Origin: an uncultured Phycisphaerae bacterium
GTDB lineage: Bacteria > Planctomycetota > Phycisphaerae > Sedimentisphaerales > Anaerohalosphaeraceae
Assembly (NCBI GenBank): GCA_937949545.1
Contig: CALEDR010000008.1
Span: 1-64,000 of the forward strand
Reading direction: 5' to 3'
Length of the DNA: 64,000 bases
Part shown: piece after piece, positions 1-64,000 of the stretch
Position numbering within the stretch: the first letter of the stretch is position 1
Layout: every line of letters begins with the position of its first letter
Made by a program: the position numbers and the translations under genes
The notes under the pieces: model-generated
What the model was told of the DNA's origin: nothing
The model's input: only the letters and a program-made list of their open reading frames with translations
Databases searched by the model: none

Positions 1-2
1 AG

Positions 3-1559
3 ATGAACACCTGGAAGGGAGGGACGGACCAAATCTGGGCGTTTACGCGGGTGGGGCTCAATCAGTATAAAATTACCTGTCTGGCCAACGGCAAGGCACT
101 GGCTGTGGTTAGTCCGGATGGAAACCCGAGCAACATTTACGGGCCGGGCAAGCCGGTCAAACTGGTGCCTTACAGCAGCACGAACAACGCCCATCGGTGG
201 TATGTTGTTCAGACAAACAATCGCGGGTTTCGGATGGTGAATGTCGCCACATCGATGGCGCTGGAGGTAGCCGGTGCACAAAATGCGGTCGGGGCTTCGA
301 TGGATGTGGGCAGCTGGGATCCGTCGCAGCCGGGGCATCAGTGTTTCTGGCTGACGCCGGCAGGGATGTATTCGATGGAGATGCAGTTCGGCGGTTTGCC
401 GGCCGGCGTGGCCAATACCAGTAGCGGAACGCGGCTGACGCTGGCTGAGTGGACCGGGTCCAATCTTCAGAAGTGGCGGTTTATTCCGACGTTTGACGGC
501 TACACCAAAATTGTCAATGTCGCCAGCGGTCTGCCAGTGGATTTACGAAACGGAGCATTTTCCGACGGGGAGCAGATTCGTCAGTGGACGGATTTGAACA
601 ATGATGCCCAGAAATGGGCGATTGAACCGCTTACGGACGGCTCTTTCCGCGTTCTCAATAAGATTACGGCCAAGGCCGTCTCTGTGGCCGGCTCAACCAG
701 CGGTTCTTTGACGCGTCAATGGCGGTGGCTTCACACGCTGGCTCAGCAGTGGCGGTTTACGCAACAGGCGGTCTCGCCGAATGCCCGTGTGTGGACGGGC
801 GGCGGAGCATCCGGCAGCTGGTCGGACGCCGCCAACTGGGATGTCCCTTCATACGGAACGGACAATCTGATCTTCGGCGGGACGCTTCAGACGGCAGCGA
901 ACAACAACCTGGCGGCCGATAAGCAGGTTAACGGCATTCGGTTTTTGAATACGGCGGGCGGCTTTGCCCTTTCAGGCAATCGGATTGTGCTGCTGGGGGA
1001 TATTGTCAATGAGTCGCCTTCTGTGCAGACAATCGGGATGCCGCTTCAGCTGGCGGGCGGCAGGCGGTATTTGCTTTCTGCTCAGGCGGGGGATTTGATT
1101 GTCAGCGGAGCAATCAGCGGCGAAGGACATCTTGCCAAAGGCGGTGCCGGAACGGTAACGTTGGCCGGTCCGTGCACATACACCGGAGCCACACGCATTC
1201 TGGCAGGGACTTTGAAGATAGGAGCCGACCTGGCTTTGCCGACTTCGACGGACCTGACGATTGAATCAGGGGCCGTTCTGGATTTAAACGGGCATGAAAT
1301 TACGGTCAATACCCTCACGAATCTGGGAACAATTCTCAACAGCCGCTGTCAGGGTGCGGTGCTGAATGTCCTGACGCCGACGCAGACATGGGTCCTGCCT
1401 GGCAATGGGATGGACGGCCTGGCGGCTTTGGCGGAGCAATGGCTTTCGGACGAATGCCGCTGGCCGGACTGGTGTATGGGCGCCGACCGCAATCAAACCG
1501 GTACGGTCGATTTAGCCGACTTGGAAAACCTCGCCGCAGAATGGCTGAACTGCCTGTAG
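3..1559 (+). CDS. Secreted ricin-lectin / autotransporter-repeat / dockerin protein (5' end cut by window)
   Basis: This is the 3' part of a large secreted protein. The reading frame is open from the window edge and the first Met at base 3 has no visible ribosome binding site, so the true start is probably upstream. Residues 1-255 hold repeated ricin-type beta-trefoil units, recognisable by recurring Q-x-W motifs (HRWYV, QKWRF, QKWAI, QQWRF), which usually bind carbohydrate. Residues 262-430 begin with VWTGGGASGSWSDAANW and continue as glycine-rich strands typical of autotransporter-associated (PATR) repeats. The last 50 residues form a dockerin-like tail (PDWC, then DRNQTGTVDLADL, then AEWL). 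Planctomycetes use such tails on exported polysaccharide-binding proteins. The specific ligand cannot be read from the sequence. Confidence 0.75.
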   Translation: MNTWKGGTDQIWAFTRVGLNQYKITCLANGKALAVVSPDGNPSNIYGPGKPVKLVPYSSTNNAHRWYVVQTNNRGFRMVNVATSMALEVAGAQNAVGASMDVGSWDPSQPGHQCFWLTPAGMYSMEMQFGGLPAGVANTSSGTRLTLAEWTGSNLQKWRFIPTFDGYTKIVNVASGLPVDLRNGAFSDGEQIRQWTDLNNDAQKWAIEPLTDGSFRVLNKITAKAVSVAGSTSGSLTRQWRWLHTLAQQWRFTQQAVSPNARVWTGGGASGSWSDAANWDVPSYGTDNLIFGGTLQTAANNNLAADKQVNGIRFLNTAGGFALSGNRIVLLGDIVNESPSVQTIGMPLQLAGGRRYLLSAQAGDLIVSGAISGEGHLAKGGAGTVTLAGPCTYTGATRILAGTLKIGADLALPTSTDLTIESGAVLDLNGHEITVNTLTNLGTILNSRCQGAVLNVLTPTQTWVLPGNGMDGLAALAEQWLSDECRWPDWCMGADRNQTGTVDLADLENLAAEWLNCL

Positions 1560-1883
1560 TGATTTTATAAATATGGACCTATATTTACCTGTTTTGTTGA
1601 TACAGATATTTCTTTGTTGAACAAATTAACAGGATATATAATATCTATAAAATCGTGTTAGATGATTTTCGAGTAATAGCGAAAATAAATGAAGATAAAG
1701 CGTGGAATCTCGCTTTCCTCCTTCGCGGAACGTTTCAGAATACAGGTTGCGGGAAAGATAAAAAGATGCGGGATGATGAAAGGTTTTGTAAGAATAGGAT
1801 GATTCATCCTTCAATATTTTTTTATAATAACCTTTTAGAAAAGGACTTCTTTTTCGAGATTCGGTTGCAGGAGGTTCATTCAC
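1560..1883. other. AT-rich intergenic leader of the toxin-antitoxin-like pair
   Basis: The stretch is markedly more AT-rich than its flanks. It contains the promoter described separately, a short inverted repeat of six bases (CCTGTT near 1589 with AACAGG near 1627), and a leader of about 235 bases before the first convincing coding start. Open frames exist on both strands here (1655-1927 plus, 1626-1937 minus), but neither resembles a known protein and neither has a good ribosome binding site, so I do not call them genes. No terminator for the upstream lectin gene is evident. Confidence 0.5.
1613..1642 (+). promoter_or_regulatory. Sigma-70-type promoter with palindromic operator
   Basis: A TTGTTG -35 element at 1614-1619 is followed after exactly 17 bases by a perfect TATAAT at 1637-1642. 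A perfect inverted repeat, TTTGTT-G-AACAAA (1613-1625), lies over the -35 element, which is where a repressor would act. The promoter points at the BECR/DUF2283 gene pair, so autoregulation by that pair is plausible but not shown. Confidence 0.6.
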
Positions 1884-2234
1884 GTGCCGATATTCCAAGG
1901 AGGAGCTTTTGTCATAAAGGGTCATGACGGGAAGCAATTTGAGCTAACTGAACAAACTTGGCGGCACATTGTCCAAGATAATAGCAGCAAATACCTTGAA
2001 GCGCACTTCGATAAAATCGCAGAAACATTAGAGCATCCGGACTTTATATTAAAAAGTCCGAAAGAGGAATCTGTAAAAGCATTCGTTAAATTTTTTGATG
2101 ATTTTTATATTTTGAACACGGTAACCGCAAGAGTTTTCTTGTATGTGTTGGTCAATGTCAATAATTGCAGGATTAGAACCGTTTACACAAATTCTGCGTT
2201 GAAGGGGTGGGAGCAAGAATGGAAGAAAAAGTAA
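1884..2234 (+). CDS. BECR-fold (PBECR-like) nuclease-like protein, putative toxin
   Basis: A 116-residue protein with a GTG start preceded by a strong AGGAGG site eight bases upstream. The pattern resembles the phage barnase-EndoU-colicin-RelE-like (PBECR) nuclease family: an L-T-x-x-x-W-x-H-I segment (residues 22-30), a helix ending in LEHPDFI with a following K-S-P, a beta strand FLYVLVNV, and a final RTVYTNS strand followed by W-x-x-x-W. In that family the early His and late Thr/Ser residues are candidate catalytic positions. The gene overlaps the DUF2283 gene by 16 bases, a typical toxin-antitoxin layout. The family assignment comes from motif memory and is moderate; a DUF4258-like or other small RNase fold is the main alternative. 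Confidence 0.6.
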   Translation: MPIFQGGAFVIKGHDGKQFELTEQTWRHIVQDNSSKYLEAHFDKIAETLEHPDFILKSPKEESVKAFVKFFDDFYILNTVTARVFLYVLVNVNNCRIRTVYTNSALKGWEQEWKKK

Positions 2235-2536
2235 ACATAACTCATCATTATGATGAAGAAGCCGACATTCTTTATATTGATTTCGGTTCGAACGAACCTT
2301 GTTTTACAGAGGATATTGACGGAGTTGTAATGTTAGAAATCGGCTGGTTCAGCAAACTGCCCAGAGGTATAAAAGTCATAGGCCCTAAAGCTCATCAAAT
2401 GAAATCTTTCAATTTTCAGTTGATTATAAGAAAATGTCAAAATTTGCTGCGGAACCAAGCCAAACAGATTGAGAATCAGGAATCCTATCTCCAAGAGTTT
2501 TTAAACAGCAAATTTAAGGAACTTGTTTTTTCTTAA
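2219..2536 (+). CDS. DUF2283 family protein, putative antitoxin
   Basis: The N-terminal half has the DUF2283 signature: Y-D-x-E-A-D-I-L-Y-I-D-F near residue 12, then a D-G-V-V-M-L-E-I strand, then the usual G-I-K-V-I-G turn. Start is ATG 2219, not the in-frame GTG at 2207, because it has GGGAG upstream; this gives 105 residues. The C-terminal third is a charged, helical extension that could wrap a partner. It begins inside the preceding nuclease-like gene. DUF2283 proteins are often encoded beside small nuclease-like proteins, so an antitoxin role is inferred from context only. Both genes are AT-rich relative to neighbours, consistent with lateral acquisition. Confidence 0.7.
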   Translation: MEEKVNITHHYDEEADILYIDFGSNEPCFTEDIDGVVMLEIGWFSKLPRGIKVIGPKAHQMKSFNFQLIIRKCQNLLRNQAKQIENQESYLQEFLNSKFKELVFS

Positions 2537-2626
2537 CTCTTAGACAAAGTGCCTGAATTCCTACTATTGCTCGCTGTTTTATCCCTGTATCGTTTTTCTC
2601 TCCCTTTGGGTCTGATTAAAGGAGTT

Positions 2627-4654
2627 CTATTTTGCCGCGGAGAGGGACTTTTTGGCGGCGGCGGCGACGGCTTCCGGTGTGATGCCGAAGTTTTTGTAGC
2701 AGACCTTGTACGGCGCCGACACACCAAAGGTGCTCATCCCGACAAACTCGCCCCACGGGCCGATCCAGCGGTCCCAGCCCATCCGTACGCCGGCCTCGAC
2801 GCCGACGCGTGCCTTAATCGATGAGGGAATGACGCTTTCTTTGTAGGCGGCGGGCTGGCGCTCGAAGAGCTCCCAGCAGGGCATCGAGACAACCTGCGAA
2901 CGGATGCCTTCAGCGGCAAGAATTTCACGGGCCTGAAGGGCGATGTGCACTTCCGAGCCGGCCCCCAAGAGCAGCACATCCGGATTTGCGTCTTTAATGA
3001 GGACGTACGCGCCTTTGACCAGGTTGGAAGCGCTGGCATATTTGCTCTGGTCCAGTACCGGAATCCCCTGGCGGGTGAGGGCCAAAGCGATGGGCTGGTC
3101 CCGATGCTCAAGGGTGTATTTCCAGGCCTGGGCGGTTTCGTTGGCATCGGCCGGACGAATCACCAGCAGATTGGGGATGGCCCGCAAGGAAGCCAGATGT
3201 TCGACGGGCTGATGGGTTGGTCCGTCTTCGCCAAGTCCAATGGTGTCGTGTGTAAAAACAAAAATCGTCGGATATTTCGACAGGCACGCCACCCGCAAAG
3301 CGCCCCGCATATAGTCGGAAAAGACCATGAAGGTACCGCCGTAGGGGCGAATGAGGCCGCTGACGGCCATTCCGTTCATAATGGCGGCCATAGCGTGTTC
3401 GCGGACCCCGTAGCGGATATAGCGTCCTGTGAGATTGTTTTTCTGGAAATCCGTTGCCCCTTTGAAGCGGGTGTTGTTGGACGGGGTCAGGTCTGCTGAA
3501 CCGCCGATGACCAGCGGCAGATGCGGCATCAAGGCATCGAGGGTCTTTCCGGACGCCTGACGTGTGGCAACGGAAGTGCCCGCCTCAAACTTCGGCAGCA
3601 GCGGTTCAATCTCAATCGGAAGCCGACCGGCAAGGGCATCCATAATTTCTTTGGCTTCCTGCGGATAGGCCTGAGCATATTTGGCGAAGAGAGCCTCGTA
3701 CTCCTTTTGGAGACGGGCGCCTTTTTCTTTGGCTTTGCCCATATGGGCAACTACTTCTTCGGGTACGACAAAGGTTGTTTCGGGATCCCAGCCGGCATTT
3801 TTCTTAATCAGCTTGCATTCTTCCACGCCTAAGGGGGCGCCGTGGGCGGTATGGGTGTCCTGGAAATTCGGACTGCCGAAGCCGATGTGCGAGCGGAACT
3901 TGATGAGCGTGGGCCTGCCGTTGGGCTTTTTGGCGATTTCGAGGACGCGGTCCAGCTCGGCGATGTTGTGCCCGTCGCCGCCGACGGTGTGAACATTCCA
4001 GCCGTAGGCCTCATAGCGCTTGGCGACATCTTCGGTAAAAGACAAGTGCGTTTCGCCGTCGATGGTGATGCCGTTGTCATCGTAAATGACGATCAGGTTG
4101 TCCAATCCGAGATGGCCGGCCAAACTGGAGGCCTCGCCGCTGACGCCTTCCTGAAGGCAGCCGTCGCCGGCGATGACATAGATTTTGTAGTCAAAAATGG
4201 GGAAGCCGTCTTTGTTGTACCGTGCGGCCAGATACTTTTGAGCGATGGCCATACCGACCCCATTGGAGATGCCCTGACCGAGCGGGCCTGTGGTGACCTC
4301 AACCCCGGGGGTATGCCCGTATTCCGGATGTCCGGGTGTCTTGCTGCCCCACTGTCGGAACTGTTTGAGTTCGTCGAGGGGCAAGTCAAAACCGCACAAA
4401 TGAAGGAGGGAGTACAGCAACATGCTGCCGTGGCCAGCGGAGAGGATAAAACGGTCTCTGTTGAGCCATTTTGGGTCGGCCGGATTAAACCGGAGGTGCC
4501 GCATCCAGAGAGCATAGGCCGCGGCGGCCATCCCCATCGGCATTCCGGGATGCCCGGAGTTGGCGGCTTGTACACCATCCATGGCCAGAAAACGGATGGT
4601 TTCCACACATTTCATATCCAGAGCCGAAAGACCTGTTGCGTTTGCGTTCGCCAT
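2627..4654 (-). CDS. tkt: Transketolase
   Basis: A 675-residue cytosolic enzyme, normal family length, transferring two-carbon ketol units between sugar phosphates in the non-oxidative pentose phosphate pathway with thiamine diphosphate. Visible landmarks are SGHPGMPMG (33-41), GHGSMLLY (74-81), the TPP/Mg motif GDGCLQEG (163-170) ending in YDDN (191-194), the catalytic-glutamate segment GVREHAMAA in the second half, and GEDGPTHQP. ATG at 4654 is supported by a GAGG site eight bases upstream. It stands alone and is transcribed away from folC. Assignment is near certain. Confidence 0.97.
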   Translation of the reverse strand: MANANATGLSALDMKCVETIRFLAMDGVQAANSGHPGMPMGMAAAAYALWMRHLRFNPADPKWLNRDRFILSAGHGSMLLYSLLHLCGFDLPLDELKQFRQWGSKTPGHPEYGHTPGVEVTTGPLGQGISNGVGMAIAQKYLAARYNKDGFPIFDYKIYVIAGDGCLQEGVSGEASSLAGHLGLDNLIVIYDDNGITIDGETHLSFTEDVAKRYEAYGWNVHTVGGDGHNIAELDRVLEIAKKPNGRPTLIKFRSHIGFGSPNFQDTHTAHGAPLGVEECKLIKKNAGWDPETTFVVPEEVVAHMGKAKEKGARLQKEYEALFAKYAQAYPQEAKEIMDALAGRLPIEIEPLLPKFEAGTSVATRQASGKTLDALMPHLPLVIGGSADLTPSNNTRFKGATDFQKNNLTGRYIRYGVREHAMAAIMNGMAVSGLIRPYGGTFMVFSDYMRGALRVACLSKYPTIFVFTHDTIGLGEDGPTHQPVEHLASLRAIPNLLVIRPADANETAQAWKYTLEHRDQPIALALTRQGIPVLDQSKYASASNLVKGAYVLIKDANPDVLLLGAGSEVHIALQAREILAAEGIRSQVVSMPCWELFERQPAAYKESVIPSSIKARVGVEAGVRMGWDRWIGPWGEFVGMSTFGVSAPYKVCYKNFGITPEAVAAAAKKSLSAAK

Positions 4655-4984
4655 AAAAAAACCTCAAAAAATAGAAAGATTTTACGAAACAGATTTGAAA
4701 AGTACCGTATTGTATTAAGTCAGGAAGGTCGTTTCAAGCGTTTTTGCGGCTTTTATTTTTTGGGTCGATTCTGCTGCACAATAATTAAAATATTTAATTG
4801 TATCATAAGACATTGTGTTTGCAGAGACAGCCGCGGGAAGAAAACGACGCAAGGTATCTTTTTGCAACTTGTTGTAATATAATTATTTACAGGCTCGTTC
4901 TTTTCGGCGAAACGTGTTTTTGTTTGGTTTAAGGCATAATACGATTGACTTATTGGGTTTTTTGGAGTATCATTCTTCACCATC
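4655..4984. other. Divergent tkt/folC intergenic region
   Basis: This region separates two divergent genes and must hold both promoters. It is AT-rich. An inverted repeat, AATTAAA-ATA-TTTAATT-like, lies near 4784-4800. A CATAAT element near 4935 could serve as a -10 for folC, but no clean -35 partner is visible. No RNA gene or small coding frame was recognised. Confidence 0.4.
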
Positions 4985-6433
4985 ATGACAACAACTAAAA
5001 GACTATCACGGACGACGCAGTCTAAGGCGAAAAAAACCACCTCCTCCGTTGCTGTTGAGAAAATTAAACGCACTGCCGTTGCGTTTCGGACTTACGAACA
5101 GGCGATGAAATACCTGTTCGACAGGACAGACTACGAGAGGCAGGGGCGGCTGCGCTATAACGTCACGACGTTTAATCTGGACCGGATGAATAACTTCCTG
5201 AAGGTCCTCGGGAATCCCCACAAAAAGATAAAGTGTGCCCACATTGCGGGAACGAAGGGCAAGGGTTCAACAGCTACCATGCTGGCCAAAATGCTCGAGG
5301 CCAACGGGTACAAGGTCGGCCTGTATACGTCGCCTCACGTGACCAGTCTGCATGAACGAATCGTCATCAACTCCGAGATGATTTCCAAAAAGGCGATGCT
5401 GGATTTAATCAACCGGCTTTATCCGGTTGTGGAAAAAATGGCTGAAAAGCAGGATGCCCCGACCTTTTTCGAAATCTTTACGGCGATGGCTTTTCTGTAT
5501 TTTGCCGAGGAAGAGGTGGATATTGCCGTCATTGAAACCGGTCTGGGCGGCCGGCTGGACAGCACCAATGTGATTACGCCGGAAGTGGTCGGCATCACCA
5601 GCATCAGTCTGGACCACATGAATCTGCTGGGTCCGACGATTGACTGTATTGCCCGGGAGAAAGCCGGCGTTATCAAGGAAGGTATTCCTGTCGTGACGGT
5701 TCCGCAGGACCCGCTGGCCATGCGGGTGATCAAGAGGCAAGCACAGGCGGTTAAAGCGCCGCTGTGTGTAACGGGCAAGGACATCGATTTTTCGTATCGG
5801 TTTGAATCCTCCCGAGAACACGGGCCGCACAATCGAATCTGTCTGACCACACCGTATAGTCGATTCGAGCATCTGCGTGTCCCGCTGCCCGGCGAGCATC
5901 AGGCCATCAACTGCGGTCTGGCGCTGGCGATGCTTGATCAGCTCAAGCAGCGAGGCTTTCAGGTGGATGACAGCAAGGCGGTCGAGGGACTCAGCAAGGT
6001 TTCGCTGATTGGGCGGATGGAAATGATTTGTAATGACCCGCGGATTCTGGTGGATGCTGCGCACAATGCCGCCAGTATTCGGGCCCTGATTCAAGCCATC
6101 GGTCAGCATATTCCGTATGATTCGATGATTATCATTTTCGGCTGCAACAACGATAAGGACATTCGCGGGATGCTCACGCAGCTTCAATACGGTGCGGACA
6201 AGGTCATTTTTACGCGAAGCAACAATCCCAAGGCCGTTTATCCGCAGGAACTGGCGGACCTTTACACGGAAATCTGCGGCAAGATGTGTCAGACGGCGAT
6301 GACGCTCCGCGAGGCCGTTCGAATTGCGCAAAGCGTGGTGACCCGAGAAGATTTAATCTGCATTACAGGCAGCTTTTATCTGGTCGGGCAAGCCAAAGAA
6401 CAAATCGAAATCCGAGCGGCAAACGGCCACTGA
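4985..6433 (+). CDS. folC: Bifunctional folylpolyglutamate / dihydrofolate synthase
   Basis: A Mur-ligase-family enzyme that adds glutamate to folates (and usually joins glutamate to dihydropteroate) using ATP. The ATP loop GTKGKGST is at residues 89-96, followed by the family segment LYTSPHV and the conserved IETGLGGRLDSTN. The C-terminal domain carries LVDAAHN. At 482 residues it is longer than the usual 420-440 because of a Lys/Arg-rich N-terminal tail of about 35 residues. That tail may be real or may mean translation starts later; the next Met (residue 41) would cut into the fold, so the first ATG is kept. Confidence 0.93.
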   Translation: MTTTKRLSRTTQSKAKKTTSSVAVEKIKRTAVAFRTYEQAMKYLFDRTDYERQGRLRYNVTTFNLDRMNNFLKVLGNPHKKIKCAHIAGTKGKGSTATMLAKMLEANGYKVGLYTSPHVTSLHERIVINSEMISKKAMLDLINRLYPVVEKMAEKQDAPTFFEIFTAMAFLYFAEEEVDIAVIETGLGGRLDSTNVITPEVVGITSISLDHMNLLGPTIDCIAREKAGVIKEGIPVVTVPQDPLAMRVIKRQAQAVKAPLCVTGKDIDFSYRFESSREHGPHNRICLTTPYSRFEHLRVPLPGEHQAINCGLALAMLDQLKQRGFQVDDSKAVEGLSKVSLIGRMEMICNDPRILVDAAHNAASIRALIQAIGQHIPYDSMIIIFGCNNDKDIRGMLTQLQYGADKVIFTRSNNPKAVYPQELADLYTEICGKMCQTAMTLREAVRIAQSVVTREDLICITGSFYLVGQAKEQIEIRAANGH

Positions 6434-6493
6434 TATTTTTATCTTGCCCATTTTAACATTTGCCGAAAAGCTTCGATTTTTTTCGTTTTTTTG

Positions 6494-6529
6494 TTGAAGG
6501 TCGTAAATCAGAAAGCATAATATTTCTGA
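6494..6529 (+). promoter_or_regulatory. Porin promoter with inverted repeat over the -10
   Basis: TTGAAG at 6494-6499 and CATAAT at 6516-6521 are separated by 16 bases and lie about 80 bases before the porin start. A perfect seven-base inverted repeat, TCAGAAA (6508-6514) with TTTCTGA (6523-6529), straddles the -10 element, a position suited to a repressor. The regulator is not identifiable from this window. Confidence 0.5.
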
Positions 6530-6602
6530 ATAGGGCGTACCACCCAATCAAGAAAACGGAAAAGGAAATTGTTTTTAGGGAGCAATGGAAAGGGACAGAG
6601 TT

Positions 6603-7364
6603 ATGAAGAACACAATAGTTGTGTTGGTGTTGTGTGCGATGGCGGTGGCCGCCTCGGCACAGGAATGGAAGACAACCGTGGATTTAAGCTACACCTCTCG
6701 GTACATCTGGCGCGGCTATGATATTCTGGATAATGCAGGTGCCTTCCAGCCCAGCATTGATCTTTCGCATGAGAACGGGTTGGGTGCCAACGTCTGGATG
6801 TCCTATCCGGAACGAGGCGGATGGACCAATGATCTGGAGAACAGCCGCGTGAATCTGACGGAGTACCGATATACCGTTTATTATAAGGGCAAAGCTCTGG
6901 CGGGTGATGCATGGGAAACCAATTATAAAATTGGTTGGCGGTATTTCGATTTTATTGACACCTACACCAAGGCGTTGGACAACCAGGAAGTGTTTGTGGA
7001 AGCCGAGATGCCCAAACTGATGGACAACGGTATGGTTCCCCATCTGGGTGTGTATCAAATGTGGCCCGCCCGAGGCGAGTCGGATATCAAGGATGCTTCC
7101 GGCACGATTTATCTGATGGGTTTTGACTACAATCTGCCGACCGATCTGCCGCTGACCTTCTCATGGGATCTGGTCTTCAATGACGGTGTGATGTATTCCG
7201 ATCACGACTGGTCGCATATGGTCTGGGGCCTCAAGAGCCAGTTCAAGTGTCCGATGACCGGCGGCAAGATTGTTCCGGCCGTCTATTTCCAGAACTCCTT
7301 CGAGGACACCGTCAACAAGAGCGACGAGTACTGGGGCACAATTTCCTACAGCTTTGCCTTCTAA
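6603..7364 (+). CDS. TorF-family putative porin (outer-membrane beta-barrel)
   Basis: A 253-residue exported protein. The start is ATG 6603, preceded by AAAGGGA at good spacing, rather than the in-frame ATG at 6585, which has a poorly spaced site. A signal peptide (MKNTIVVLVLCAMAVAASA) is followed immediately by the pattern W-x-x-x-V-D-L-x-Y-x-S-R-Y-I-W-R-G, the hallmark of the TIGR02001 TorF putative-porin family. The rest alternates aromatic and polar residues as expected for beta strands, and the last residue is Phe (SYSFAF), the usual outer-membrane insertion signal. Its cargo is unknown. A strong terminator follows. Confidence 0.8.
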   Translation: MKNTIVVLVLCAMAVAASAQEWKTTVDLSYTSRYIWRGYDILDNAGAFQPSIDLSHENGLGANVWMSYPERGGWTNDLENSRVNLTEYRYTVYYKGKALAGDAWETNYKIGWRYFDFIDTYTKALDNQEVFVEAEMPKLMDNGMVPHLGVYQMWPARGESDIKDASGTIYLMGFDYNLPTDLPLTFSWDLVFNDGVMYSDHDWSHMVWGLKSQFKCPMTGGKIVPAVYFQNSFEDTVNKSDEYWGTISYSFAF

Positions 7365-7388
7365 AGAAGACCTCTTTTTCGCTTATCC

Positions 7389-7424
7389 AAGGCCGGGGAT
7401 TTGACCCCGGCCTTTTTTCTTTTT
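7389..7424 (+). terminator. Intrinsic terminator after the porin gene
   Basis: A perfect ten-base-pair GC-rich stem (7389-7398 with 7405-7414, loop of six) is followed by a T-rich run. It lies 25 bases after the porin stop codon. Confidence 0.9.
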
Positions 7425-7908
7425 AAAGCGTCGGAAAGAAAAGAATCGATTCCTGTTTTTCTTCTTCGTTAAAGCGGCGGTGGAGAAGGTGCTGGAATCC
7501 GGAACGAAAAAATCATTTTGTTTGATGCTCTTTTTATCACGTTTTATCACGCCCCTGCGGACGCGGCTATTTTCCGGTGCCCGCCGTCCTCCTTCGCAGA
7601 ATGCTTCGGAGGATAGGCCGCGGGAATGACGAGGGCTTGTGCGAGCTCGGCATCAAATCGCCTGTTTGCTGTAGATTCCTGCAAGGAACACTGTTCCGGA
7701 CGCAAGAGCGGAGAAGAACGGCTGGACCTTCTCCTGATTCATTTCTGAGAAAGGCTGCCCGACAAGGATTGACCTCAGCCTGTTCTCTGATAACTGACGG
7801 CTGATAACTAATGAGTTCTGCTTGGTTGTTTGGGTTTCTGAAGGAGACGCTCTTTTTCATGGTGAGAACACCGTCTCCGAGAAGGTCAGAAAAGAGTGGC
7901 AGAACGAT
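7425..7908. other. Intergenic region without a convincing gene
   Basis: The spacer lies between the porin terminator and the end of the minus-strand polyprenyl synthase operon. It has two small direct repeats (TTTTATCACG twice near 7530-7550, and TGATAACT twice near 7790-7810). Open frames here (7567-7860 minus, 7577-7804 plus) have Arg/Ser/Pro-rich translations with no recognisable domain and no ribosome binding site. I see no RNA gene. Confidence 0.4.
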
Positions 7909-8895
7909 TCAGAGTGTTCTGGCGGTTTGTTCGGCCATTTGAATCAACGCTTCTTTGGCGGCCGAGTCCGCCAGCGGCTGAAGGGCTCTGCACGCCTGTT
8001 CTTTCAGGGCGGCAAGCTCCTGCTGAATCTGAAAAGGAACAGAGGATTTTTTGATTTGCCGGAGAACGGCCGAGTGTTTGCGAGGATTTTGAAGATGCTC
8101 GACAGCCTGCTGTCTGTCGGCTTCAGAGAGAGTTTCCAGCCAGAGGATAACCGCCAGGGTCGGTTTGCCTTCTTTCAAATCCGTGCCGAGGGTCTTGCCG
8201 GTTTTCGATTCCGTCGAAAACAAATCGGCGGCGTCATCGCGGATTTGAAAGGCCTGTCCGAAGCGGAGTCCATATTGACGGAGGGCTGTTGCGGTGTTTT
8301 CATCCGCCTGCGCCATTTGGGCGCCCAGCAGGCCGCTGACGGCAAACAGAGCGGCGGTTTTTCCTGTGATGATGCGCTCATAGAGTTCTTGGCTCATCTC
8401 CCAGTCGCCGCGATGGATGTTCTGCAGGAGTTCTCCTTCGCAAATCTCCTGAGCGGTCTTGATGATTTGTTCGGTCAGGGCGGGCGGGTACAGCCGGGCG
8501 CCGAGGGCCAGTGCGCGGCTGAGCAGAAAATCCCCCAGCAGCACGGCGGCCGTATTGCCCCAAAGAATGTTGGCGGAGGGCTGACTGCGGCGAAGGGCGG
8601 CCCGGTCCACAACATCATCATGAAGCAGCGTGGCCGTATGAATCAGCTCAATCGTCGCGGCCAGGTCGATGTGTTCAGAGCGAATCTGCCCGCACGCTTT
8701 GGCACTGAGCAGCAGCATCAGAGGGCGCAGCATTTTGCCCGGATGCTTCGTCAGCGTGTTCAGACGAGCAGCCAGAAGAGGATGGTCGGTTGAGAGGGCT
8801 TGCTGAATCCGAGTCTGTACGCTCTGAAGCTCCGCCTGAACGAGCTGTTCAATCGACCGAAAGGCTGAATCGGATGAAGGCTCAGGCGTGTGCAT
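7909..8895 (-). CDS. Trans-polyprenyl diphosphate synthase
   Basis: A 328-residue all-alpha prenyltransferase that extends allylic diphosphates with isopentenyl diphosphate, normally to make the side chain of respiratory quinones. Both aspartate-rich motifs are present: DDVVD (93-97, preceded by LLH) and DDAAD (220-224), with the G-K-M-L-R-P segment at 53-58 and GTDLKEGKPT later. The residue before the first motif does not allow a sure chain-length call; octaprenyl/heptaprenyl (IspB/HepT) type is likelier than FPP synthase. It is the last gene of a long minus-strand operon and overlaps the aminotransferase gene by 14 bases. Confidence 0.88.
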   Translation of the reverse strand: MHTPEPSSDSAFRSIEQLVQAELQSVQTRIQQALSTDHPLLAARLNTLTKHPGKMLRPLMLLLSAKACGQIRSEHIDLAATIELIHTATLLHDDVVDRAALRRSQPSANILWGNTAAVLLGDFLLSRALALGARLYPPALTEQIIKTAQEICEGELLQNIHRGDWEMSQELYERIITGKTAALFAVSGLLGAQMAQADENTATALRQYGLRFGQAFQIRDDAADLFSTESKTGKTLGTDLKEGKPTLAVILWLETLSEADRQQAVEHLQNPRKHSAVLRQIKKSSVPFQIQQELAALKEQACRALQPLADSAAKEALIQMAEQTARTL

Positions 8896-9739
8896 AGGCG
8901 TAAAATTTCTTACGAAGTTTTCGTGTAATCGGCCCCGGTTTGCCGTCGCCGATGATGCGGCCGTCCATCTCCACCACGCCGATCACTTCCGCCGCGGTGC
9001 CGGTCAGGAAAAATTCATCCGCCGTATACAAATCAAACCGCGTCAGATTTTTTTCAACCACCGGAATCTGCTCTTCCCGGGCCAGTTTGATAACGATGCG
9101 CCGCGTAATGCCGTCCAGCGAACCGGCCTGCACGGGCGGGGTAAAAAGCGTTTTCTCCAAGACGATGAAAATGTTGTCGCCGGAGGCCTCGGCCACATAG
9201 CCGTCGTGGCTGTAGAGAATGGCTTCGGAAGCGCCGGCATCCACCGCCTCGATTTTCGCAAAGATGTTGTTCAGATAATTCAGACTTTTCACCTGCGGCG
9301 GAATGCTCATCGGGTGATTGCGAACCGTCGGAACGCTGATGACTTTCAGCCCTTTTTCATACAATTCCGCCGGATAGAGGCGGATTTTGTCGGCAATGAT
9401 GATCACACAGGCGCGTTTGCATAAAAAGGGATTCAGCCCCAGGTCGCCGACGCCTCGGGTTACAACCAGGCGAATGTAGCCGTCAGTAATCTGGTTGGCT
9501 CGGACGGTTTCCTCCACGGCCTTTTTGAGCGTCGGCAGGTCCATCGGGATGGTCAGACGGATGACCTTGGCGGATTTGTAAAGGCGCTGAAGGTGGGCTT
9601 CATGTTCAAAGATTTTTCCGCTGTAGACCCGAATTCCTTCAAAGACCCCGTCTCCATAGAGCAAACCATGGTCAAAAACGGAAATTTTCGCGTCCTCCTG
9701 ATCGACTAATTTGTCATCGAGCCAGATTTTCAAACCCAT
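8882..9739 (-). CDS. ilvE: Branched-chain amino acid aminotransferase (class IV)
   Basis: A PLP enzyme of fold type IV, 285 residues when started at ATG 9739; the frame is open further upstream but that part is not homologous. Motifs are DHGLLYGDGVFEG (23-35), the PLP-lysine segment KSLNYLNN with K151, and the cofactor-glutamate segment EASGDNIF around residue 184. It should transfer the amino group between leucine, isoleucine or valine and 2-oxoglutarate. D-amino acid aminotransferase and aminodeoxychorismate lyase share the fold, so substrate is likely but not proven. It sits between the LolD-type ATPase and the polyprenyl synthase in one operon. Confidence 0.85.
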   Translation of the reverse strand: MGLKIWLDDKLVDQEDAKISVFDHGLLYGDGVFEGIRVYSGKIFEHEAHLQRLYKSAKVIRLTIPMDLPTLKKAVEETVRANQITDGYIRLVVTRGVGDLGLNPFLCKRACVIIIADKIRLYPAELYEKGLKVISVPTVRNHPMSIPPQVKSLNYLNNIFAKIEAVDAGASEAILYSHDGYVAEASGDNIFIVLEKTLFTPPVQAGSLDGITRRIVIKLAREEQIPVVEKNLTRFDLYTADEFFLTGTAAEVIGVVEMDGRIIGDGKPGPITRKLRKKFYAYAHA

Positions 9740-9764
9740 TCGCCGCTCCGAATTGTAGGTTGTT

Positions 9765-10469
9765 TTAAGATTTTTTCGACGTCTCGACGATTCGGCCGTC
9801 CTCGAGGTGAACAATTTCCCCCGCCATCTGTGCGATCCGCAGGTCATGCGTGACCATGATGATGGTTTGCCCGCCTCGGTTGAGCTCTTTCAGGACATCT
9901 AATATACCAGAACCGGTTTTGGAGTCAAGATTTCCGGTCGGTTCGTCGGCCAGCAGGAGGGCAGGTTTGTTCATCAGGGCTCGTGCAATAGCGACCCGCT
10001 GACGTTCACCGCCGGACAGCTCATACGGGCGGTGTCGAAGCCGTCCGCCCAGCCCAAACCGCTCGAGCAGAGCCGCCGCGGCCTCCTGAAGTTCCTTTTT
10101 TTTCTTCAAATACCCGGTGGGGCCGTTGGTAATCATGGCCGGAAGCAGGGTATTTTCCAGAACATTCAGCTCATTAAGGAGATGATAAAACTGGAATACA
10201 AAGCCAACAGATTGGTTGCGGTAGCGATTCAGCTGAGCGGCGGAAAAGTTGCTGATGTTTTTTCCTTCAAATTCTACACTTCCGTTGTCCGGTTTATCCA
10301 AGGCGCCCAAAATGTGAAGTAGGGTGCTTTTGCCGCTGCCGGAAGCCCCCACGATGGCTGTGAAAGAACCGGTCTGAACCTTCAGCGAGATGCCTTTGAG
10401 CACGTGAAGGGTCTGTTTGCCCATCGGATAGGACTTGTGGATATTTTTGGCTTCAATGATTGTTTTCAT
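9765..10469 (-). CDS. lolD: LolD-type ABC transporter ATPase
   Basis: A 234-residue ATPase with Walker A GASGSGKST (41-49), a Q-loop in FVFQFYHLL, signature LSGGERQRVAIARAL and Walker B LLLADEPTGNLDS, the exact signature style of the LolD/MacB/FtsE group. Start is ATG 10469, since residues encoded upstream in the same frame are not family-like. It lies 26 bases after two FtsX-type permeases of LolC/LolE size, so the three genes should form a lipoprotein-releasing complex at the inner membrane that hands outer-membrane lipoproteins to a LolA-type carrier. Several proteins in this window carry lipoboxes and would be clients. Confidence 0.88.
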   Translation of the reverse strand: MKTIIEAKNIHKSYPMGKQTLHVLKGISLKVQTGSFTAIVGASGSGKSTLLHILGALDKPDNGSVEFEGKNISNFSAAQLNRYRNQSVGFVFQFYHLLNELNVLENTLLPAMITNGPTGYLKKKKELQEAAAALLERFGLGGRLRHRPYELSGGERQRVAIARALMNKPALLLADEPTGNLDSKTGSGILDVLKELNRGGQTIIMVTHDLRIAQMAGEIVHLEDGRIVETSKKS

Positions 10470-10495
10470 TTTTGTTCCTGGATTTGTCCGGGCGA

Positions 10496-11848
10496 TTATA
10501 CCTGACTGACTCGCAGCACCTCCACAGTTTCTTTCCGGGCGGCCTGAACGGCCGGAATCAGCGCCCCTGCCAGACAGGCAGCCACAGCGGCCAGTCCCAC
10601 ATTCAGCAGGAAAACGGGCTGGATTTGATTGGGAATCTGTCCGATGGCGTAGATGGTTCGGTCCCACAGTTGAAAATCGAACCGCTCAAAGAGCCAGTTT
10701 TCGATGGGGTTGATATAGACAAGGAACAAACAGCCGCCGGCCGCTCCCAACAGGGTGCCACAAAAACCGATGAGCGCGGCGAAATGGAGAAAAACCTGAG
10801 CGATTTTGATTTTTGACATTCCGATGCTTTGGAGAATTCCGATATCTTTGCTTTTGTGGCCCACCAGCATATAAAAAATCACAAAGACGATAAAGACAGT
10901 GATGATGCCGAGCATTAGAAAAAGGAAAATCAGCATGGTTTGTTCTTTTTCGACGGCGGCGATTCGGCTGCGGCGGTTTTCCAGCCAGTTTTGGACCCGC
11001 ACCGCCTCCAGCAGATTGAAATAGGGATGATTGCGGCGGCTGTCCAGATACTCCGTCCACAGTTTCCGCACCTGTTCGACGCCTTCCTGAAGTCCCACCG
11101 AGGGCTTAAAGCGGATATGAATGGAGCTGATGCGCGGAAAGGGGCTGTCCATGCCGGCCAGCAGGCGGGCCTCCTCCAGCGGCAGGTAAATCATGCTGCC
11201 GTCAATCTGCGGGATGCCCGTGTGGCTGTCATCGGCCAGGTAGTAGGTTTTGCTGTTGACCAGGTCTGTGCCGCCGCGCGCCATAGCCCCGCGGGGCGTC
11301 AGCGGAAAACTGCTCAAAATCAGCCGAATCGGGACGGGCTGAAGCGGGTGGAGATAAGTTCCCTGCGAGGTTCGGCTGATTCCGGCCAGATCGATGCCGA
11401 CCACACAGCCCGGCTCGTTCGGGGCATACGAAGGAACAAATGCCAAGTGGGGCTGGTTCTTGCGGTAATGCAGAGAGCGGCCAAATCCGGTGGCGGCGCT
11501 GTGGCGGACCGGGTCGATGCCGAGAAACTGGACGGCGATATTCCAGTCAGCTCCGGTCTGCGTAATCAGGCCGACGCCGAATACGGCCGGGGAAACGGCC
11601 TCAATAAACGGCTGCGATTCGAGCAGGGCCAGCCAGTTAGGGTCATCCGGAAACCCAACTAGGGAATCCGTAGTAAGGATGCAGTCGCCGACGGCGAGGT
11701 GATTTTTTTCTTTGAAATCGGAGACCAGTCCGTTCATTACGGTCAGCACCACCACCACGATAAACGTGCAGAGGGCCACGGCCGCCACAGCCAGCCAGGA
11801 ACTGGGACGGCTGCGAAAGTATCGGACGGCCAGCTTCCAGGGAAGCAT
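10496..11848 (-). CDS. LolC/LolE-type permease (FtsX fold)
   Basis: A 450-residue membrane protein: one N-terminal membrane helix (WLAVAAVALCTFIVVVVL, about 18-35), a large periplasmic domain, then three C-terminal helices beginning at the FtsX segment SKDIGILQSIGMS. Length and layout match LolC/LolE. It starts one base after the stop of the paralogous permease upstream and precedes the LolD ATPase. It differs from the partner in sequence, so the pair would form a heterodimer as in LolC plus LolE; which is which cannot be decided here. Confidence 0.82.
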   Translation of the reverse strand: MLPWKLAVRYFRSRPSSWLAVAAVALCTFIVVVVLTVMNGLVSDFKEKNHLAVGDCILTTDSLVGFPDDPNWLALLESQPFIEAVSPAVFGVGLITQTGADWNIAVQFLGIDPVRHSAATGFGRSLHYRKNQPHLAFVPSYAPNEPGCVVGIDLAGISRTSQGTYLHPLQPVPIRLILSSFPLTPRGAMARGGTDLVNSKTYYLADDSHTGIPQIDGSMIYLPLEEARLLAGMDSPFPRISSIHIRFKPSVGLQEGVEQVRKLWTEYLDSRRNHPYFNLLEAVRVQNWLENRRSRIAAVEKEQTMLIFLFLMLGIITVFIVFVIFYMLVGHKSKDIGILQSIGMSKIKIAQVFLHFAALIGFCGTLLGAAGGCLFLVYINPIENWLFERFDFQLWDRTIYAIGQIPNQIQPVFLLNVGLAAVAACLAGALIPAVQAARKETVEVLRVSQV

Positions 11849-11849
11849 C

Positions 11850-13199
11850 TTATTCGTACCTCAGCAAACGAACCGGTTCAATCCAGGCCGCCCGCAACGC
11901 CGGAATGAGGGCTCCAGCTGCGGAGGCCAGAATCGCCGCCGGAAAAATCCATCCGGCGGCGGACCAATCGACTGTATTCGGAATCTGCGAAAACATATAC
12001 ACCCCTGCTTTCCAGATTTTCAGACCGAACAGACGGCTGATTTGATGTTCAATCGAATTGATATGAAAGGTAATCAGCCAGCCCAGAAGAATGCCGAGGG
12101 ACGCTCCGGCGGCGCCGTTGAGGAATCCGAAGGACAGAAACAGTCCGGCCACATCACGGCGGGAGGCCCCGCAGCTTTTGAGAACGGCGATGTCTTTTTG
12201 TTTGGTCATCACCAGCAGCGAAAAGATGCAGAAGACCAGCAGAATCACCGATAAGCTGACCAGTCCGAAAATCAGCAGCAGGACCCCCATTTGTTTGCGG
12301 TACTCGGCAATCAGCCGGGCCTGAAGCCGGCGGGAGGTTTCGATGGAGGCCAACGGTCCCCAGGCAAATCGGTCTTTGGCAAAATTGTCCCAGATGCCCC
12401 GGACAATTGCCAAGCCCGTTTCTTCGGGAACGCCGGGGGCCAGCCGAATCTGAATGATATCCGCCGCCGGAGCGGGCAGGTCGGGATGCAAAACGGCGGA
12501 AAGGGCTTCGAGCGGGACAAAGACATTCTGTTCATCCAGGTCCCAGACACCGGTCTGCATTACATCCGTACAGGTGAACCGCAGGACTCTGCGTCGAAAC
12601 TGCATCCGGGCCGGACCGAAGGATTCGCCGGCAGGCACGGATTGCAGCGAGCCGGTTGTCAGGGCCATTTTCTGACCGATGTAGCGTCGGACCTCATCGA
12701 GGTTGTACTCATCGGTTTTTTCATCGGGTGCGGCGAGCACGCCGATTCCGACAAACCCGCCGATTTCACCGGTATTCTGCGGGTCGAAGGACGGATTCAT
12801 TTGTCCTTTCTGAACCAGCAGCGTATCCTGCAGAGGGCTGACGGCCAGCCGCTGGGGCAGCTGAATGCCCCAGACCCGCACGGGACGGACCTTGCCGGGG
12901 CCGGCCAGAAGCAGGCCGTGATTTTTCAGCACGGCTGTGGCTGCCTGAACGGCGGCGGGCTTTTGGAGGTCTTCCAGCAGCCTTTCATAGTCGGTAATCA
13001 GCTGTCCGGAGGGGGCCTCCAGCACAATATCGCCCAGATGACGCGTTGTGCTGGTCTCGAGGGCGGCGATAAAACCGGTAAACAGACTGGCGGTAATCAG
13101 CAGGAGGGCACAGCTGAGGGCCACGGCGGTAATGCTCAGCAGCATCATCCGGCGTCGACGAAGGTAGCGGCCGCATAAAAAGAAGGATATGTGCTTCAC
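11850..13199 (-). CDS. LolC/LolE-type permease (FtsX fold), first of the pair
   Basis: A 449-residue permease with the same plan as its neighbour: a basic N-terminus (RYLRRRRMM), a membrane helix (19-40), a periplasmic domain, and an FtsX domain opened by the coupling segment KQKDIAVLKSCGAS, which contacts the ATPase. It begins 36 bases after lysS and is separated from the second permease by one base, so the two are almost certainly translated together. Role: inner-membrane half of a lipoprotein-releasing ABC complex. Confidence 0.82.
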   Translation of the reverse strand: MKHISFFLCGRYLRRRRMMLLSITAVALSCALLLITASLFTGFIAALETSTTRHLGDIVLEAPSGQLITDYERLLEDLQKPAAVQAATAVLKNHGLLLAGPGKVRPVRVWGIQLPQRLAVSPLQDTLLVQKGQMNPSFDPQNTGEIGGFVGIGVLAAPDEKTDEYNLDEVRRYIGQKMALTTGSLQSVPAGESFGPARMQFRRRVLRFTCTDVMQTGVWDLDEQNVFVPLEALSAVLHPDLPAPAADIIQIRLAPGVPEETGLAIVRGIWDNFAKDRFAWGPLASIETSRRLQARLIAEYRKQMGVLLLIFGLVSLSVILLVFCIFSLLVMTKQKDIAVLKSCGASRRDVAGLFLSFGFLNGAAGASLGILLGWLITFHINSIEHQISRLFGLKIWKAGVYMFSQIPNTVDWSAAGWIFPAAILASAAGALIPALRAAWIEPVRLLRYE

Positions 13200-13235
13200 A
13201 CAGACTGCTCCTGCGAATTTCGACCTCTTCGGTTG

Positions 13236-14717
13236 TCAGGAGGATGTGTCCGTTTCGTCCTCGGACTCCGGCATTGACCCGGCGGCAGCGGGCTTGAGCA
13301 GCGGAAAGAGGATGACATCGCGAATGCTCGGCGCATCCGTCAGCAGCATCACAAGCCGGTCGATGCCGATGCCCAATCCGCCAGCCGGCGGCATCCCGTA
13401 CTTCAGAGCTGTGATAAAATCCTCATCCATTTTCGCCATGCTTTCATCGGCGCTCAGACCCCGCAGCTGCCGGCGGAAGTTGGCCTCCTGGACATCCGGG
13501 TCGTTTAGTTCCGTATAGGCGTTGGCCAGCTCCATCGTGCCGGCGTACAGTTCAAAGCGTTCGGCGTAGCGGGGGTCAGCGGGGCTGGTTCGGGTCAGCG
13601 GGCACAGCTCCGCCGGATAATCGAGCACAAAGGTCGGGTTGACCAGATTGGATTCCACCGTCGCTTCAAACACTTCATTAATCACGACGGCATCTTCCAT
13701 CTGGGCTTCTTCAATGCCCAGGGCACGGGCTTTGGCCCGCACGGCCGGAATATCCTCAATCCGGCAGCCCGCATATTCTTCCAGCAGGTCGCTGTAGCGG
13801 GCCCGACGCCAGGGCCGTGCCCAGTTGACCTGCATCGAGCCGAACGGCAGAAGCGGCCCCTGACAATGGGTTTCTATCAGAGAGCTGATGAGCGATTCGG
13901 TCAGGTCCATCATATCGCGGTAGTCTGCGCAGGCCTGATAGAGCTCCATCATGGTAAATTCCGGATTGTGCCGGGTACTCAGGCCCTCGTTGCGGAAGTT
14001 TCGGTTGATTTCGAAAATTTTTTCCATTCCTCCGACCAAAAGCCGCTTGAGAAACAGTTCGGGTGCGATGCGCAGATACAAGTCGATGTCGAGGGCATTG
14101 TAATGCGTAATGAAGGGACGAGCGGCGGCCCCGCCGGCAATGGTCTGCATCATCGGGGTTTCCACTTCGACGAATCCCTGCTGCTGCAGAAAACGGCGGA
14201 TGGAGGCGACCATGGCGCTGCGTTTGAGAAAGCGCTGCATCACCTCCGGATTGGCCCAGAGGTCCACATAGCGGCGCCGGTAGCGCAAATCCACATCCGC
14301 CAGGCCGTGAAACTTTTCCGGCGGCGGCAGCAGGGCCTTGCTCAGCAGGGTCAGCTGTTCGACCCAGATGGTGATTTCACCGGTTTTGGTCTTGCCCAGA
14401 GTCCCTTCGGCCCCGACCAGGTCGCCCAGGTCGATGCGTTTGACCAGTTCCCACTGCCCGGCCAGGAGCTGTTTACTCAGGCCCAGCTGAATGGCCCCGC
14501 TGGAGTCCCGAAGGGTGATGAAGATCAGTTTGCCGATGTCGCGGAGAAGGACAATGCGTCCGGCGCAGCGGGCGCGCCGGCCTTCCTGTCCGTCGATATA
14601 CCGGTTTTTCACGGATTGAGCCGGTTCCGTATTCGGGAAACGGCCGCCGTAGGGGTCAATGCCCATCCGGCGAATCTGCTGACATTTTTCTCTTCGCTGT
14701 TGCTCGAGTTTGTTCAT
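13236..14717 (-). CDS. lysS: Lysyl-tRNA synthetase, class II
   Basis: A 493-residue cytosolic enzyme charging tRNA-Lys. The N-terminal OB fold binds the anticodon (residues about 50-140). Class II motif 2 is seen as FRNEGLSTRHNPEFTMMELY and motif 3 as GLGIGIDRLVMLL. The family-typical GGAAARPF segment is present. It is the second gene of the operon, 15 bases after the S41 protease, an unusual but apparently stable linkage between translation and envelope genes. Confidence 0.96.
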   Translation of the reverse strand: MNKLEQQRREKCQQIRRMGIDPYGGRFPNTEPAQSVKNRYIDGQEGRRARCAGRIVLLRDIGKLIFITLRDSSGAIQLGLSKQLLAGQWELVKRIDLGDLVGAEGTLGKTKTGEITIWVEQLTLLSKALLPPPEKFHGLADVDLRYRRRYVDLWANPEVMQRFLKRSAMVASIRRFLQQQGFVEVETPMMQTIAGGAAARPFITHYNALDIDLYLRIAPELFLKRLLVGGMEKIFEINRNFRNEGLSTRHNPEFTMMELYQACADYRDMMDLTESLISSLIETHCQGPLLPFGSMQVNWARPWRRARYSDLLEEYAGCRIEDIPAVRAKARALGIEEAQMEDAVVINEVFEATVESNLVNPTFVLDYPAELCPLTRTSPADPRYAERFELYAGTMELANAYTELNDPDVQEANFRRQLRGLSADESMAKMDEDFITALKYGMPPAGGLGIGIDRLVMLLTDAPSIRDVILFPLLKPAAAGSMPESEDETDTSS

Positions 14718-14732
14718 GCGGAGAACGTGTCC

Positions 14733-17042
14733 TTACAAAATTTCATTCGGGTCAATCGGCCGCTGCCAGAGGGTCCAAGCCGGCGGCTGAATCGGAACAC
14801 CCTGCTGAAGCAGTTTGGCCTGGACGACCAGCAGAGCCGCCGACAGTTGCGGGTCTGACAAAAGGGTTTCCTGGAGTGTATAGCGGCGTTCGTCTTCATT
14901 GTTGTGAAACGTCTGCACGAGGATGTCGTTCTTCCGCTGAATCTCCAGCATCCGGCGCAGTTCGTGGCTGTACATTTCTACTTCGACATCCGGAGCAATG
15001 CCCCAGTCTTTGCGGCCGAGCCGTTCCATCTGGTAGCGGTTTTTCACCGGCTGATCGCTGGGCAGGTGATAGTAGGCCACGGTATATTTCAGCTGCGAGC
15101 CGCCGCCGGTAAAGGGCGTAACGACCTGGACGGAGCCTTTGCCGTAGCTGCGGGTGCCCACCAGGAGGGCCCGGCGGTGTTTGGGGTCCTGCAGGGCGCC
15201 GGCCACAATCTCTGAGGCGCTGGCGCTGCCGCCGTTGATGAGGACAGCCATCGGATAGTTCGGGTGAGTGCCTTTTTCGTGGGCCATTTCATACGTGGCA
15301 AATCCATGACGCGGATTGCTTTTGACGATGACGCCTCTGCTGAGGAACAAGTCGGCTACTTCGGCGGCGCTGTTCAGATAGCCGCCGCTGTTGTAGCGCA
15401 AATCCAGAATCAGGGCTTTCATCCCCTTTTTTTCCAGCTGGGTGAGAATCTTGTCCAGGTCATCCCGGGATGTTTCGGAAAAAGACGTCAGCCGCACATA
15501 GCCGATTCGATTGGCCTTGTCCGCCCAGAAGTCCCATTGGCCGTTTTCGGTGCGCTGCCAGCCGCGGATGGGCTGAACGACAATCCGGTCGCGGACGATG
15601 GTATAGTCTTTCACTTCGCCGGTGGAGGGCCGCCGGATGGTCAGCGTAACTTTGGTGCCTTTGGGGCCGGTGATTTTGCTGACCGCACAGAAAATCGTCA
15701 TCTTCTCCGTTGGCTCGCCGTTGACGGCCAGAATTTCATCATACGCATCCAGGCCGGCCCGATAGGCGGGCGTATCCGGCAGAAGACTGACAATTGTCAG
15801 CACGCCGGTGGCTTTGGAAATCTCCACGCCGATGCCGCTGAACTGCTGGGTCAGATTCTTCTCAAAATCCTTCACGTACCAGGGCCATACGAGGTCGGTA
15901 AACGGGTCCAGCGTCTGCAGTACGGCCTGCGAAAAGTGGGCGATCATCACTTCCGGCGGAAGCGCAAGGGTGGTTTTGTTCAGAGCCAGCAGAGCATTCA
16001 GCAGCTCTTTGAGGTCAGCGGCCTGAAGGTCGGGTTTGGCTTTTAAGTCCATTTCGAGGGCATTTAGTTTTTCCAGAAAGGTCTGAGCGGCGGCTGCGTC
16101 GGCGCGATAGGTGATTTCCGCGGAGGATTTTTCGAGCACCCGAACCAGCAGGCGGCTTCGCCGAAGGGCCTTGTCCGTCATTTCGCCGTAATCGAGCGGG
16201 CGCACATAGTTGTTGTCCAGCAGATACAGAGCCCGTTCAAACATCTCCGGCTTGATGTCCTGATAGCGTTTCTGAACGGTGTCGTCGCACGAGCCGTCTT
16301 TGAGCGACAGCTCGATTTCCAGCAGTTCTGAGAGTTCGTCGGCTTTTTCCCGATACTCCGGATTGTCCTCATCCAGAGCTGTCAGCCAGTAGTACGCGCG
16401 GAAATAGGCATCGGTCCAGCGTCCCTGCTCTTCATAGGCCCGGGCCCTCTGCAGGGCGGCCTGGACGGCCTGCTGGATAAAGGAGTCTTGCAAAAGGGCC
16501 TGTTTTTCCTCGTCTGTGGCCAGGTCCTGCAGGCGGATGGCGGCCGCCAGCACGCCTTCCAGCCCGTTGGCGTCGGCCGGCGCCGTGCTGTCCGGCAGTT
16601 CTTCCTCTTCCGACGAGGCAAGCGATGCTTCAGATGGGGTTGGCTCGGCCAGGGCCGCCAGGTCCTGGATTTTCGATTTCAGTTCCGCCAGCCGTTTCTG
16701 CTGTTTTTCCCAGACCTGCCGGCGGACGTCCTGCCGACGCTGCTGCATTTGCTCCCAGCCCAGGAGGATTTGACGGAATGATTCCAGAACACCGTTCTCT
16801 CCGGCGGCGGTGTCGAGCGTTTCTCGGGCGGCGGCCGGATTGCCGCTGCAGAAAAAGTCGATGGCGGAAGAGGCCTTCAGCGAAACAGGCAGCGGAGGAA
16901 AAGCGGCGGCTGTTTCATTGGATTCAGTGGGTTTTTGGGAGGACTGCGCCGGACGGTCCGGCTCACAGCCCGCTCCCAGCCACAATCCGGCCGCCAGAAG
17001 CAGCCCGGCGGCGAATTTCCAGTGTTTTATTTTCGAATACAT
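14733..17042 (-). CDS. S41-family C-terminal processing peptidase, lipoprotein
   Basis: A large (769-residue) periplasmic serine protease of the CtpA/Prc type. The N-terminus has a membrane helix ending in the lipobox LGAGC, so it is probably lipid-anchored. A low-complexity and helical region (to about residue 330) precedes a PDZ domain (about 400-480, GIGVEIS through LAVNGEP). The catalytic part has LDLRYNSGGYL, the nucleophile serine in GSASASEI (about residue 607) and the general-base lysine in YGKGSVQ (about 632). The in-frame TTG at 17063 is an alternative start; neither has a strong ribosome site and ATG is preferred. It likely trims or degrades envelope proteins. Confidence 0.88.
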   Translation of the reverse strand: MYSKIKHWKFAAGLLLAAGLWLGAGCEPDRPAQSSQKPTESNETAAAFPPLPVSLKASSAIDFFCSGNPAAARETLDTAAGENGVLESFRQILLGWEQMQQRRQDVRRQVWEKQQKRLAELKSKIQDLAALAEPTPSEASLASSEEEELPDSTAPADANGLEGVLAAAIRLQDLATDEEKQALLQDSFIQQAVQAALQRARAYEEQGRWTDAYFRAYYWLTALDEDNPEYREKADELSELLEIELSLKDGSCDDTVQKRYQDIKPEMFERALYLLDNNYVRPLDYGEMTDKALRRSRLLVRVLEKSSAEITYRADAAAAQTFLEKLNALEMDLKAKPDLQAADLKELLNALLALNKTTLALPPEVMIAHFSQAVLQTLDPFTDLVWPWYVKDFEKNLTQQFSGIGVEISKATGVLTIVSLLPDTPAYRAGLDAYDEILAVNGEPTEKMTIFCAVSKITGPKGTKVTLTIRRPSTGEVKDYTIVRDRIVVQPIRGWQRTENGQWDFWADKANRIGYVRLTSFSETSRDDLDKILTQLEKKGMKALILDLRYNSGGYLNSAAEVADLFLSRGVIVKSNPRHGFATYEMAHEKGTHPNYPMAVLINGGSASASEIVAGALQDPKHRRALLVGTRSYGKGSVQVVTPFTGGGSQLKYTVAYYHLPSDQPVKNRYQMERLGRKDWGIAPDVEVEMYSHELRRMLEIQRKNDILVQTFHNNEDERRYTLQETLLSDPQLSAALLVVQAKLLQQGVPIQPPAWTLWQRPIDPNEIL

Positions 17043-17130
17043 ATCCGTGTTTTGTTTTTTCAAGTAAGAGGCAGGACGGCGACTGCCGTCCTGCCGGGTT
17101 GGTTATCTCTGATTTTGCAAAGCCGTCTGA

Positions 17131-18075
17131 TTAGAGGCATTCGGCGGCTTTGCCGGCACAGCCGAGCACGTGCAGTTTGTGCTTGACCATCTGTTTGATG
17201 GCTTCCCGGCCCGGCCCCAGGTATTTACGCGGGTCGAATTCTCCGGGTTTTTCCGCAAAGACCTGGCGAATCTTGGCGGTCAGGGCCATTCGCAGGTCCG
17301 TGTCGATATTGACCTTGCAGACCGCCATTTTGGCCGCACGGCTGATGGCTTCCTCCGGCACGCCCATCGCATCGGGCATCTTGCCGCCGTATTTGTTAAT
17401 CAGGTCTTTGAATTCCTTGAGCACGCTGCTGGCCCCGTGCATCACCAGCGGAAAGCCGGGCAGACGCCGCTGAATCTTTTCAATCACATCAAAGGCGATT
17501 TTCGGCTCGCTTTTGAACTTATACGCCCCGTGGCTGGTTCCGACGGCCACCGCCAGCGAATCGCAGCCGGTCTTTTCCACAAAGGTCTGCGCCTGGGCCG
17601 GGTCCGTCAGGTGGGCCGACACGTCATCCACGCCGACCACATCTTCTTCGATGCCGCCCAGCTGGCCCAGCTCGGCCTCCACGACGACGCCGTGGGCGTG
17701 GGCATACTTAACCACTTCCTTGGTGATGCGGACGTTTTCCTCAAACGGATGATGAGAGGCGTCAATCATTACCGAGGTGAATCCGTCATCAACACACTGC
17801 TTGCAGATTTCAAAGGTGTCGCCGTGGTCTAAATGCATGCAGATGGGAATATCCGGGTTTTCCGCCACAGCCACGTCAATAATCGCCTTCAGGTAGCTCA
17901 TCTTGGCGTATTCGCGGGCCCCCCGGGAAATCTGCAGAATCAGCGGGGCCTTCTCTTCGGCAATCGCGGCCACAATGCCCTGCGTGATTTCCATGTTGTT
18001 GACGTTGAACGCCCCGATGGCGTAGCCGTTTTTGTAGGCCATCTCAAACATCTTTTTGGTTGTGACTAAAGCCAT
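17131..18075 (-). CDS. fba: Fructose-bisphosphate aldolase, class II
   Basis: A 314-residue zinc aldolase of glycolysis/gluconeogenesis splitting fructose 1,6-bisphosphate. Zinc and catalytic segments are visible: HLDHGD, IDASHHPFEEN, VEAELGQLGG, LVMHGASSV and KVNIDTDLRMA. The start is ATG 18075, with AGGAAG at ideal spacing; upstream in-frame codons are not homologous. Related tagatose-bisphosphate aldolases share these motifs, but residue pattern and lone placement favour Fba. It lies between the LptD-like gene and the S41 protease on the same strand. Confidence 0.93.
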   Translation of the reverse strand: MALVTTKKMFEMAYKNGYAIGAFNVNNMEITQGIVAAIAEEKAPLILQISRGAREYAKMSYLKAIIDVAVAENPDIPICMHLDHGDTFEICKQCVDDGFTSVMIDASHHPFEENVRITKEVVKYAHAHGVVVEAELGQLGGIEEDVVGVDDVSAHLTDPAQAQTFVEKTGCDSLAVAVGTSHGAYKFKSEPKIAFDVIEKIQRRLPGFPLVMHGASSVLKEFKDLINKYGGKMPDAMGVPEEAISRAAKMAVCKVNIDTDLRMALTAKIRQVFAEKPGEFDPRKYLGPGREAIKQMVKHKLHVLGCAGKAAECL

Positions 18076-18147
18076 AATACTTCCTTTCTTCTTGTATTGA
18101 CGTTCCGAAAAACAGTCTGTCATCCGGTTTCGAATCGGTCCGGCGGA

Positions 18148-21100
18148 TTATTCCTCCCGGACCGGTTCGGTCATGCCCATATAGCGCCGTCCGATAGCCA
18201 GCTCCCGGACCCCCTGCGGCCAGATGCTCAGCGAGACCAGCCGGCGGTCCAGAGATTCGTCCATCGAAAAACTCAGCCCGTAAAACAGCCGATGATAACG
18301 GCGAATCAGGGTCAGTTCGCTGCGGACAGTTTGCCCGTACTCAAAGTTGTATTCCTGAGCTAGAATCGCCGTGTACCGGGTACTCAGTGAATATGTCAGA
18401 GCCGCCACAAGGGAGTGGGACCCCTCTTCATGAATGCCCTTCGAGGGGATGTCCACAAGAACAGGCCGCAGATACCGGCTTCCGATGTAATAACTCAGGT
18501 CCGGATAGACATAGCGGCTGATGCCGATATCCACCTGCTGAATCTGTCCACTGTCGATGTCGTAATTCTGGTCGCTGAGCACAGCGGTTGTCTCGCTGAC
18601 TTTCCATTCCACATCGCTTCGGAGCGTGTTCCGCACCAGCCCGAAGAAGGGGTTGGTCCGTCGGGTCCGCAGCGGAATGGAGGAGTCGTTGAACAGAAAG
18701 CCCGCCGGCCCGTATCGTCCCAGCGGGTCAATATCCTCGTCCGCCGGATTGTTGACCCAGGTGGCGTCCAAATCCCAGCGGAGCCAGTCCACCGATTCCT
18801 GCCGGCCTTCGGGGCCTCGGCGGGTCTGCCACCGCTGAGAAAGACCCACATTGTACACATTGCGCATTTCCACGGCGGGGCTGTTGTCTTCAAACAGGGC
18901 TGCTTCAAAGTGCGGTTTGACCAGGTGGCGGATGCCGTTCAGATTCCACAGGCGGCTCTGAACAGAAGGGTCTGTCTTCCAGAACATCGTGGACATCCGC
19001 ACGCCGTACTCGCCGAGAACCGGTGTGTCCTCCGGGGACACCGTTGTGCCGTCCAGGTCCAGATTGAATTCGTCGTGATCCTCATAAGCGAAGGTGGCGG
19101 CGGCATACGGCACGGTCTTGAGGGTGCCCAGCATCAGCGGCCAGTCCACTTCATTGCGGGTGTAAGCCAGCGTGTAGAAATCTTCTTCCGTAGGCGGCGA
19201 AACGAGGTCTTCATCAAACCGGTTGCGCAGCCGTCCGACCTGCGTGTCGCTGTAGAACGTCAGACGATGGTCCCAGAACGAAGCGCCTTTGAGGTGATAC
19301 TCCACCGTCGGCAGCTCTTCGATGGTTGTCTCAAAGTCGTTGATGCGGGTCTTGCCGAGAATCGAGAAGGCCCAGTTGTCCTTCAGCCGCTTCAGGTGCA
19401 CCAGGGTTTCCTGGGGCTTATCCGTATAGTATTCTCCCCGATACATCCATTCCTGGAAATAGCGGTCGGATAAGTAGCCCGCCTCCAGGGTCAGCTGCCA
19501 GTCTTCAGGCAGGTACGTGCGATGCCGCCAGCTGAACCGCCCGCGGACATCCCGGTCCGGGTCCACATTGCGCCGTTCGCTGCCGTACCGCCCGAGGTCA
19601 TCGGTGCCCCGATAGGTCATCACGTACCCGAGCAACTCACCGAACGAATTGGGGTGTTTGTATTCCGATTCAATGCCGGCCCCGACGCCCCGGTCACTGA
19701 AGTAATCCAGGGCCAGTTCCGCATCGGTGCCTTCCGTCTGGGCTTTGCCGAACAGATTGGCCAGATTCCACCGGGTTTCCACGGCCGTGCCGAACTCGTT
19801 GTCGTTTCCGATGCGAAGCCGGCTGAGCGGAAAGGCCGGACGGGCGAAGTTTGTCTGGAAGTGGGGCCATTTCCACAGTGTCGTGGGCCCGTATCGGAAG
19901 GACACGTCTTCAAAATCTGCTTCCGGCTGTGAGCCGGCGGCCTGGCCGCGCACCCGCTCTTCCAGCTGTTCGCCGGTCATCAGAATCATTCGAGCGGCTC
20001 GGACGGAAATTTGCGGCAGATAAAATTCGCTGTCCGTCAGTTCGACGTTTTCTCCCTCAAAGGTTGTTTCGTTGATTCGCCGCAGGGTCTCGGCCCGAAT
20101 GTAAATCGGGATGGCCCGGGAGGGACTGAAGGTCCGCAGCTCGGCTCCGACGACCAGTGCCTGCTGCCGCTGAAAGTCGTAGTAAATCTCATCCGCCCGG
20201 ATGGTCATCTCGCCTTCGGTCATCACGATATTGCCGGCCAGATACACCCCTTCGATGGTGCCGGAGGCGATTTCATTGCCGCCGGGGCCCGGCCGGGTCT
20301 GCGTCAGAGAATCACCCCCGTAATACACCACGGCGCTGTCGGCCAGAAACTCCAGCAGCGTGCCTTCCTCGTCGCGCTTCTGCCACAGATAAAACCGTCC
20401 GGAAATCGTGGCGGCTTTGCGGCCGTCCGGCAAAGTTCGAATCTCAATTTCCGGGGCCGGCTCCCAGAGGGCGTTGATATGAATCGGATAGGATGCGCTC
20501 GGCTTTTTCTCTTTGGGGGCGGTCGAGGAGGATAGGGCAAGACGGGTCTGAGCGGCCGCTGCGGATTTTCGAACCGCCGGACTGTGCGGCGGCAGAAAAC
20601 GGTCTTCCATCCGAGGCACATAGGCCGTCAGCGGCGGAACAGGGCCCTGACGAATCCGCCCAAAGGTTTCCAGAGCCCGCTGATACAGCGAGTCGCTTTC
20701 GAGGTCATCTTTGCTGATCGTTTCTTCCTCCCGGACAGTCACGAACACCTGACCCGTCACCAGAAATCGAACGGCAAGCCGGTGGGCGTTTTCCGCCACC
20801 GGTGCCGACGAAACCGTCATTCTGGAGCGGCTTCCTTTTTTCAGGGACACACCGTCCTCCAGATACAGATATGCTTCGTAATACTGCCCTTCGGAAAGAC
20901 CGGATGCTTCCGTCCGCAGCTGGAGCACAGCGATAGCCCGGTCGGCAAAGAACTGGTTGTCGCCGATGTTTCCTTCAACCCCCCCTTCCAAAATCAGCCG
21001 GGACGGCTCCTGCGGGTCGTCAGCCGTCCGGAGCATTCGTCGGGCGGACAGATGCATATCCTGGCCAGCCGGAAACAGAGGGGTTCCTTCCGCCCAAGCG

Positions 21101-21156
21101 GCGGCCGATGCGGCAATCAACGGCCAGAAAAGCCATCCGATCCTTCGAATCTGCAT
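18148..21156 (-). CDS. lptD: LptD-like LPS-assembly outer-membrane protein
   Basis: A 1002-residue exported protein with an N-terminal signal peptide ending in AWAEG. The N-terminal 400 residues show repeated OstA/LptA-type beta-jellyroll strands (LILEGGVEGNI, IRADEIYYDFQRQQALVVGAE, FEGENVELTDSEFY). The C-terminal 550 residues alternate aromatic strands like a large barrel (LTFYSDTQVGRL, YRGTDDLGRYG). This is the plan of LptD, which inserts lipopolysaccharide into the outer leaflet. It is more diverged than proteobacterial LptD, and the cysteines of E. coli LptD are not evident. Together with the LolCDE set and a WaaP-like kinase it argues for an LPS-bearing diderm envelope. Confidence 0.75.
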   Translation of the reverse strand: MQIRRIGWLFWPLIAASAAAWAEGTPLFPAGQDMHLSARRMLRTADDPQEPSRLILEGGVEGNIGDNQFFADRAIAVLQLRTEASGLSEGQYYEAYLYLEDGVSLKKGSRSRMTVSSAPVAENAHRLAVRFLVTGQVFVTVREEETISKDDLESDSLYQRALETFGRIRQGPVPPLTAYVPRMEDRFLPPHSPAVRKSAAAAQTRLALSSSTAPKEKKPSASYPIHINALWEPAPEIEIRTLPDGRKAATISGRFYLWQKRDEEGTLLEFLADSAVVYYGGDSLTQTRPGPGGNEIASGTIEGVYLAGNIVMTEGEMTIRADEIYYDFQRQQALVVGAELRTFSPSRAIPIYIRAETLRRINETTFEGENVELTDSEFYLPQISVRAARMILMTGEQLEERVRGQAAGSQPEADFEDVSFRYGPTTLWKWPHFQTNFARPAFPLSRLRIGNDNEFGTAVETRWNLANLFGKAQTEGTDAELALDYFSDRGVGAGIESEYKHPNSFGELLGYVMTYRGTDDLGRYGSERRNVDPDRDVRGRFSWRHRTYLPEDWQLTLEAGYLSDRYFQEWMYRGEYYTDKPQETLVHLKRLKDNWAFSILGKTRINDFETTIEELPTVEYHLKGASFWDHRLTFYSDTQVGRLRNRFDEDLVSPPTEEDFYTLAYTRNEVDWPLMLGTLKTVPYAAATFAYEDHDEFNLDLDGTTVSPEDTPVLGEYGVRMSTMFWKTDPSVQSRLWNLNGIRHLVKPHFEAALFEDNSPAVEMRNVYNVGLSQRWQTRRGPEGRQESVDWLRWDLDATWVNNPADEDIDPLGRYGPAGFLFNDSSIPLRTRRTNPFFGLVRNTLRSDVEWKVSETTAVLSDQNYDIDSGQIQQVDIGISRYVYPDLSYYIGSRYLRPVLVDIPSKGIHEEGSHSLVAALTYSLSTRYTAILAQEYNFEYGQTVRSELTLIRRYHRLFYGLSFSMDESLDRRLVSLSIWPQGVRELAIGRRYMGMTEPVREE

Positions 21157-21311
21157 GACTCAAACCTTTCCGGAAGCTAACCAGACTCTTTGTATCTTTT
21201 CCGTGGAGAACATCCGCCTCTTCAAACTTGGAGATTATAGCGATTCAGCAGGTCAATTCCATACAAAAAAGCGAATAATCAGGGGACAGGATGCCCCCTC
21301 GAATTCTGCGT

Positions 21312-22076
21312 TTACAGGCGTCGGTATTGGATAACCGCCCTGTACAGTCCGTTCAGGCGTGCGGCTTTGATGATTTGCGGGGGGTACTTTTCATTTCGGG
21401 GCTGGAGGCGAATCTGGTTCTTGGAATCAAAAAAGACCCGTTTGAAGGTGGTTTCGTAGGGGTTTTGCAGGCGGACCAGGCAGTCCGCCCCGCTTTGGAC
21501 CGCGGCGGCGGGGGAGAAGATCACAATATCGCCCTGGCGAAACTCCGGTTCCATCGAATCGCCGACTACCCGCAGGGCAAAGGCGTTCGGGTCATGCAGG
21601 TCCGGAGCCAGGACATAGTCGTCGGCCGTCCCGGCGGGATAACCGAGGTTGTCAAAATCGTTGGGATACCCGGCGGCTGCTTTATTGATAACCGGTATCC
21701 AGTTTCCGGGCGGGCGGTTTTGGGCGGTTTCGGTCTCCCGGCGAAACAGTTTGCTGACATCCGAGATGCTTTGTTTGCGGGAAAGCAGATTTTGGATGAG
21801 AGTGCGGTATCGGCGGTTTTCCGCCGTGAGGGCCTCAAACTCCCGTCGGATGTCAGCGGGAATTTTTTCCTTATGCGCCAAATGAAGAAGATATCCGCTC
21901 TTGAATTGGAGGATTTTTTCGAGTTTGCAAATCAGTTCATCCGAGGGCGGATTTTTGACTCGTCCGGTCTCGATGGTGGAAAGATAGGGCTTGGAAAAGC
22001 CGGTCTTGGCGGCCACTTCATCTAAGGTCAGCCGGAGTTCTTTGCGTTTTTGACGGATGACTTGTCCGAAGGTCAT
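21312..22076 (-). CDS. XRE-type repressor with S24 (LexA/CI-like) self-cleavage domain
   Basis: A 254-residue regulator. Residues 4-60 form a Cro/CI helix-turn-helix (LTLDEVAAKTGFSKPYLSTIE), followed by a charged linker. The C-terminal half has all features of self-cleaving repressors: an A-G scissile pair in AAAGYP (A135-G136), the nucleophile serine in GDSMEP (S174) and the general-base lysine in FKRVF (K212). Such proteins cleave themselves when DNA damage activates RecA. The start at ATG 22076 puts the gene only six bases past its own -10 element. It may be a prophage-type or stress regulator; no phage genes are adjacent. RNase P RNA is directly upstream on the same strand. Confidence 0.85.
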   Translation of the reverse strand: MTFGQVIRQKRKELRLTLDEVAAKTGFSKPYLSTIETGRVKNPPSDELICKLEKILQFKSGYLLHLAHKEKIPADIRREFEALTAENRRYRTLIQNLLSRKQSISDVSKLFRRETETAQNRPPGNWIPVINKAAAGYPNDFDNLGYPAGTADDYVLAPDLHDPNAFALRVVGDSMEPEFRQGDIVIFSPAAAVQSGADCLVRLQNPYETTFKRVFFDSKNQIRLQPRNEKYPPQIIKAARLNGLYRAVIQYRRL

Positions 22077-22082
22077 AGAGCC

Positions 22083-22110
22083 ATTGTAACATATTTTTTG
22101 AAACAAGCAA
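22083..22110 (-). promoter_or_regulatory. Promoter of the S24 repressor gene, predicted leaderless transcript
   Basis: On the minus strand TTGCTT (22105-22110) is followed after 16 bases by TACAAT (22083-22088), which ends six bases before the ATG. Transcription would begin at or next to the start codon, giving a leaderless message. A six-base inverted repeat with a three-base centre (ATATTT-GAT-AAATAT, 22114-22128) lies just upstream and could be an operator. Confidence 0.55.
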
Positions 22111-22177
22111 AAAATATTTGATAAATATCTAACAACGGAAGGATAAAAAAGAGTGGGTCTGTAAGCCGAGTTCTGTT

Positions 22178-22272
22178 CCCCGCACCTGCTTGGAGTGCAG
22201 TCCGATTTTTTCCGCTGACAGATTGAAACACCCGCTGGCGAGACACGTCGGACACTCCAAGCAGGTGCGGGG
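22178..22272 (-). repeat. rnpB hairpin insert A (P19 position)
   Basis: A 95-base palindromic element between the 3' strand of P2 and the 3' strand of P4. Its arms CCCCGCACCTGCTTGGAGT and the exact complement pair over 19 bases, then after a three-base bulge over six more (GTCCGA with TCGGAC). It matches insert C with about seven differences, including the apical region. Confidence 0.9.
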
Positions 22273-22469
22273 CGGCGGTTATTACACTGGACCGATTGTT
22301 ACCAATCGGCTCTGTCTGAAGATTTCCCCTCAGACAAGCAACCTACCCGCCGGAATCGCCCGGGCCGGGCTCCGGCATACTTGGTTTTGCAGGCGGCGGG
22401 GTTTGCCGTGCCGCTGCCGTTGCCGACAGCGCGGTGCGCTCTTACCGCACCTTTTCACCATTGCCTGTT

Positions 22470-22562
22470 CCTCGCACCTGCCTGAAGAGCCGGACGAGAT
22501 CTGGCCTGGAAGGTTGAAATCGTCCAAAGCCAAAACCCTCTGTTCTTCAAGTAGGTGCGGGG
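22470..22562 (-). repeat. rnpB hairpin insert B (P12 position)
   Basis: A 93-base hairpin in place of P12. In RNA sense its left arm begins CCCCGCACCTACTTG, the same as insert C, and pairs 17 of 19 bases with its right arm. The apical half differs from A and C but keeps a shared TTTCAACCT motif. It appears to be a diverged copy of the same module. Confidence 0.8.
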
Positions 22563-22654
22563 CCATCGGCTGTGTGTTTTCTGTGGCACTTTCCCTCGGG
22601 TTGCCCCGGGCGGCCGTTAGCCGTCGCCGTGCCCTGTCCTGCTCGGACTTTCCT

Positions 22655-22749
22655 CCCCGCACCTGCTTGGAGTGCGGTCCGATTTTTTTCCGCTGACAGG
22701 TTGAAACACACGCTGCAAGACACGTCGGACACTCCAAGTAGGTGCGGGG
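22655..22749 (-). repeat. rnpB hairpin insert C (P3 position)
   Basis: A 95-base hairpin in place of P3, between the 5' strand of P2 and the P4 segment AGGAAAGTCCG. It is about 93 percent identical to insert A by hand alignment. One arm change (C to T on the plus strand) creates a single mismatch in the basal stem. Confidence 0.9.
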
Positions 22750-22776
22750 CAACCGCCCGACCCACTCTATACCTAT

Positions 22777-22806
22777 ATTATACGAAAAAATTTCGTTCGA
22801 GGGCAA
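22777..22806 (-). promoter_or_regulatory. rnpB promoter
   Basis: On the minus strand TTGCCC (22801-22806) and a perfect TATAAT (22777-22782) are separated by 18 bases and lie 9 bases before the RNA 5' end predicted from P1. The spacer contains a perfect inverted repeat, ACGAAA-AAA-TTTCGT on the plus strand (22782-22796). Confidence 0.75.
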
Positions 22807-22986
22807 CGATTCAAAAATTATTTCCATTTCCGGGAAACAAAGCGGCAAAAATAACCTGATTGCCTGAAACGGCTTATGATAAAGGATATAATACACCCTG
22901 TAATCTCTGAAAATATTTTCATTTTTTACTTCTTTTTCAGTTTGTCTCGGTTAACATTTAATATATAATGCTTGATAAGTTGGGAG

Positions 22987-23019
22987 AAGGAGGGTAATCC
23001 TTTTTGGGTTACCCTCCTT
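22987..23019 (-). terminator. Hairpin downstream of the LarA-like gene
   Basis: A 14-base-pair stem (22987-23000 with 23006-23019, loop TTTTT on the plus strand) lies 30 bases after the stop codon. No U-run follows in the transcript direction, so it may stabilise the 3' end rather than terminate by itself. Confidence 0.45.
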
Positions 23020-23049
23020 AAATTTTGCGCCCCATATCGGCCTGATTGG

Positions 23050-24369
23050 TTATTGGGCTGTTGATTCCTGTTTTTCGATTTTGGGTCGAATTGCCAGTTT
23101 GTTGGCCCCATCCACAAACAGGATTTTGACCAGCGGGTTTTCCTCGATCCATTCATTGAGGAGAGCCTGGGGGTTTTTGACGGCTGTTAGATGAATTCTT
23201 CGCACCAGCGGTTCTTCGATCTGTGTGCAGATATAAAACTTGCTTAATCGCCGCAGCAATTGTGCGAAACGGTAGGGCTTGTGGCTGTACAGCTTGTACT
23301 GCGCCGGTTTTTCGCGGAGGATTTGTTCGAGCGGCTCAGTGAGTTTCAGATAAAAATCCTCGTAGGCAATCTGCGGGCAGATGCCGTTGGTACAGGCCGC
23401 CAGAAACAGAATTTGTCCCCCGTCAAGCACAACCCGATGGGTCAGTTCCAGCGCCCGCTGGGCGATATACAAGTCGCTGTCGTCCGGGTGTCCGCCGCAG
23501 GAGACGACCATTCGCTCCACGCGCGGGAGGGTATATTCCGTATGTTCATCGACGGCTGAAAAGGCCTGCGGGGTGACTTCCTGAGCTGGTCCGAACCGGG
23601 CCCAGTACAGTTTGCTTTTGTCGCTGATGGTTACGACGGCCCAAACGGCTCGTCCCTGAACGATTTTTTCCATCGCTTCCAGCTGATCCGCCGCCAGCGG
23701 CTGAAGTCGGCGTGCCGGGTTCGGATGCCAGGGATGCGCCCCGTAAATCGAGCGGCTGTCAAAGGTCAGACTGTGATTGACCTGAGCGGTTTGGAAGGCG
23801 CACGCACCCGGCACAAAGTTTTTGACGGGGTTGGAGTAGCCCGCAAAATAGTGAAATTTGACATCGCTGAAGACCAGGAATACATCCGCATTGTCCAGAA
23901 CGGCGTTGTAAAGAATCGGCGTGCCGTACGCGGTTCGGCCGGCATCCGACATCTGCGACGTCTGGCAGTCGTGGAGAACGGTTTCATACGAAAGGATTCC
24001 CGTCTGCCGGACCAGCTGGACGATTTTTTCGAGGATGGCCTTGTTTTCCGGCATTTGGGCAGTATGGGTGCCGGTGCAGATCAGGAAGGTCAGCTGCTCG
24101 GCGCCTTTCAGCAGCCCAAAGACCGGCGGCAGGACCGCATTCCACGGAAAATCCCTCGTCCCGTCCGGCAGCAGCACACAAAGACGCTTTCCCTGAATCT
24201 GCTGAACGAACTGCCGGGCCGTCGGACGGGCGGAAAGGTTGACAAGAGAATCTTCCGGGTGGGCGTCTGCCATCGGTCTGGGCCGAATCCACCCGGCCAG
24301 ATTTTCTGAAGGCAGGTAGAGTTTGATCTGTTCCCGGCCGTAGTGAAGCAACACTTCCATACCTATCAT
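23050..24369 (-). CDS. LarA-like nickel-pincer racemase family protein (DUF2088)
   Basis: A 439-residue homolog of lactate racemase LarA, whose family isomerises 2-hydroxy acids using a nickel-pincer nucleotide. Family landmarks are LLPDGTRDFPW (the T-R segment), CTGTHTAQMP, and FHYFAGYSNPVKNFVPGA, which holds the His and the Lys to which the cofactor is attached in LarA. Start is ATG 24369 with AGGAG eight bases upstream; the frame is open further up but unsupported. The maturation genes larB, larC and larE are not in the window, so activity on lactate is not established. It is divergent from the TetR efflux operon. Confidence 0.8.
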   Translation of the reverse strand: MIGMEVLLHYGREQIKLYLPSENLAGWIRPRPMADAHPEDSLVNLSARPTARQFVQQIQGKRLCVLLPDGTRDFPWNAVLPPVFGLLKGAEQLTFLICTGTHTAQMPENKAILEKIVQLVRQTGILSYETVLHDCQTSQMSDAGRTAYGTPILYNAVLDNADVFLVFSDVKFHYFAGYSNPVKNFVPGACAFQTAQVNHSLTFDSRSIYGAHPWHPNPARRLQPLAADQLEAMEKIVQGRAVWAVVTISDKSKLYWARFGPAQEVTPQAFSAVDEHTEYTLPRVERMVVSCGGHPDDSDLYIAQRALELTHRVVLDGGQILFLAACTNGICPQIAYEDFYLKLTEPLEQILREKPAQYKLYSHKPYRFAQLLRRLSKFYICTQIEEPLVRRIHLTAVKNPQALLNEWIEENPLVKILFVDGANKLAIRPKIEKQESTAQ

Positions 24370-24422
24370 TTTATGCACTCCTGCCGGAGATACAAGATTT
24401 TGCGAAAAACGGAAAAAGAATC

Positions 24423-24476
24423 TTGACAAGATTAAAACAGTTGTTTAATATGCTCGTTTGAAACAAATGTTTGTTT
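24423..24476 (+). promoter_or_regulatory. Promoter and operator of the TetR-RND efflux operon
   Basis: A consensus TTGACA (24423-24428) and TAATAT (24446-24451) are spaced exactly 17 bases. A perfect inverted repeat, AAACAAA-TG-TTTGTTT (24461-24476), starts just past the expected transcription start. This is the classic site for TetR autorepression. Confidence 0.75.
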
Positions 24477-24481
24477 TGTGT

Positions 24482-25129
24482 ATGGAAAATACCGATAATA
24501 ATTTTGAGAGCAGTTCAGATACTCGAAATCGGCTCCTATATGCCGCGGAAAAGCTCTTTTGCCAGCGCGGTTTTGAGGGTACATCGGTTCGGGACATAAC
24601 CGCCGAGGCCGGCTGTAACATCGCCGCCGTCAATTACTATTTCGGAAGCAAGGAAAAACTCTACGAAGAGCTTTTCCACATGCGGCTTTCGGAAAAAATT
24701 CAAGGCCACATGAAAACAATCGAGCAGGTTTGTGCCCGCCCTGATGCAACATTAGAAGATCTGCTGCGCGAACTGGTGCGTCCGACGATGGAATCGGCTT
24801 TGCGGGGGGATACCTGGTCGCGTGTAGTACGGTTTCTGGTTCGGGAGGCCCTCCATCATCGTTTCGGACGGGATAAAATTGCGGAGGAACTGATTGACAA
24901 ATTTTTTGAGCGGCTGGCTGCGGCATTTCGGCAGCTGCTGCCGGGGCTTGAGAAGCGGGCAGCGTGGCGGGCGGTTCTGACATTTGAATCGCTCGTAATG
25001 CACCCGATTTTGTTTTTTGAAATGTATGACCTGGTGCTGCCGGGCTTTACGGTAAAGGAAATCACCGAGCAGATTGTTCGGGTTGGGGCGGCCGGGCTTC
25101 GGAGTTGTTTGAAAGGAACGGCGGAATGA
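24482..25129 (+). CDS. TetR/AcrR-family repressor, CerR-like C-terminal domain
   Basis: A 215-residue regulator. The N-terminal helix-turn-helix is clear (TRNRLLYAAEKLFCQRGFEGTSVRDI, then NIAAVNYYFGSKEKLYEELF in pieces). The remainder resembles the CerR/DUF1956 ligand-binding domain found in regulators of RND pumps. ATG 24482 is chosen because the earlier in-frame TTG 24458 and ATG 24467 lie at the predicted transcription start and inside the operator. The stop overlaps the next start by the ATGA arrangement, so it heads the efflux operon and presumably represses it until an unknown toxic compound binds. Confidence 0.85.
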   Translation: MENTDNNFESSSDTRNRLLYAAEKLFCQRGFEGTSVRDITAEAGCNIAAVNYYFGSKEKLYEELFHMRLSEKIQGHMKTIEQVCARPDATLEDLLRELVRPTMESALRGDTWSRVVRFLVREALHHRFGRDKIAEELIDKFFERLAAAFRQLLPGLEKRAAWRAVLTFESLVMHPILFFEMYDLVLPGFTVKEITEQIVRVGAAGLRSCLKGTAE

Positions 25130-26613
25130 ATGCGTCTGTCAGAAGAGTTTTTGTTTTGCTGCCGATCGGATTGATTTTCGCGGCCGGGTGCCGGGTGGGG
25201 CCGGATTATCAGCCGCCGGAGCCGCAGATGCCGGCGGCCTGGAGCCGGCTGGAAGACGCCTCCGCCCCGTCACCAGAGCTCTTCAAGCGTTGGTGGACGG
25301 TGCTGGATGACCCCGTGCTGGAAGGGCTGATCCACAAGGCCCTCGAAAACAATCTGTCCCTGCAGGAGTCCTATTTCCGCATTCAGGAGGCGCGGGCCCT
25401 GCGTGATGCCGCCGCGGGCGGACGGTATCCGTCCGTTGGGGCTTCGGGCTCTTATACGCGCAGCCGCCAGAGTGAAAATACCGCATTTGCGTACGGCGGA
25501 GGCACAGAAATCAGTACCTATTCGGCGGGTCTGGATGCCCTGTGGGAGCTGGATTTATTCGGGCAAATCCGACGTTCCGTCGAAGCGGCGCAGGCCTCTC
25601 TGGAAGCGACGGTCGAGGCCGAACGGGCGGTGCGGGTCAGTTTGTGTGCGGAGGTGGCCTCGGTCTATGTGGACCTGCGCACGGCCCAGCTGCGGCTTCG
25701 GTATGCCCTGCAGAACCTTCGAATCCAGCAGGAAACGCTTCGTCTGACCTACAGCCGCTTTGACGCCGGACTGGTTCCGGAGCTGGATGTGGCGCAGGCC
25801 CGTCAGAACCTGGCCAATACGGAAGCCCAGATTCCTCTGCTTCGGCTGGCCGAGCAGCAGGCTGTTCATCGGCTGGCGGTGCTTCTGGGACATTTTCCGC
25901 GGGATTTTGAGATTGGGGCTGCGCGTCCCGATTTAATCCCGATGCCCTCTGACGAGGGGATTCCTCCGTCCGTGCCGGCGGATTTGCTCCGTCAGCGTCC
26001 GGATATTCGCCGGGCTGAACGTCAGCTGGCGGCCCAAAGCGCCCGTATCGGGATCGCTGCAGCGCAGCTGTATCCGTCGCTGTCCCTGTCTGGAATGTTC
26101 GGGCTGTCGTCGGAACATTTTTCCGACTTGGGCCGCTGGTCAAGCCGAACATTTTCCTTTGGTCCCAGACTGGACTGGAATCTGTTTGCAGGCGGGCGGC
26201 TCCGCCGTCTTGTGGAGGCCGAAAAGGCGCGGTTCGAACAGTTGTATTCAGCTTATGAACAGACGGTTCTGGCCGCCGTCGAAGAGGTGGAAAACGCCAT
26301 TGCAGCTTATGCCCTCCATCAGGAGCGTCTGGCGGCCCTTCGGCGTTCCGCGGCGGCCGCAGAAGATACCGTTCGGCTGGTGGAAGCCCTGTATCGCAAC
26401 GGGCTGACGAATTTTCAAAATGTGCTGGATGCCCAGCGGACGCTGTATGCCCAGCAGGATTCTCTGGCCGCCGGCGAAGGGGCTGTGGTGCAAAATTTGA
26501 TTCGGCTGTATAAGGCCCTCGGCGGCGGTTGGGACCCGTCCGAGGACCAAGTTTCTTCTTCTGCTGCTGCTTCGAAAAAAAATCCTAAGGTTGTTCGAGA
26601 TTCGAAAGGATAA
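25126..26613 (+). CDS. Outer-membrane efflux lipoprotein (TolC/OprM-like, NodT family)
   Basis: A 495-residue outer-membrane factor. The signal peptide ends in a lipobox FAAGC, and the mature protein starts RVGPDYQPPEP as in OprM/CusC. Two repeats of the OEP domain follow: the first around the SYFRIQEARALRDAA region, the second around VPADLLRQRPDIRRAE, a hallmark of the NodT family. Start is the ATG overlapping the TetR stop codon. It forms the trimeric exit duct for the RND pump encoded downstream. Confidence 0.9.
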   Translation: MNASVRRVFVLLPIGLIFAAGCRVGPDYQPPEPQMPAAWSRLEDASAPSPELFKRWWTVLDDPVLEGLIHKALENNLSLQESYFRIQEARALRDAAAGGRYPSVGASGSYTRSRQSENTAFAYGGGTEISTYSAGLDALWELDLFGQIRRSVEAAQASLEATVEAERAVRVSLCAEVASVYVDLRTAQLRLRYALQNLRIQQETLRLTYSRFDAGLVPELDVAQARQNLANTEAQIPLLRLAEQQAVHRLAVLLGHFPRDFEIGAARPDLIPMPSDEGIPPSVPADLLRQRPDIRRAERQLAAQSARIGIAAAQLYPSLSLSGMFGLSSEHFSDLGRWSSRTFSFGPRLDWNLFAGGRLRRLVEAEKARFEQLYSAYEQTVLAAVEEVENAIAAYALHQERLAALRRSAAAAEDTVRLVEALYRNGLTNFQNVLDAQRTLYAQQDSLAAGEGAVVQNLIRLYKALGGGWDPSEDQVSSSAAASKKNPKVVRDSKG

Positions 26614-26619
26614 ATGCTT

Positions 26620-27834
26620 ATGAAAGGTCGGAAAGCCGTTGTCATTGCCGCTGCTGTGACGCTGCTGATTGTGCTGGTGCTGGCCGCCGGAGTCTGGTTT
26701 TGGATGCACCGGCCCAGACCCGGAGCGCCGCCGGCTCAGCGGGGACCAATGCCCCTGCCGGTTGTCGCCTGTGAAGTTCGGGATGTGACCGATTATTATG
26801 AATTTACCGGCACGACGGAGGCCGTTGATTCCGTAGAGATTCGCGCCCGCGTCGAAGGATTCCTTCAGGGCATCCACTTTACGGATGGACAGATTGTCGA
26901 GGAAGGTCAACTGCTTTTTACGATAGAGCCGGAGGCCTATGCGGCCTATCGGGACGAGGCGGCGGCTCGTCTCAAGGCGGCGGAAGCCGAACTGGAACGC
27001 ACCCGGGTGGATTTGGAGCGAATCGAAAAGGCCATCGAGGCCAATGCTGTCAGCCGGCAGGATTTGTCAACGCGGCGGGCGGCTTTTCTGTCGGCCCAGG
27101 CATCTGTTGAGGCGGCCAAATCCGCTTTATCCCATGCCGAACTGAATTTGAGTTATACCCAGATCCGCAGTCCGTTCCGCGGACGCATCGGACGGCATCT
27201 GGCGGATGTGGGCAATCTGGTCGGTCCCCAGTCTAAACCTGTCCTGGCTTCTGTGGTTCGAACGGAGCCGATGTATGTGTTCTTTTATATGAGTGAATCG
27301 CTGCTCGATGCCGAGCTTCTCCGTCGGATTCGCCAGGCGGACGGGGAGAATCCGGTGCCGTTTTTTGTCGGACTCGGCGACCGGACGGACTATCCGTTCG
27401 AAGGGCGTCTGTGCTTTGCGGACAACACGGTGGACCCGCGGACGGGAACGATCTATGTTCGCGGACAGCTGGCCAATGAACAGGAACAGCTGCTGCCGGG
27501 GATGTTTGTTCGTGTGCGCGTGCCTGTTCGCCAGCGTCCGAAGGCTGTCTTGATTCCCGAAAAGACGATTCAGACGGATTTGGGCGGAAAGTATGTTTTG
27601 GTTGTCGGAGAAGGGCAAATGCTCCAGCGGCGCGACATTGTTTTGGGAGCATCGGAAGGAACCATGCGGATTGTGCTGCAGGGTCTGGACGGCAGCGAAA
27701 CGATTCTGGCGGGCGGCTTTTATATGGCTCGTCCCGGGATGCCGATTCAGCCCGTTCCGGCGGGCCAGATGCCGCCGGAAGCCGGCGGAGCACCGGGCGC
27801 CGCAGGCGGTCCGGCTTCAACCGGGAAACCCTGA
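26620..27834 (+). CDS. RND efflux periplasmic adaptor (membrane fusion protein)
   Basis: A 404-residue HlyD/AcrA-type adaptor. It has an N-terminal membrane anchor (VVIAAAVTLLIVLVLAAG) without a lipobox, a lipoyl half-motif (EIRARVEGFLQGIHFTDGQ in pieces), an alpha-helical hairpin around residues 100-160, the second lipoyl half ending IRSPFRGRIGRH, and a beta-barrel with TGTIYVRGQ and LLPGMFVRV. ATG 26620 has AAGGA nine bases upstream; ATG 26614 is two codons earlier and too close to it. The C-terminus is Pro/Gly/Ala-rich. It bridges pump and outer-membrane duct. Confidence 0.92.
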   Translation: MKGRKAVVIAAAVTLLIVLVLAAGVWFWMHRPRPGAPPAQRGPMPLPVVACEVRDVTDYYEFTGTTEAVDSVEIRARVEGFLQGIHFTDGQIVEEGQLLFTIEPEAYAAYRDEAAARLKAAEAELERTRVDLERIEKAIEANAVSRQDLSTRRAAFLSAQASVEAAKSALSHAELNLSYTQIRSPFRGRIGRHLADVGNLVGPQSKPVLASVVRTEPMYVFFYMSESLLDAELLRRIRQADGENPVPFFVGLGDRTDYPFEGRLCFADNTVDPRTGTIYVRGQLANEQEQLLPGMFVRVRVPVRQRPKAVLIPEKTIQTDLGGKYVLVVGEGQMLQRRDIVLGASEGTMRIVLQGLDGSETILAGGFYMARPGMPIQPVPAGQMPPEAGGAPGAAGGPASTGKP

Positions 27835-27867
27835 CTGTTTTCAGAGCCGATTTGAGGAGAAATGGCG

Positions 27868-30800
27868 ATGCAGTTCAGCAGGTTTTTTATTGATCGGCCG
27901 GTGTTTGCAACGGTCATCTCGATTTTGATTATGCTGGTGGGGCTGATTGCCCTGCCGCTTCTGCCGGTGGAAAAGACTCCCGATATTGCTCCGCCGACTG
28001 TGATGGTCGAAGCGCAGTATCCGGGCGCCAGTGCGGAGGTGATTGCTCAGACCGTCGCTACGCCGCTGGAGCAGGCCATCAACGGAGTCGACGGGATGCT
28101 CTATATAACCTCCAGCAGCAGCGATACGGGCATGATGATGCTGACGGTGACGTTTGAAGTCGGCACGGATGTGGATATGGCGACGGTGCTCGTGCAGAAC
28201 CGGGTGGCGACCGCCGAGCCGCAGCTGCCGGAGGAGGTCAAGCGCTACGGCATCCGCACGCACAAACGTTCGCCGAATATTACGATGCTTCTGGTCTTTG
28301 AATCCGAAGACGGCCGATACAACGATGTGTATATCAGCAATTACATCAATCTGTACATCAAAGATGTGCTGACGCGCGTTCCGGGGGTCGGCCAGGTGGA
28401 GGTGTTCGGGGCCAAGGATTTCGGGATGCGTCTGTGGCTGGACCCGGAAAAGATGCGGGCCCGGCAGCTGACGACGGATGATGTGCTCGCGGCGGTCCGC
28501 CGACAGAATATTGAAGTGGCCGCCGGACAAATCGGCGGCATGCCCAGCCCGCCGGACCAGCAGTTCCAGTGGACGATTCAGACCAAGGGCCGTCTGAGCA
28601 CGCCGGAGGAGTTCGGGAATATTATCCTTCGTGCCGAGGAGAACGGACGTCTGCTGCGGCTGAAAGACGTTGCGCGGGTCGAGCTGGGGGCCCAGAATTA
28701 TTCCTGGTCGGTGCGTCTGCGCGGCAAGCCCGCTGTGGCGATGGCGATTTATGCCACGCCGGAAGCCAACGCCCTGCGGGTGGCTGACGGGGTGCGGGAG
28801 GCGCTGGCCGAACTGTCCAAATCCTTCCCCAAGGGGCTCACCTACGAAGAGCCGTACAACCCGACGCTGTTTATTCGGGAATCTCTTCGTGAAGTGGTTC
28901 AGACGCTGCTGATGGTTGTGGCGCTGGTTGTGCTGACGGTCTTTGTTTTTCTGGAGGACTGGCGGGCGACGCTTGTGCCGGCGGTGACGATTCCCGTCTC
29001 GCTGATCGGCACGCTGGCGGTGATGCTGGCCCTCGGTTTTACCATCAATACGCTCTCGTTGTTCGGTCTGGTGCTGGCCATCGGCATTGTGGTGGACGAT
29101 GCGATAGTCGTTGTGGAAAACTGCTCGCGTCTGATTGCCGATGAAAAGTTGTCCCCGCGGGCGGCGGCGATGAAAGCGATGGAGCAGGTGACCAGCCCGG
29201 TGATTGCCACCACCCTGGTTCTGCTGGCGGTCTTTGCCCCCACGATTCTGGCCCCCGGGATTACCGGCAAGCTCTATCAGCAGTTTGCCGTCACGCTTTC
29301 GGTTGCCGTGTGTTTTTCAACGTTTAACGCCCTGACGCTCAGCCCGGTGCTTTGTGCGTTTCTGCTGCGTCCGCAGGAAGAGAAAAAGAGCCGCTTTTTC
29401 GGCTGGTTTGACCGCTGGCTGAAGCGCACGACCACGGCTTATACGGGCGTGGTTCAAAGCATCCTGCGGCGGACAATGATTGCGCTGGCGGTCTTTGCCG
29501 TCCTGACGGTTGTGGGGCTGACCGGATTCGGGAAACTGCCGACCGGTTTTCTGCCGACGGAGGACGAAGGGGCCATCTTTCTGGGTGTTCGATTGCCGGA
29601 AGGGGCTTCGCTTCAGCGCACAGAGCAGGTAATGGAGCGGGTCAATGCGATTCTGGCGCAGACGCCCGGCGTGGCCAACTTTGCCAGCATCAGCGGCTTT
29701 TCGATGCTGCAGGGGGGAATGATGGCCAACGGCGGGACCTGCTTTATTCGTCTGGAGCCCTGGTCCAAACGACGGGACCCGCAGCTGCACGTATCGGCGA
29801 TTGTGCAGCGGCTCCAGCAGCAGCTGTTTACGATTCCGGATGCACTGTGTCTGGCCTTTCAGCCGCCGGCGATTATGGGGCTGGGGACCACCAGCGGCTT
29901 TGAGGTGCAGATTCAGGACCGCGGCGGCGTCGGGCTGGAGACCCTGGCGCGAATCGGCGGCGATTTGGTGTTTGAAGGCCAAAATGACCCGGTCATTACG
30001 CAGCTGAACAGCACGTTTGAGGCCGCTGTGCCCCAGCTGTATCTGGGGGTGGACCGCGTAAAGGTCCAGACGCTCGATGTACCGCTGGAAAATGTCTTTA
30101 ATGCCCTGCAGACGTATCTGGGCGGTGCGTATGTCAATGATTTTAATCTGTTCGGCAGGACCTTTAAGGTGATGGCGCAGGCCGAAGCGGACTTTCGCTC
30201 AAAGGCCGAACATATCGGCCGGCTGGAGGTCCGCAACCGGACCGGTCAGATGGTGCCGCTGCGTACGCTGGTTACCGTTCGCGAAACAGCCGGGCCGCAG
30301 ACGATTACCCACTACAATCTGTATCCGGCTACGCGCCTGACCGGTTCCGCCCGGTCCGGCTACAGCTCCGGGCAGGCCATCGAGCGGGTTCGTCAGCTGC
30401 TCGAGGAGAAACTTCCGGAAGGAATGGGGTATGAATGGTCGGGAATGAGTCTGCAGGAAGTCAAGGCCGGCGGAATGATGATTTACCTGTTCCTGCTGGC
30501 GTCTTTGTTCGCGTATCTGTTCCTGGCGGCCCAGTATGAAAGCTGGACGATTCCGATTGCAATCGTGCTGGCGGTTCCGCTGGGGATTCTGGGTGCGGCG
30601 GGCTATACCTGGCTGCGCGGACTGGACAATAACATCTATACCCAGATGGGGATTGTCCTGCTGATCGGCGTCGTCTGCAAGACCTCGATTCTGCTGGTGG
30701 AGTTTGCCAAGCAGCTGCACGAGGAAGGCCGCTCGGTGGTCGATGCGGCTTTGGAGGCCGCGCGGATTCGTTTTCGCCCGATTCTGATGACGGCGCTGAC

Positions 30801-31017
30801 GACGGCTCTGGGAATGGTGCCGCTGGTGGTTGCCAAAGGAGCCGGTGCTGCGGCTCGGCAGGCGCTTGGAACCACGGTTTTCGGCGGGATGATTGTCGCC
30901 ACGGTGCTGGGCGTGCTGCTGATTCCCGTCTTCTATACGGTGGTCCAGCGAACGAAGGAAAAAGCTGTCGAACTGGAAGAGAAGATTATTGACGCCGCAA
31001 CGCATTGGCCCGGATAA
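27868..31017 (+). CDS. RND multidrug efflux pump (HAE1 family, AcrB-like)
   Basis: A 1049-residue proton-driven inner-membrane transporter of twelve helices and two large periplasmic loops. It starts with the HAE1 signature FFIDRPVFATVISI. Helix 4 carries the proton-relay pair in GIVVDDAIVVVEN, and further landmarks are FLPTEDEGAIF and the helix-10/11 segment GVVCKTSILLVEFA with its lysine. Start 27868 is favoured over 27862 by spacing from GAGGAG. It completes a tetR-OMF-MFP-RND operon. Substrates are probably drugs, solvents or bile-like compounds and cannot be named. Confidence 0.94.
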   Translation: MQFSRFFIDRPVFATVISILIMLVGLIALPLLPVEKTPDIAPPTVMVEAQYPGASAEVIAQTVATPLEQAINGVDGMLYITSSSSDTGMMMLTVTFEVGTDVDMATVLVQNRVATAEPQLPEEVKRYGIRTHKRSPNITMLLVFESEDGRYNDVYISNYINLYIKDVLTRVPGVGQVEVFGAKDFGMRLWLDPEKMRARQLTTDDVLAAVRRQNIEVAAGQIGGMPSPPDQQFQWTIQTKGRLSTPEEFGNIILRAEENGRLLRLKDVARVELGAQNYSWSVRLRGKPAVAMAIYATPEANALRVADGVREALAELSKSFPKGLTYEEPYNPTLFIRESLREVVQTLLMVVALVVLTVFVFLEDWRATLVPAVTIPVSLIGTLAVMLALGFTINTLSLFGLVLAIGIVVDDAIVVVENCSRLIADEKLSPRAAAMKAMEQVTSPVIATTLVLLAVFAPTILAPGITGKLYQQFAVTLSVAVCFSTFNALTLSPVLCAFLLRPQEEKKSRFFGWFDRWLKRTTTAYTGVVQSILRRTMIALAVFAVLTVVGLTGFGKLPTGFLPTEDEGAIFLGVRLPEGASLQRTEQVMERVNAILAQTPGVANFASISGFSMLQGGMMANGGTCFIRLEPWSKRRDPQLHVSAIVQRLQQQLFTIPDALCLAFQPPAIMGLGTTSGFEVQIQDRGGVGLETLARIGGDLVFEGQNDPVITQLNSTFEAAVPQLYLGVDRVKVQTLDVPLENVFNALQTYLGGAYVNDFNLFGRTFKVMAQAEADFRSKAEHIGRLEVRNRTGQMVPLRTLVTVRETAGPQTITHYNLYPATRLTGSARSGYSSGQAIERVRQLLEEKLPEGMGYEWSGMSLQEVKAGGMMIYLFLLASLFAYLFLAAQYESWTIPIAIVLAVPLGILGAAGYTWLRGLDNNIYTQMGIVLLIGVVCKTSILLVEFAKQLHEEGRSVVDAALEAARIRFRPILMTALTTALGMVPLVVAKGAGAAARQALGTTVFGGMIVATVLGVLLIPVFYTVVQRTKEKAVELEEKIIDAATHWPG

Positions 31018-31037
31018 TAGTCCGCGGAGAGATGCGG

Positions 31038-32333
31038 ATGCGGATTGTACAGATTACACCGGGTTCGGGCGACCAGTTTTACTGTGAGAACTGCCTGCGG
31101 GATACGGCGCTGGTGCGGTTGCTGCGCCGGCTGGGAGCAGATGTGGTGCTGGTTCCGATGTACCTGCCGCTGTCGCTGGACGGGGACGCCTCGCTGGAGC
31201 GCACGGAAGTCTTTTTCGGCGGCATCAATGTGTATCTTCAGCACAAGCTGGGGCCCCTCGGGCGTCTTCCGAGGCCGCTGCGGCGCTGGCTGGATTCGGA
31301 GGCCCTTTTGCGGCGCATCAGCCGGCGGGCCGGAATGACCAGCGCCCGCCAGCTGGGGGAAATGACTTTGTCAATGCTCGACGGTCCGCAGGGACGCCAG
31401 TCCGCTGAACTGGACCGTCTGACGGATTTTCTGGCATCCCTGGACCGCAGGCCTGATGTGATTCTTCTGTCCAATCTGCTTTTGGCGGGCCTGGCCGGTC
31501 CGCTTCGGCAGCGGCTGGGCTGTCGGCTGATGTGCTGGCTGCAGGATGAAGACGGTTTTATTGACGGGCTGGGTGAGCCCTGGACGGGGCGCGTCTGGCA
31601 GCGGCTCAAAGAACTGCTCGAACATTTTGACCTTTTCCTGCCGGTCAGCCGCTATTATGCAGAGGTGGTGAAAAGCCGTCTGGGCATTGCGGAAGAGAAA
31701 CTGTTTGTCTGCCCGCCCGGTCTGGAGCTGGCGGATTATGCTCCCGCACAGACGCCTCCTGCGGATCCGACGATCGGTTTCCTGGCTCGGATGGCCTATG
31801 TCAACGGGCTGGATATCGCTGCTGAGGCCTTTGCGCTGCTGGCCTCCAGGCCGGGGCTGGAGCGGCTGCAGCTGCTGATTTGCGGGGGAAAGAATGCCGC
31901 CGATGAGCCGACGATTCGCTCCGTCCGGGAGAAACTCGCTCAGGCAGGATTGTCCGGGCGAGTCTGCTTTTCTGAACGTTTCGACAAGGCCGAACGTCTG
32001 GCGTTTCTGCGGCAGATTCATCTGCTGGTCTGCCCAGTCCGGTACAGTCCGGCGTATGCGATGAATGTGCTGGAAGCAATGGCCTGCGGGGTGCCGTTTG
32101 CCGCCCCCCGGACAGGGGTCTATCCGGAATGGGCGCAGCAGACCGGCGGGGGAGTTTTGTATGAGCCGAACAGTTCGCAGACCCTCGCAGAGACTCTCGA
32201 ACCGCTTTTGCGAAATCCGCAGCAGACAATTCAAATGGGAGCGGCCGCCCGTCAGGCCGTTCTGAGCCGTTTCGATATGGAGCAAAACGCCCGCCGTTTT
32301 CTGCAGCGGCTGGAAAGGCGGACAACCCTGTAA
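31038..32333 (+). CDS. Glycosyltransferase family 4 type protein
   Basis: A 431-residue GT-B glycosyltransferase. The N-terminal domain starts MRIVQITPGSG and contains an unusual YCENCLRD segment with two close cysteines, which I recall from related planctomycete glycosyltransferases. The C-terminal nucleotide-sugar domain has IGFLARMAYVNGLDI, LLICGG, VCFSERFDKAERL and the E-x7-E style segment PAYAMNVLEAMACGVPFA. The start is set by the ribosome site upstream of ATG 31038, 20 bases after the RND stop. It is followed by an ABC transporter in the same direction, so an envelope glycan role is possible, but donor and acceptor are unknown. Confidence 0.8.
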   Translation: MRIVQITPGSGDQFYCENCLRDTALVRLLRRLGADVVLVPMYLPLSLDGDASLERTEVFFGGINVYLQHKLGPLGRLPRPLRRWLDSEALLRRISRRAGMTSARQLGEMTLSMLDGPQGRQSAELDRLTDFLASLDRRPDVILLSNLLLAGLAGPLRQRLGCRLMCWLQDEDGFIDGLGEPWTGRVWQRLKELLEHFDLFLPVSRYYAEVVKSRLGIAEEKLFVCPPGLELADYAPAQTPPADPTIGFLARMAYVNGLDIAAEAFALLASRPGLERLQLLICGGKNAADEPTIRSVREKLAQAGLSGRVCFSERFDKAERLAFLRQIHLLVCPVRYSPAYAMNVLEAMACGVPFAAPRTGVYPEWAQQTGGGVLYEPNSSQTLAETLEPLLRNPQQTIQMGAAARQAVLSRFDMEQNARRFLQRLERRTTL

Positions 32334-32358
32334 ATCTTCAGCTGCAGGAGGACTGCCT

Positions 32359-33054
32359 ATGCTTGAAATGAAACAGGTCAGAAAAACTTATCCAACCTCC
32401 GCCGGCCCCTTGGAGGTGTTGCGGGGAATCGACCTGCGGCTGGAGAAAGGGCAGTCGGCCTCCGTCGTCGGCCCGTCCGGCTGCGGCAAAAGCACGCTGC
32501 TGAATCTCATCGGGGGTCTGGACAAACCCGATGAGGGGACCGTGTGGGTCGAGGGTCGGGACCTTTCGACAATGAATGAGGAGGTCCTGGCGGATTTTCG
32601 CAACCGCTCCATCGGGTTTGTTTTTCAGCAGCATCATCTCCTGCCGCAGTGTACGGTTCTGGAGAATGTGCTTCTGCCTGCTCTGGCGGGCGGACGGCTT
32701 CGGGAAGAGCCGTCGGCTCTGCAGCGGCGGGCGACGGAACTGCTGGAGCAGGTGGGCCTGGCGGACCGAGCCGGTGAACTGCCCGGACGGCTGTCCGGGG
32801 GGCAGCGCCAGCGGGCGGCGGTTGCACGTGCCCTGCTTTTGCGGCCGGTGCTCCTGCTGGCTGATGAGCCGACCGGCTCGCTGGATGAACAGACCGCCGT
32901 ATCGGTAATCAATCTGCTGAATGAGGTTCACCGTCTTTACGGCCTGACCCTGATTGTTGTGACCCATTCGGCCCTTCTGGCCGCTCGAATGCAGAGACGG
33001 TTTGTTCTCTCCGGCGGCCTGCTTTATGAGCAGACACAGGATGCTGTGCGATGA
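32359..33054 (+). CDS. LolD/MacB-type ABC transporter ATPase
   Basis: A 231-residue ATPase with Walker A GPSGCGKST, Q-loop FVFQQHHLL, signature LSGGQRQRAAVARAL and Walker B LLLADEPTGSLDE. It overlaps the following permease by four bases (ATGA), so the two form one transporter. This is a second MacB-group ATPase in the window, paired with a single double-size permease rather than with a LolC/LolE pair. The exported or extracted substrate is unknown. Confidence 0.88.
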   Translation: MLEMKQVRKTYPTSAGPLEVLRGIDLRLEKGQSASVVGPSGCGKSTLLNLIGGLDKPDEGTVWVEGRDLSTMNEEVLADFRNRSIGFVFQQHHLLPQCTVLENVLLPALAGGRLREEPSALQRRATELLEQVGLADRAGELPGRLSGGQRQRAAVARALLLRPVLLLADEPTGSLDEQTAVSVINLLNEVHRLYGLTLIVVTHSALLAARMQRRFVLSGGLLYEQTQDAVR

Positions 33055-36000
33055 GTCTGTTGCGATGGCTGATTCGCTCGCTGGTTTTTGACCGCCGCAT
33101 CTGGTTGGGGGTTGTGCTGGCGGCGGCGGCCGCCGTGACGGTGTTTACCGGCTCTCTGCTCGTCGGTGATTCGGTGCGTCTTTCTCTGGCCCGGCAAAAC
33201 CAGCTGCGGCTGGGCCGAACCGGTCTGGTGCTGACGGCTTCCCAGACTCTGTTTCGTGCACAGCTGGCGGAGGACCTTCGTACGCAGCTCCGGCAGCCGG
33301 CGGCGTCGATTCTGCTGCTGAACGGCTGGGCGGAAAATGCCGAAGGAACCGCCCGGGCCGTGAATGTCTCTATCGTCGGCGTCGATGACGCATTTGCCCA
33401 TTTTGCCCCGTCCGGAAAAGCACCCTGGCTGTCGGGTCTGGGCGATGGAGCGGTGCTCAACGAACTCCTCGCCTCCCGACTGAGTGTTCAGGCAGGGGAT
33501 GAAATCATCCTCACCTTTGAAAAAATCGGTGGGCTGGCCGCCGAGTCGGTGCTGTTTCCGGAGTCGGAGCTGTCTGTTTCAGTCCGTCTGCCGATTTCGG
33601 CCGTTGCGGACGCCGACTCTTTCGGCACGTTCAGCCTGCGTGCCGACACGGCCGGGGCGCTGAATGTGTTTGTCCGCCTCGAAAAACTGGCCGAATGGAT
33701 TGAGCAGCCGCATCGGGCTAATGCGGTTCTTCTGCCGGACGGCTGCAGGCCTTCGGCGGCCGAGCAGGCCCTTCGGCAGGTCTTTCTGCCCGAGGATGTC
33801 GGCTTGATTGTCCGTTCTCTCAAGGGCCAAACCGGCGGCGAGGTGCTCAGCCGGCGCATCTTTATTCCGGAGCCGATTGCCGAGGTGCTGCTGCAGGCGG
33901 ATGAACAGACCGTCGGCATCCTTACCTATTTTGTCAACGAAATCGCTCATCAGGACCGCCGCTGTCCCTATTCGACGGTTTCGGCGACGGCCCCGGCGCC
34001 TTCGGCGGTCTCCACGGTTTTTTCGCTGCTGGCCGATGATGAAATCATTCTCAATGAATGGCTGGCCGACGATCTGAAGGCCGATGCGGGTGATATTGTC
34101 ACTCTGACGTATTATGTCCCTGCACCGACCGGGCGAACCCTGATTGAGCAGACGGCGGAATTTCGGGTGCATTCCGTGATTCCGATGATGGGACTGGGGG
34201 CGGACGAAACGCTGATGCCGGACTACCCCCAGCTGGCTCAGGCCGACAGCTGCCGTGACTGGAAACCGGGCATCCCCATCGATTTGAGCCGCATTCGCCC
34301 CAAAGACGAGGCCTACTGGAATCGTTACCGCGGGGCTCCCAAGGCCTTTATTTCCCTGCAACAGGCCCAGCGGCTCTGGGGCGGACGATTCGGGAACCTG
34401 ACCGCCGTGCGCGTCGGCTCTTCGATGAGTCCCCGGCAGCTGACGGAGCATCTGCGGGCTTTTTTGCCGCCTGCGGCCGCCGGACTGCATATCGAACCGA
34501 TTCGGCAGCAGGCTGCTCAGTCGTCCGTCGGAAAGACGGACTTCAGCTCCCTGTTTTTCGGATTGAGTATGTTTCTGCTGATTTCTTCGCTGGTTCTGAC
34601 GGCGCTGCTGTTTCGCTTTGCCGTCGAGCGAAGGTCCGAAGAAATCGGCCTGCTCAAAGCGATGGGCTTTCGCCGAAGCCGGATCCGGATGATGTATCTG
34701 CTGGAAGGGCTGGTTTTGTCGGCGGCGGGGGCCTGTCTGGGGATTGTGCCGGCGGTTCTCTATACGCGTCTGCTGCTTTGGGCCCTGTCGGGGGTCTGGT
34801 CGCAGGCCGTCGCCGGGGCATCTCTGGTGTTTGATTTTCACGCCTCGACTCTTTTGAAAGGGGCGGCGGCGGGGCTGGCGGTTTCGCTCTTTTCGATGAT
34901 GCTCTCGCTGCGGCACCGCCTGGCTTTGCCTGCTGCGGTCCTGCTGGGGATGCCCGCGGAGATTGCGCCTCCGCAATCTCCCAAACCGCGGTTTCTGTGG
35001 ACCGCCGTTCTGCTTGGAGTCCTCGGCCTTGTGCTGAGCGGCTGGGGGTTTCGTGCAGACCTTCAGAAAGCCGCGGCTGTCTTCTTTGTCTCCGGTTCAC
35101 TGCTGCTGATGTCGCTGCTTTTGTTCCTCCGATACAGTCTTTCGGCATCCGGCATCCTCGTTTTCAAACGACCGGTCAGCGGTCTTGTTTGGGCGGCCTG
35201 GCGCAATGCCTGCCGCCGGCCGGGCCGCTCGATGGCAGCAGCGGCCATGACCGCCGCCGGCGTCTTTCTGGTTGCGGCTGTTTCCCTGAATCAAAAATCG
35301 CCTCCCAAGGATGTTCGCAATCGGCGCAGCGGCACAGGCGGATTTGTTCTGACGGCCGAGAGCGCTTTGCCGATTCTGCAAAACCTGCCGGAAGCCGCCG
35401 CTCGGCTTGCCCCCGAGACGAACTGGGATTCGCTGGGGCTGGAAGGGGTGGTCGCCTTTCGGGTTCGAGCGGGCGAGCAGGCGAGCTGTCTGAATCTGAA
35501 TCGAGCCGTTCAGCCGCGGCTTTTGGGGGTTGACCCGGCACAGCTTCGCCAACGCAGGGCCTTTGTCTTTCGGGAGGTTCTGCCGGGGACGGCGGCGTCT
35601 CTGGAGGACGCCTGGCATCTGCTCGAAGCCGACTGGGGACCGGATATCGTGCCGGCCGTCGGCGATATCGGGACCGTCTATTGGGCCCTCGGACGCAAGG
35701 CGGGTGATACGCTTGTGCAGACCGATGAGCAGGGCCGCCCGTTTGCTTTGAAAATTGTGGGTATGCTCGAATCCTCCGTGCTTCAGGGCAGTCTGATTAT
35801 TCCTGAAAAGGCCTTTCTGGAGCGGTTTCCTTCCGCGGTGGGCTATCGGGTCTTTCTGCTTGATGCCCAGCCGCAGAAAGCCGAGGAGCTCTCGGCGGCC
35901 CTGAGCCGCACATTCCGTCGATGGGGGCTGGAGGTCGTTCCGACGGTTCAGCAGCTGGCGGTCTTTCAGGCGGTGGAAAATACGTATTTGTCCATCTTTT

Positions 36001-36362
36001 TGGTTTTGGGCGGACTGGGGCTTCTGTTGGGGACGGTCGGCATGGGTTGGGTGCTTTGGCTGAATATTCTCGAGCGGCGGGGAGAGCTGGCGATGATGCA
36101 GGCTGTTGGTTTTCGCAAACGGGTTCTTGTCTCGATGCTGGTTCAGGAGCATCTGCTTATCCTGTCGGCCGGCGTGCTGATCGGCCTGTTGTCCGCCGTG
36201 CCGGCGGTGCTGCCCGCCCTGGCCGGTCGAATTGAACCGGTGCCGCTCGGACTGCTGCTGACGGCCCTGGCTGCCGTAATTTTCAGCGGCTGGCTGTGGA
36301 TTCGCCTGGCGGCGGCCTCCGCACTGTCCGGGCCGATTCTGACTGCCCTGCGGAGCGAATAA
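33051..36362 (+). CDS. Large FtsX-type ABC permease with two FtsX domains
   Basis: An 1103-residue membrane protein with eight or so predicted helices: an N-terminal anchor (LGVVLAAAAAVTVFTGSLL), a long periplasmic domain, a first FtsX core (FRFAVERRSEEIGLLKAMGFR with flanking helices, about 510-640), a second anchor and periplasmic domain, and a C-terminal FtsX core (ILERRGELAMMQAVGFRK, about 980-1095). Proteins of this plan act in lipid or lipoprotein handling or in envelope signalling. The ATPase is encoded immediately upstream. Known planctomycete and acidobacterial homologs are unassigned, so no function is claimed. Confidence 0.82.
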   Translation: MSLLRWLIRSLVFDRRIWLGVVLAAAAAVTVFTGSLLVGDSVRLSLARQNQLRLGRTGLVLTASQTLFRAQLAEDLRTQLRQPAASILLLNGWAENAEGTARAVNVSIVGVDDAFAHFAPSGKAPWLSGLGDGAVLNELLASRLSVQAGDEIILTFEKIGGLAAESVLFPESELSVSVRLPISAVADADSFGTFSLRADTAGALNVFVRLEKLAEWIEQPHRANAVLLPDGCRPSAAEQALRQVFLPEDVGLIVRSLKGQTGGEVLSRRIFIPEPIAEVLLQADEQTVGILTYFVNEIAHQDRRCPYSTVSATAPAPSAVSTVFSLLADDEIILNEWLADDLKADAGDIVTLTYYVPAPTGRTLIEQTAEFRVHSVIPMMGLGADETLMPDYPQLAQADSCRDWKPGIPIDLSRIRPKDEAYWNRYRGAPKAFISLQQAQRLWGGRFGNLTAVRVGSSMSPRQLTEHLRAFLPPAAAGLHIEPIRQQAAQSSVGKTDFSSLFFGLSMFLLISSLVLTALLFRFAVERRSEEIGLLKAMGFRRSRIRMMYLLEGLVLSAAGACLGIVPAVLYTRLLLWALSGVWSQAVAGASLVFDFHASTLLKGAAAGLAVSLFSMMLSLRHRLALPAAVLLGMPAEIAPPQSPKPRFLWTAVLLGVLGLVLSGWGFRADLQKAAAVFFVSGSLLLMSLLLFLRYSLSASGILVFKRPVSGLVWAAWRNACRRPGRSMAAAAMTAAGVFLVAAVSLNQKSPPKDVRNRRSGTGGFVLTAESALPILQNLPEAAARLAPETNWDSLGLEGVVAFRVRAGEQASCLNLNRAVQPRLLGVDPAQLRQRRAFVFREVLPGTAASLEDAWHLLEADWGPDIVPAVGDIGTVYWALGRKAGDTLVQTDEQGRPFALKIVGMLESSVLQGSLIIPEKAFLERFPSAVGYRVFLLDAQPQKAEELSAALSRTFRRWGLEVVPTVQQLAVFQAVENTYLSIFLVLGGLGLLLGTVGMGWVLWLNILERRGELAMMQAVGFRKRVLVSMLVQEHLLILSAGVLIGLLSAVPAVLPALAGRIEPVPLGLLLTALAAVIFSGWLWIRLAAASALSGPILTALRSE

Positions 36363-36400
36363 GATAGACAAAAAAACGCATTTCTATTATCCTACGGGCT

Positions 36401-37462
36401 ATGATTGCTCGAAGAAAAACACGAACCGTTCAGGTGGGTTCCGTTCGGCTGGGTTCGAAGCATCCGGTTGTCATCCAGTCGATGACGAAGGTCTTCACCA
36501 CCCGCGTTGCCGCCTGTGTACGTCAGATCGTTCGGCTTCAGGAGGCCGGTTGCGGCCTGGTACGGCTGGCAGTGCCTACGCGAAACGACACCCGCGCTTT
36601 TGCCCGTATTGTGCAGCAGGTTTCGATTCCGCTGATTGCGGACATTCACTTTTCGGCGGAGCGTGCGATTGAAGCCATTGAGGCCGGCGCCGCCAAGATT
36701 CGGCTCAATCCGGGCAATATCAAGGACCGCCGCGACATCCTGCGGATTATCGACTGTGCCAAACGGCACGGCATCGCCATCCGCATCGGCGTCAATGAAG
36801 CGAGCATTCGCGACTTAAAAAGCGGGGATACGGCAATGGACCGCCGTGTGCGTCTGATGCGTACGGAAATGACCCGCTATGTGCGGCTGTTTGAGAAGGC
36901 CGGCTTTGACAATCTGGTTCTCAGCGCCAAGAGCGCCGACACGGTGCGGACGATTGAAATCAATCGGATTCTGGCGAAGGATTTTGAATATCCGCTGCAT
37001 CTGGGACTCACGCACGCCGGCCTTCCGGAGGATGCCGCCGTTCCTTCGGCGGTGACGCTCGGGGCGCTGCTGGCGGAGGGCATCGGTGATACCATCCGCG
37101 TCAGTGCCGCCGGCGACCCCGTGGAGGAAGTCAAAATTGCCCGTCAGATTCTTCTTTCGCTGGGGCTGCAGGAACCGACCGGCCCGCAGCTGATTGTCTG
37201 CCCGACCTGCGGGCGGTGCCGCATCAATGTGTCCGCGCTGGCCCGCAAGGTTAAAAAGGAACTGACGCATCTGCACAAGCCCATTCGCGTAGCGGTGATG
37301 GGCTGTGTGGTCAACGGCCCGGGCGAAGCGGCGGATGCGGACATCGCCGTCTGTGCCGCCGAAGGCAAGGGCTTTTTGTATCGGCAGGGGGTTCGAACGG
37401 CTGTTGTGCCCGCCGAGCGGCTGTTGGAGGCCCTGCGGGATGAATTCCGCCGCTGCCAATAG
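36401..37462 (+). CDS. ispG: 4-hydroxy-3-methylbut-2-enyl diphosphate synthase
   Basis: A 353-residue iron-sulfur enzyme (GcpE) of the non-mevalonate isoprenoid pathway, converting MEcPP to HMBPP. The TIM-barrel start (VQVGSVRLGSKHPVVIQSMT in pieces) and LVRLAVPT are typical. The [4Fe-4S] ligands are in CPTC (C267, C270) and GCVVNGPGE (C302, with E309), matching the E. coli pattern. It is the short bacterial form without the plant/Chlamydia insertion. It supplies precursors for the polyprenyl synthase encoded at 7.9 kb. Confidence 0.95.
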   Translation: MIARRKTRTVQVGSVRLGSKHPVVIQSMTKVFTTRVAACVRQIVRLQEAGCGLVRLAVPTRNDTRAFARIVQQVSIPLIADIHFSAERAIEAIEAGAAKIRLNPGNIKDRRDILRIIDCAKRHGIAIRIGVNEASIRDLKSGDTAMDRRVRLMRTEMTRYVRLFEKAGFDNLVLSAKSADTVRTIEINRILAKDFEYPLHLGLTHAGLPEDAAVPSAVTLGALLAEGIGDTIRVSAAGDPVEEVKIARQILLSLGLQEPTGPQLIVCPTCGRCRINVSALARKVKKELTHLHKPIRVAVMGCVVNGPGEAADADIAVCAAEGKGFLYRQGVRTAVVPAERLLEALRDEFRRCQ

Positions 37463-37501
37463 CAAGCACAGCCCAATCTGACACAGGGGATTCAGGACGA
37501 G

Positions 37502-38305
37502 ATGTTCAAGCGGCTCAAATCCGATTTATATGCCTGCGGACAGGAAGGTCTGCCGAAGGAAATTACGGTGGACGGCCGGCGGTATCGGCTCCTTCGCACC
37601 TTCAAGCATGATTTCTTTGCGGCCACAGGGCTGTATGAAGCCGTTTTGGCCGACAAGCCCGAGGTCGGCACCCTGAAGGTGCTCAAAGCGGCTCGGATGC
37701 AGCCGTTTCTGGGGTTTGGGCTTCTGTGGCTGGGGCGGCGGCTGTGCCGGCGGGAATTGGAGATTCTCGAACGCCTGCAGGATATGGACCAGGTGCCGCA
37801 TCTGGTCGGGCGATGGGGGCAGACGGGTTTTCTGTATGATTATATCGAAGGGAAGTCGCTGGATGAAAAGCCGCCGATTCCGGATGATTTTTTTGACCAG
37901 CTGTCGCATCTGCTCGAGCGGCTGCACCGGCGCGGCCTCTGTTATGTCGATTTGAACAAGCGGGGAAATATCCTGGTCGGACGCGACGGGCGGCCCTATC
38001 TGATTGATTTCCAGATTTCCATGATATTCAGCCGCAACGGTCGACTGTGCAGGCTGCTGCAGGGGGAGGACCGCTATCATCTGCTCAAGCACAAGCGGCG
38101 GCTTCGACCGGACCTGATGAGCCCGCAGGAGCGGCAGGAAAGCTATCGCAAAAGCATATGGATTCGGATTCATCGGGGGCTGGCCTGGCCGTTCCGGCAG
38201 CTGCGGCGGGGTTTGATGCGGTGGTTTTACCGGCGGGGATACCTGCAAACTCCGCCGCCCGACCAGCGCTCGCCGGAAAACGACCCGTCACGCTTTGACC
38301 GGTGA
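37502..38305 (+). CDS. WaaP/Kdo-kinase-like small-molecule kinase
   Basis: A 267-residue protein of the lipopolysaccharide kinase/RIO-like kinase superfamily. The nucleotide-lysine region is LGTLKVLKA-like, the hinge is FLYDYIEGKSL, the catalytic loop is LCYVDLNKRGNILVG (D and N conserved in place of the usual HRD), and the metal motif is LIDFQIS in place of DFG. The last 80 residues are basic and rich in Arg/Trp/Tyr, suited to sitting on the membrane surface. It likely phosphorylates a sugar of the lipid A-core region. It follows ispG by 39 bases. Confidence 0.75.
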   Translation: MFKRLKSDLYACGQEGLPKEITVDGRRYRLLRTFKHDFFAATGLYEAVLADKPEVGTLKVLKAARMQPFLGFGLLWLGRRLCRRELEILERLQDMDQVPHLVGRWGQTGFLYDYIEGKSLDEKPPIPDDFFDQLSHLLERLHRRGLCYVDLNKRGNILVGRDGRPYLIDFQISMIFSRNGRLCRLLQGEDRYHLLKHKRRLRPDLMSPQERQESYRKSIWIRIHRGLAWPFRQLRRGLMRWFYRRGYLQTPPPDQRSPENDPSRFDR

Positions 38306-38361
38306 AGGGCGCAATCCCCCCAGCGGGAGCAGGTGCACGAGACATCTACTTTTCAAAGCCG

Positions 38362-38505
38362 TTAACTGAAGCTCCGTTTGACGTTGGTGCTGCGTCCGAC
38401 CCGGCGCTTCCGGGACAGAGTCTGACGGCCTTTTTTTGTCCGCATCCGAGCCCGAAACCCGTGCTTGCGGGCCCGCTTGATTAAACTTTTGCGATGATTT
38501 TCCAT
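38362..38505 (-). CDS. rpmH: Large ribosomal subunit protein bL34
   Basis: A 47-residue, extremely basic protein read on the minus strand from ATG 38505 to TAA 38362. It contains the bL34 core KHGFRARMRTKKGRQTLSRK followed by RRVGR, but its N-terminus (MENHRKSLIKRA) lacks the usual MKRTYQPS start, so it is a diverged version. GGAG lies ten bases upstream. In many bacteria rpmH is next to rnpA and dnaA; here it sits alone between the kinase and the LamG protein, convergent with the kinase. Confidence 0.9.
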   Translation of the reverse strand: MENHRKSLIKRARKHGFRARMRTKKGRQTLSRKRRVGRSTNVKRSFS

Positions 38506-38638
38506 AGGCTGCTGCTCCGCTTTCCGCGTTAGATATTTTTTGGATTTATTCTGTCCTGTATCTAAAGGAGCGCAGAATTATACTCATTTCCGACGTTTCG
38601 GCAAGAGGGAATTCCGGATATTTTGCGGAAAATCGGGA

Positions 38639-40939
38639 TTATTCCAGACAGGAAAGCCGGCCGCACCAGAGCCAGTTTTCGGCAAAAACGGCAAAATCGG
38701 CAATATCCACAATGCAGTCCCTGTTGGCATCGAACGGATTGGCCGTCAGACAGGGGTCGGCCTCCAGCGGGTCGCTGTCCGGTCCGTTCTCATACAAGGC
38801 CCGTATCCACGGCTCGGATAGCGGCACATTATAGATTCGCAGTTCGTTAATCCGCCCTGTAAATAGAGGATGCACCGCGACCTGCGAGCGCCCCAACCAA
38901 TTGTTCCGGTCATCCAAATCCGACAGACGGCCGTTCAGATTCGCCGTGTCTTTGAGTTGCCCATTGACATAAAGCCGCATGGTCTGCTCCGGGCTGCTCC
39001 AGACTACGGCGGCACAGATTTCCTGACCCGGCGGTGCAGGCGGAGCCGAAAGGGCCTGTACAAATTGACCCAATCGGCTTTCAAACACCATCTTGGGGTG
39101 TGTCGGATGCCCGTTTTGCGGCGTGAGCATCAGATGCCGGCTGCCGGCGGGCGTGCCGCTCTGACCTTCTCCTTCCTCGCTGATTCCAAAGCTGAAAACC
39201 GGCTGATTGGCGGCGGCGCTCTCCGCGGTAAACCACGCCATCAGTGTCAGATTGTTGCCCAGAGCAGACAGCAGACCGTTGGGCAAATCGATGAAGTGAG
39301 CATTCGGGTCGCCGGAAAGGCGCTCCTCCGATGCAAAAACCGCCGCCCCGTTCTCCAGAGAAATCCGCCCGCCGAGCGGGTCCATGGCGGAGGCATCGGC
39401 ATCCCCGACGGAATCCTCCAGATTCTCATTCAGACTCCATCGATGCACAATCCGTTCGGAGGAAACATACAAAGACGCCGGGGCTGACTCATACTCTTCC
39501 AGGTTGTCCAAAATTACTCGAACCCAATAAACGCCTTCGTCTTGCTCGTCTGCATTGTGAATCGTCAATCGGCTCAGGATGTGAAAAGAGGTCTCTATGG
39601 GGCGTTCTTCGGTGTATTTTGTCTCGTTGATTGGAAGCGGCTGTCCGTTGCAAAGCCACTGGAATGTGAGAATCGGCCGGGCGGATACGGCTTCCATGGA
39701 CCATTCCACCTGCGGCGCCGACGGCATCCGCAGTGTCGTCAGGTCCGGCAGGACATAACGGTCTTCGAGTGTGCCGGAAAACGTCAGCCATTCCGGATAG
39801 GACGAAAACGACCAGATATCACCTTTGACCCAGGTGTAAAGATTCCAGCAGGGTTCGTTGGTGTCCGGAATCACACACAGCCAGTTGGGTTCGATAACGA
39901 GGGTATCCACACGCCAGTAGTAGGTTTGGTTGGGTTCCACGCCGTCAAAAAGAAACGAGCCGTTCGGGTCTGACGAAGAAGCCGGCGCAATCTCAAGCCC
40001 GCCTATGAGCATCGGAACCGCCGGAAGGTTGGGTTCGGCGACCCGAGCCGGGTCTGTATCCAGATAAAGTCTGTAGGATTCCACCCGGTTCGGGTGTGTC
40101 CATCGAAGCAGAACCTGGCTGGCTACAGGGGATTCCGGCAAGGGGCTTATGCGAACGGCTTTCAGGGGCGGATGAATTCCGTGCAGGCGAATCCTATCAA
40201 TTTCCGCCTGTGTCAGCACATGGTCAAAGACGGCCAGCTGGTCAATCTGTGCATTCAGGAACTTACCGGGTTCGCCGCCTGTGGAAGCCAGATACAGCGG
40301 AAGCGGCTTTCGGGGATAGACCGGCGTGAGCGAATAGGTCTCTTCCGCGGGGCCTTCATCGACGTAAATTTTGTATTCACCGGTGGTTCCGTTCCGCGTG
40401 CAGCAGACAAAATGCCACTGTCCGTCGTTAATTGGTGTCGAAGAGAGGACATCGTACACATCATCACAAAACCCTCCGATTCCGAATCCGGCTTTGTCGG
40501 TATTCTCCAGGCAGACAGCCCAATCGCCGATTTCGTTGGTGCATCCTTCGTAGTCGGCACTGAGAATGCCTTTGCCGTTCCAGAACTTTCGATTGCCGCC
40601 CGGCTGCGAATCGGTTGTCTGAATCCAAAAGAGTATGCTGAAATCCTGTACAACAAAGGAGGTGGTTACGGCAGTCTGGTCAATTCCGTTGAACGAGACG
40701 GCTTGTCCATACAGGCCTGGGACAAATCCGGGGTTGTTCGCCGGAACGAACGTTTTTTGCGGGTCACCCAAGGCGTCTTCAAACGACCCGTCGAATGGGT
40801 AAAAGGCAATTAACCTGCCCTGAACAGAGCCGGTCAAGACAAGCAGAACGAAACAAAAAAAGTATTTCAAGAAGGATGTAATAGCCGCAGACCCCCTTTT
40901 TGCCTCATTTGAATTTTCTCTACCCAAAAATCCACTCAT
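38639..40939 (-). CDS. Secreted LamG / Ig-like / dockerin protein
   Basis: A 766-residue exported protein. A membrane or signal helix (YFFCFVLLVLTGSVQG) is followed by LIAFYPFDGSFEDALG, the start of a LamG (concanavalin-like) domain (about 43-255) with the D-G-Q-W-H-F-V segment. A fibronectin/Ig-like central region follows, and a second LamG domain (HRWSLNENLEDSVGD onward, about 505-715). The C-terminus is dockerin-like (FDANRDCIVDIADFAVFAENWL). Such proteins probably bind polysaccharides outside the cell. No catalytic motif was found. It is the only gene of its strand before an AT-rich intergenic region. Confidence 0.78.
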   Translation of the reverse strand: MSGFLGRENSNEAKRGSAAITSFLKYFFCFVLLVLTGSVQGRLIAFYPFDGSFEDALGDPQKTFVPANNPGFVPGLYGQAVSFNGIDQTAVTTSFVVQDFSILFWIQTTDSQPGGNRKFWNGKGILSADYEGCTNEIGDWAVCLENTDKAGFGIGGFCDDVYDVLSSTPINDGQWHFVCCTRNGTTGEYKIYVDEGPAEETYSLTPVYPRKPLPLYLASTGGEPGKFLNAQIDQLAVFDHVLTQAEIDRIRLHGIHPPLKAVRISPLPESPVASQVLLRWTHPNRVESYRLYLDTDPARVAEPNLPAVPMLIGGLEIAPASSSDPNGSFLFDGVEPNQTYYWRVDTLVIEPNWLCVIPDTNEPCWNLYTWVKGDIWSFSSYPEWLTFSGTLEDRYVLPDLTTLRMPSAPQVEWSMEAVSARPILTFQWLCNGQPLPINETKYTEERPIETSFHILSRLTIHNADEQDEGVYWVRVILDNLEEYESAPASLYVSSERIVHRWSLNENLEDSVGDADASAMDPLGGRISLENGAAVFASEERLSGDPNAHFIDLPNGLLSALGNNLTLMAWFTAESAAANQPVFSFGISEEGEGQSGTPAGSRHLMLTPQNGHPTHPKMVFESRLGQFVQALSAPPAPPGQEICAAVVWSSPEQTMRLYVNGQLKDTANLNGRLSDLDDRNNWLGRSQVAVHPLFTGRINELRIYNVPLSEPWIRALYENGPDSDPLEADPCLTANPFDANRDCIVDIADFAVFAENWLWCGRLSCLE

Positions 40940-41378
40940 TTTATAAACAAAAGGAACAAAAAAGTCAAGAAAATGGCGGAATATATAAGTAGTAGAGGGT
41001 CTGGATTATCCAGTATATACGAAATATCCCCCCTTTCCCCCCACTTTGGATTTCTCTGCTTTGACATCTTCTGCCGCCATAGGGGGTATCCCCATGCAAA
41101 AAGTAACCCTTTCACAGTCATTCTGCTGGAATAAAGGCGTTTGAGAAGTGAGGGGCATTGATAGAAAAAATGTCAAATTTTAGTAAAAATTTTTTACTTT
41201 TTTTCTTTTTGGCCCATCAATGCCCTCCCTTCGGCAGACGACTATTATAGAGAAATCAGCAGGCCAGGGAGGATTGCCTCAGTGGTGCGGAGGGTGATAA
41301 CGACAGCCATCACAGTTTTGTCACGGAAGGATTCCTTTTTTAAGCTTTTTAAGCAGACGATACGCAGGAGTTGGCAAA
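40940..41378. other. AT-rich divergent intergenic region with regulatory module
   Basis: The region holds promoters for the divergent LamG gene and the cohesin-like gene. It contains the conserved module at 41131-41196 and a long ten-base inverted repeat (GGGCATTGAT at 41153-41162 with ATCAATGCCC at 41216-41225), whose AT-rich 53-base interior includes most of the module. A palindrome-like GGGTATCCCC lies near 41085. No gene or RNA was recognised. Confidence 0.5.
41131..41196 (+). promoter_or_regulatory. Conserved upstream module, copy 1
   Basis: ATAAAGGCGT at 41131 is followed at an offset of exactly 26 bases by ATTGATAGAAAAAAT (41157) and then an A/T run containing ATTTTTT. The same blocks with the same offset occur at 47375. 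It lies about 180 bases before the cohesin-like gene. An alternative-sigma promoter or conserved leader are the likely explanations. Confidence 0.5.
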
Positions 41379-42740
41379 ATGAAACGAGCATTATTGTGTC
41401 TGGTATATCTTATTATGGTTGCATGGGCAGCGGGCGATGTCTTTTTTCGGTTGGCTGACCCGGATACTCTGATGCCGCGGACAACCAACGAGGTCTTTCT
41501 CGGCCAGCCGATTTCGATTCTTATTTATTCGGATGCAAACGAACCCTGGCAGGGGGGGCTTTTCCTGCGCGGGCAAGACCGCCTTCGCGGCCGTCTTATC
41601 GGCCGAGGCACGGAACCGGTCCTTCGACATTATCCGGACAGCTGTTTTCTCGATGCCGGTCCCCAGGCCCGCGCGATGCTTTGGAAAGATTCCTCTCTTT
41701 ACGGATTTGATTTTTATACCGAGCCGCTGGACCCGAACGCAGGAAACTGGTTTGTGGTTGATTACCAGGCCCTGCGTCCCGGTTCCTGTACGCTCGAGTT
41801 TTACGACTACACCCCAGGAGACCCGAACAGCTGGTATGTACCGGCCCAGACGCTGGTGCTGGAAAACACCCCTTCTCGCGATTTTACCGCGGACGGTCTG
41901 GTCAATCTGGAAGATTTTGCGCACTTTGCATCCTACTGGCTCGAAGAAGGATGTTCAGCTCCGGACTGGTGTGCTCAGACCGATTTGGATTGGGATGGGC
42001 TTGTGGGACTGGCGGATTTGACGCTGTTATCAGAACACTGGCTCCGCGGGATGCCCGGCTGGCAGCCGCCGCTTCCGCCTTCAGCCGGTTTTGAGTACAA
42101 CGTGTTCTACCGTCTAACCGATGCCGAAGATGCCAATGAAATCACCCTTGCCGTCGGGGAAAGCGTCCGTCTCTATATTCAGAAAACCTCGCTCGAACAG
42201 GAAGTCCGTCTGATTTACCTGGAAGTAGCCATCTCCGACACGGACTTGGGCTGGATTGACAACACCGAGTATGACCCCAACAATCCGGGATCATCCACCG
42301 CGGAACTGCTGGCCGAACCGCGTTATACCTTCTTTGACTATTGGGGGCCGGGCGAAACTCAGCCGGAAGGCATCGTCTTTTTTGCCGTCAGTTTCGGAGA
42401 ACCTGTTGAGGACGGAGCTGTCGCCAGTTTCCTCTATACCGCTTCCGAACCGGGCGATGTCCTGCTCGAACTGATCGATTCCAGTTATGTTCCCAGCAGG
42501 CGGCACAGCATTCTTATCCATCAGGTGGACCCGATGCAGTCCAATGCATCCGGCGGACAGACGTACCAATCCGCTTCGATTCCGCCCGAAAACCAGTCCG
42601 GTCCGGTGCCGGAGATGGCCGTCGAAGAGGCCATAGAGTTTCTGGAGACGATCTGGGAGGAAAACCCGGATATTCGCGAGCAAATCAGCGAAGAACAATG
42701 GGATGACTTTGTTGAGAAAGTAAGGAATTCGAGCATATGA
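41379..42740 (+). CDS. Exported protein with dockerin-like and cohesin-like domains
   Basis: A 453-residue secreted protein; the signal peptide is MKRALLCLVYLIMVAWAAG. An N-terminal beta domain (to about 165) is followed by a pair of dockerin-like segments (DFTADGLVNLEDF, PDWCAQTDLDWDGLVGLADL, each followed by W-L) at about 168-224. From about 235 to 390 lies a beta-sandwich (LAVGESVRLYIQ, VRLIYLEVAIS, GIVFFAVSFGEP, GDVLLELIDSS) resembling cohesin. The last 60 residues are acidic. Having both halves of a cohesin-dockerin pair suggests a scaffold or linker for exported enzymes. The cohesin call is by strand pattern only. The stop overlaps the next start (ATGA). Confidence 0.6.
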   Translation: MKRALLCLVYLIMVAWAAGDVFFRLADPDTLMPRTTNEVFLGQPISILIYSDANEPWQGGLFLRGQDRLRGRLIGRGTEPVLRHYPDSCFLDAGPQARAMLWKDSSLYGFDFYTEPLDPNAGNWFVVDYQALRPGSCTLEFYDYTPGDPNSWYVPAQTLVLENTPSRDFTADGLVNLEDFAHFASYWLEEGCSAPDWCAQTDLDWDGLVGLADLTLLSEHWLRGMPGWQPPLPPSAGFEYNVFYRLTDAEDANEITLAVGESVRLYIQKTSLEQEVRLIYLEVAISDTDLGWIDNTEYDPNNPGSSTAELLAEPRYTFFDYWGPGETQPEGIVFFAVSFGEPVEDGAVASFLYTASEPGDVLLELIDSSYVPSRRHSILIHQVDPMQSNASGGQTYQSASIPPENQSGPVPEMAVEEAIEFLETIWEENPDIREQISEEQWDDFVEKVRNSSI

Positions 42741-44464
42741 ATCGAACAAATTGTTTAATGACAGGAGCAGAAGATTGGGGGAAAAAGTTCACGGCGGGAC
42801 TGCTGCTTTTGTGTGCAGTTTCCGCAGCCGGGCGAGTGTGGACATCGGCGGAAACGGAAACCCTGCTTCGCACGCTGACGGATTCGCCTCGTCAGTACTG
42901 GATTGAAGCCGGGCACATCCGCGTCAAACACCTTCAGTATCGACAGGCCGATGACTGGCTGGCCCAGTCGGAGGAAAGCATCATTTTCGACGGGCAGCGG
43001 TTTCGATGGGAAATCATCCTCGAAGGCGATGAGCAGTCGGTTCCGCAGCCGATGAGACCGGGACAAAAGCCTCTTCGCGTGCCGGATAAAGCGGCCAACC
43101 GCCATCGCGTCTTTGTCTGGGACGGACAGCGCTACATCCGGTATTATCCCACGATGGACTATGCGGTTGTCTCGGAACAGCCGGATGCCTCGATGGTCTC
43201 GCTGCGGGGTCCTCTGACTGCTGAGATTATCCCCTGGGGATACGGCGATTACGCCCTCTCTGCCCTGCAGTCTCGCCAGCCGACGGTTCGGGAGGAAGAC
43301 AGGGACGGCAAGACCGTTCTTCGTCTGTCTTTTGTTTATCAGAAGATTACGCCGCCTCTGGAGTGTGTAATGCTGCTGGACCCGTCCAAAGATTATGCGG
43401 TCTTATCCGTGACCCTTGACAGCCCCGCTGCTCGGATCAGCACGACGTATTCAGATTATATTCAGGTCGGCGGACGATGGGTGCCCCGGGCGATTCGAAC
43501 CGAGCGGCATGCCAAAACCGGGGCGGAGCCGGAGTTGATTTCCTACGAAGACTGGGTCTTTACAGAGATTCAGGCGGCGGTTCCGTCGAAAGAGGCTTTG
43601 ACCGCCCCTTTTAAAGACGGAACGCTTGTCGAAGTGCATCCCGGACCGGGCAAAGAGTCGCTGCTGTATTACACCCGCCGGCAGGCGCCCGTTGCGGAAC
43701 TCCTGTCCGAAAAACTGTCGCAAAGCAGGTCCGGCTCGGGGCAGCCGGATTGCGCCTCTGCCGCGGTTCAGATGCTCAAACGCCGGTTTGCCGCTTCCGT
43801 GCTGCCGGGAACAGCGCCGCGTGCGGCCTCTGCTGCGGCTTCCGAACAGCCGATGACCAGTTTGCACGAGGTTAAACAGAGGCTCGAACAGGCCGGCCTG
43901 TATTGTCTGGCCGTGCAGACCGATCTCGAAACCCTTCGAGGTCTGTCGGACTGCGGGATTATCGTTCATCTGCCGAACCAGCAGCATTATCTGATTGTGG
44001 ACCGCATCGACAGCCAGTTCGTCTGGACAATTGATTTGAGCAGCCGAAAATTTTACTGGAAATGGCAGTTCGACGACTTTATCAGGGACTGGAAGGACGG
44101 AACAGCCCTGCTGGTGGCCGATTCTCCGAACCGTCTGCCGACCCAGCTGCGCACCCTCGATCCGATGCGTCTGTATGAAATCCTCGGCGGAGACGGCGAA
44201 CAGTATGAGACCTATTCCTGCACCCAGAAGATTCAGAATGATGACTGGATTCCGTGTCCGGTCCCCGTCGGCGGATTTATCTGCTATGGGAAAATCTATA
44301 TTTATTATCCCCGCTACGGCTGTGTGGAGGATGTCAACGGGGGCTTTTGCGAAGGCAGACCGATGGATGGAATGGACTCAGCGCTGTGTGTCAATCACCC
44401 GTCTCTGTTTGGTTTCTGCCAGGTTTCGGAGTGGTACACCACGTACATTCGGGCCTGTTTGTAG
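42737..44464 (+). CDS. LolA-like domain fused to a C39-like peptidase domain
   Basis: A 575-residue protein with an N-terminal hydrophobic segment (TAGLLLLCAVSAAG) for export. Residues 30-310 resemble the LolA/LppX-type lipoprotein-carrier fold (repeated strands such as IIFDGQRFRWEII and LECVMLLDPSKDYAVLSVT). Residues 330-460 resemble a C39 cysteine peptidase: QPDCASAAVQML (C339), HYLIVDRID (H417) and WTIDLSSRKFYW (D433) could form the Cys-His-Asp triad. C39 enzymes usually cut double-glycine leaders. The last 100 residues have several cysteines and match nothing I know. Translational coupling to the cohesin-like gene suggests a joint role. Fold calls are by pattern only. Confidence 0.5.
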   Translation: MNRTNCLMTGAEDWGKKFTAGLLLLCAVSAAGRVWTSAETETLLRTLTDSPRQYWIEAGHIRVKHLQYRQADDWLAQSEESIIFDGQRFRWEIILEGDEQSVPQPMRPGQKPLRVPDKAANRHRVFVWDGQRYIRYYPTMDYAVVSEQPDASMVSLRGPLTAEIIPWGYGDYALSALQSRQPTVREEDRDGKTVLRLSFVYQKITPPLECVMLLDPSKDYAVLSVTLDSPAARISTTYSDYIQVGGRWVPRAIRTERHAKTGAEPELISYEDWVFTEIQAAVPSKEALTAPFKDGTLVEVHPGPGKESLLYYTRRQAPVAELLSEKLSQSRSGSGQPDCASAAVQMLKRRFAASVLPGTAPRAASAAASEQPMTSLHEVKQRLEQAGLYCLAVQTDLETLRGLSDCGIIVHLPNQQHYLIVDRIDSQFVWTIDLSSRKFYWKWQFDDFIRDWKDGTALLVADSPNRLPTQLRTLDPMRLYEILGGDGEQYETYSCTQKIQNDDWIPCPVPVGGFICYGKIYIYYPRYGCVEDVNGGFCEGRPMDGMDSALCVNHPSLFGFCQVSEWYTTYIRACL

Positions 44465-44510
44465 CGGTTTTTCTTGACTGTTCAGACGTCAGCGGGTATC
44501 CTGTCTTTTT

Positions 44511-45308
44511 ATGAGAGGCAGGAGAGGTTTGACCCTAATAGAAGTCCTTGTGACGGCGGCTCTGCTGCTTTTGCTGCTCGGAATGGTCTTTCCGACCCTT
44601 CAGTCCAGCCGCCGCTCAGGGCAACTGCTTCTGTGCTCGGCGCATCTAAAGCAGCTGGCTGCTATTACAGAAATCTACGTCCACACCTACCGCCGGTATC
44701 CGCAGGGCTTCTGCAGTCTTTCTTCCTGTACGCAGACAGCGCCGGCGTCTGGATTTGCCGGTCATCCGACTTATGACCGGCCGGGGTGGTGGTGGTTCGA
44801 TTTTTTGGAAGTGGACCGTTCCGCCGGAGGAATTCTTTGGTGTCCGGCCCGTCGGCCGATGAACAGCCCATTCCAGGAAAATGTGCTCTGGTCCAATTAC
44901 GGAATCAATCTGGCGGTTGCCAAATGGGCCTCCGTTTCCGATTCCGGCGAGTTTCAGGGACTTCCGATGAGCAAGGAGCAGATTCTTCGTCCTTCCGAAA
45001 AGATGCTCTATACGGATTCCGGATACGGTGTAATCAGCTGGAAGGCCGCCTCCAGCTTGCCCAACCCTTTTGACTTCAATCCGCTCCGCTATGATTCTTT
45101 TTATTTTCCGGGTCTGAAGATAAACCGCATCCGCATCATTCATCCGGAACAGCAGACGGATGCAGTCGACGGACGTCATCCGCGTGCTAAATCTTCCATT
45201 GCCTATGCGGACGGGCATGTTGCCGCCGAAAAGGCCGAGCGCTTTGCCGTTCAGGCGGCCCTGGAGGGGAATCTGAAGCCCTCCTATTTTTGGACGGCCG
45301 GCCGATAA
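44511..45308 (+). CDS. Pseudopilin-like protein with prepilin leader
   Basis: A 265-residue protein starting MRGRRG then LTLIEVLV, the prepilin peptidase site G-x-T-L-I-E, followed by a hydrophobic helix (VTAALLLLLLGMVF). The C-terminal domain ends with RHPRAKSSIAYADGHVAAEKA, the H...DGHV signature common in planctomycete pseudopilin-like proteins (DUF1559 group). These are abundant in the phylum and are thought to be exported or displayed via type II secretion-like machinery. It lies 46 bases after the C39-like gene and overlaps the anti-sigma gene tail-to-tail by 25 bases. Confidence 0.8.
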   Translation: MRGRRGLTLIEVLVTAALLLLLLGMVFPTLQSSRRSGQLLLCSAHLKQLAAITEIYVHTYRRYPQGFCSLSSCTQTAPASGFAGHPTYDRPGWWWFDFLEVDRSAGGILWCPARRPMNSPFQENVLWSNYGINLAVAKWASVSDSGEFQGLPMSKEQILRPSEKMLYTDSGYGVISWKAASSLPNPFDFNPLRYDSFYFPGLKINRIRIIHPEQQTDAVDGRHPRAKSSIAYADGHVAAEKAERFAVQAALEGNLKPSYFWTAGR

Positions 45309-46573
45309 TCAAACCCTTCTGCGGCGATTCGGCTCAAAACCTCTGCCTCCTGCGGATAGCGAATCAGCGTCGTCGAGACCTTTTGAAACGGATGGCTCTC
45401 CAGTCGCTCCCACCAGTCAATTCGAACCGGGAGTTTGGTCCGGGTGTCCAGATACCCGCGCCATCGCCGTTCAATTGGATAGCCCAGTGCGGAGAAATCC
45501 GTCCAGGTGAGGTCATAAACCTGAACATTCGGCGCGGGCACCGCCTCCGGACGAACCATTTTCCATTTGTATTTGTCCGGCAGTTCCGATGGACAGCGGA
45601 ACGGAAGGAGAGCCCAGAGAATTTTAAATTTTTCAACGGGCTGGGTGGTGAGGACCTGTTCAATTCCGGCGGCTGTTTTGATGCATTTTTGATTTCGGTT
45701 CAGGTCCCACAGTACCGAGGAATCCTTGCCGATGAACAGATAAACACCCAGAGAATTGGAAATCCAGATTTCCTGAAAAGGCTGCTGTTCTTCGAGGGCA
45801 CGGGAGGCGATAATCAGATTCTGATTGTCCTGCGGATAGGATGTAATCGCCGCATTGACAGGCTGCTCAAGAAGCCGGTACACTTCGCTGATATCCAGAC
45901 CGCGCACCGGCCGAACCTGCCAAAGCAGGTACACCGAGATAAGCAGCACCGCCGCAGCGGCATAGCGAAGCCACCCGAAAGGCCGCCGTCTGACTGCTGC
46001 CGCCTGCTGAGGCCTTGCAGCCCGCTGGGCGACGGCAATCTGGAAGATTCCATCCGGATTGCGGCTCAGTTTAGTCAGAACATCGGAATCCGCTCGATGC
46101 TCCATCGCCTTCAGAACCTCGGCACAAGCACCGGCAGCCGGTACACGAATGTCCTTGTCCCCGCTCAGGACACGGGCGGCTGTCAGGGCCTGCTTCGCCG
46201 TCATCGACAGAGCCTTCAGGGCTGTCAAGTCCCGCCGGCATAACGAGCAATGGGCCAGATGTGCCGCCGCCGGCGTCGGGACCGATGGAACCAGTTCCCC
46301 GGCGGCCAGAAGCGGCAAAAACGGTTTGGCTTCGCGGCACCCGACCCACTGTTCATACAGCGGTACTTGGCACCGCAGAAGGTCCGACCGGACGGACCAA
46401 GCGGCTGCTTGAGGGGGATTCAAAATCCCTTTCAGGCGGTCCAGTTCCTCTCGACAATCGAAGCACCGTTCGATATGCTCCCGAACGGATGCCGGAACCT
46501 CCAACGGCTCGTTCAGGTAATCATAATAGAACTCGGCCGCCTGCCCACAGATATGTTTGCTCTCCTTTTTCAT
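45284..46573 (-). CDS. Membrane anti-sigma factor with two zinc-finger (ZAS) motifs
   Basis: A 429-residue protein. Two anti-sigma zinc modules are visible: C9 with HIERCFDC (H33, C37, C40), and C79 with HLAHCSLC (H105, C109, C112). A membrane helix (WLRYAAAAVLLISVYLLW, about 200-220) separates these from a periplasmic domain of about 200 residues with alternating strands (LNRNQKCIKTAAGIEQVL, PVRIDWWERLE), which may be LolA-like. It is encoded four bases after the ECF sigma factor and should hold it inactive until an envelope signal arrives. Duplication of the zinc module is unusual. Confidence 0.75.
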   Translation of the reverse strand: MKKESKHICGQAAEFYYDYLNEPLEVPASVREHIERCFDCREELDRLKGILNPPQAAAWSVRSDLLRCQVPLYEQWVGCREAKPFLPLLAAGELVPSVPTPAAAHLAHCSLCRRDLTALKALSMTAKQALTAARVLSGDKDIRVPAAGACAEVLKAMEHRADSDVLTKLSRNPDGIFQIAVAQRAARPQQAAAVRRRPFGWLRYAAAAVLLISVYLLWQVRPVRGLDISEVYRLLEQPVNAAITSYPQDNQNLIIASRALEEQQPFQEIWISNSLGVYLFIGKDSSVLWDLNRNQKCIKTAAGIEQVLTTQPVEKFKILWALLPFRCPSELPDKYKWKMVRPEAVPAPNVQVYDLTWTDFSALGYPIERRWRGYLDTRTKLPVRIDWWERLESHPFQKVSTTLIRYPQEAEVLSRIAAEGFDYRPAVQK

Positions 46574-46577
46574 ACGG

Positions 46578-47126
46578 TCATCCTTCTTTTTTATAAAACA
46601 TTTCCCTGAGTTTTTTCAGACCGCTGCAGATGTAGCGGGCTGCGGTCTCGGGCTTGACGCCCAGTTTTAACGCCGTTTCCTTCAGCGAATAGTGGTCTTT
46701 GTAGCGGTACAGAATGGCCCGCCCTTCGTTGGTTTGTAAGGATTCCTGAACCCGTCGGAAAAAAACCGCAATCTCTTCCCGCTCGGAGACAATCGATTCC
46801 GTTTCTTTCTGTTTGGGGTCTATCTGGGCCTGGCGATAAAATTTCTGGAGAACTTTTCGTCTTCGAGACTGATTTCGATACCAGTCGCCGGCCCGTTTGA
46901 ACACCAGATGATAAAAGAAATTGCGGGGTTTTAGAATCTCCTCGGTCGGCGGGTCCAGAACAAAAGAAAGATACAGCTCCTGATAAAAATCATCCCAATC
47001 GGAGGGGTTTTGAATCGCAAACCGAATCACGGAGCGGATAAAGTCCTCGTGCTCCAAAAACACACGATCGGCACGATTCCGCAGTTCGGCCTGCTGTTCC
47101 GGCGGCGTATTCTTTTCCGACCCCAC
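46578..47126 (-). CDS. ECF-type RNA polymerase sigma factor
   Basis: A 182-residue sigma-70 family protein. Region 2 is FIRSVIRFAIQNPSDWDDFYQELYLSF (in pieces; residues 29-55) and region 4 is ALKLGVKPETAARYICSGLKKLRE (helix-turn-helix near the C-terminus). The start is a GTG with CGGAG eight bases upstream. It is the first gene of a sigma/anti-sigma pair. The matching modules at 41131 and 47375, one on each side of this pair, are candidates for its target promoters, an inference only. Confidence 0.82.
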   Translation of the reverse strand: MGSEKNTPPEQQAELRNRADRVFLEHEDFIRSVIRFAIQNPSDWDDFYQELYLSFVLDPPTEEILKPRNFFYHLVFKRAGDWYRNQSRRRKVLQKFYRQAQIDPKQKETESIVSEREEIAVFFRRVQESLQTNEGRAILYRYKDHYSLKETALKLGVKPETAARYICSGLKKLREMFYKKEG

Positions 47127-47543
47127 AATGCTAACTCCGTGTTATTGCTTCTATCTCTTTAAAAGAAAGCATTTTACGAAAAATCCGCCGGAAAAAGCAA
47201 CCCTTTTTTCTCCGTTTTCTCCGATTCACCTCTCTTTTTTCAAAGAACCCTCTGAATAATATCCGGCGTTTATGTATCCGGAATAGCCCTATCCAGACTC
47301 TTTATGCCTCTAAAGATTCCCAGCAATTCTTTCGTCCAGAGAAGGAAGGGCATTCTCCGTCTTCCTTTCCTAAAATATAGGCGTCTAAGATTCCCCTTTG
47401 ATTGATAGAAAAAATAAGAATTTGTTAAGATTTTTTGTAAAACTGTTCTATGGCTTTGTAATTCATAGGGTTATAGATAGGTTCTTTTCGAAAGAAAAGG
47501 GTTCTTGTGAAAATGTATTCAGAGAGATAGGATAGCCGCTTGT
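47127..47543. other. AT-rich divergent intergenic region
   Basis: Between the sigma factor (minus) and the membrane protein (plus). It contains the conserved module described separately at 47375-47438, an inverted repeat AAGGAAG (47343-47349) with CTTCCTT (47361-47367), and a T/A-rich tract. No gene was recognised. Confidence 0.45.
47375..47438 (+). promoter_or_regulatory. Conserved upstream module, copy 2
   Basis: ATATAGGCGT at 47375 and ATTGATAGAAAAAAT at 47401 have the same 26-base offset as copy 1, followed by a similar A/T run with TTAAGATTTTTT. It lies about 105 bases before the membrane protein at 47544. Confidence 0.5.
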
Positions 47544-49124
47544 ATGATCGGGATACTTTGGAGAAAATTCTGGAGGGCGATTATCTTTAGCTGGCATCTG
47601 GCGGCGGCCATCGTTCGCTGGTCGGCCGTTTTTCTTTGCTCTCTTCTGTGTTCTATCGGACTTGCCCTTCATATTCCGATAAAAATTGTGCTTTTGCTGG
47701 CACTCATTCCGCTTGTTTCCGTTTTTGTCCCTCGAAAAAGTCAGAAATGGTGCTGGGCTGTTATGGCTGTCGCCGCTGTATCCGTCTGGATATGGATTCA
47801 GATTCCCGACGGCGATTCGGTAGAGTGGATGACGTACCCATTTGCGATCGAGCCGATAGATAATATCCCGGAGAATGCCGCCGACTTTTACGCCTCGCTG
47901 GTGGAAAAGACCAGTGAATCGGTTTTTTCCTATTCTTATTCAGAATTTGAAGACCAATTCTCCTATGCCGGCCCCTGGAAACCGGAGCAGTTTCCCGCCT
48001 TAAGCCGCTGGATGGATGAATGCGAACCGACTCTCCAGAAGCTGATAGAAAATGCCCGCAAACCTGAATGCCGTTTTGAAGTGCCCGGTGATCCGGTTCG
48101 TTATCAAAAACAGCAGCTTCGCATCAAGGTCCTGAAGGCCTGGTGCAGCATCCTGCTCCGCTCGGCCAACCGCGATTTGGCCTGCGGCCGGCTCCGGCCG
48201 GCGCTCGAAAAACAGCTTACGATTGTTCACATAGCCCGTCATTTTTATCAGCAGGGAACGCTTCTGGACCAGGCGAGCGGGTATTATCTGGAGGAAGCCG
48301 CCGGACGAGTCCTTTCCCGGATGATTGTGGAGGAGTGCACGGAGCCGATGCTGCGGGAGATTGACGAAACCCTTCGGCAGACTGACCCGATGTGGGAGGA
48401 CAACTGGCCCCGGATTCTCCGGCGGGAAAAACTTCTGGCCCGCAATATCGCCGCTGTTTTTTACCAGCAGAATGCCCGAGGGCAGGCCCGCCTGTCCCGG
48501 GATATCGGACTGGGGCTCCATGAGGTGCTCGGCTATCCGCGCTATCGGCTGTTTGCTACGGAACAATTTACCAAGCTGGCGGTTTTGATTTTGTGGTTCA
48601 GCATGCCGGCCTCGCCGCAGGCGGTCGCCGACCTGATTGATGAACGCTATGACCGTTATGCACAAATGGCCGAGGCGGGAAAAGATTTGGAGTGGGTGGA
48701 TATCCAGCCGCTCTGGAAGCGGGGACTCAACAGCCGTTCTCTGGTGGATTGGTATGCCAAACAGCAGGTGAGCTTCTATTATCCCCTTAACAGCCGAAAC
48801 CGTCAGCAGAGGGCCCTGCGGCAGGCAATGGCCCTTTTGAGGGAATTGAGGCGTTTTTATCTCCGGAACGACCGGTGGCCGCAGAATCTTGAGGAACTGT
48901 CCACCCGGCGAGGTTGGCTGGACCCCGTCAGCGGCGAGCCGTTTGTTTATGTGCCGACACAAAACGGCTTTCGCCTGTACAGTATTGGGACAAACAAAGG
49001 GGATGATATGGGCGTCAATAATTTAAAAGAGGGCAAAGATGACCGCCTGTACTGGCCGACGCCCGGCACAGACGACTATGACATCTTTTCGCAGCAGATG
49101 CTTGATAAAACCAAAGAAATTTGA
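47544..49124 (+). CDS. Membrane protein of unknown function
   Basis: A 526-residue protein I cannot assign. The first 95 residues contain three hydrophobic helices (AIIFSWHLAAAIVRWSAVFL, IPIKIVLLLALIPLVSVFV and WCWAVMAVAAVSVWIWI regions). The rest is a soluble, mostly helical domain rich in Arg and Trp (residues 110-440) of the kind seen in planctomycete proteins with tetratricopeptide-like helices. The C-terminal part, YLRNDRWPQNLEELSTRRG then DPVSGEPFVYVPTQNGFRLYSIG, resembles the tail of GspG-like pseudopilins. It follows regulatory module copy 2 and precedes asnS by 40 bases. Confidence 0.65.
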   Translation: MIGILWRKFWRAIIFSWHLAAAIVRWSAVFLCSLLCSIGLALHIPIKIVLLLALIPLVSVFVPRKSQKWCWAVMAVAAVSVWIWIQIPDGDSVEWMTYPFAIEPIDNIPENAADFYASLVEKTSESVFSYSYSEFEDQFSYAGPWKPEQFPALSRWMDECEPTLQKLIENARKPECRFEVPGDPVRYQKQQLRIKVLKAWCSILLRSANRDLACGRLRPALEKQLTIVHIARHFYQQGTLLDQASGYYLEEAAGRVLSRMIVEECTEPMLREIDETLRQTDPMWEDNWPRILRREKLLARNIAAVFYQQNARGQARLSRDIGLGLHEVLGYPRYRLFATEQFTKLAVLILWFSMPASPQAVADLIDERYDRYAQMAEAGKDLEWVDIQPLWKRGLNSRSLVDWYAKQQVSFYYPLNSRNRQQRALRQAMALLRELRRFYLRNDRWPQNLEELSTRRGWLDPVSGEPFVYVPTQNGFRLYSIGTNKGDDMGVNNLKEGKDDRLYWPTPGTDDYDIFSQQMLDKTKEI

Positions 49125-49164
49125 TTACTTTCGGGCAGATAGTCGAATAGAAAAGAGTATCCAA

Positions 49165-50673
49165 ATGACAAAACGCGTTCGTATCGCTGATTTACAAAAT
49201 CATCTCAGCCAAGAAGTCTGTCTGAACGGCTGGCTCTACAACAGCCGGCCCAGCGGCAAGGTCCAGTTTCTGATTGTGCGGGACGGCACAGGTTTCTGCC
49301 AGTGCGTCGTCGAAAAAGGCAAAATCCCCGATGACCTCTATGAAGCCCTCGAGCATCTGGGGCAGGAATCGTCCCTGTCGGTGGCGGGTATCGTTCGGGC
49401 TGAGCCGCGCAGCCCGGGCGGCTACGAACTGCTTGTCGCGGATGCCCAAATCCATCAGGCGGCCAAAGACTACCCGATTACCCCCAAAGAGCATGGCATC
49501 GATTTTCTTCTTCAGAACCGCCATCTCCATCTGCGGAGCCGCCGGCCCTGGTGCATCGGACGCATCCGCCATACTGTCATCGACGCCATCCGGCGATTCT
49601 TTAACGACCGGGGCTTTATCCTTGTGGATACCCCGATTTTTACCACGATTGCCGGCGAGGGCGAACAGACCCTCTTTGAGGTTGATTACTTCGGCCAGCC
49701 CCTGCATCTGACCCAGACGGGGCAATTGTATCTGGAGTCGGCGGCAATGAGTTTCGGGCGAGTCTATTGCTTCGGCCCGACCTTCCGCGCGGAAAAAAGC
49801 AAGACCCGCCGGCACCTGACTGAATTCTGGATGGTCGAGCCCGAAGTCGCCTATATTGACTTGAACGGCCTTTTGGAACTGGCCGAAGGTCTGGTTGTTT
49901 CGATTGTGCAGCGGGTCCTGTCTGATAACCGCGCGGAGCTGGAGATGCTCGGTGCCGACATCGCCGGACTCGAAAAGGTCCAGCCGCCGTTTGTTCGGCT
50001 CACCTACACCCAGGCCGCCGAAATCCTCACCAGTCCGGCAGCGCAGGAGTTTATGAAGCGGCAGCTGTCTGAGTTTCAGGCCCAAAAGGAAGCTCTCGAA
50101 AAAGAACTTACCCAGCTCCAGGAGCAGGAGAACAAAGGGGGTCTGAAAAAATGGCAGCAAGAGAAAAACGCTCGCCGCATCGTCGAAATCCGCAGCGATT
50201 TGGACGAACTGGAAACGAAAATCCAGAACAATCCCAAGCACGCCGAACTGGCAGCCTCCTTCCGTTGGGGCAAGGATTTGGGCGGCTCGGATGAAACTAT
50301 TTTGTCTTTGATGCACGAAAAACCCGTCTTTGTGACGCACTATCCCAAAGAAGCCAAGGCCTTTTATATGAAGGCCGACCGCTCGAACGAACGCGTCGTC
50401 GAAAACTTTGACCTGCTGGCACCGGCCGGTTTTGGAGAAATTATCGGCGGCTCCGTCCGCGAGGATGACTATGACCGGCTGCTCAAGCGGATTCAAGAGG
50501 AAGGATACAACCCGCAGACCTACTGGTGGTACCTGGATTTGCGCAAATACGGCTCCGTTCCGCACGGCGGCTTCGGGCTGGGCGTAGAGCGCACCGTTGC
50601 CTGGATTACCGGCGAACGGCATATCCGCCAATGCATCGCTTTCCCGCGCCTAATGGATAAAGTGTATCTGTAA
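49165..50673 (+). CDS. asnS: Asparaginyl-tRNA synthetase with coiled-coil insertion
   Basis: A 502-residue class IIb enzyme charging tRNA-Asn. The OB-fold anticodon domain (1-110) includes GKVQFLIVRDGTG. Motif 2 is FRAEKSKTRRHLTEFWMVEPE (in one stretch near 210-230) and motif 3 is GFGLGVERTVAWITG near the end. Between them, residues about 295-360 form a charged helical insertion (FQAQKEALEKELTQLQEQE and onward) that looks like a coiled coil and lengthens the protein beyond the usual 430-465 residues. Start is ATG 49165; the longer in-frame start overlaps the preceding gene. Asn rather than Asp specificity follows overall AsnRS similarity. Confidence 0.93.
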   Translation: MTKRVRIADLQNHLSQEVCLNGWLYNSRPSGKVQFLIVRDGTGFCQCVVEKGKIPDDLYEALEHLGQESSLSVAGIVRAEPRSPGGYELLVADAQIHQAAKDYPITPKEHGIDFLLQNRHLHLRSRRPWCIGRIRHTVIDAIRRFFNDRGFILVDTPIFTTIAGEGEQTLFEVDYFGQPLHLTQTGQLYLESAAMSFGRVYCFGPTFRAEKSKTRRHLTEFWMVEPEVAYIDLNGLLELAEGLVVSIVQRVLSDNRAELEMLGADIAGLEKVQPPFVRLTYTQAAEILTSPAAQEFMKRQLSEFQAQKEALEKELTQLQEQENKGGLKKWQQEKNARRIVEIRSDLDELETKIQNNPKHAELAASFRWGKDLGGSDETILSLMHEKPVFVTHYPKEAKAFYMKADRSNERVVENFDLLAPAGFGEIIGGSVREDDYDRLLKRIQEEGYNPQTYWWYLDLRKYGSVPHGGFGLGVERTVAWITGERHIRQCIAFPRLMDKVYL

Positions 50674-50898
50674 AAAACATCAGCATTCAAAAGTCCTCGA
50701 TTTCACATGGAATGCAGCAAAACGATGATGACATCATCAATTTACTACATATAAAGGTGTCAGCTGCATAGCCTCGTGGGCACGCCCTGCAAAAAAAATA
50801 TCTTCCTTGATTATTCGGCAGCAAATGGGTAGTCTGTTTTTTTTGTAGATTTGCAAACAGGAAGAAATATATTGCAAGACTATGAAAGGAAAAGGGTT
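50674..50898. other. Intergenic region before the PPIase gene
   Basis: Contains a perfect 15-base palindrome, GATGATG-A-CATCATC (50724-50738), which could be an operator, followed by a CATATAAAG element that may be part of a promoter. No terminator for asnS and no gene were recognised. Confidence 0.4.
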
Positions 50899-52056
50899 AT
50901 GAAATTGGTTAGGCCGCTTGCCCTGTGGACGGCTCTGGCTGGCATCGCTGTCCTTGCAGGCTGCAAAGACGAAAAATCCCAGCTTCAGCCGGCCGCGACC
51001 CCTGCGCCCGCTGCATCATCCAAACAAGCCGCCGAAAAGGCTGCTCCGGCTCCGGCTGCAGATGCCGTAGTTGTCACAGTCAATGGGCAGGCCATCATGG
51101 AATCCAAAGTCACTCAGGAAGTCGAAAAGCGGATGCAGGCCCGCCTGAAAATGGTTCCGCCGGGAATGGAGGTGCCCCAGGAGCGCATTCAGATGCTTCG
51201 CGACCAGACGCGCCGGCAGGTCACGGAGATGCTCGTGGACCTGGTTCTGATTGATATGGCCCTCAAAGAGAAAAATATTCAGGTTACGCCGGAGCAGGCC
51301 GAGCAGGAAATGAAGAAGTTTGCGGAAGAAAACGGCCTGACCCTCGAAGCAATGACGGAACAGATTGCCGCCGCCGGAATGACCGTGGAGGATGTCAAAG
51401 AACAATTCCTGACCCGCGCCAAAGTTGATGCTCTGATGAAGTCCGAAATGGGCAATCTGAATGCCACGGAGGCAGAGGCGAAAACCTATTACGATGAACA
51501 TCAGGAGGAGTTTGCTCAGCCCGAACTGGTGACCGCCAGCCATATCCTGCTTCGCACGCAGGGCAAGACCGAAGAGGAAAAAGCCCAGATTCGGCAGAAA
51601 ATGGAAGGCATCCTTCAGCGGGCACGGGCGGGCGAGGATTTTGCCGCGCTGGCGAAAGAATATTCGGAAGACCCGGGCTCCAAAGACCGCGGCGGCGAGT
51701 ACACCTTCCCGCGCGGCCAGATGGTCAAGCCCTTTGAGGATGCCGCTTTTGCTCTCGAGAACGGCCAAATCAGCGACATCGTCGAAACCCAGTTCGGCTA
51801 TCACATCATCAAGAGAACCGGTTATAAACAGGCCGGCACCCAGCCCTTCGAAGAAGTCAAAGAAGGTTTAATGGAGCGTCTGACAGACCAGAAGCAGATG
51901 GAAACCTGGCAGGCCCTCAAAGCCCGGCTTCGGGCCGCCGCCAAGATTGAATGGTCACCGGAGGAGCAGGCCCGGCAACAGGCCTTTGAACAGCAGATGG
52001 AGATGATGCAGCAGATGCGCATGCAGCAGGTTCCCGCTCCGCAGCCTCAGCAGTAA
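50899..52056 (+). CDS. Parvulin-type peptidyl-prolyl isomerase lipoprotein (SurA/PrsA-like)
   Basis: A 385-residue periplasmic foldase. The signal peptide ends with the lipobox LAGC. A low-complexity Ala/Pro linker precedes a SurA-N-like helical chaperone part (80-210), then a parvulin domain (about 213-310): ASHILLRTQGKTEEE, AKEYSEDPGSKDRGGEY, FPRGQMVKPFEDAAF and QFGYHIIKRTG. The C-terminus is Gln/Met-rich. ATG 50899 has AGGAAAAGGG just upstream. It probably assists folding of outer-membrane or secreted proteins. Confidence 0.9.
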   Translation: MKLVRPLALWTALAGIAVLAGCKDEKSQLQPAATPAPAASSKQAAEKAAPAPAADAVVVTVNGQAIMESKVTQEVEKRMQARLKMVPPGMEVPQERIQMLRDQTRRQVTEMLVDLVLIDMALKEKNIQVTPEQAEQEMKKFAEENGLTLEAMTEQIAAAGMTVEDVKEQFLTRAKVDALMKSEMGNLNATEAEAKTYYDEHQEEFAQPELVTASHILLRTQGKTEEEKAQIRQKMEGILQRARAGEDFAALAKEYSEDPGSKDRGGEYTFPRGQMVKPFEDAAFALENGQISDIVETQFGYHIIKRTGYKQAGTQPFEEVKEGLMERLTDQKQMETWQALKARLRAAAKIEWSPEEQARQQAFEQQMEMMQQMRMQQVPAPQPQQ

Positions 52057-52075
52057 TATCACGCCCAGCAGATTC

Positions 52076-52111
52076 AGCCGCCGTTTCGGTTTCGCAACGG
52101 CGGCTTTTTTT
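52076..52111 (+). terminator. Intrinsic terminator after the PPIase gene
   Basis: A perfect ten-base-pair stem (AGCCGCCGTT at 52076-52085 with AACGGCGGCT at 52096-52105) followed by a run of T residues, 20 bases past the stop. Confidence 0.92.
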
Positions 52112-52201
52112 CTGCGCTGCGGCCGCTGTGTGTCCTTTTATGGGTCCGCCGGCCGTTTCCGCAAATCCGGAAATCTTCCGAATGTCAGGACAGGCCTTGG
52201 A

Positions 52202-52723
52202 TTACGAGGGGAAGAAACTGTCCCTGTACGGATCGAAGAAATATGGGTCCAGGAGCCGTTCTCTGTCAGCCGGATAAGAAAATTTCAAAATCGTCGGCTC
52301 CGCCAGCCGTAGATAATCCTCCATCTTCATATGAATGGAAACATCATGCTGACCGGCCAGAAAAGAAATCTCTTCATCCTTCAAAAGAGACTGATCCAGC
52401 AAGGTCGGAAGATTGTACAAATGGCCGAAAGGAACTTCCGCCCCGACCTCCGCATCCAGAAACAGCAGGGCCATCTGGTCTTCGTCCGCCAATCGCACCT
52501 GCTGCACGTGAAGGTGTTTCTGGAGTTCGACAAAATCAATCTTTCGGTCCGCCGGAAGCACACACAGATAAAAACGCCCGTCCGCTTCCACAACCACCGT
52601 CTTGGCCACCTGAGGGGCAGGCAGACCCTCTACGCGGGACAGCTGCTCGGCGGTATAAGCCGGTTTGTGGCGAACCATTTCGTACTTTGCCTGCTGCTGG
52701 TTCAGATAATCGATCACATTCAT
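52202..52723 (-). CDS. YbaK/ProX-domain protein (aminoacyl-tRNA deacylase family)
   Basis: A 173-residue protein of the YbaK/EbsC/ProXp group, which hydrolyses mischarged aminoacyl-tRNA in trans. Typical features are an early H-K-P-A-Y-T-A-E-Q segment, VAKTVVVEADGRFYLCVLPADRKID (in pieces) and VPFGHLYNLPTLLDQS. The active-site lysine is the one in AKTV. Start is ATG 52723 with a perfect AAGGAGG; the in-frame extension upstream covers the small membrane gene and is not real. Substrate amino acid is not determined. It forms a likely two-gene unit with the small membrane protein upstream. Confidence 0.85.
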   Translation of the reverse strand: MNVIDYLNQQQAKYEMVRHKPAYTAEQLSRVEGLPAPQVAKTVVVEADGRFYLCVLPADRKIDFVELQKHLHVQQVRLADEDQMALLFLDAEVGAEVPFGHLYNLPTLLDQSLLKDEEISFLAGQHDVSIHMKMEDYLRLAEPTILKFSYPADRERLLDPYFFDPYRDSFFPS

Positions 52724-52761
52724 AAGCACCTCCTTGCTGTATGATGGGTGGAGAAAATGAT

Positions 52762-52953
52762 TTACTGAAAAAAGGAATGCCACAGAGCTTCCGGATGAGG
52801 TTCCGCAAGGAAATAATAGATGAACACACCGAAGGAAATCAGCCCCAGCAGGATAAACAGCCACAGGAGCGGTTGACGTTTCAGTTTGGATGCATATTCC
52901 TGTGCCAGATGGGTCCACGCCGACGTCCAGGGATGGGAATGAATTGCCGTCAT
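52762..52953 (-). CDS. Small single-helix membrane protein
   Basis: A 63-residue protein from ATG 52953 with GGAGG in a good position. A short amphipathic N-terminus rich in His/Trp is followed by one membrane helix (LLWLFILLGLISFGVFIYYFL, residues about 34-53) and a short tail. Nothing else can be said about function. It ends 38 bases before the ybaK-like start and is probably transcribed with it. Confidence 0.6.
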   Translation of the reverse strand: MTAIHSHPWTSAWTHLAQEYASKLKRQPLLWLFILLGLISFGVFIYYFLAEPHPEALWHSFFQ

Positions 52954-53203
52954 GGTTTTGTCCTCCGCATATTTTGTTGACTGCTCGGTCCGTATCCGAT
53001 TTTCGGGTTTCAGACCGTCCCGGTCTTTTCTTGACGCAGCAGGGAGCTCGGAGGTGACAGTTTTATTGTACAAAAAAGCAAGCCGGCCAATCAATCATGT
53101 TCCGCCTTTTTCTCTACGAGGTGTCTGAAAGGGAGGTTTGCAGATTTCTTCGGAGAGAAAAGCCGACAAGTTTTATCGAGACAAGATGACTCCTGAATAG
53201 TGT

Positions 53204-53746
53204 TTACAGTGTGATATTGAGCTGTTCATCCGCCCGGAGCAAAGCTTCGGTTTCGTTTTCCACCAGCTGGCGGATGAGCTCTCGGCGGATGCGGAGTATT
53301 TCCATCCGAAACACTTTTTCTTCGACCTGACCGGCGATAGCCCTCGCCAGCGGACGGTTCAGATGATGCCGACGCATCAGATGCTCGACGATCACGGATT
53401 TGCTCCAGGCTGAAACGCAAGGGCTTTCGTGTGCGGAATCATTGATGACCTCGATGCGCTTGCGCAGCAGCTTTCGCTGCATTCGATGCTGATTGAGGGC
53501 TTCCGCAGCGGCACAATGTCCCGTATCGTGCAGGACCGCCTGAATCATCAGATGAATTTCATCCGACGTGACGGTCCGGCCGGAGGAACCGCTGTGCAGG
53601 TAGTATGTGACAGCCTGGGCCATCTGCTCGGCGGCATACAGATTCGGCTCTCCGGCGGCGCTGAGGGCATGATGAAACGTCCCGAGCACTTTGGTATGAA
53701 GGTAGGGTTCTGCGGTCCCGTCGGTTTTCATCACCCGCACACGCAT
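53204..53746 (-). CDS. ATP-cone domain protein downstream of nrdR
   Basis: A 180-residue protein with AAAGGAA before its ATG. Residues 1-90 match an ATP-cone, the nucleotide-binding module of ribonucleotide reductases and NrdR (V-x-K-T-D-G-T start, then TKVLGTFHHAL and TSDEIHLMIQAVL). The second half (SKSVIVEHLMRRHHLNRPLARAIAGQVEEKV in pieces) looks like a second, partial ATP-cone without the opening K-x-D-G turn. No zinc ribbon and no catalytic domain is present. It follows nrdR by 55 bases on the same strand, so it may sense or buffer (d)ATP in the same circuit. Function is inferred from context. Confidence 0.65.
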   Translation of the reverse strand: MRVRVMKTDGTAEPYLHTKVLGTFHHALSAAGEPNLYAAEQMAQAVTYYLHSGSSGRTVTSDEIHLMIQAVLHDTGHCAAAEALNQHRMQRKLLRKRIEVINDSAHESPCVSAWSKSVIVEHLMRRHHLNRPLARAIAGQVEEKVFRMEILRIRRELIRQLVENETEALLRADEQLNITL

Positions 53747-53801
53747 GGCGATTCCTTTCGACAGAGGTTAAACAGCCGAACGGCTCGGCGAAAGCCGTTC
53801 T

Positions 53802-54296
53802 TTATGACTGTCCGAACAAGCCAGGCTGGTCCGATAGATCCGGCTCCTGAAGAACCTGATGGACCTCATCCAGCAGCTCGCCGGCGTCTTTGAACTCTCG
53901 ATAGACGCTGGCAAAACGGATATAAGCTACTTTATCCACCTTCCGCAAGTGGCGCATTGCCGCCTCGCCCAGAAACCGCGAGGAGACCTCTTTGTCAAAA
54001 TTGCGGAAGACCTCTTCTTCGATTTTGTCGGCAATCTCCTGCATCTGTTCGGCGGACACCGGGCGCTTGTAGCAGGCCTTCTGAAGACCGGCGATAATCT
54101 TTTCCCGTTCGTAGGGAACGCGGGAGCCGTCTTTTTTGATGACACTCAGTTTGTAGGTTTCCCCGACTTTTTCATAAGTGGTAAACCGGCGCTTGCAGAC
54201 CAGGCACTGCCGGCGTCGGCGGATAATCCGCCCTCCCTCGCTGGAGCGCGAGTCAATCACCCGATCCTGGTCTTCTTTGCAGAATGGACAGCGCAC
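53802..54296 (-). CDS. nrdR: Transcriptional repressor NrdR
   Basis: A 164-residue regulator of ribonucleotide reductase genes. The zinc ribbon is MRCPFC...CLVCKRRF (Cys 3, 6, 31, 34) and the ATP-cone follows (VIKKDGSRVPYEREKIIAGL, residues about 52-71, to YREFKD). It binds NrdR boxes when loaded with dATP plus ATP. Length and motifs are canonical. Two box-like sequences lie in its own upstream region. No reductase gene is in the window. Confidence 0.97.
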   Translation of the reverse strand: MRCPFCKEDQDRVIDSRSSEGGRIIRRRRQCLVCKRRFTTYEKVGETYKLSVIKKDGSRVPYEREKIIAGLQKACYKRPVSAEQMQEIADKIEEEVFRNFDKEVSSRFLGEAAMRHLRKVDKVAYIRFASVYREFKDAGELLDEVHQVLQEPDLSDQPGLFGQS

Positions 54297-54675
54297 GAGT
54301 TGGTCCCCAAACTCTTTTTCGCAATGTCGCCGAGCAGCAATACTATATATAGACCCTGCCTATTCAGATATCTTATATATAGCGTTCGGCCGTAAAACTG
54401 TCAACAGCAAATCTGTTAAAAAATGGGACAGGAGGGGAAACATCGTATCCTTCCGGAAGAGAGCCGCTTCTGGACAGGGAGAATCTATCAGTACGGGATG
54501 ACAGAATGAAGCCAAGCTAGCGAGCCCTCAGCAGAGGACATGGCGGCTCCAGAATGCCGCCTAACATTCAGGACCTTCGGACCATAAGCCCCCCCTCGGT
54601 ATTCTGTTTTTCCGGGCGTTTTGGGTCGGAGACCGGTTCTGGTTTTTTGTGATTTTTCTGTTATTTTATAGGCCG
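54297..54675. other. Divergent nrdR/mnmG intergenic region
   Basis: Apart from the NrdR boxes near the nrdR end, the stretch from 54390 to 54675 shows no RNA gene and no coding frame I would trust; the minus frame at 54488-55114 is Arg/Cys-rich and overlaps mnmG. Confidence 0.4.
54340..54385 (-). promoter_or_regulatory. Two candidate NrdR boxes
   Basis: Two AT-rich palindromic sites resemble the NrdR box (consensus around ACACTATATATTGTGT): ATACTATATATAGACC at 54340-54355 and ATCTTATATATAGCGT at 54370-54385. Their cores are exactly 30 bases apart, three helical turns, the typical arrangement for tandem NrdR boxes. They lie 44-89 bases before nrdR, suggesting autoregulation. Confidence 0.65.
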
Positions 54676-56505
54676 ATGAAAAGCGAATATGACATTGTGG
54701 TTGTCGGGGGCGGACATGCGGGAGCGGAAGCGGCCTGGGCGGCCTCGCGGATGGGTGCTCGGACGCTGCTGCTGACGCTGTCGCGCGACACCATCGCCAA
54801 GATGAGCTGCAACCCGGCCATCGGCGGCATCGGCAAGGGCCAGCTGGTTCGCGAAATCGATGCGCTGGGCGGCCTGATGGGCCGGGCCATTGATGCGACG
54901 GGCATTCAGTTCCGCATCCTGAACCGCTCGAAAGGCCCCGCCGTGCAAAGTCCCCGCGCACAGGCCGACAAATACGCCTACAAAGACTGGATTCGCGCCG
55001 CTCTTGAGGGTGCGGACAATCTGGACATTGCGGAAGGAATGGCCGCCGAAATCCTTCTGGCCGGCGGACGCGTTTCAGGTCTGGCCTGTACCGACGGACG
55101 CATCTTTCATGCACCGGCGGTGATTCTGACTACGGGCACCTTTTTAGGCGGCCTCCTGCACTGCGGCCCGGAAAAATGGCCCGGCGGGCGGTTGGGCGAG
55201 CCGGCCTGCAATGAGCTGTCCGACTGTCTGCACCGGCTGGGGCTGACCGTCCGGCGGCTCAAAACCGGCACACCCGTGCGGCTGGACGCACGCACCGTGG
55301 ATTTGGACAAACTGGAGGTCCAGCCGGGCGATGAACCCCCTGTGCCGTTTTCGTTTCTGACGGATTCGATCCGGCAGCCGCAGGTGCCCTGCTGGATTAC
55401 CTACACCAACGAGGCCGTTCACAAACTCCTGCGCGACAACCTCCATCGGGCGCCAATGTTTACCGGTCAGATTGAGTCGGTCGGTCCGCGGTACTGTCCG
55501 AGCATCGAAACCAAAATCGTCCGGTTTGCCGACAAGAGCCGTCATCAGATTTTTCTGGAGCCCGAAGACCGCGCTGTGACGACGATTTACTGCAACGGCA
55601 TCAGCACCTCCGTGCCCAAAGATGTGCAGGAAGAGATGCTGCGGCTGATACCCGGCACCGAAAAGGCCCGGATTGTTCACTATGCGTATGCCATTGAATA
55701 TGACTATTGTCCGGCCACCCAGCTGAAAATCAATCTGGAAAGCCGCCGAATCCCCGGCCTTTTTATGGCGGGCCAAATCAACGGCACCACCGGCTACGAA
55801 GAGGCCGCCGCACTGGGACTGACGGCGGGCATCAACGCCGTCTTGGGTATCCGCGGGCAGGAGCCTTTCGTCCTCGGGCGCGACCAGGCCTATATCGGCG
55901 TGATGCTCGATGACCTGCTGACCCGCGAAATCGATGAGCCATATCGGATGTTCACCTCCCGAGCAGAATACCGACTCACGCTCCGCTCGGACAATGCCGA
56001 TGTGCGGCTGACACCCCTCGGACGGCGGCTGGGTCTGGTGGATGACACCCGCTGGCAGGCCTTCCAAACCAAACAAAAGCAGATGGAGGAGCTGACGGCC
56101 TATCTGCGTTCGGTTCGGGTCTCAGGCAAGACGCTCTGGGAATGGCTCCAGCAGCCCGGTCATCCGCTTTCCGAAGACCTCTGTCGCGACGAAACGGTTC
56201 GGCAGATGAATCTGCCCGGGCAGGTCCTCGAGGCAGTCTCGATTGCCGCCAAATATGAAGGGTATCTCCAGCGTCAGCAGCGGCAAATCGAGCGGTTCCG
56301 CCGGCTTGAGAACGTCCGCCTGCCGGAAGGGCTGGATTATTTCCGGGTCCCGCACCTGCGGTATGAGGCCAAAGAGAAGCTGACGGCCTTTCGCCCGTAC
56401 ACGCTCGGGCAGGCCTCGCGAATCGGCGGGATTACACCTGCGGACATCGACGTGCTGGCCATTTACCTGCGAAAAGCTGTAAGTAGCGCAGAGGAAAAGA
56501 GATAA
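54676..56505 (+). CDS. mnmG: tRNA uridine-5-carboxymethylaminomethyl modification enzyme, GidA
   Basis: A 609-residue FAD enzyme that with MnmE modifies the wobble uridine of several tRNAs. FAD loop VVGGGHAGAEAA (8-19), the signature SCNPAIGGIGKG, the GPKYCPS-like segment PRYCPSIE, and the GLFMAGQINGTTGYEEAAA-type segment are present, and the C-terminal helical domain is complete (ITPADIDVLAIYL). ATG 54676 is chosen over the in-frame ATG 54649 since family members begin right before the FAD strand. Confidence 0.97.
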   Translation: MKSEYDIVVVGGGHAGAEAAWAASRMGARTLLLTLSRDTIAKMSCNPAIGGIGKGQLVREIDALGGLMGRAIDATGIQFRILNRSKGPAVQSPRAQADKYAYKDWIRAALEGADNLDIAEGMAAEILLAGGRVSGLACTDGRIFHAPAVILTTGTFLGGLLHCGPEKWPGGRLGEPACNELSDCLHRLGLTVRRLKTGTPVRLDARTVDLDKLEVQPGDEPPVPFSFLTDSIRQPQVPCWITYTNEAVHKLLRDNLHRAPMFTGQIESVGPRYCPSIETKIVRFADKSRHQIFLEPEDRAVTTIYCNGISTSVPKDVQEEMLRLIPGTEKARIVHYAYAIEYDYCPATQLKINLESRRIPGLFMAGQINGTTGYEEAAALGLTAGINAVLGIRGQEPFVLGRDQAYIGVMLDDLLTREIDEPYRMFTSRAEYRLTLRSDNADVRLTPLGRRLGLVDDTRWQAFQTKQKQMEELTAYLRSVRVSGKTLWEWLQQPGHPLSEDLCRDETVRQMNLPGQVLEAVSIAAKYEGYLQRQQRQIERFRRLENVRLPEGLDYFRVPHLRYEAKEKLTAFRPYTLGQASRIGGITPADIDVLAIYLRKAVSSAEEKR

Positions 56506-56558
56506 AACAAGCTTTTCTTTGCGATACCCCAAAATCGATGAAAAAACGAGCAAAGGCC

Positions 56559-56587
56559 TTGCATTCAACCCCTCCGTCGAGTATCTT
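56559..56587 (+). promoter_or_regulatory. Promoter of the tRNA-Phe gene
   Basis: TTGCAT (56559-56564) and TATCTT (56582-56587) are spaced by 17 bases and end 27 bases before the mature tRNA. Confidence 0.55.
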
Positions 56588-56614
56588 TTATTTTTTCTTT
56601 ACTTGGTTGCCGAC

Positions 56615-56687
<73 letters not shown>

Positions 56688-56817
56688 GTTCTCTATATCA
56701 TTTGTTCCTCTTTTTCTTCCAGTTTTCCCTCTTTCAATCAATTATTAATAAAGTCTTTTGGAAACAAAAACGAGGCGGTGCGTCGGGGGTCAAAATGCCC
56801 CCCAAAGAGGAGCAACC

Positions 56818-58236
56818 ATGAAAAAACAAGAGATTCTGCTGAAAAGCGCTCTCGTTGCGGCGCTGGGGGGCCTGCTGTTCGGCTTTGATACAGCCGTCAT
56901 CTCCGGTGCGGAAAAAACCCTCGAGCAGCTCTACCACAGCCAGTATCTTTCCGCGGCGCAGTGGTTTGGGCGTCCTGACACAGCCGCAGGTCAAAACGAA
57001 GGGGCTCTCCCGATTCTGCAGAGGACTGCTTTTTGGCATGGAATGGTGGTTGCCAGCGCCTTGCTCGGCACGGTTATCGGCTCGCTGCTGTTCGGAAAAC
57101 CCGCCGACCGGTACGGACGGCGGACGATTCTCAAAGTGCTCGGCATTTTCTATTTCGTCTCCGCAGTCGGCAGCGCCCTGGCTTGGGGGATGGTTTCCTT
57201 CAGTGTCTTTCGTTTTATCGGCGGACTGGCGGTCGGCGGGGCCTCCGTAATTTCCCCGCTGTACATCGCCGAGATTTCTCCGGCTCGATTGCGGGGCCGT
57301 CTGGTGGCCATTACCCAATTTAACATCGTTCTGGGGATTCTGCTGGCCTATCTGTCCAATTGGATTATCAGTCTGCTGAATCTGAGGACGTGGGAATGGC
57401 GATGGATGTTCGGCGTTGAGGCTTTTCCGGCGGCGGCATTCTTTCTCCTTTTGTTCGGCGTTCCTCGAAGCCCGCGGTGGCTGGTTGCCCAGGGTCGCCT
57501 CGAAGAGGCCAAAGACGTGCTCAATCAGGTTGGCGCCGACAGCGACAATGTGGAGGAGGAACTGCGGGCGATTCAGAAATCCCTTACGGGCGATGCGGCC
57601 GGCTTAAAGGAGCCGTTTTTCCGCCGCAAGTATCTCAAACCCATTCTGCTGGCGGTGCTGATTGCCGTTTTTAACCAGCTGTCCGGCATCAATGCTCTGA
57701 TTTACTACACGCGGCGGATTTTCGAGATGGCCGGTGCGGAAGGCACCTCCGCCCTGGCCCAGTCGGTCATCATCGGGCTGACCAATCTGGTCTTTACGAT
57801 GGCGGCCCTGGCGGTCATCGACCATTTCGGACGCAAAAAGCTGATGCTGGCCGGCTCCATCGGCTACATCCTCAGCTTGAGCATCGTCGCCTGGGCCTTT
57901 TATTCCGGCGCCGGCGGGGTGATGGTTCTGGCAGGCTTTATCCTTTTTATTGCCGCCCACGCCTTCGGACAAGGAGCCGTTATCTGGGTCTTCATCAGCG
58001 AGATTTTCCCCAACGCCCTTCGGGCCCGCGGACAGGCCCTGGGCAGTTTTACCCACTGGATTATGGCGGCCCTGATTTCTCAAACGTTTCCGATGTTTGC
58101 CGAACAGCTCGGCTGGCGAATCTTCGCCTTGTACGGACTGTGTATGGTCGGCCAGCTCCTTTGGGTGCTGTTTGTGATGCCGGAGACCAAAGGCGTACCG
58201 CTTGAGCAGATCCAGAAAAAACTGATCATTGGATAA
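56818..58236 (+). CDS. Sugar transporter, major facilitator superfamily
   Basis: A 472-residue, twelve-helix sugar porter of the XylE/GLUT family. Family signatures are GGLLFGFDTAVISGA (near 17-31), DRYGRR between helices 2 and 3, PRSPRWL after helix 6, QLSGINALIYY in helix 7 and PETKG at the end. ATG 56818 is preceded by GAGGAG. It is followed by a GH32 gene, so sucrose, fructose or a fructan product is a likely substrate, by context. Confidence 0.92.
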   Translation: MKKQEILLKSALVAALGGLLFGFDTAVISGAEKTLEQLYHSQYLSAAQWFGRPDTAAGQNEGALPILQRTAFWHGMVVASALLGTVIGSLLFGKPADRYGRRTILKVLGIFYFVSAVGSALAWGMVSFSVFRFIGGLAVGGASVISPLYIAEISPARLRGRLVAITQFNIVLGILLAYLSNWIISLLNLRTWEWRWMFGVEAFPAAAFFLLLFGVPRSPRWLVAQGRLEEAKDVLNQVGADSDNVEEELRAIQKSLTGDAAGLKEPFFRRKYLKPILLAVLIAVFNQLSGINALIYYTRRIFEMAGAEGTSALAQSVIIGLTNLVFTMAALAVIDHFGRKKLMLAGSIGYILSLSIVAWAFYSGAGGVMVLAGFILFIAAHAFGQGAVIWVFISEIFPNALRARGQALGSFTHWIMAALISQTFPMFAEQLGWRIFALYGLCMVGQLLWVLFVMPETKGVPLEQIQKKLIIG

Positions 58237-58285
58237 TCCGGCAGGGAGTGCATCAATAAAACGGCCAGAGCGTTTAAGATGAATT

Positions 58286-59758
58286 GTGTTTGCCATCACC
58301 GCCGCCTTTTTCCAGACCGGCTGCGCAAGGTTGTTCGAATGTCCGGCCTGCACAGAGCTGCACCGTCCTAATCCGTCTGTCTTTCGGGCGATGGAATCGA
58401 TGCTGGCTCGGGTGCCCGAGGCCGCCGCCGACCCGACACGTCCGGCGTATCACTTTTCCGCCCCCGCTCAATGGATGAACGACATCAACGGTGTGCTTCA
58501 TTACAGGGGCTACTATCACATCTCTTATCAGCTCAACCCTTACGGCGACCAGTGGGGCACGATGCACTGGGGACGCGCCCGAAGCCGGGATTTGGTGCAC
58601 TGGGAACATCTGCCGATTGCTTTATGGCCCTCCCGCGAAAAAGGCGAAGAGCACGTTTTCTCCGGCTGTCTGACGCTGAATTCCGCAAACCAGCCGCTTA
58701 TTTTCTATACAAGCATCGGGCATCCGCTGCCCGAACAATGGGCAGCCATCGGTTCTCCCGACCTGCTCGTGTGGGATAAATACGCCGGCAATCCCATCCT
58801 GAAAATGGGCGACCACGGCGGCCTTTCGATTGATGAATGGCGGGACCCGTTTGGGTTTCGCACCGAGGGGAAAACCTATCTGGTTCTGGGCGGACAACTG
58901 CCGGCCGGCGAAGGCAGCCCGGCGGCGGCGTTTCTCTATGAAGCCCGGCAGGGGGACCTGCTGACGTGGACTTACAGGGGAATTCTCTTTCGCCATCCGG
59001 ACCCGAAACTGCCCAGCATTGAATGCCCGAACTTTTTTCCTTTAGGCAAACGGTTTGTGATGCTGATTTCGCCGTATGGGCTGGTGGAAATACTTTGTCG
59101 GCGATTTCGATGCAAAACAGGGAACGTTTACTGCTCACTGTCGAGGTCTGGCGGATTTCAGTGAGGACTTTTACAGTACAAACGTTCTGATTGACCGCCG
59201 CGGACGGCGCATCCTGCTGGGCTGGCTTCGGGGGTTTCAGAACACGAAGGGCTGGAATAGCTGTATGTCCCTGCCGCGGATTCTCACCCTTACGAGCCGG
59301 GGAGAACTGCTCCAAATGCCGGCGCCGGAATTAAAATCTCTCCGCGGCCCGCTTTGGCATCAAAAACAAATCCTCCTCGAAAACCAGCGGATTCCTCTCG
59401 ACATTCACGGAAAACAGCTCGAAATCAAAATGAAAATTGTCCCTGCCGGTGCCGCCGAATGCGGTTTGATTGTCCGCTGTCAAAAAGACGGCACCGATGG
59501 ATTGGCGATTACCCGACAGGCAAACCGGCTGACTGTAGGCGGACGAGAGGCGCCCTTGCCGGAGAATGTTCAAGCTGTACTCCATCTGTTTTTAGATAAT
59601 AGTGTTGTGGAAATCTATTTAATAACGGCCGTCAATGCATCAGTCGGGTTTTAGTCCCTTGCCCTGAACAGAATTCGGACTATGTCTATCTGTTTTCAAA
59701 TAAAGGGAAAGCTCGTTTCCAACTCTATCCGGATTTGGCAGTTGAACTCTATCGATAA
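58286..59758 (+). pseudogene. GH32 glycosidase (levanase/invertase-like) broken by two frameshifts
   Basis: The translation in three consecutive frames gives one continuous GH32 fructan/sucrose hydrolase. The first part (58286-59090) has a lipobox-like start (QTGC), the nucleophile segment WMNDINGV, the RDP motif in EWRDPFGF and the acid/base segment IECPNFF. One extra A in the AAA at 59088-59090 shifts the frame; the second part (to about 59610) continues YFVGDFDAKQG. A missing T near 59618 shifts it again; the last part ends in SRVLVP through ELYR with TAA at 59756-59758. Both changes are single-base and in short homopolymers, so sequencing error is as likely as true decay. The GTG start is uncertain. 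Confidence 0.75.
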
Positions 59759-59958
59759 GCAATCCGATCTTTCACAAGATTAACATAACCGGATTATTCC
59801 TTGCTTTAATATAAGGTTTTAGTCTAATTTGATATATTTATCTGTCCATATTATCTCTTTTTTCTTTTTTAGAATTTTTCACAGGTCGTTCATTATCCCT
59901 TAAGGAAGCGGCTTCGGATTGCCGTTTTTCAGGACGAGGGCGATTTGAACGGACAAAT
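59759..59958. other. AT-rich intergenic region before the ECF sigma gene
   Basis: Contains AATCCG and CGGATT as an inverted repeat (59761-59796) that may be a weak terminator for the GH32 gene, then an AT-rich stretch likely to hold the sigma-factor promoter. No gene recognised. Confidence 0.35.
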
Positions 59959-60489
59959 ATGGACAAAAAGAGTGCAAAATTTTTCCGCTTGTATACGAGC
60001 ATCCAGAACCGGCTGCACTCGATCATCCTGGTGATTGTTCACAACCAGAGCGTCGCCGATGATTTGCTGCAGGAAACCGCAGCGACAATGTGGGAGAAAT
60101 TCGACCAGTTCGAGGAAGGAACCAACTTTTCCGCCTGGGCCATTCGCATCGCCAAAAACAAATGCTTCGAATACCTGCGGCGGAATGAAAAGACAAAAAA
60201 ACTTTTCCGCAATGAGTTTTACAAACAGGTCGCCGATTTGGCGGTTGAATCCTCCGAGGAACTTTCGACGCACCTGAAGGCGCTGGATATCTGCTGTGAA
60301 AAACTGGACACCAGGCGGAGGTCTCTGCTGAAACTGCATTTTTCGGAGAATATCCCCATCAAAGAATTATCCGTCCAGTTCGGCCAGCCCGTCAGCACGC
60401 TTTACAACCATATTGCTCAGGCGCTGGACTGGCTGCGGTTCTGTATCAAAAAGACTTTATCTGCCCAACCCATTCAGAGGCTCGAATGA
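59959..60489 (+). CDS. ECF-type sigma factor (Rhodopirellula/Verrucomicrobium group)
   Basis: A 176-residue sigma factor. Region 2 is LVIVHNQSVADDLLQETAATMWEKFDQFEEGTNFSAWA (in pieces, 24-62) and region 4 is PIKELSVQFGQPVSTLYNHIAQALDWLR. This pattern matches the ECF group found in planctomycetes and verrucomicrobia, normally paired with a FecR/LamG protein. It overlaps the next start by ATGA, so both are translated together. Confidence 0.85.
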   Translation: MDKKSAKFFRLYTSIQNRLHSIILVIVHNQSVADDLLQETAATMWEKFDQFEEGTNFSAWAIRIAKNKCFEYLRRNEKTKKLFRNEFYKQVADLAVESSEELSTHLKALDICCEKLDTRRRSLLKLHFSENIPIKELSVQFGQPVSTLYNHIAQALDWLRFCIKKTLSAQPIQRLE

Positions 60490-62156
60490 ATTTGTATCCA
60501 ACCAGACGGCAAATTGATACTCTGATTCTTAAGCTGCTGGACAATACCATCAGCGATGCAGAGATTCAGCAGCTGGATGAGCTGTTTGCAGCTCATCCGG
60601 AACTGATCAGGCATTACTGCGAGTTTGTCATTCACTACAATACCGTTCGGACAAAGTTTCAAAGCGAACTTCCTTCTGCAGCCGCCTCGCTGCTGGCCGA
60701 CAGCTCCATCGACGAGCGCTTCTGGGGCGAACTTGCCCACGAGGAAAAATCGGCGCCGGCCGTTGAAGTGCCGGCTGCCCCCAAAGAAGAGCCGCTGGAT
60801 GAAAAACCCAGGATACAGACCAGAACAACGCCGCGTGTCAGCAAACTTTCGCTTTACTCGCTGATCCTCTCCTCTTCGGCCCTTTTCTTTGTTCTTGTCT
60901 ATGCCCTTTTTGCACCGCCCGGAAGCGGTATGGAAGTGGCGACGGTGTCTGACACCTACAACGCCAAATGGGGCACCAAGCAGCCGATTCAGAACGGCAG
61001 CCGTCTGGTAACCAAATCCGAGCCCCTGCTGCTGTACGAAGGGATTGTGAAACTGGCCTTTGACAACGGCAGCACGCTCGTTTTGGAAGGTCCAGCCAAA
61101 TTCGAGATTCTTACCGAAGACCAGGTGCACCTGAATTTCGGACGGCTGTATGCCATCGTTCCTTCCCATGCCGTTGGGTTTATCGTCAGCACCGCCAACT
61201 CGAAAATCATCGATTTGGGCACGGAATTCGGCGTGAAGGCAGAGCCCGACGGGCAGACGGAGGTCCATGTGCTTGCCGGCAAAACGCTGCTGATTTCCGG
61301 CACAGGCAGCAATCCGAAAAATCAATATGAAATCAAACGCGGCCAGGCCAAGGCAATCGCCGGAAATGGAACGGTTCAGGATATCCCGCTCAAGAAAGAT
61401 TCGTTTGTTCGTCATATCCACTCGCAGACCGGCATCGTCTGGCGCGGGCAGACGCAGCTGAATCTGGCGGATATGGCCTCCGGCGGCAACGGGCTGGGAA
61501 CCGGCAAAAACGAGATGGGCATCGACCCGGCAACCGGACGGGCTTCAACTATACTTTTTCACAATCAGGAATCCCCCAATCTTTACCGTCCCACTTCAGG
61601 TTTGGACTACGTAGACGGTGTGTTTATCCCCAACGGACGAACCCCGCAGGTTGTCAGCTCTCAGGGGCATATCTTTCAGGAATGTCCCGTCACCAGCGGC
61701 TGGTGGTTCACCAGCATTGTCTCCTCCCTGCGGCCCTTCCCATGGCCTGTACCGGAAAACTCCACCCTGTCGGTTCCGCCTTTCGTGAATTGTCTGGTCA
61801 TGCATGCCAATATGGGGATTACGTATGACCTTCAGGCGATTCGGAAAGACCTGTCCGGCACAAGAATTCTCCGCTTCCGCTCCTACTTCGGAATCGAGGG
61901 GAATGCGATTCGGCCGGAGGCCGCCAACGCCGACTTCTGGGTGTTGGTGGATGGGAAGATGCGCTTCCGGAAATCCCAGGTCAAGATCGGACAGTTTGAT
62001 TTCGCAGAAATTGAGCTGTCGGAAAACGACCGTTTCCTGACCCTCATGACCACCGACGGAGGCGATTCCGCCGAACGGATTGTCAACGGTCAGAGACTGA
62101 CCACGATTGACAGCGACTGGTGTCTGTTTGCCGAACCAGTCCTGATTCTCGAATAG
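60486..62156 (+). CDS. FecR-domain membrane protein (LamG/NPCBM-like C-terminal region)
   Basis: A 556-residue partner of the ECF sigma factor. The first 110 residues are a helical sigma-binding-like segment without zinc ligands (LLDNTISDAEIQQLDELFAAHPEL). A membrane helix lies at about 120-142 (LSLYSLILSSSALFFVLVYAL). A FecR domain follows (LAFDNGSTLVLEGPAKFEI, VGFIVSTANSKIIDLGTEFGV, VHVLAGKTLL), and from about 300 a beta-rich domain of NPCBM or LamG type. Such proteins regulate the sigma factor and may sense surface glycans. The downstream pseudopilin and PEP-CTERM genes are plausible targets. Confidence 0.75.
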   Translation: MNLYPTRRQIDTLILKLLDNTISDAEIQQLDELFAAHPELIRHYCEFVIHYNTVRTKFQSELPSAAASLLADSSIDERFWGELAHEEKSAPAVEVPAAPKEEPLDEKPRIQTRTTPRVSKLSLYSLILSSSALFFVLVYALFAPPGSGMEVATVSDTYNAKWGTKQPIQNGSRLVTKSEPLLLYEGIVKLAFDNGSTLVLEGPAKFEILTEDQVHLNFGRLYAIVPSHAVGFIVSTANSKIIDLGTEFGVKAEPDGQTEVHVLAGKTLLISGTGSNPKNQYEIKRGQAKAIAGNGTVQDIPLKKDSFVRHIHSQTGIVWRGQTQLNLADMASGGNGLGTGKNEMGIDPATGRASTILFHNQESPNLYRPTSGLDYVDGVFIPNGRTPQVVSSQGHIFQECPVTSGWWFTSIVSSLRPFPWPVPENSTLSVPPFVNCLVMHANMGITYDLQAIRKDLSGTRILRFRSYFGIEGNAIRPEAANADFWVLVDGKMRFRKSQVKIGQFDFAEIELSENDRFLTLMTTDGGDSAERIVNGQRLTTIDSDWCLFAEPVLILE

Positions 62157-62188
62157 CAATGAAAACAGAAAGGAGAACAAGAAAATCT

Positions 62189-63067
62189 ATGAAAAAAACA
62201 GGCGGGTTTACATTGATTGAACTGCTGGTTGTGATTGCGATTATCGCTCTTCTGCTGTCGATTATGATTCCGGCACTGGGCCGAGCAAAAGAATATTCGT
62301 ATAAGGTTGTCTGCAGCAACAATATCCGCTCCCAGGCGCAGGGGATTCGTCTTTATGCCGAACAAAACGACGGAGCCGTGCCCCTCAACGAGGGCGGCAA
62401 CTGGCTTCAGGACCTGTCCTTTTGGTGCAGCAGTCAGATTATGCAGTACGCCGGACTGGATTACAAATCGTTTTACTGTCCGTCCAACCGCTTCAAGAAC
62501 TCTGACGACGGGCGGTTCTGGCAGTTCTCCTGGGTGGGTGATTCAGACTATCAGCCGCCGGTGCCCGGCACAGTGACAGGCCCGCTGCCGTTGCGGGATG
62601 AAAGCCGTCTGTCGGAGGCCCGCCAGCGGCAGGAGTTTCGCGTGATGTCCTACAACTACCTGTTCGACCGGCTCAACTACGCCAACAATCCTCCGACCTC
62701 CCGTTATCCCGATCGGCTGCTGAGCGGAATGCGGGCTGTCTGGATTCGCAAATTGACCACCCTGAACAACAGCAGCTCGACGCTGATGATCGTGGACAAT
62801 GTGCTCAGCCAGTACAGCGGCACAGCCGCTTCCGGCTATGTGCAGGCCCCGCCGGGCGGATGCAATTTTACAGAGGTTGCCGGCGGACTGTACAGCGCCT
62901 ACGGGCTGTATGACAGGGCCAACCATTTGGCCCGTCAGTCTGAACCAGGCTCCAGCCGCAAGGATGTCGCCGGGGCCAACATGGCCTTCGCCGACGGACA
63001 CGTGGAATGGAAACGGCGGCAGGAGCTCCGGACGCAGATTCAGTTCGGTCAGTACTTCTGGTGGTAA
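62189..63067 (+). CDS. Pseudopilin-like protein (type II secretion / DUF1559-like)
   Basis: A 292-residue protein with a classic prepilin leader, MKKTGGFTLIELLVVIAII, cleaved after the second Gly. The C-terminal domain ends ANMAFADGHVEWKRRQE, the DGHVEW signature typical of planctomycete pseudopilins. ATG 62189 has AGGAG upstream at slightly long spacing; the in-frame ATG 62159 would give a 16-residue leader. It is encoded 32 bases after the FecR protein, in one operon with the sigma factor. Confidence 0.85.
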   Translation: MKKTGGFTLIELLVVIAIIALLLSIMIPALGRAKEYSYKVVCSNNIRSQAQGIRLYAEQNDGAVPLNEGGNWLQDLSFWCSSQIMQYAGLDYKSFYCPSNRFKNSDDGRFWQFSWVGDSDYQPPVPGTVTGPLPLRDESRLSEARQRQEFRVMSYNYLFDRLNYANNPPTSRYPDRLLSGMRAVWIRKLTTLNNSSSTLMIVDNVLSQYSGTAASGYVQAPPGGCNFTEVAGGLYSAYGLYDRANHLARQSEPGSSRKDVAGANMAFADGHVEWKRRQELRTQIQFGQYFWW

Positions 63068-63235
63068 AAAAACAGGCGGGGGAAAACATGGTGATGAAGA
63101 GCCAGAAACCTCGGGCTGCAGCATACCCCATGCCCGTTTCCCTGACCTGATGAAAAACAGGTGTGTGAGGAAGAATGTAGAAGAATGTAAAAGGGATTGA
63201 GGAAGTACAAACCACTATTTTTTGGAGGAAAGACG

Positions 63236-63949
63236 ATGAAAAGTACAGGCATTTTGTTGTTGGCGCTGATTCTGTGTGTCTCCGGTCCGGCTTCCGCCTT
63301 GGTGACGGTCTATTCCAATGATTACAACAGCGAAACCATCGGCGGCGGATTTCCGGCCTGGAACTGGATTGACGGTGACACGGCAAACGGCTTCGTCAAA
63401 AGCCATACCGCTGTGTATGCAGGCGAATCGGCACCCTACAATACGGTCGTCAAGCATACCGGTCTAATCGACAACTCCCAGGGTACCACTTCGGTAAACA
63501 CCCGATTCGGCTCCAAGTGGACCATCACCGTTGCCGGGAACACCAGCACCAACCCGGAAGATTATACCATTTCGTTTGATGTCAAGAGCGTCTCCGGCAA
63601 TTGGGACCCGATCGCCCTCGAATTCTTTGTCCTGACCGGAACCGGCAACGGTGTCGGCAAAGGTTCGGGAATTATGAACTTCACGCAGGCCGCCGGCTGG
63701 GTCCATGTAGAAAAGAAGCTCTCGGAGCTGCCCGTGAACTGGTGGAATGGAAGCGCATGGAATCTGACGGATTCCACCTGGCAGATTGAAATCGGCGGTC
63801 CGGGCTGGCCGGGCTGGGCGGTGGCTGCTGGCACACCGGCCTGGGAACAAATCTGGCTGTTTGACAACCTGAAAATCACGATGATTCCTGAGCCGGCGAG
63901 CATGAGCCTATTGGGCCTGGGAGTGCTTGCTCTCAAACGAAAACGCTGA
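63236..63949 (+). CDS. PEP-CTERM surface protein
   Basis: A 237-residue exported protein with signal peptide (GILLLALILCVSGPASA) and a C-terminal PEP-CTERM sorting tag: IPEPASMSLLGLGVLALKRKR, that is, Pro-Glu-Pro, a hydrophobic helix and a basic end. The tag is cut by an exosortase, which is not in this window. The middle is a beta-sandwich (YTISFDVKSVSGNWD, VHVEKKLSELPV) resembling planctomycete PEP-CTERM adhesion or carbohydrate-binding proteins. GGAGG is well placed before ATG 63236. Sequence after the stop to the window end (63950-64000) shows no gene. Confidence 0.88.
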   Translation: MKSTGILLLALILCVSGPASALVTVYSNDYNSETIGGGFPAWNWIDGDTANGFVKSHTAVYAGESAPYNTVVKHTGLIDNSQGTTSVNTRFGSKWTITVAGNTSTNPEDYTISFDVKSVSGNWDPIALEFFVLTGTGNGVGKGSGIMNFTQAAGWVHVEKKLSELPVNWWNGSAWNLTDSTWQIEIGGPGWPGWAVAAGTPAWEQIWLFDNLKITMIPEPASMSLLGLGVLALKRKR

Positions 63950-64000
63950 ACAGTTCTCTTCTCTTCTTCAGTCGGACCCTGCTGATGGGGCGGCGCCTCC

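Follow-up and report, generated by a model that had tools for sequence, protein, structure and literature searches.

An RNase P RNA gene of an uncultured Phycisphaerae bacterium (GCA_937949545.1) raises an unusual question: three long hairpins with similar basal arms sit at three separate helices of one ribozyme, and they could be either parts of its machinery or passengers. We analysed the whole 64,000-nt stretch of contig CALEDR010000008.1 that holds the gene (the window), together with related genomes. Most likely the hairpins do no work in RNase P and are mobile-element remnants that it tolerates. Probably they are MITE-like members, without an open reading frame (ORF), of a family of mobile palindromic intervening sequences that bears a GIY-YIG nuclease gene.

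Three hairpin modules at peripheral helices of an RNase P RNA

A sequence-only reading of the locus had proposed an RNase P RNA with all core motifs and with extra hairpins of 95, 93 and 95 bases at P3, P12 and P19. The Rfam covariance model RF00010 bore out both points. The model aligned from end to end (1-367) with minus-strand positions 22768-22146, scoring 240 bits (E 7.9e-77, the gathering score being 100), and it placed the extra segments in the P3 loop, in the P12 helix and in the 3' region between P2 and P4 (Table 1). In other bacteria this 3' region is the location of P19. A genome-wide covariance search gave rnpB as the sole RF00010 match in the genome; in that search the match stopped at 22254 and not at 22146, an example of how RNase P gene finders may truncate insert-bearing genes. 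Since it is the only RF00010 match, has an intact core and is accompanied by rnpA in the same genome, this rnpB is probably the working gene. An RNase III gene is also encoded in the genome.

Table 1 The rnpB gene and its hairpin modules, in positions of the window
Feature	Position	Strand	Module ends	Remarks
rnpB (class A RNase P RNA) including its three hairpins	22146..22768	minus		RF00010 match; single copy in genome
P3 module, 95 nt	22655..22749	minus	CCCCGCACCTACTTGGAGTG ... CACTCCAAGCAGGTGCGGGG	fold z -6.1
P12 module, 93 nt, degenerate copy	22470..22562	minus	CCCCGCACCTACTTGAAGA ... TCTTCAGGCAGGTGCGAGG	fold z -4.1 (computed one base out of register)
P19 module, 95 nt	22178..22272	minus	CCCCGCACCTGCTTGGAGTG ... 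CACTCCAAGCAGGTGCGGGG	fold z -9.9; basal duplex ~25 bp

The further claim that one common module occupies all three helices held fully for P3 and P19, which are near-copies with 93% identity in their interiors and with arms of 20 bp each that are 95% and 100% complementary, respectively. For P12 it held in part. The P12 module is degenerate and has mainly its basal arms in common with the other two; its right arm reads GGCAGGTGCGAGG, with CTTGAAGA replacing CTTGGAGTG, and its interior shows 58-62% identity to those of the P3 and P19 modules, compared with a between-genome background of 47-49%. Each module folded alone was far more stable than shuffled sequences (z scores in Table 1), and all three formed as local hairpins when the full-length RNA was folded to minimum energy. 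Alignment of the modules from the window's own genome (G000) and from G003 and G004 revealed a TTTCAACC-like motif near the tip that was kept in nine of nine modules, even where the stem had diverged. The modules have complementary ends and occupy variable helix tips in a stable RNA, as do intervening sequences of the 23S type.

The same ends occur in rRNA genes and in intergenic DNA

The module ends occur beyond rnpB and are not specific to it. The 13-mer CCCGCACCTRCTT was found six times in the 2.84-Mb genome, five times in rnpB and once in 23S rRNA; its reversed-pattern control had 0 occurrences. In the 23S gene (contig C49), the arm bounds a 96-nt hairpin at Ec 540-550 in helix 25, a classical site of intervening sequences. 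This insert has an orthologue in G004, and G003 carries a different insert at the same place. The module was excluded as a dispersed repeat of its own genome outside stable RNAs, the arm being found elsewhere only in 23S. A second 23S gene binned with this genome (contig C2:10186-12931; L165) is 76% identical to that of C49 and probably lies on a misbinned contig.

Among other genomes, inserts with the same ends were found in the 16S rRNA of G012 and in 23S genes of several families at Ec 290, 545, 1167 and 2799, some of the ends being variants. Copies also lie in, or border, intergenic DNA, and G072 has a copy outside rnpB that is 95% identical to its rnpB module.

These insertion sites bear on the fate of the inserts in the RNA. 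They may stay in the mature molecule as longer P3, P12 and P19 helices, uncut by RNase III, which would be a sub-case of a mobile-element origin and to which we give a little less than an even chance. All three occupy the tips of variable peripheral helices, where changes in length are tolerated, and there is a precedent in the hairpin elements of fungal mitochondria, which stay in the transcripts of the genes that they enter (PMC2800124). The near-perfect long duplexes of the window's modules (~25 bp in P19) argue for cutting instead. So does the 23S insert of the same genome in helix 25, which is known to hold intervening sequences, since RNase III excises such 23S inserts in Coxiella and others (PMC4990558).

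The distribution of the ends also bears on where the hairpin arose. It could have been born in rnpB and have reached the other two helices without any mobile element, through duplication inside the gene and gene conversion; in line with this, rnpB is the sole place where the window's genome has the full 95-nt module, and the P3 and P19 copies are homogenised. Conversion accounts for this homogeneity, but not for spread across genes: the same ends occur in the genome's own 23S, in 16S and 23S of relatives, between genes and around GIY-YIG ORFs (see below), and the copy in G072 matches its rnpB module from outside that gene. We consider an intragenic origin improbable.

Modules turn over among relatives

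Genomes of the same genus bear the same module at the same positions, in line with the common-module claim, and they differ in which positions are filled. G003 and G004 have modules at P3, P12 and P19, G001 has two divergent modules at P3 and P12, and G002 has short ordinary loops with no rnpB insert. G003 and G004 are 99.0% identical in the rnpB core and 99.0% in 23S, and the rnpB core of the window's genome is 97-98% identical to theirs. The P12 module of G003 resembles its own P3 and P19 modules (0.78); that of G004 matches the P12 module of the window (0.86), and these two form a clade with a bootstrap of 100, the module tree otherwise being weakly supported owing to the short alignments. 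To judge from these similarities, replacement or conversion in the G003 line would explain its P3/P19-like P12 module.

We then consider the order as a whole, in which hairpins with CCCGCACC-type ends make up 48 modules in 26 of 123 parsed rnpB genes; G127 was left out of this census as a false positive (core sequence). Module-bearing genes have one to three modules each, at five or six sites overall: P19 (16), P3 (14), P12 (12), P8/9 (2) and J15/18 or P16/17 (4). Two site labels were corrected, 'P13-18' of G031 being P12 and 'J15/18' of G041 being, by its flanks, the P16/P17 region. Near relatives in the order differ in the presence or absence of rnpB modules, and most genomes have short P3, P12 and P19 loops. 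The arm sequence differs among genera yet stays complementary: the first 18 bp of the arms are paired in 81-100% of modules, against 42-94% when shuffled, with compensatory pair types at nearly all of these positions. Identity of module interiors had a median of 0.70 within genomes and 0.49 between genomes, and was also 0.49 for the same site between genomes.

The idea that the hairpins are a selfish or convertible element is thus well supported by the likeness of copies within a genome, by near relatives in which modules are missing or replaced site by site, with the P12 module of G003 turned P3/P19-like, and by ends that recur in genes of 23S and 16S rRNA, in intergenic DNA and on either side of GIY-YIG ORFs. 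The other idea raised from the sequence, a functional scaffold whose identical arms dock together or bind protein and whose modules are kept by selection, is very improbable: three copies with strongly kept base pairing and a tip motif common to nine modules of three genomes would suit it, but such pairing is expected of any tolerated helix-tip insert, the same ends are found in unrelated RNAs, and the modules are lacking in G002 and most of the order, represented by two divergent ones in G001 and otherwise combined in G012, G028 and G053.

The rnpB genes of G053, G159, G072 and G118 (L050, L277, L282, L283) likewise hold two or three modules apiece, and P8/9 or J15/18 is the site of some of these. 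Unrelated hairpin modules are also doubled in rnpB, with CCTGTCACTTGTTTT at P3 and P19 (G054, G050; L023, L049) and CCCCCTCTGCTTCTTGC at P3 and P12 (G057; L024). The AT-rich interior of the G026 and G019 modules is a dispersed repeat, probably a secondary insertion.

Module ends are shared with GIY-YIG nuclease elements

The 23S gene of G003 contains two inserts (Ec 290 and Ec 1868) with an ORF of ~90 aa that has a GIY-YIG domain, bounded by ends CCCCGCACCTATTTTTG and CCCGCACCTTTTTG. GIY-YIG ORFs between such ends matched PF01541 with E 8.6e-17 and 2.7e-15. A third insert, in helix 25 of the same 23S gene, has retained the outer ends, together with some of the sequence next to them on the inside, and is missing the ORF; it is apparently an ORF-less derivative by internal deletion. 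Overall, GCACCT-containing ends bound a GIY-YIG ORF in G003 (two), in G012 (a frameshifted 23S copy at Ec 290), in G178 (in 23S, between CCCAGCACCTATTTTA ends of near-identical type) and in G067 (between CCCCGCACCTTCC ends, outside RNA genes), and full-length inserts with such ends occur in 23S of the same genus and of other families. The terminal inverted repeats of the modules are of the CCCCGCACCT type, as on the ORF-bearing GIY-YIG inserts of G003, G012 and G067.

A class-wide search with the G003 protein yielded 11 matches at E 1e-14 or better, seven of them in 23S rRNA if G037, found in a separate search, is included. In family f4, the 23S GIY-YIG insert of G037 has ends GTCACTTGATTTA that agree at 12/13 positions with the ends GTCACTTGTTTTA of rnpB modules in G050 and G054, by sequence a second parallel between nuclease inserts and rnpB modules.

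At 93-95 nt, the modules of the window are too short for a GIY-YIG ORF and are hence non-autonomous derivatives at most. The best match to the G003-type nuclease in the window's genome has 39% identity (E 2.5e-8) and is no close copy, which places the donor outside that genome. None of the rnpB genes was seen to contain a full-length GIY-YIG element. Between the module interiors of the window and the nuclease elements there was no evident match, and it is ends of 10-17 nt that link the two.

GIY-YIG genes in general were rejected as the source. In the order, the majority of them are flanked differently, for example by TGTCATTCCCGCG palindromes, which leaves the subset with GCACC-type ends as the relevant one. 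A group I or II intron was likewise rejected: the inserts had no Rfam match, and neither the window nor the scanned rnpB and rRNA loci gave an intron family above the gathering score; a single group I match (L183) lies ~0.4 kb from a GIY-YIG ORF and inside no studied insert. Many other GIY-YIG genes of the order lie inside inverted TGTCATTCCCGCGAAAGCGGGAATCCA-type palindromes (L208, L195, L196, L201, L193, L188, L199), as if several end families travelled with small GIY-YIG genes.

A proposed course of insertion and its relation to known elements

The genomes themselves establish that the ends are shared and occur in several host RNAs, that forms with and without an ORF exist, that modules turn over and that copies within a genome are similar. 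These features would fit the following course. Full-length family members would have the gene of a small GIY-YIG endonuclease enclosed by inverted ends CCCCGCACCT..AGGTGCGGGG and would land in, or replace, peripheral helix tips of RNase P RNA, 23S and 16S, and also enter intergenic DNA. GIY-YIG cleavage may start the insertion or conversion, the enzyme then being the driver of mobility. Because the ends of an insert pair with each other, it would fold away as a hairpin of its own and restore the stem, and the host RNA core would survive. Copies within a genome would then re-insert or be homogenised, possibly by gene conversion. The odds are about even that RNase III cuts the long duplexes as it does in 23S intervening sequences, in which case the mature RNase P RNA would consist of up to four pieces held by base pairing. 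A broader picture combines a natural multi-piece RNase P, in which RNase III removes three mobile hairpins and the four pieces pair, with a class of palindromic mobile elements that has autonomous GIY-YIG and MITE-like members and survives preferentially in structured RNA genes; we put it forward tentatively, as somewhat less likely than not.

On the reading of the hairpins as tolerated mobile-element remnants, a kind of intervening sequence known from rRNA has repeatedly entered RNase P RNA, up to three per gene, and the RNA core shows no evident loss despite the inserts. One question that becomes testable is whether cells can operate an essential ribozyme that is in pieces. Another is how rRNA intervening sequences move, since a single genus holds forms with the ORF, with a deletion and without the ORF that have one set of ends in common.

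The intervening sequences of 23S rRNA (Salmonella, Leptospira, Coxiella; helices 25 and 45) are likewise sporadic helix-tip inserts whose complementary ends form a long stem (PMC4990558). The present family also hits their sites, at Ec 545 (helix 25) and Ec 1167 (helix 45 region), but it differs in having a catalytic RNase P RNA as host, with three inserts in a single gene, in one end sequence across RNAs and in an ORF of GIY-YIG and not S23 type. In CPR bacteria, one study describes rRNA inserts, mostly at stem-loop tops or bases, that have GIY-YIG ORFs and are neither group I nor group II introns, as in the present family; it concerns CPR rRNA only, without RNase P, and is not known to mention a common end sequence or ORF-less derivatives of one family (PMC11270868). 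Double-hairpin and other repetitive hairpin-forming elements of mitochondria are also mobile-looking palindromes of rRNA variable regions and intergenic DNA, but they are organellar and are retained in transcripts (PMC2800124). REP/RAYT palindromes, in which a GTAG-tagged short palindrome goes with a TnpA-REP transposase, look different in architecture from the present elements with their two distant arms. Rickettsia palindromic elements have, as here, dispersed into the genes of one bacterial lineage, but mainly into protein genes. In some cyanobacterial rnpB genes repeat DNA enlarges P12, also a peripheral RNase P helix, but with short tandem repeats in a single helix and not one palindrome at several. 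We know of no nuclease linked to the mitochondrial hairpin elements. GIY-YIG ORFs in non-intron rRNA inserts are thus known, and what is new is an intervening-sequence family with RNase P RNA among its hosts. This novelty is provisional, as the literature search, which found no report of such intervening sequences in RNase P RNA, was limited to open-access papers, with subscription papers and preprints outside its scope.

Elements in Acidobacteria and Desulfobacterota

An Acidobacteria MAG (JACQTF01) contains seven CCCCGCACCT..AGGTGCGGGG elements (L109, L110, L116, L120, L122, L124, L129), every one of which is flanked by direct repeats of 3-5 bp (TCA, TGA, CTCAG, TCAGA, CTGG), several coinciding with stop codons. 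At the RNA sites no clear target duplication was found, and the insert takes the place of the helix tip. A search at E 1e-5 found no GIY-YIG relatives in the Acidobacteria genome, nor in two of the three genomes of Desulfobacterota that hold ORF-less copies, and mobility in these must be explained differently. Several of the JACQTF01 elements lie exactly at the stop codon between neighbouring genes, which hints at stop-codon-adjacent insertion. In Desulfobacterales, an ORF-less element (L130:1878-1943) is centred in a CTGTCATTGCGA palindrome and so lies in the tip of another hairpin repeat.
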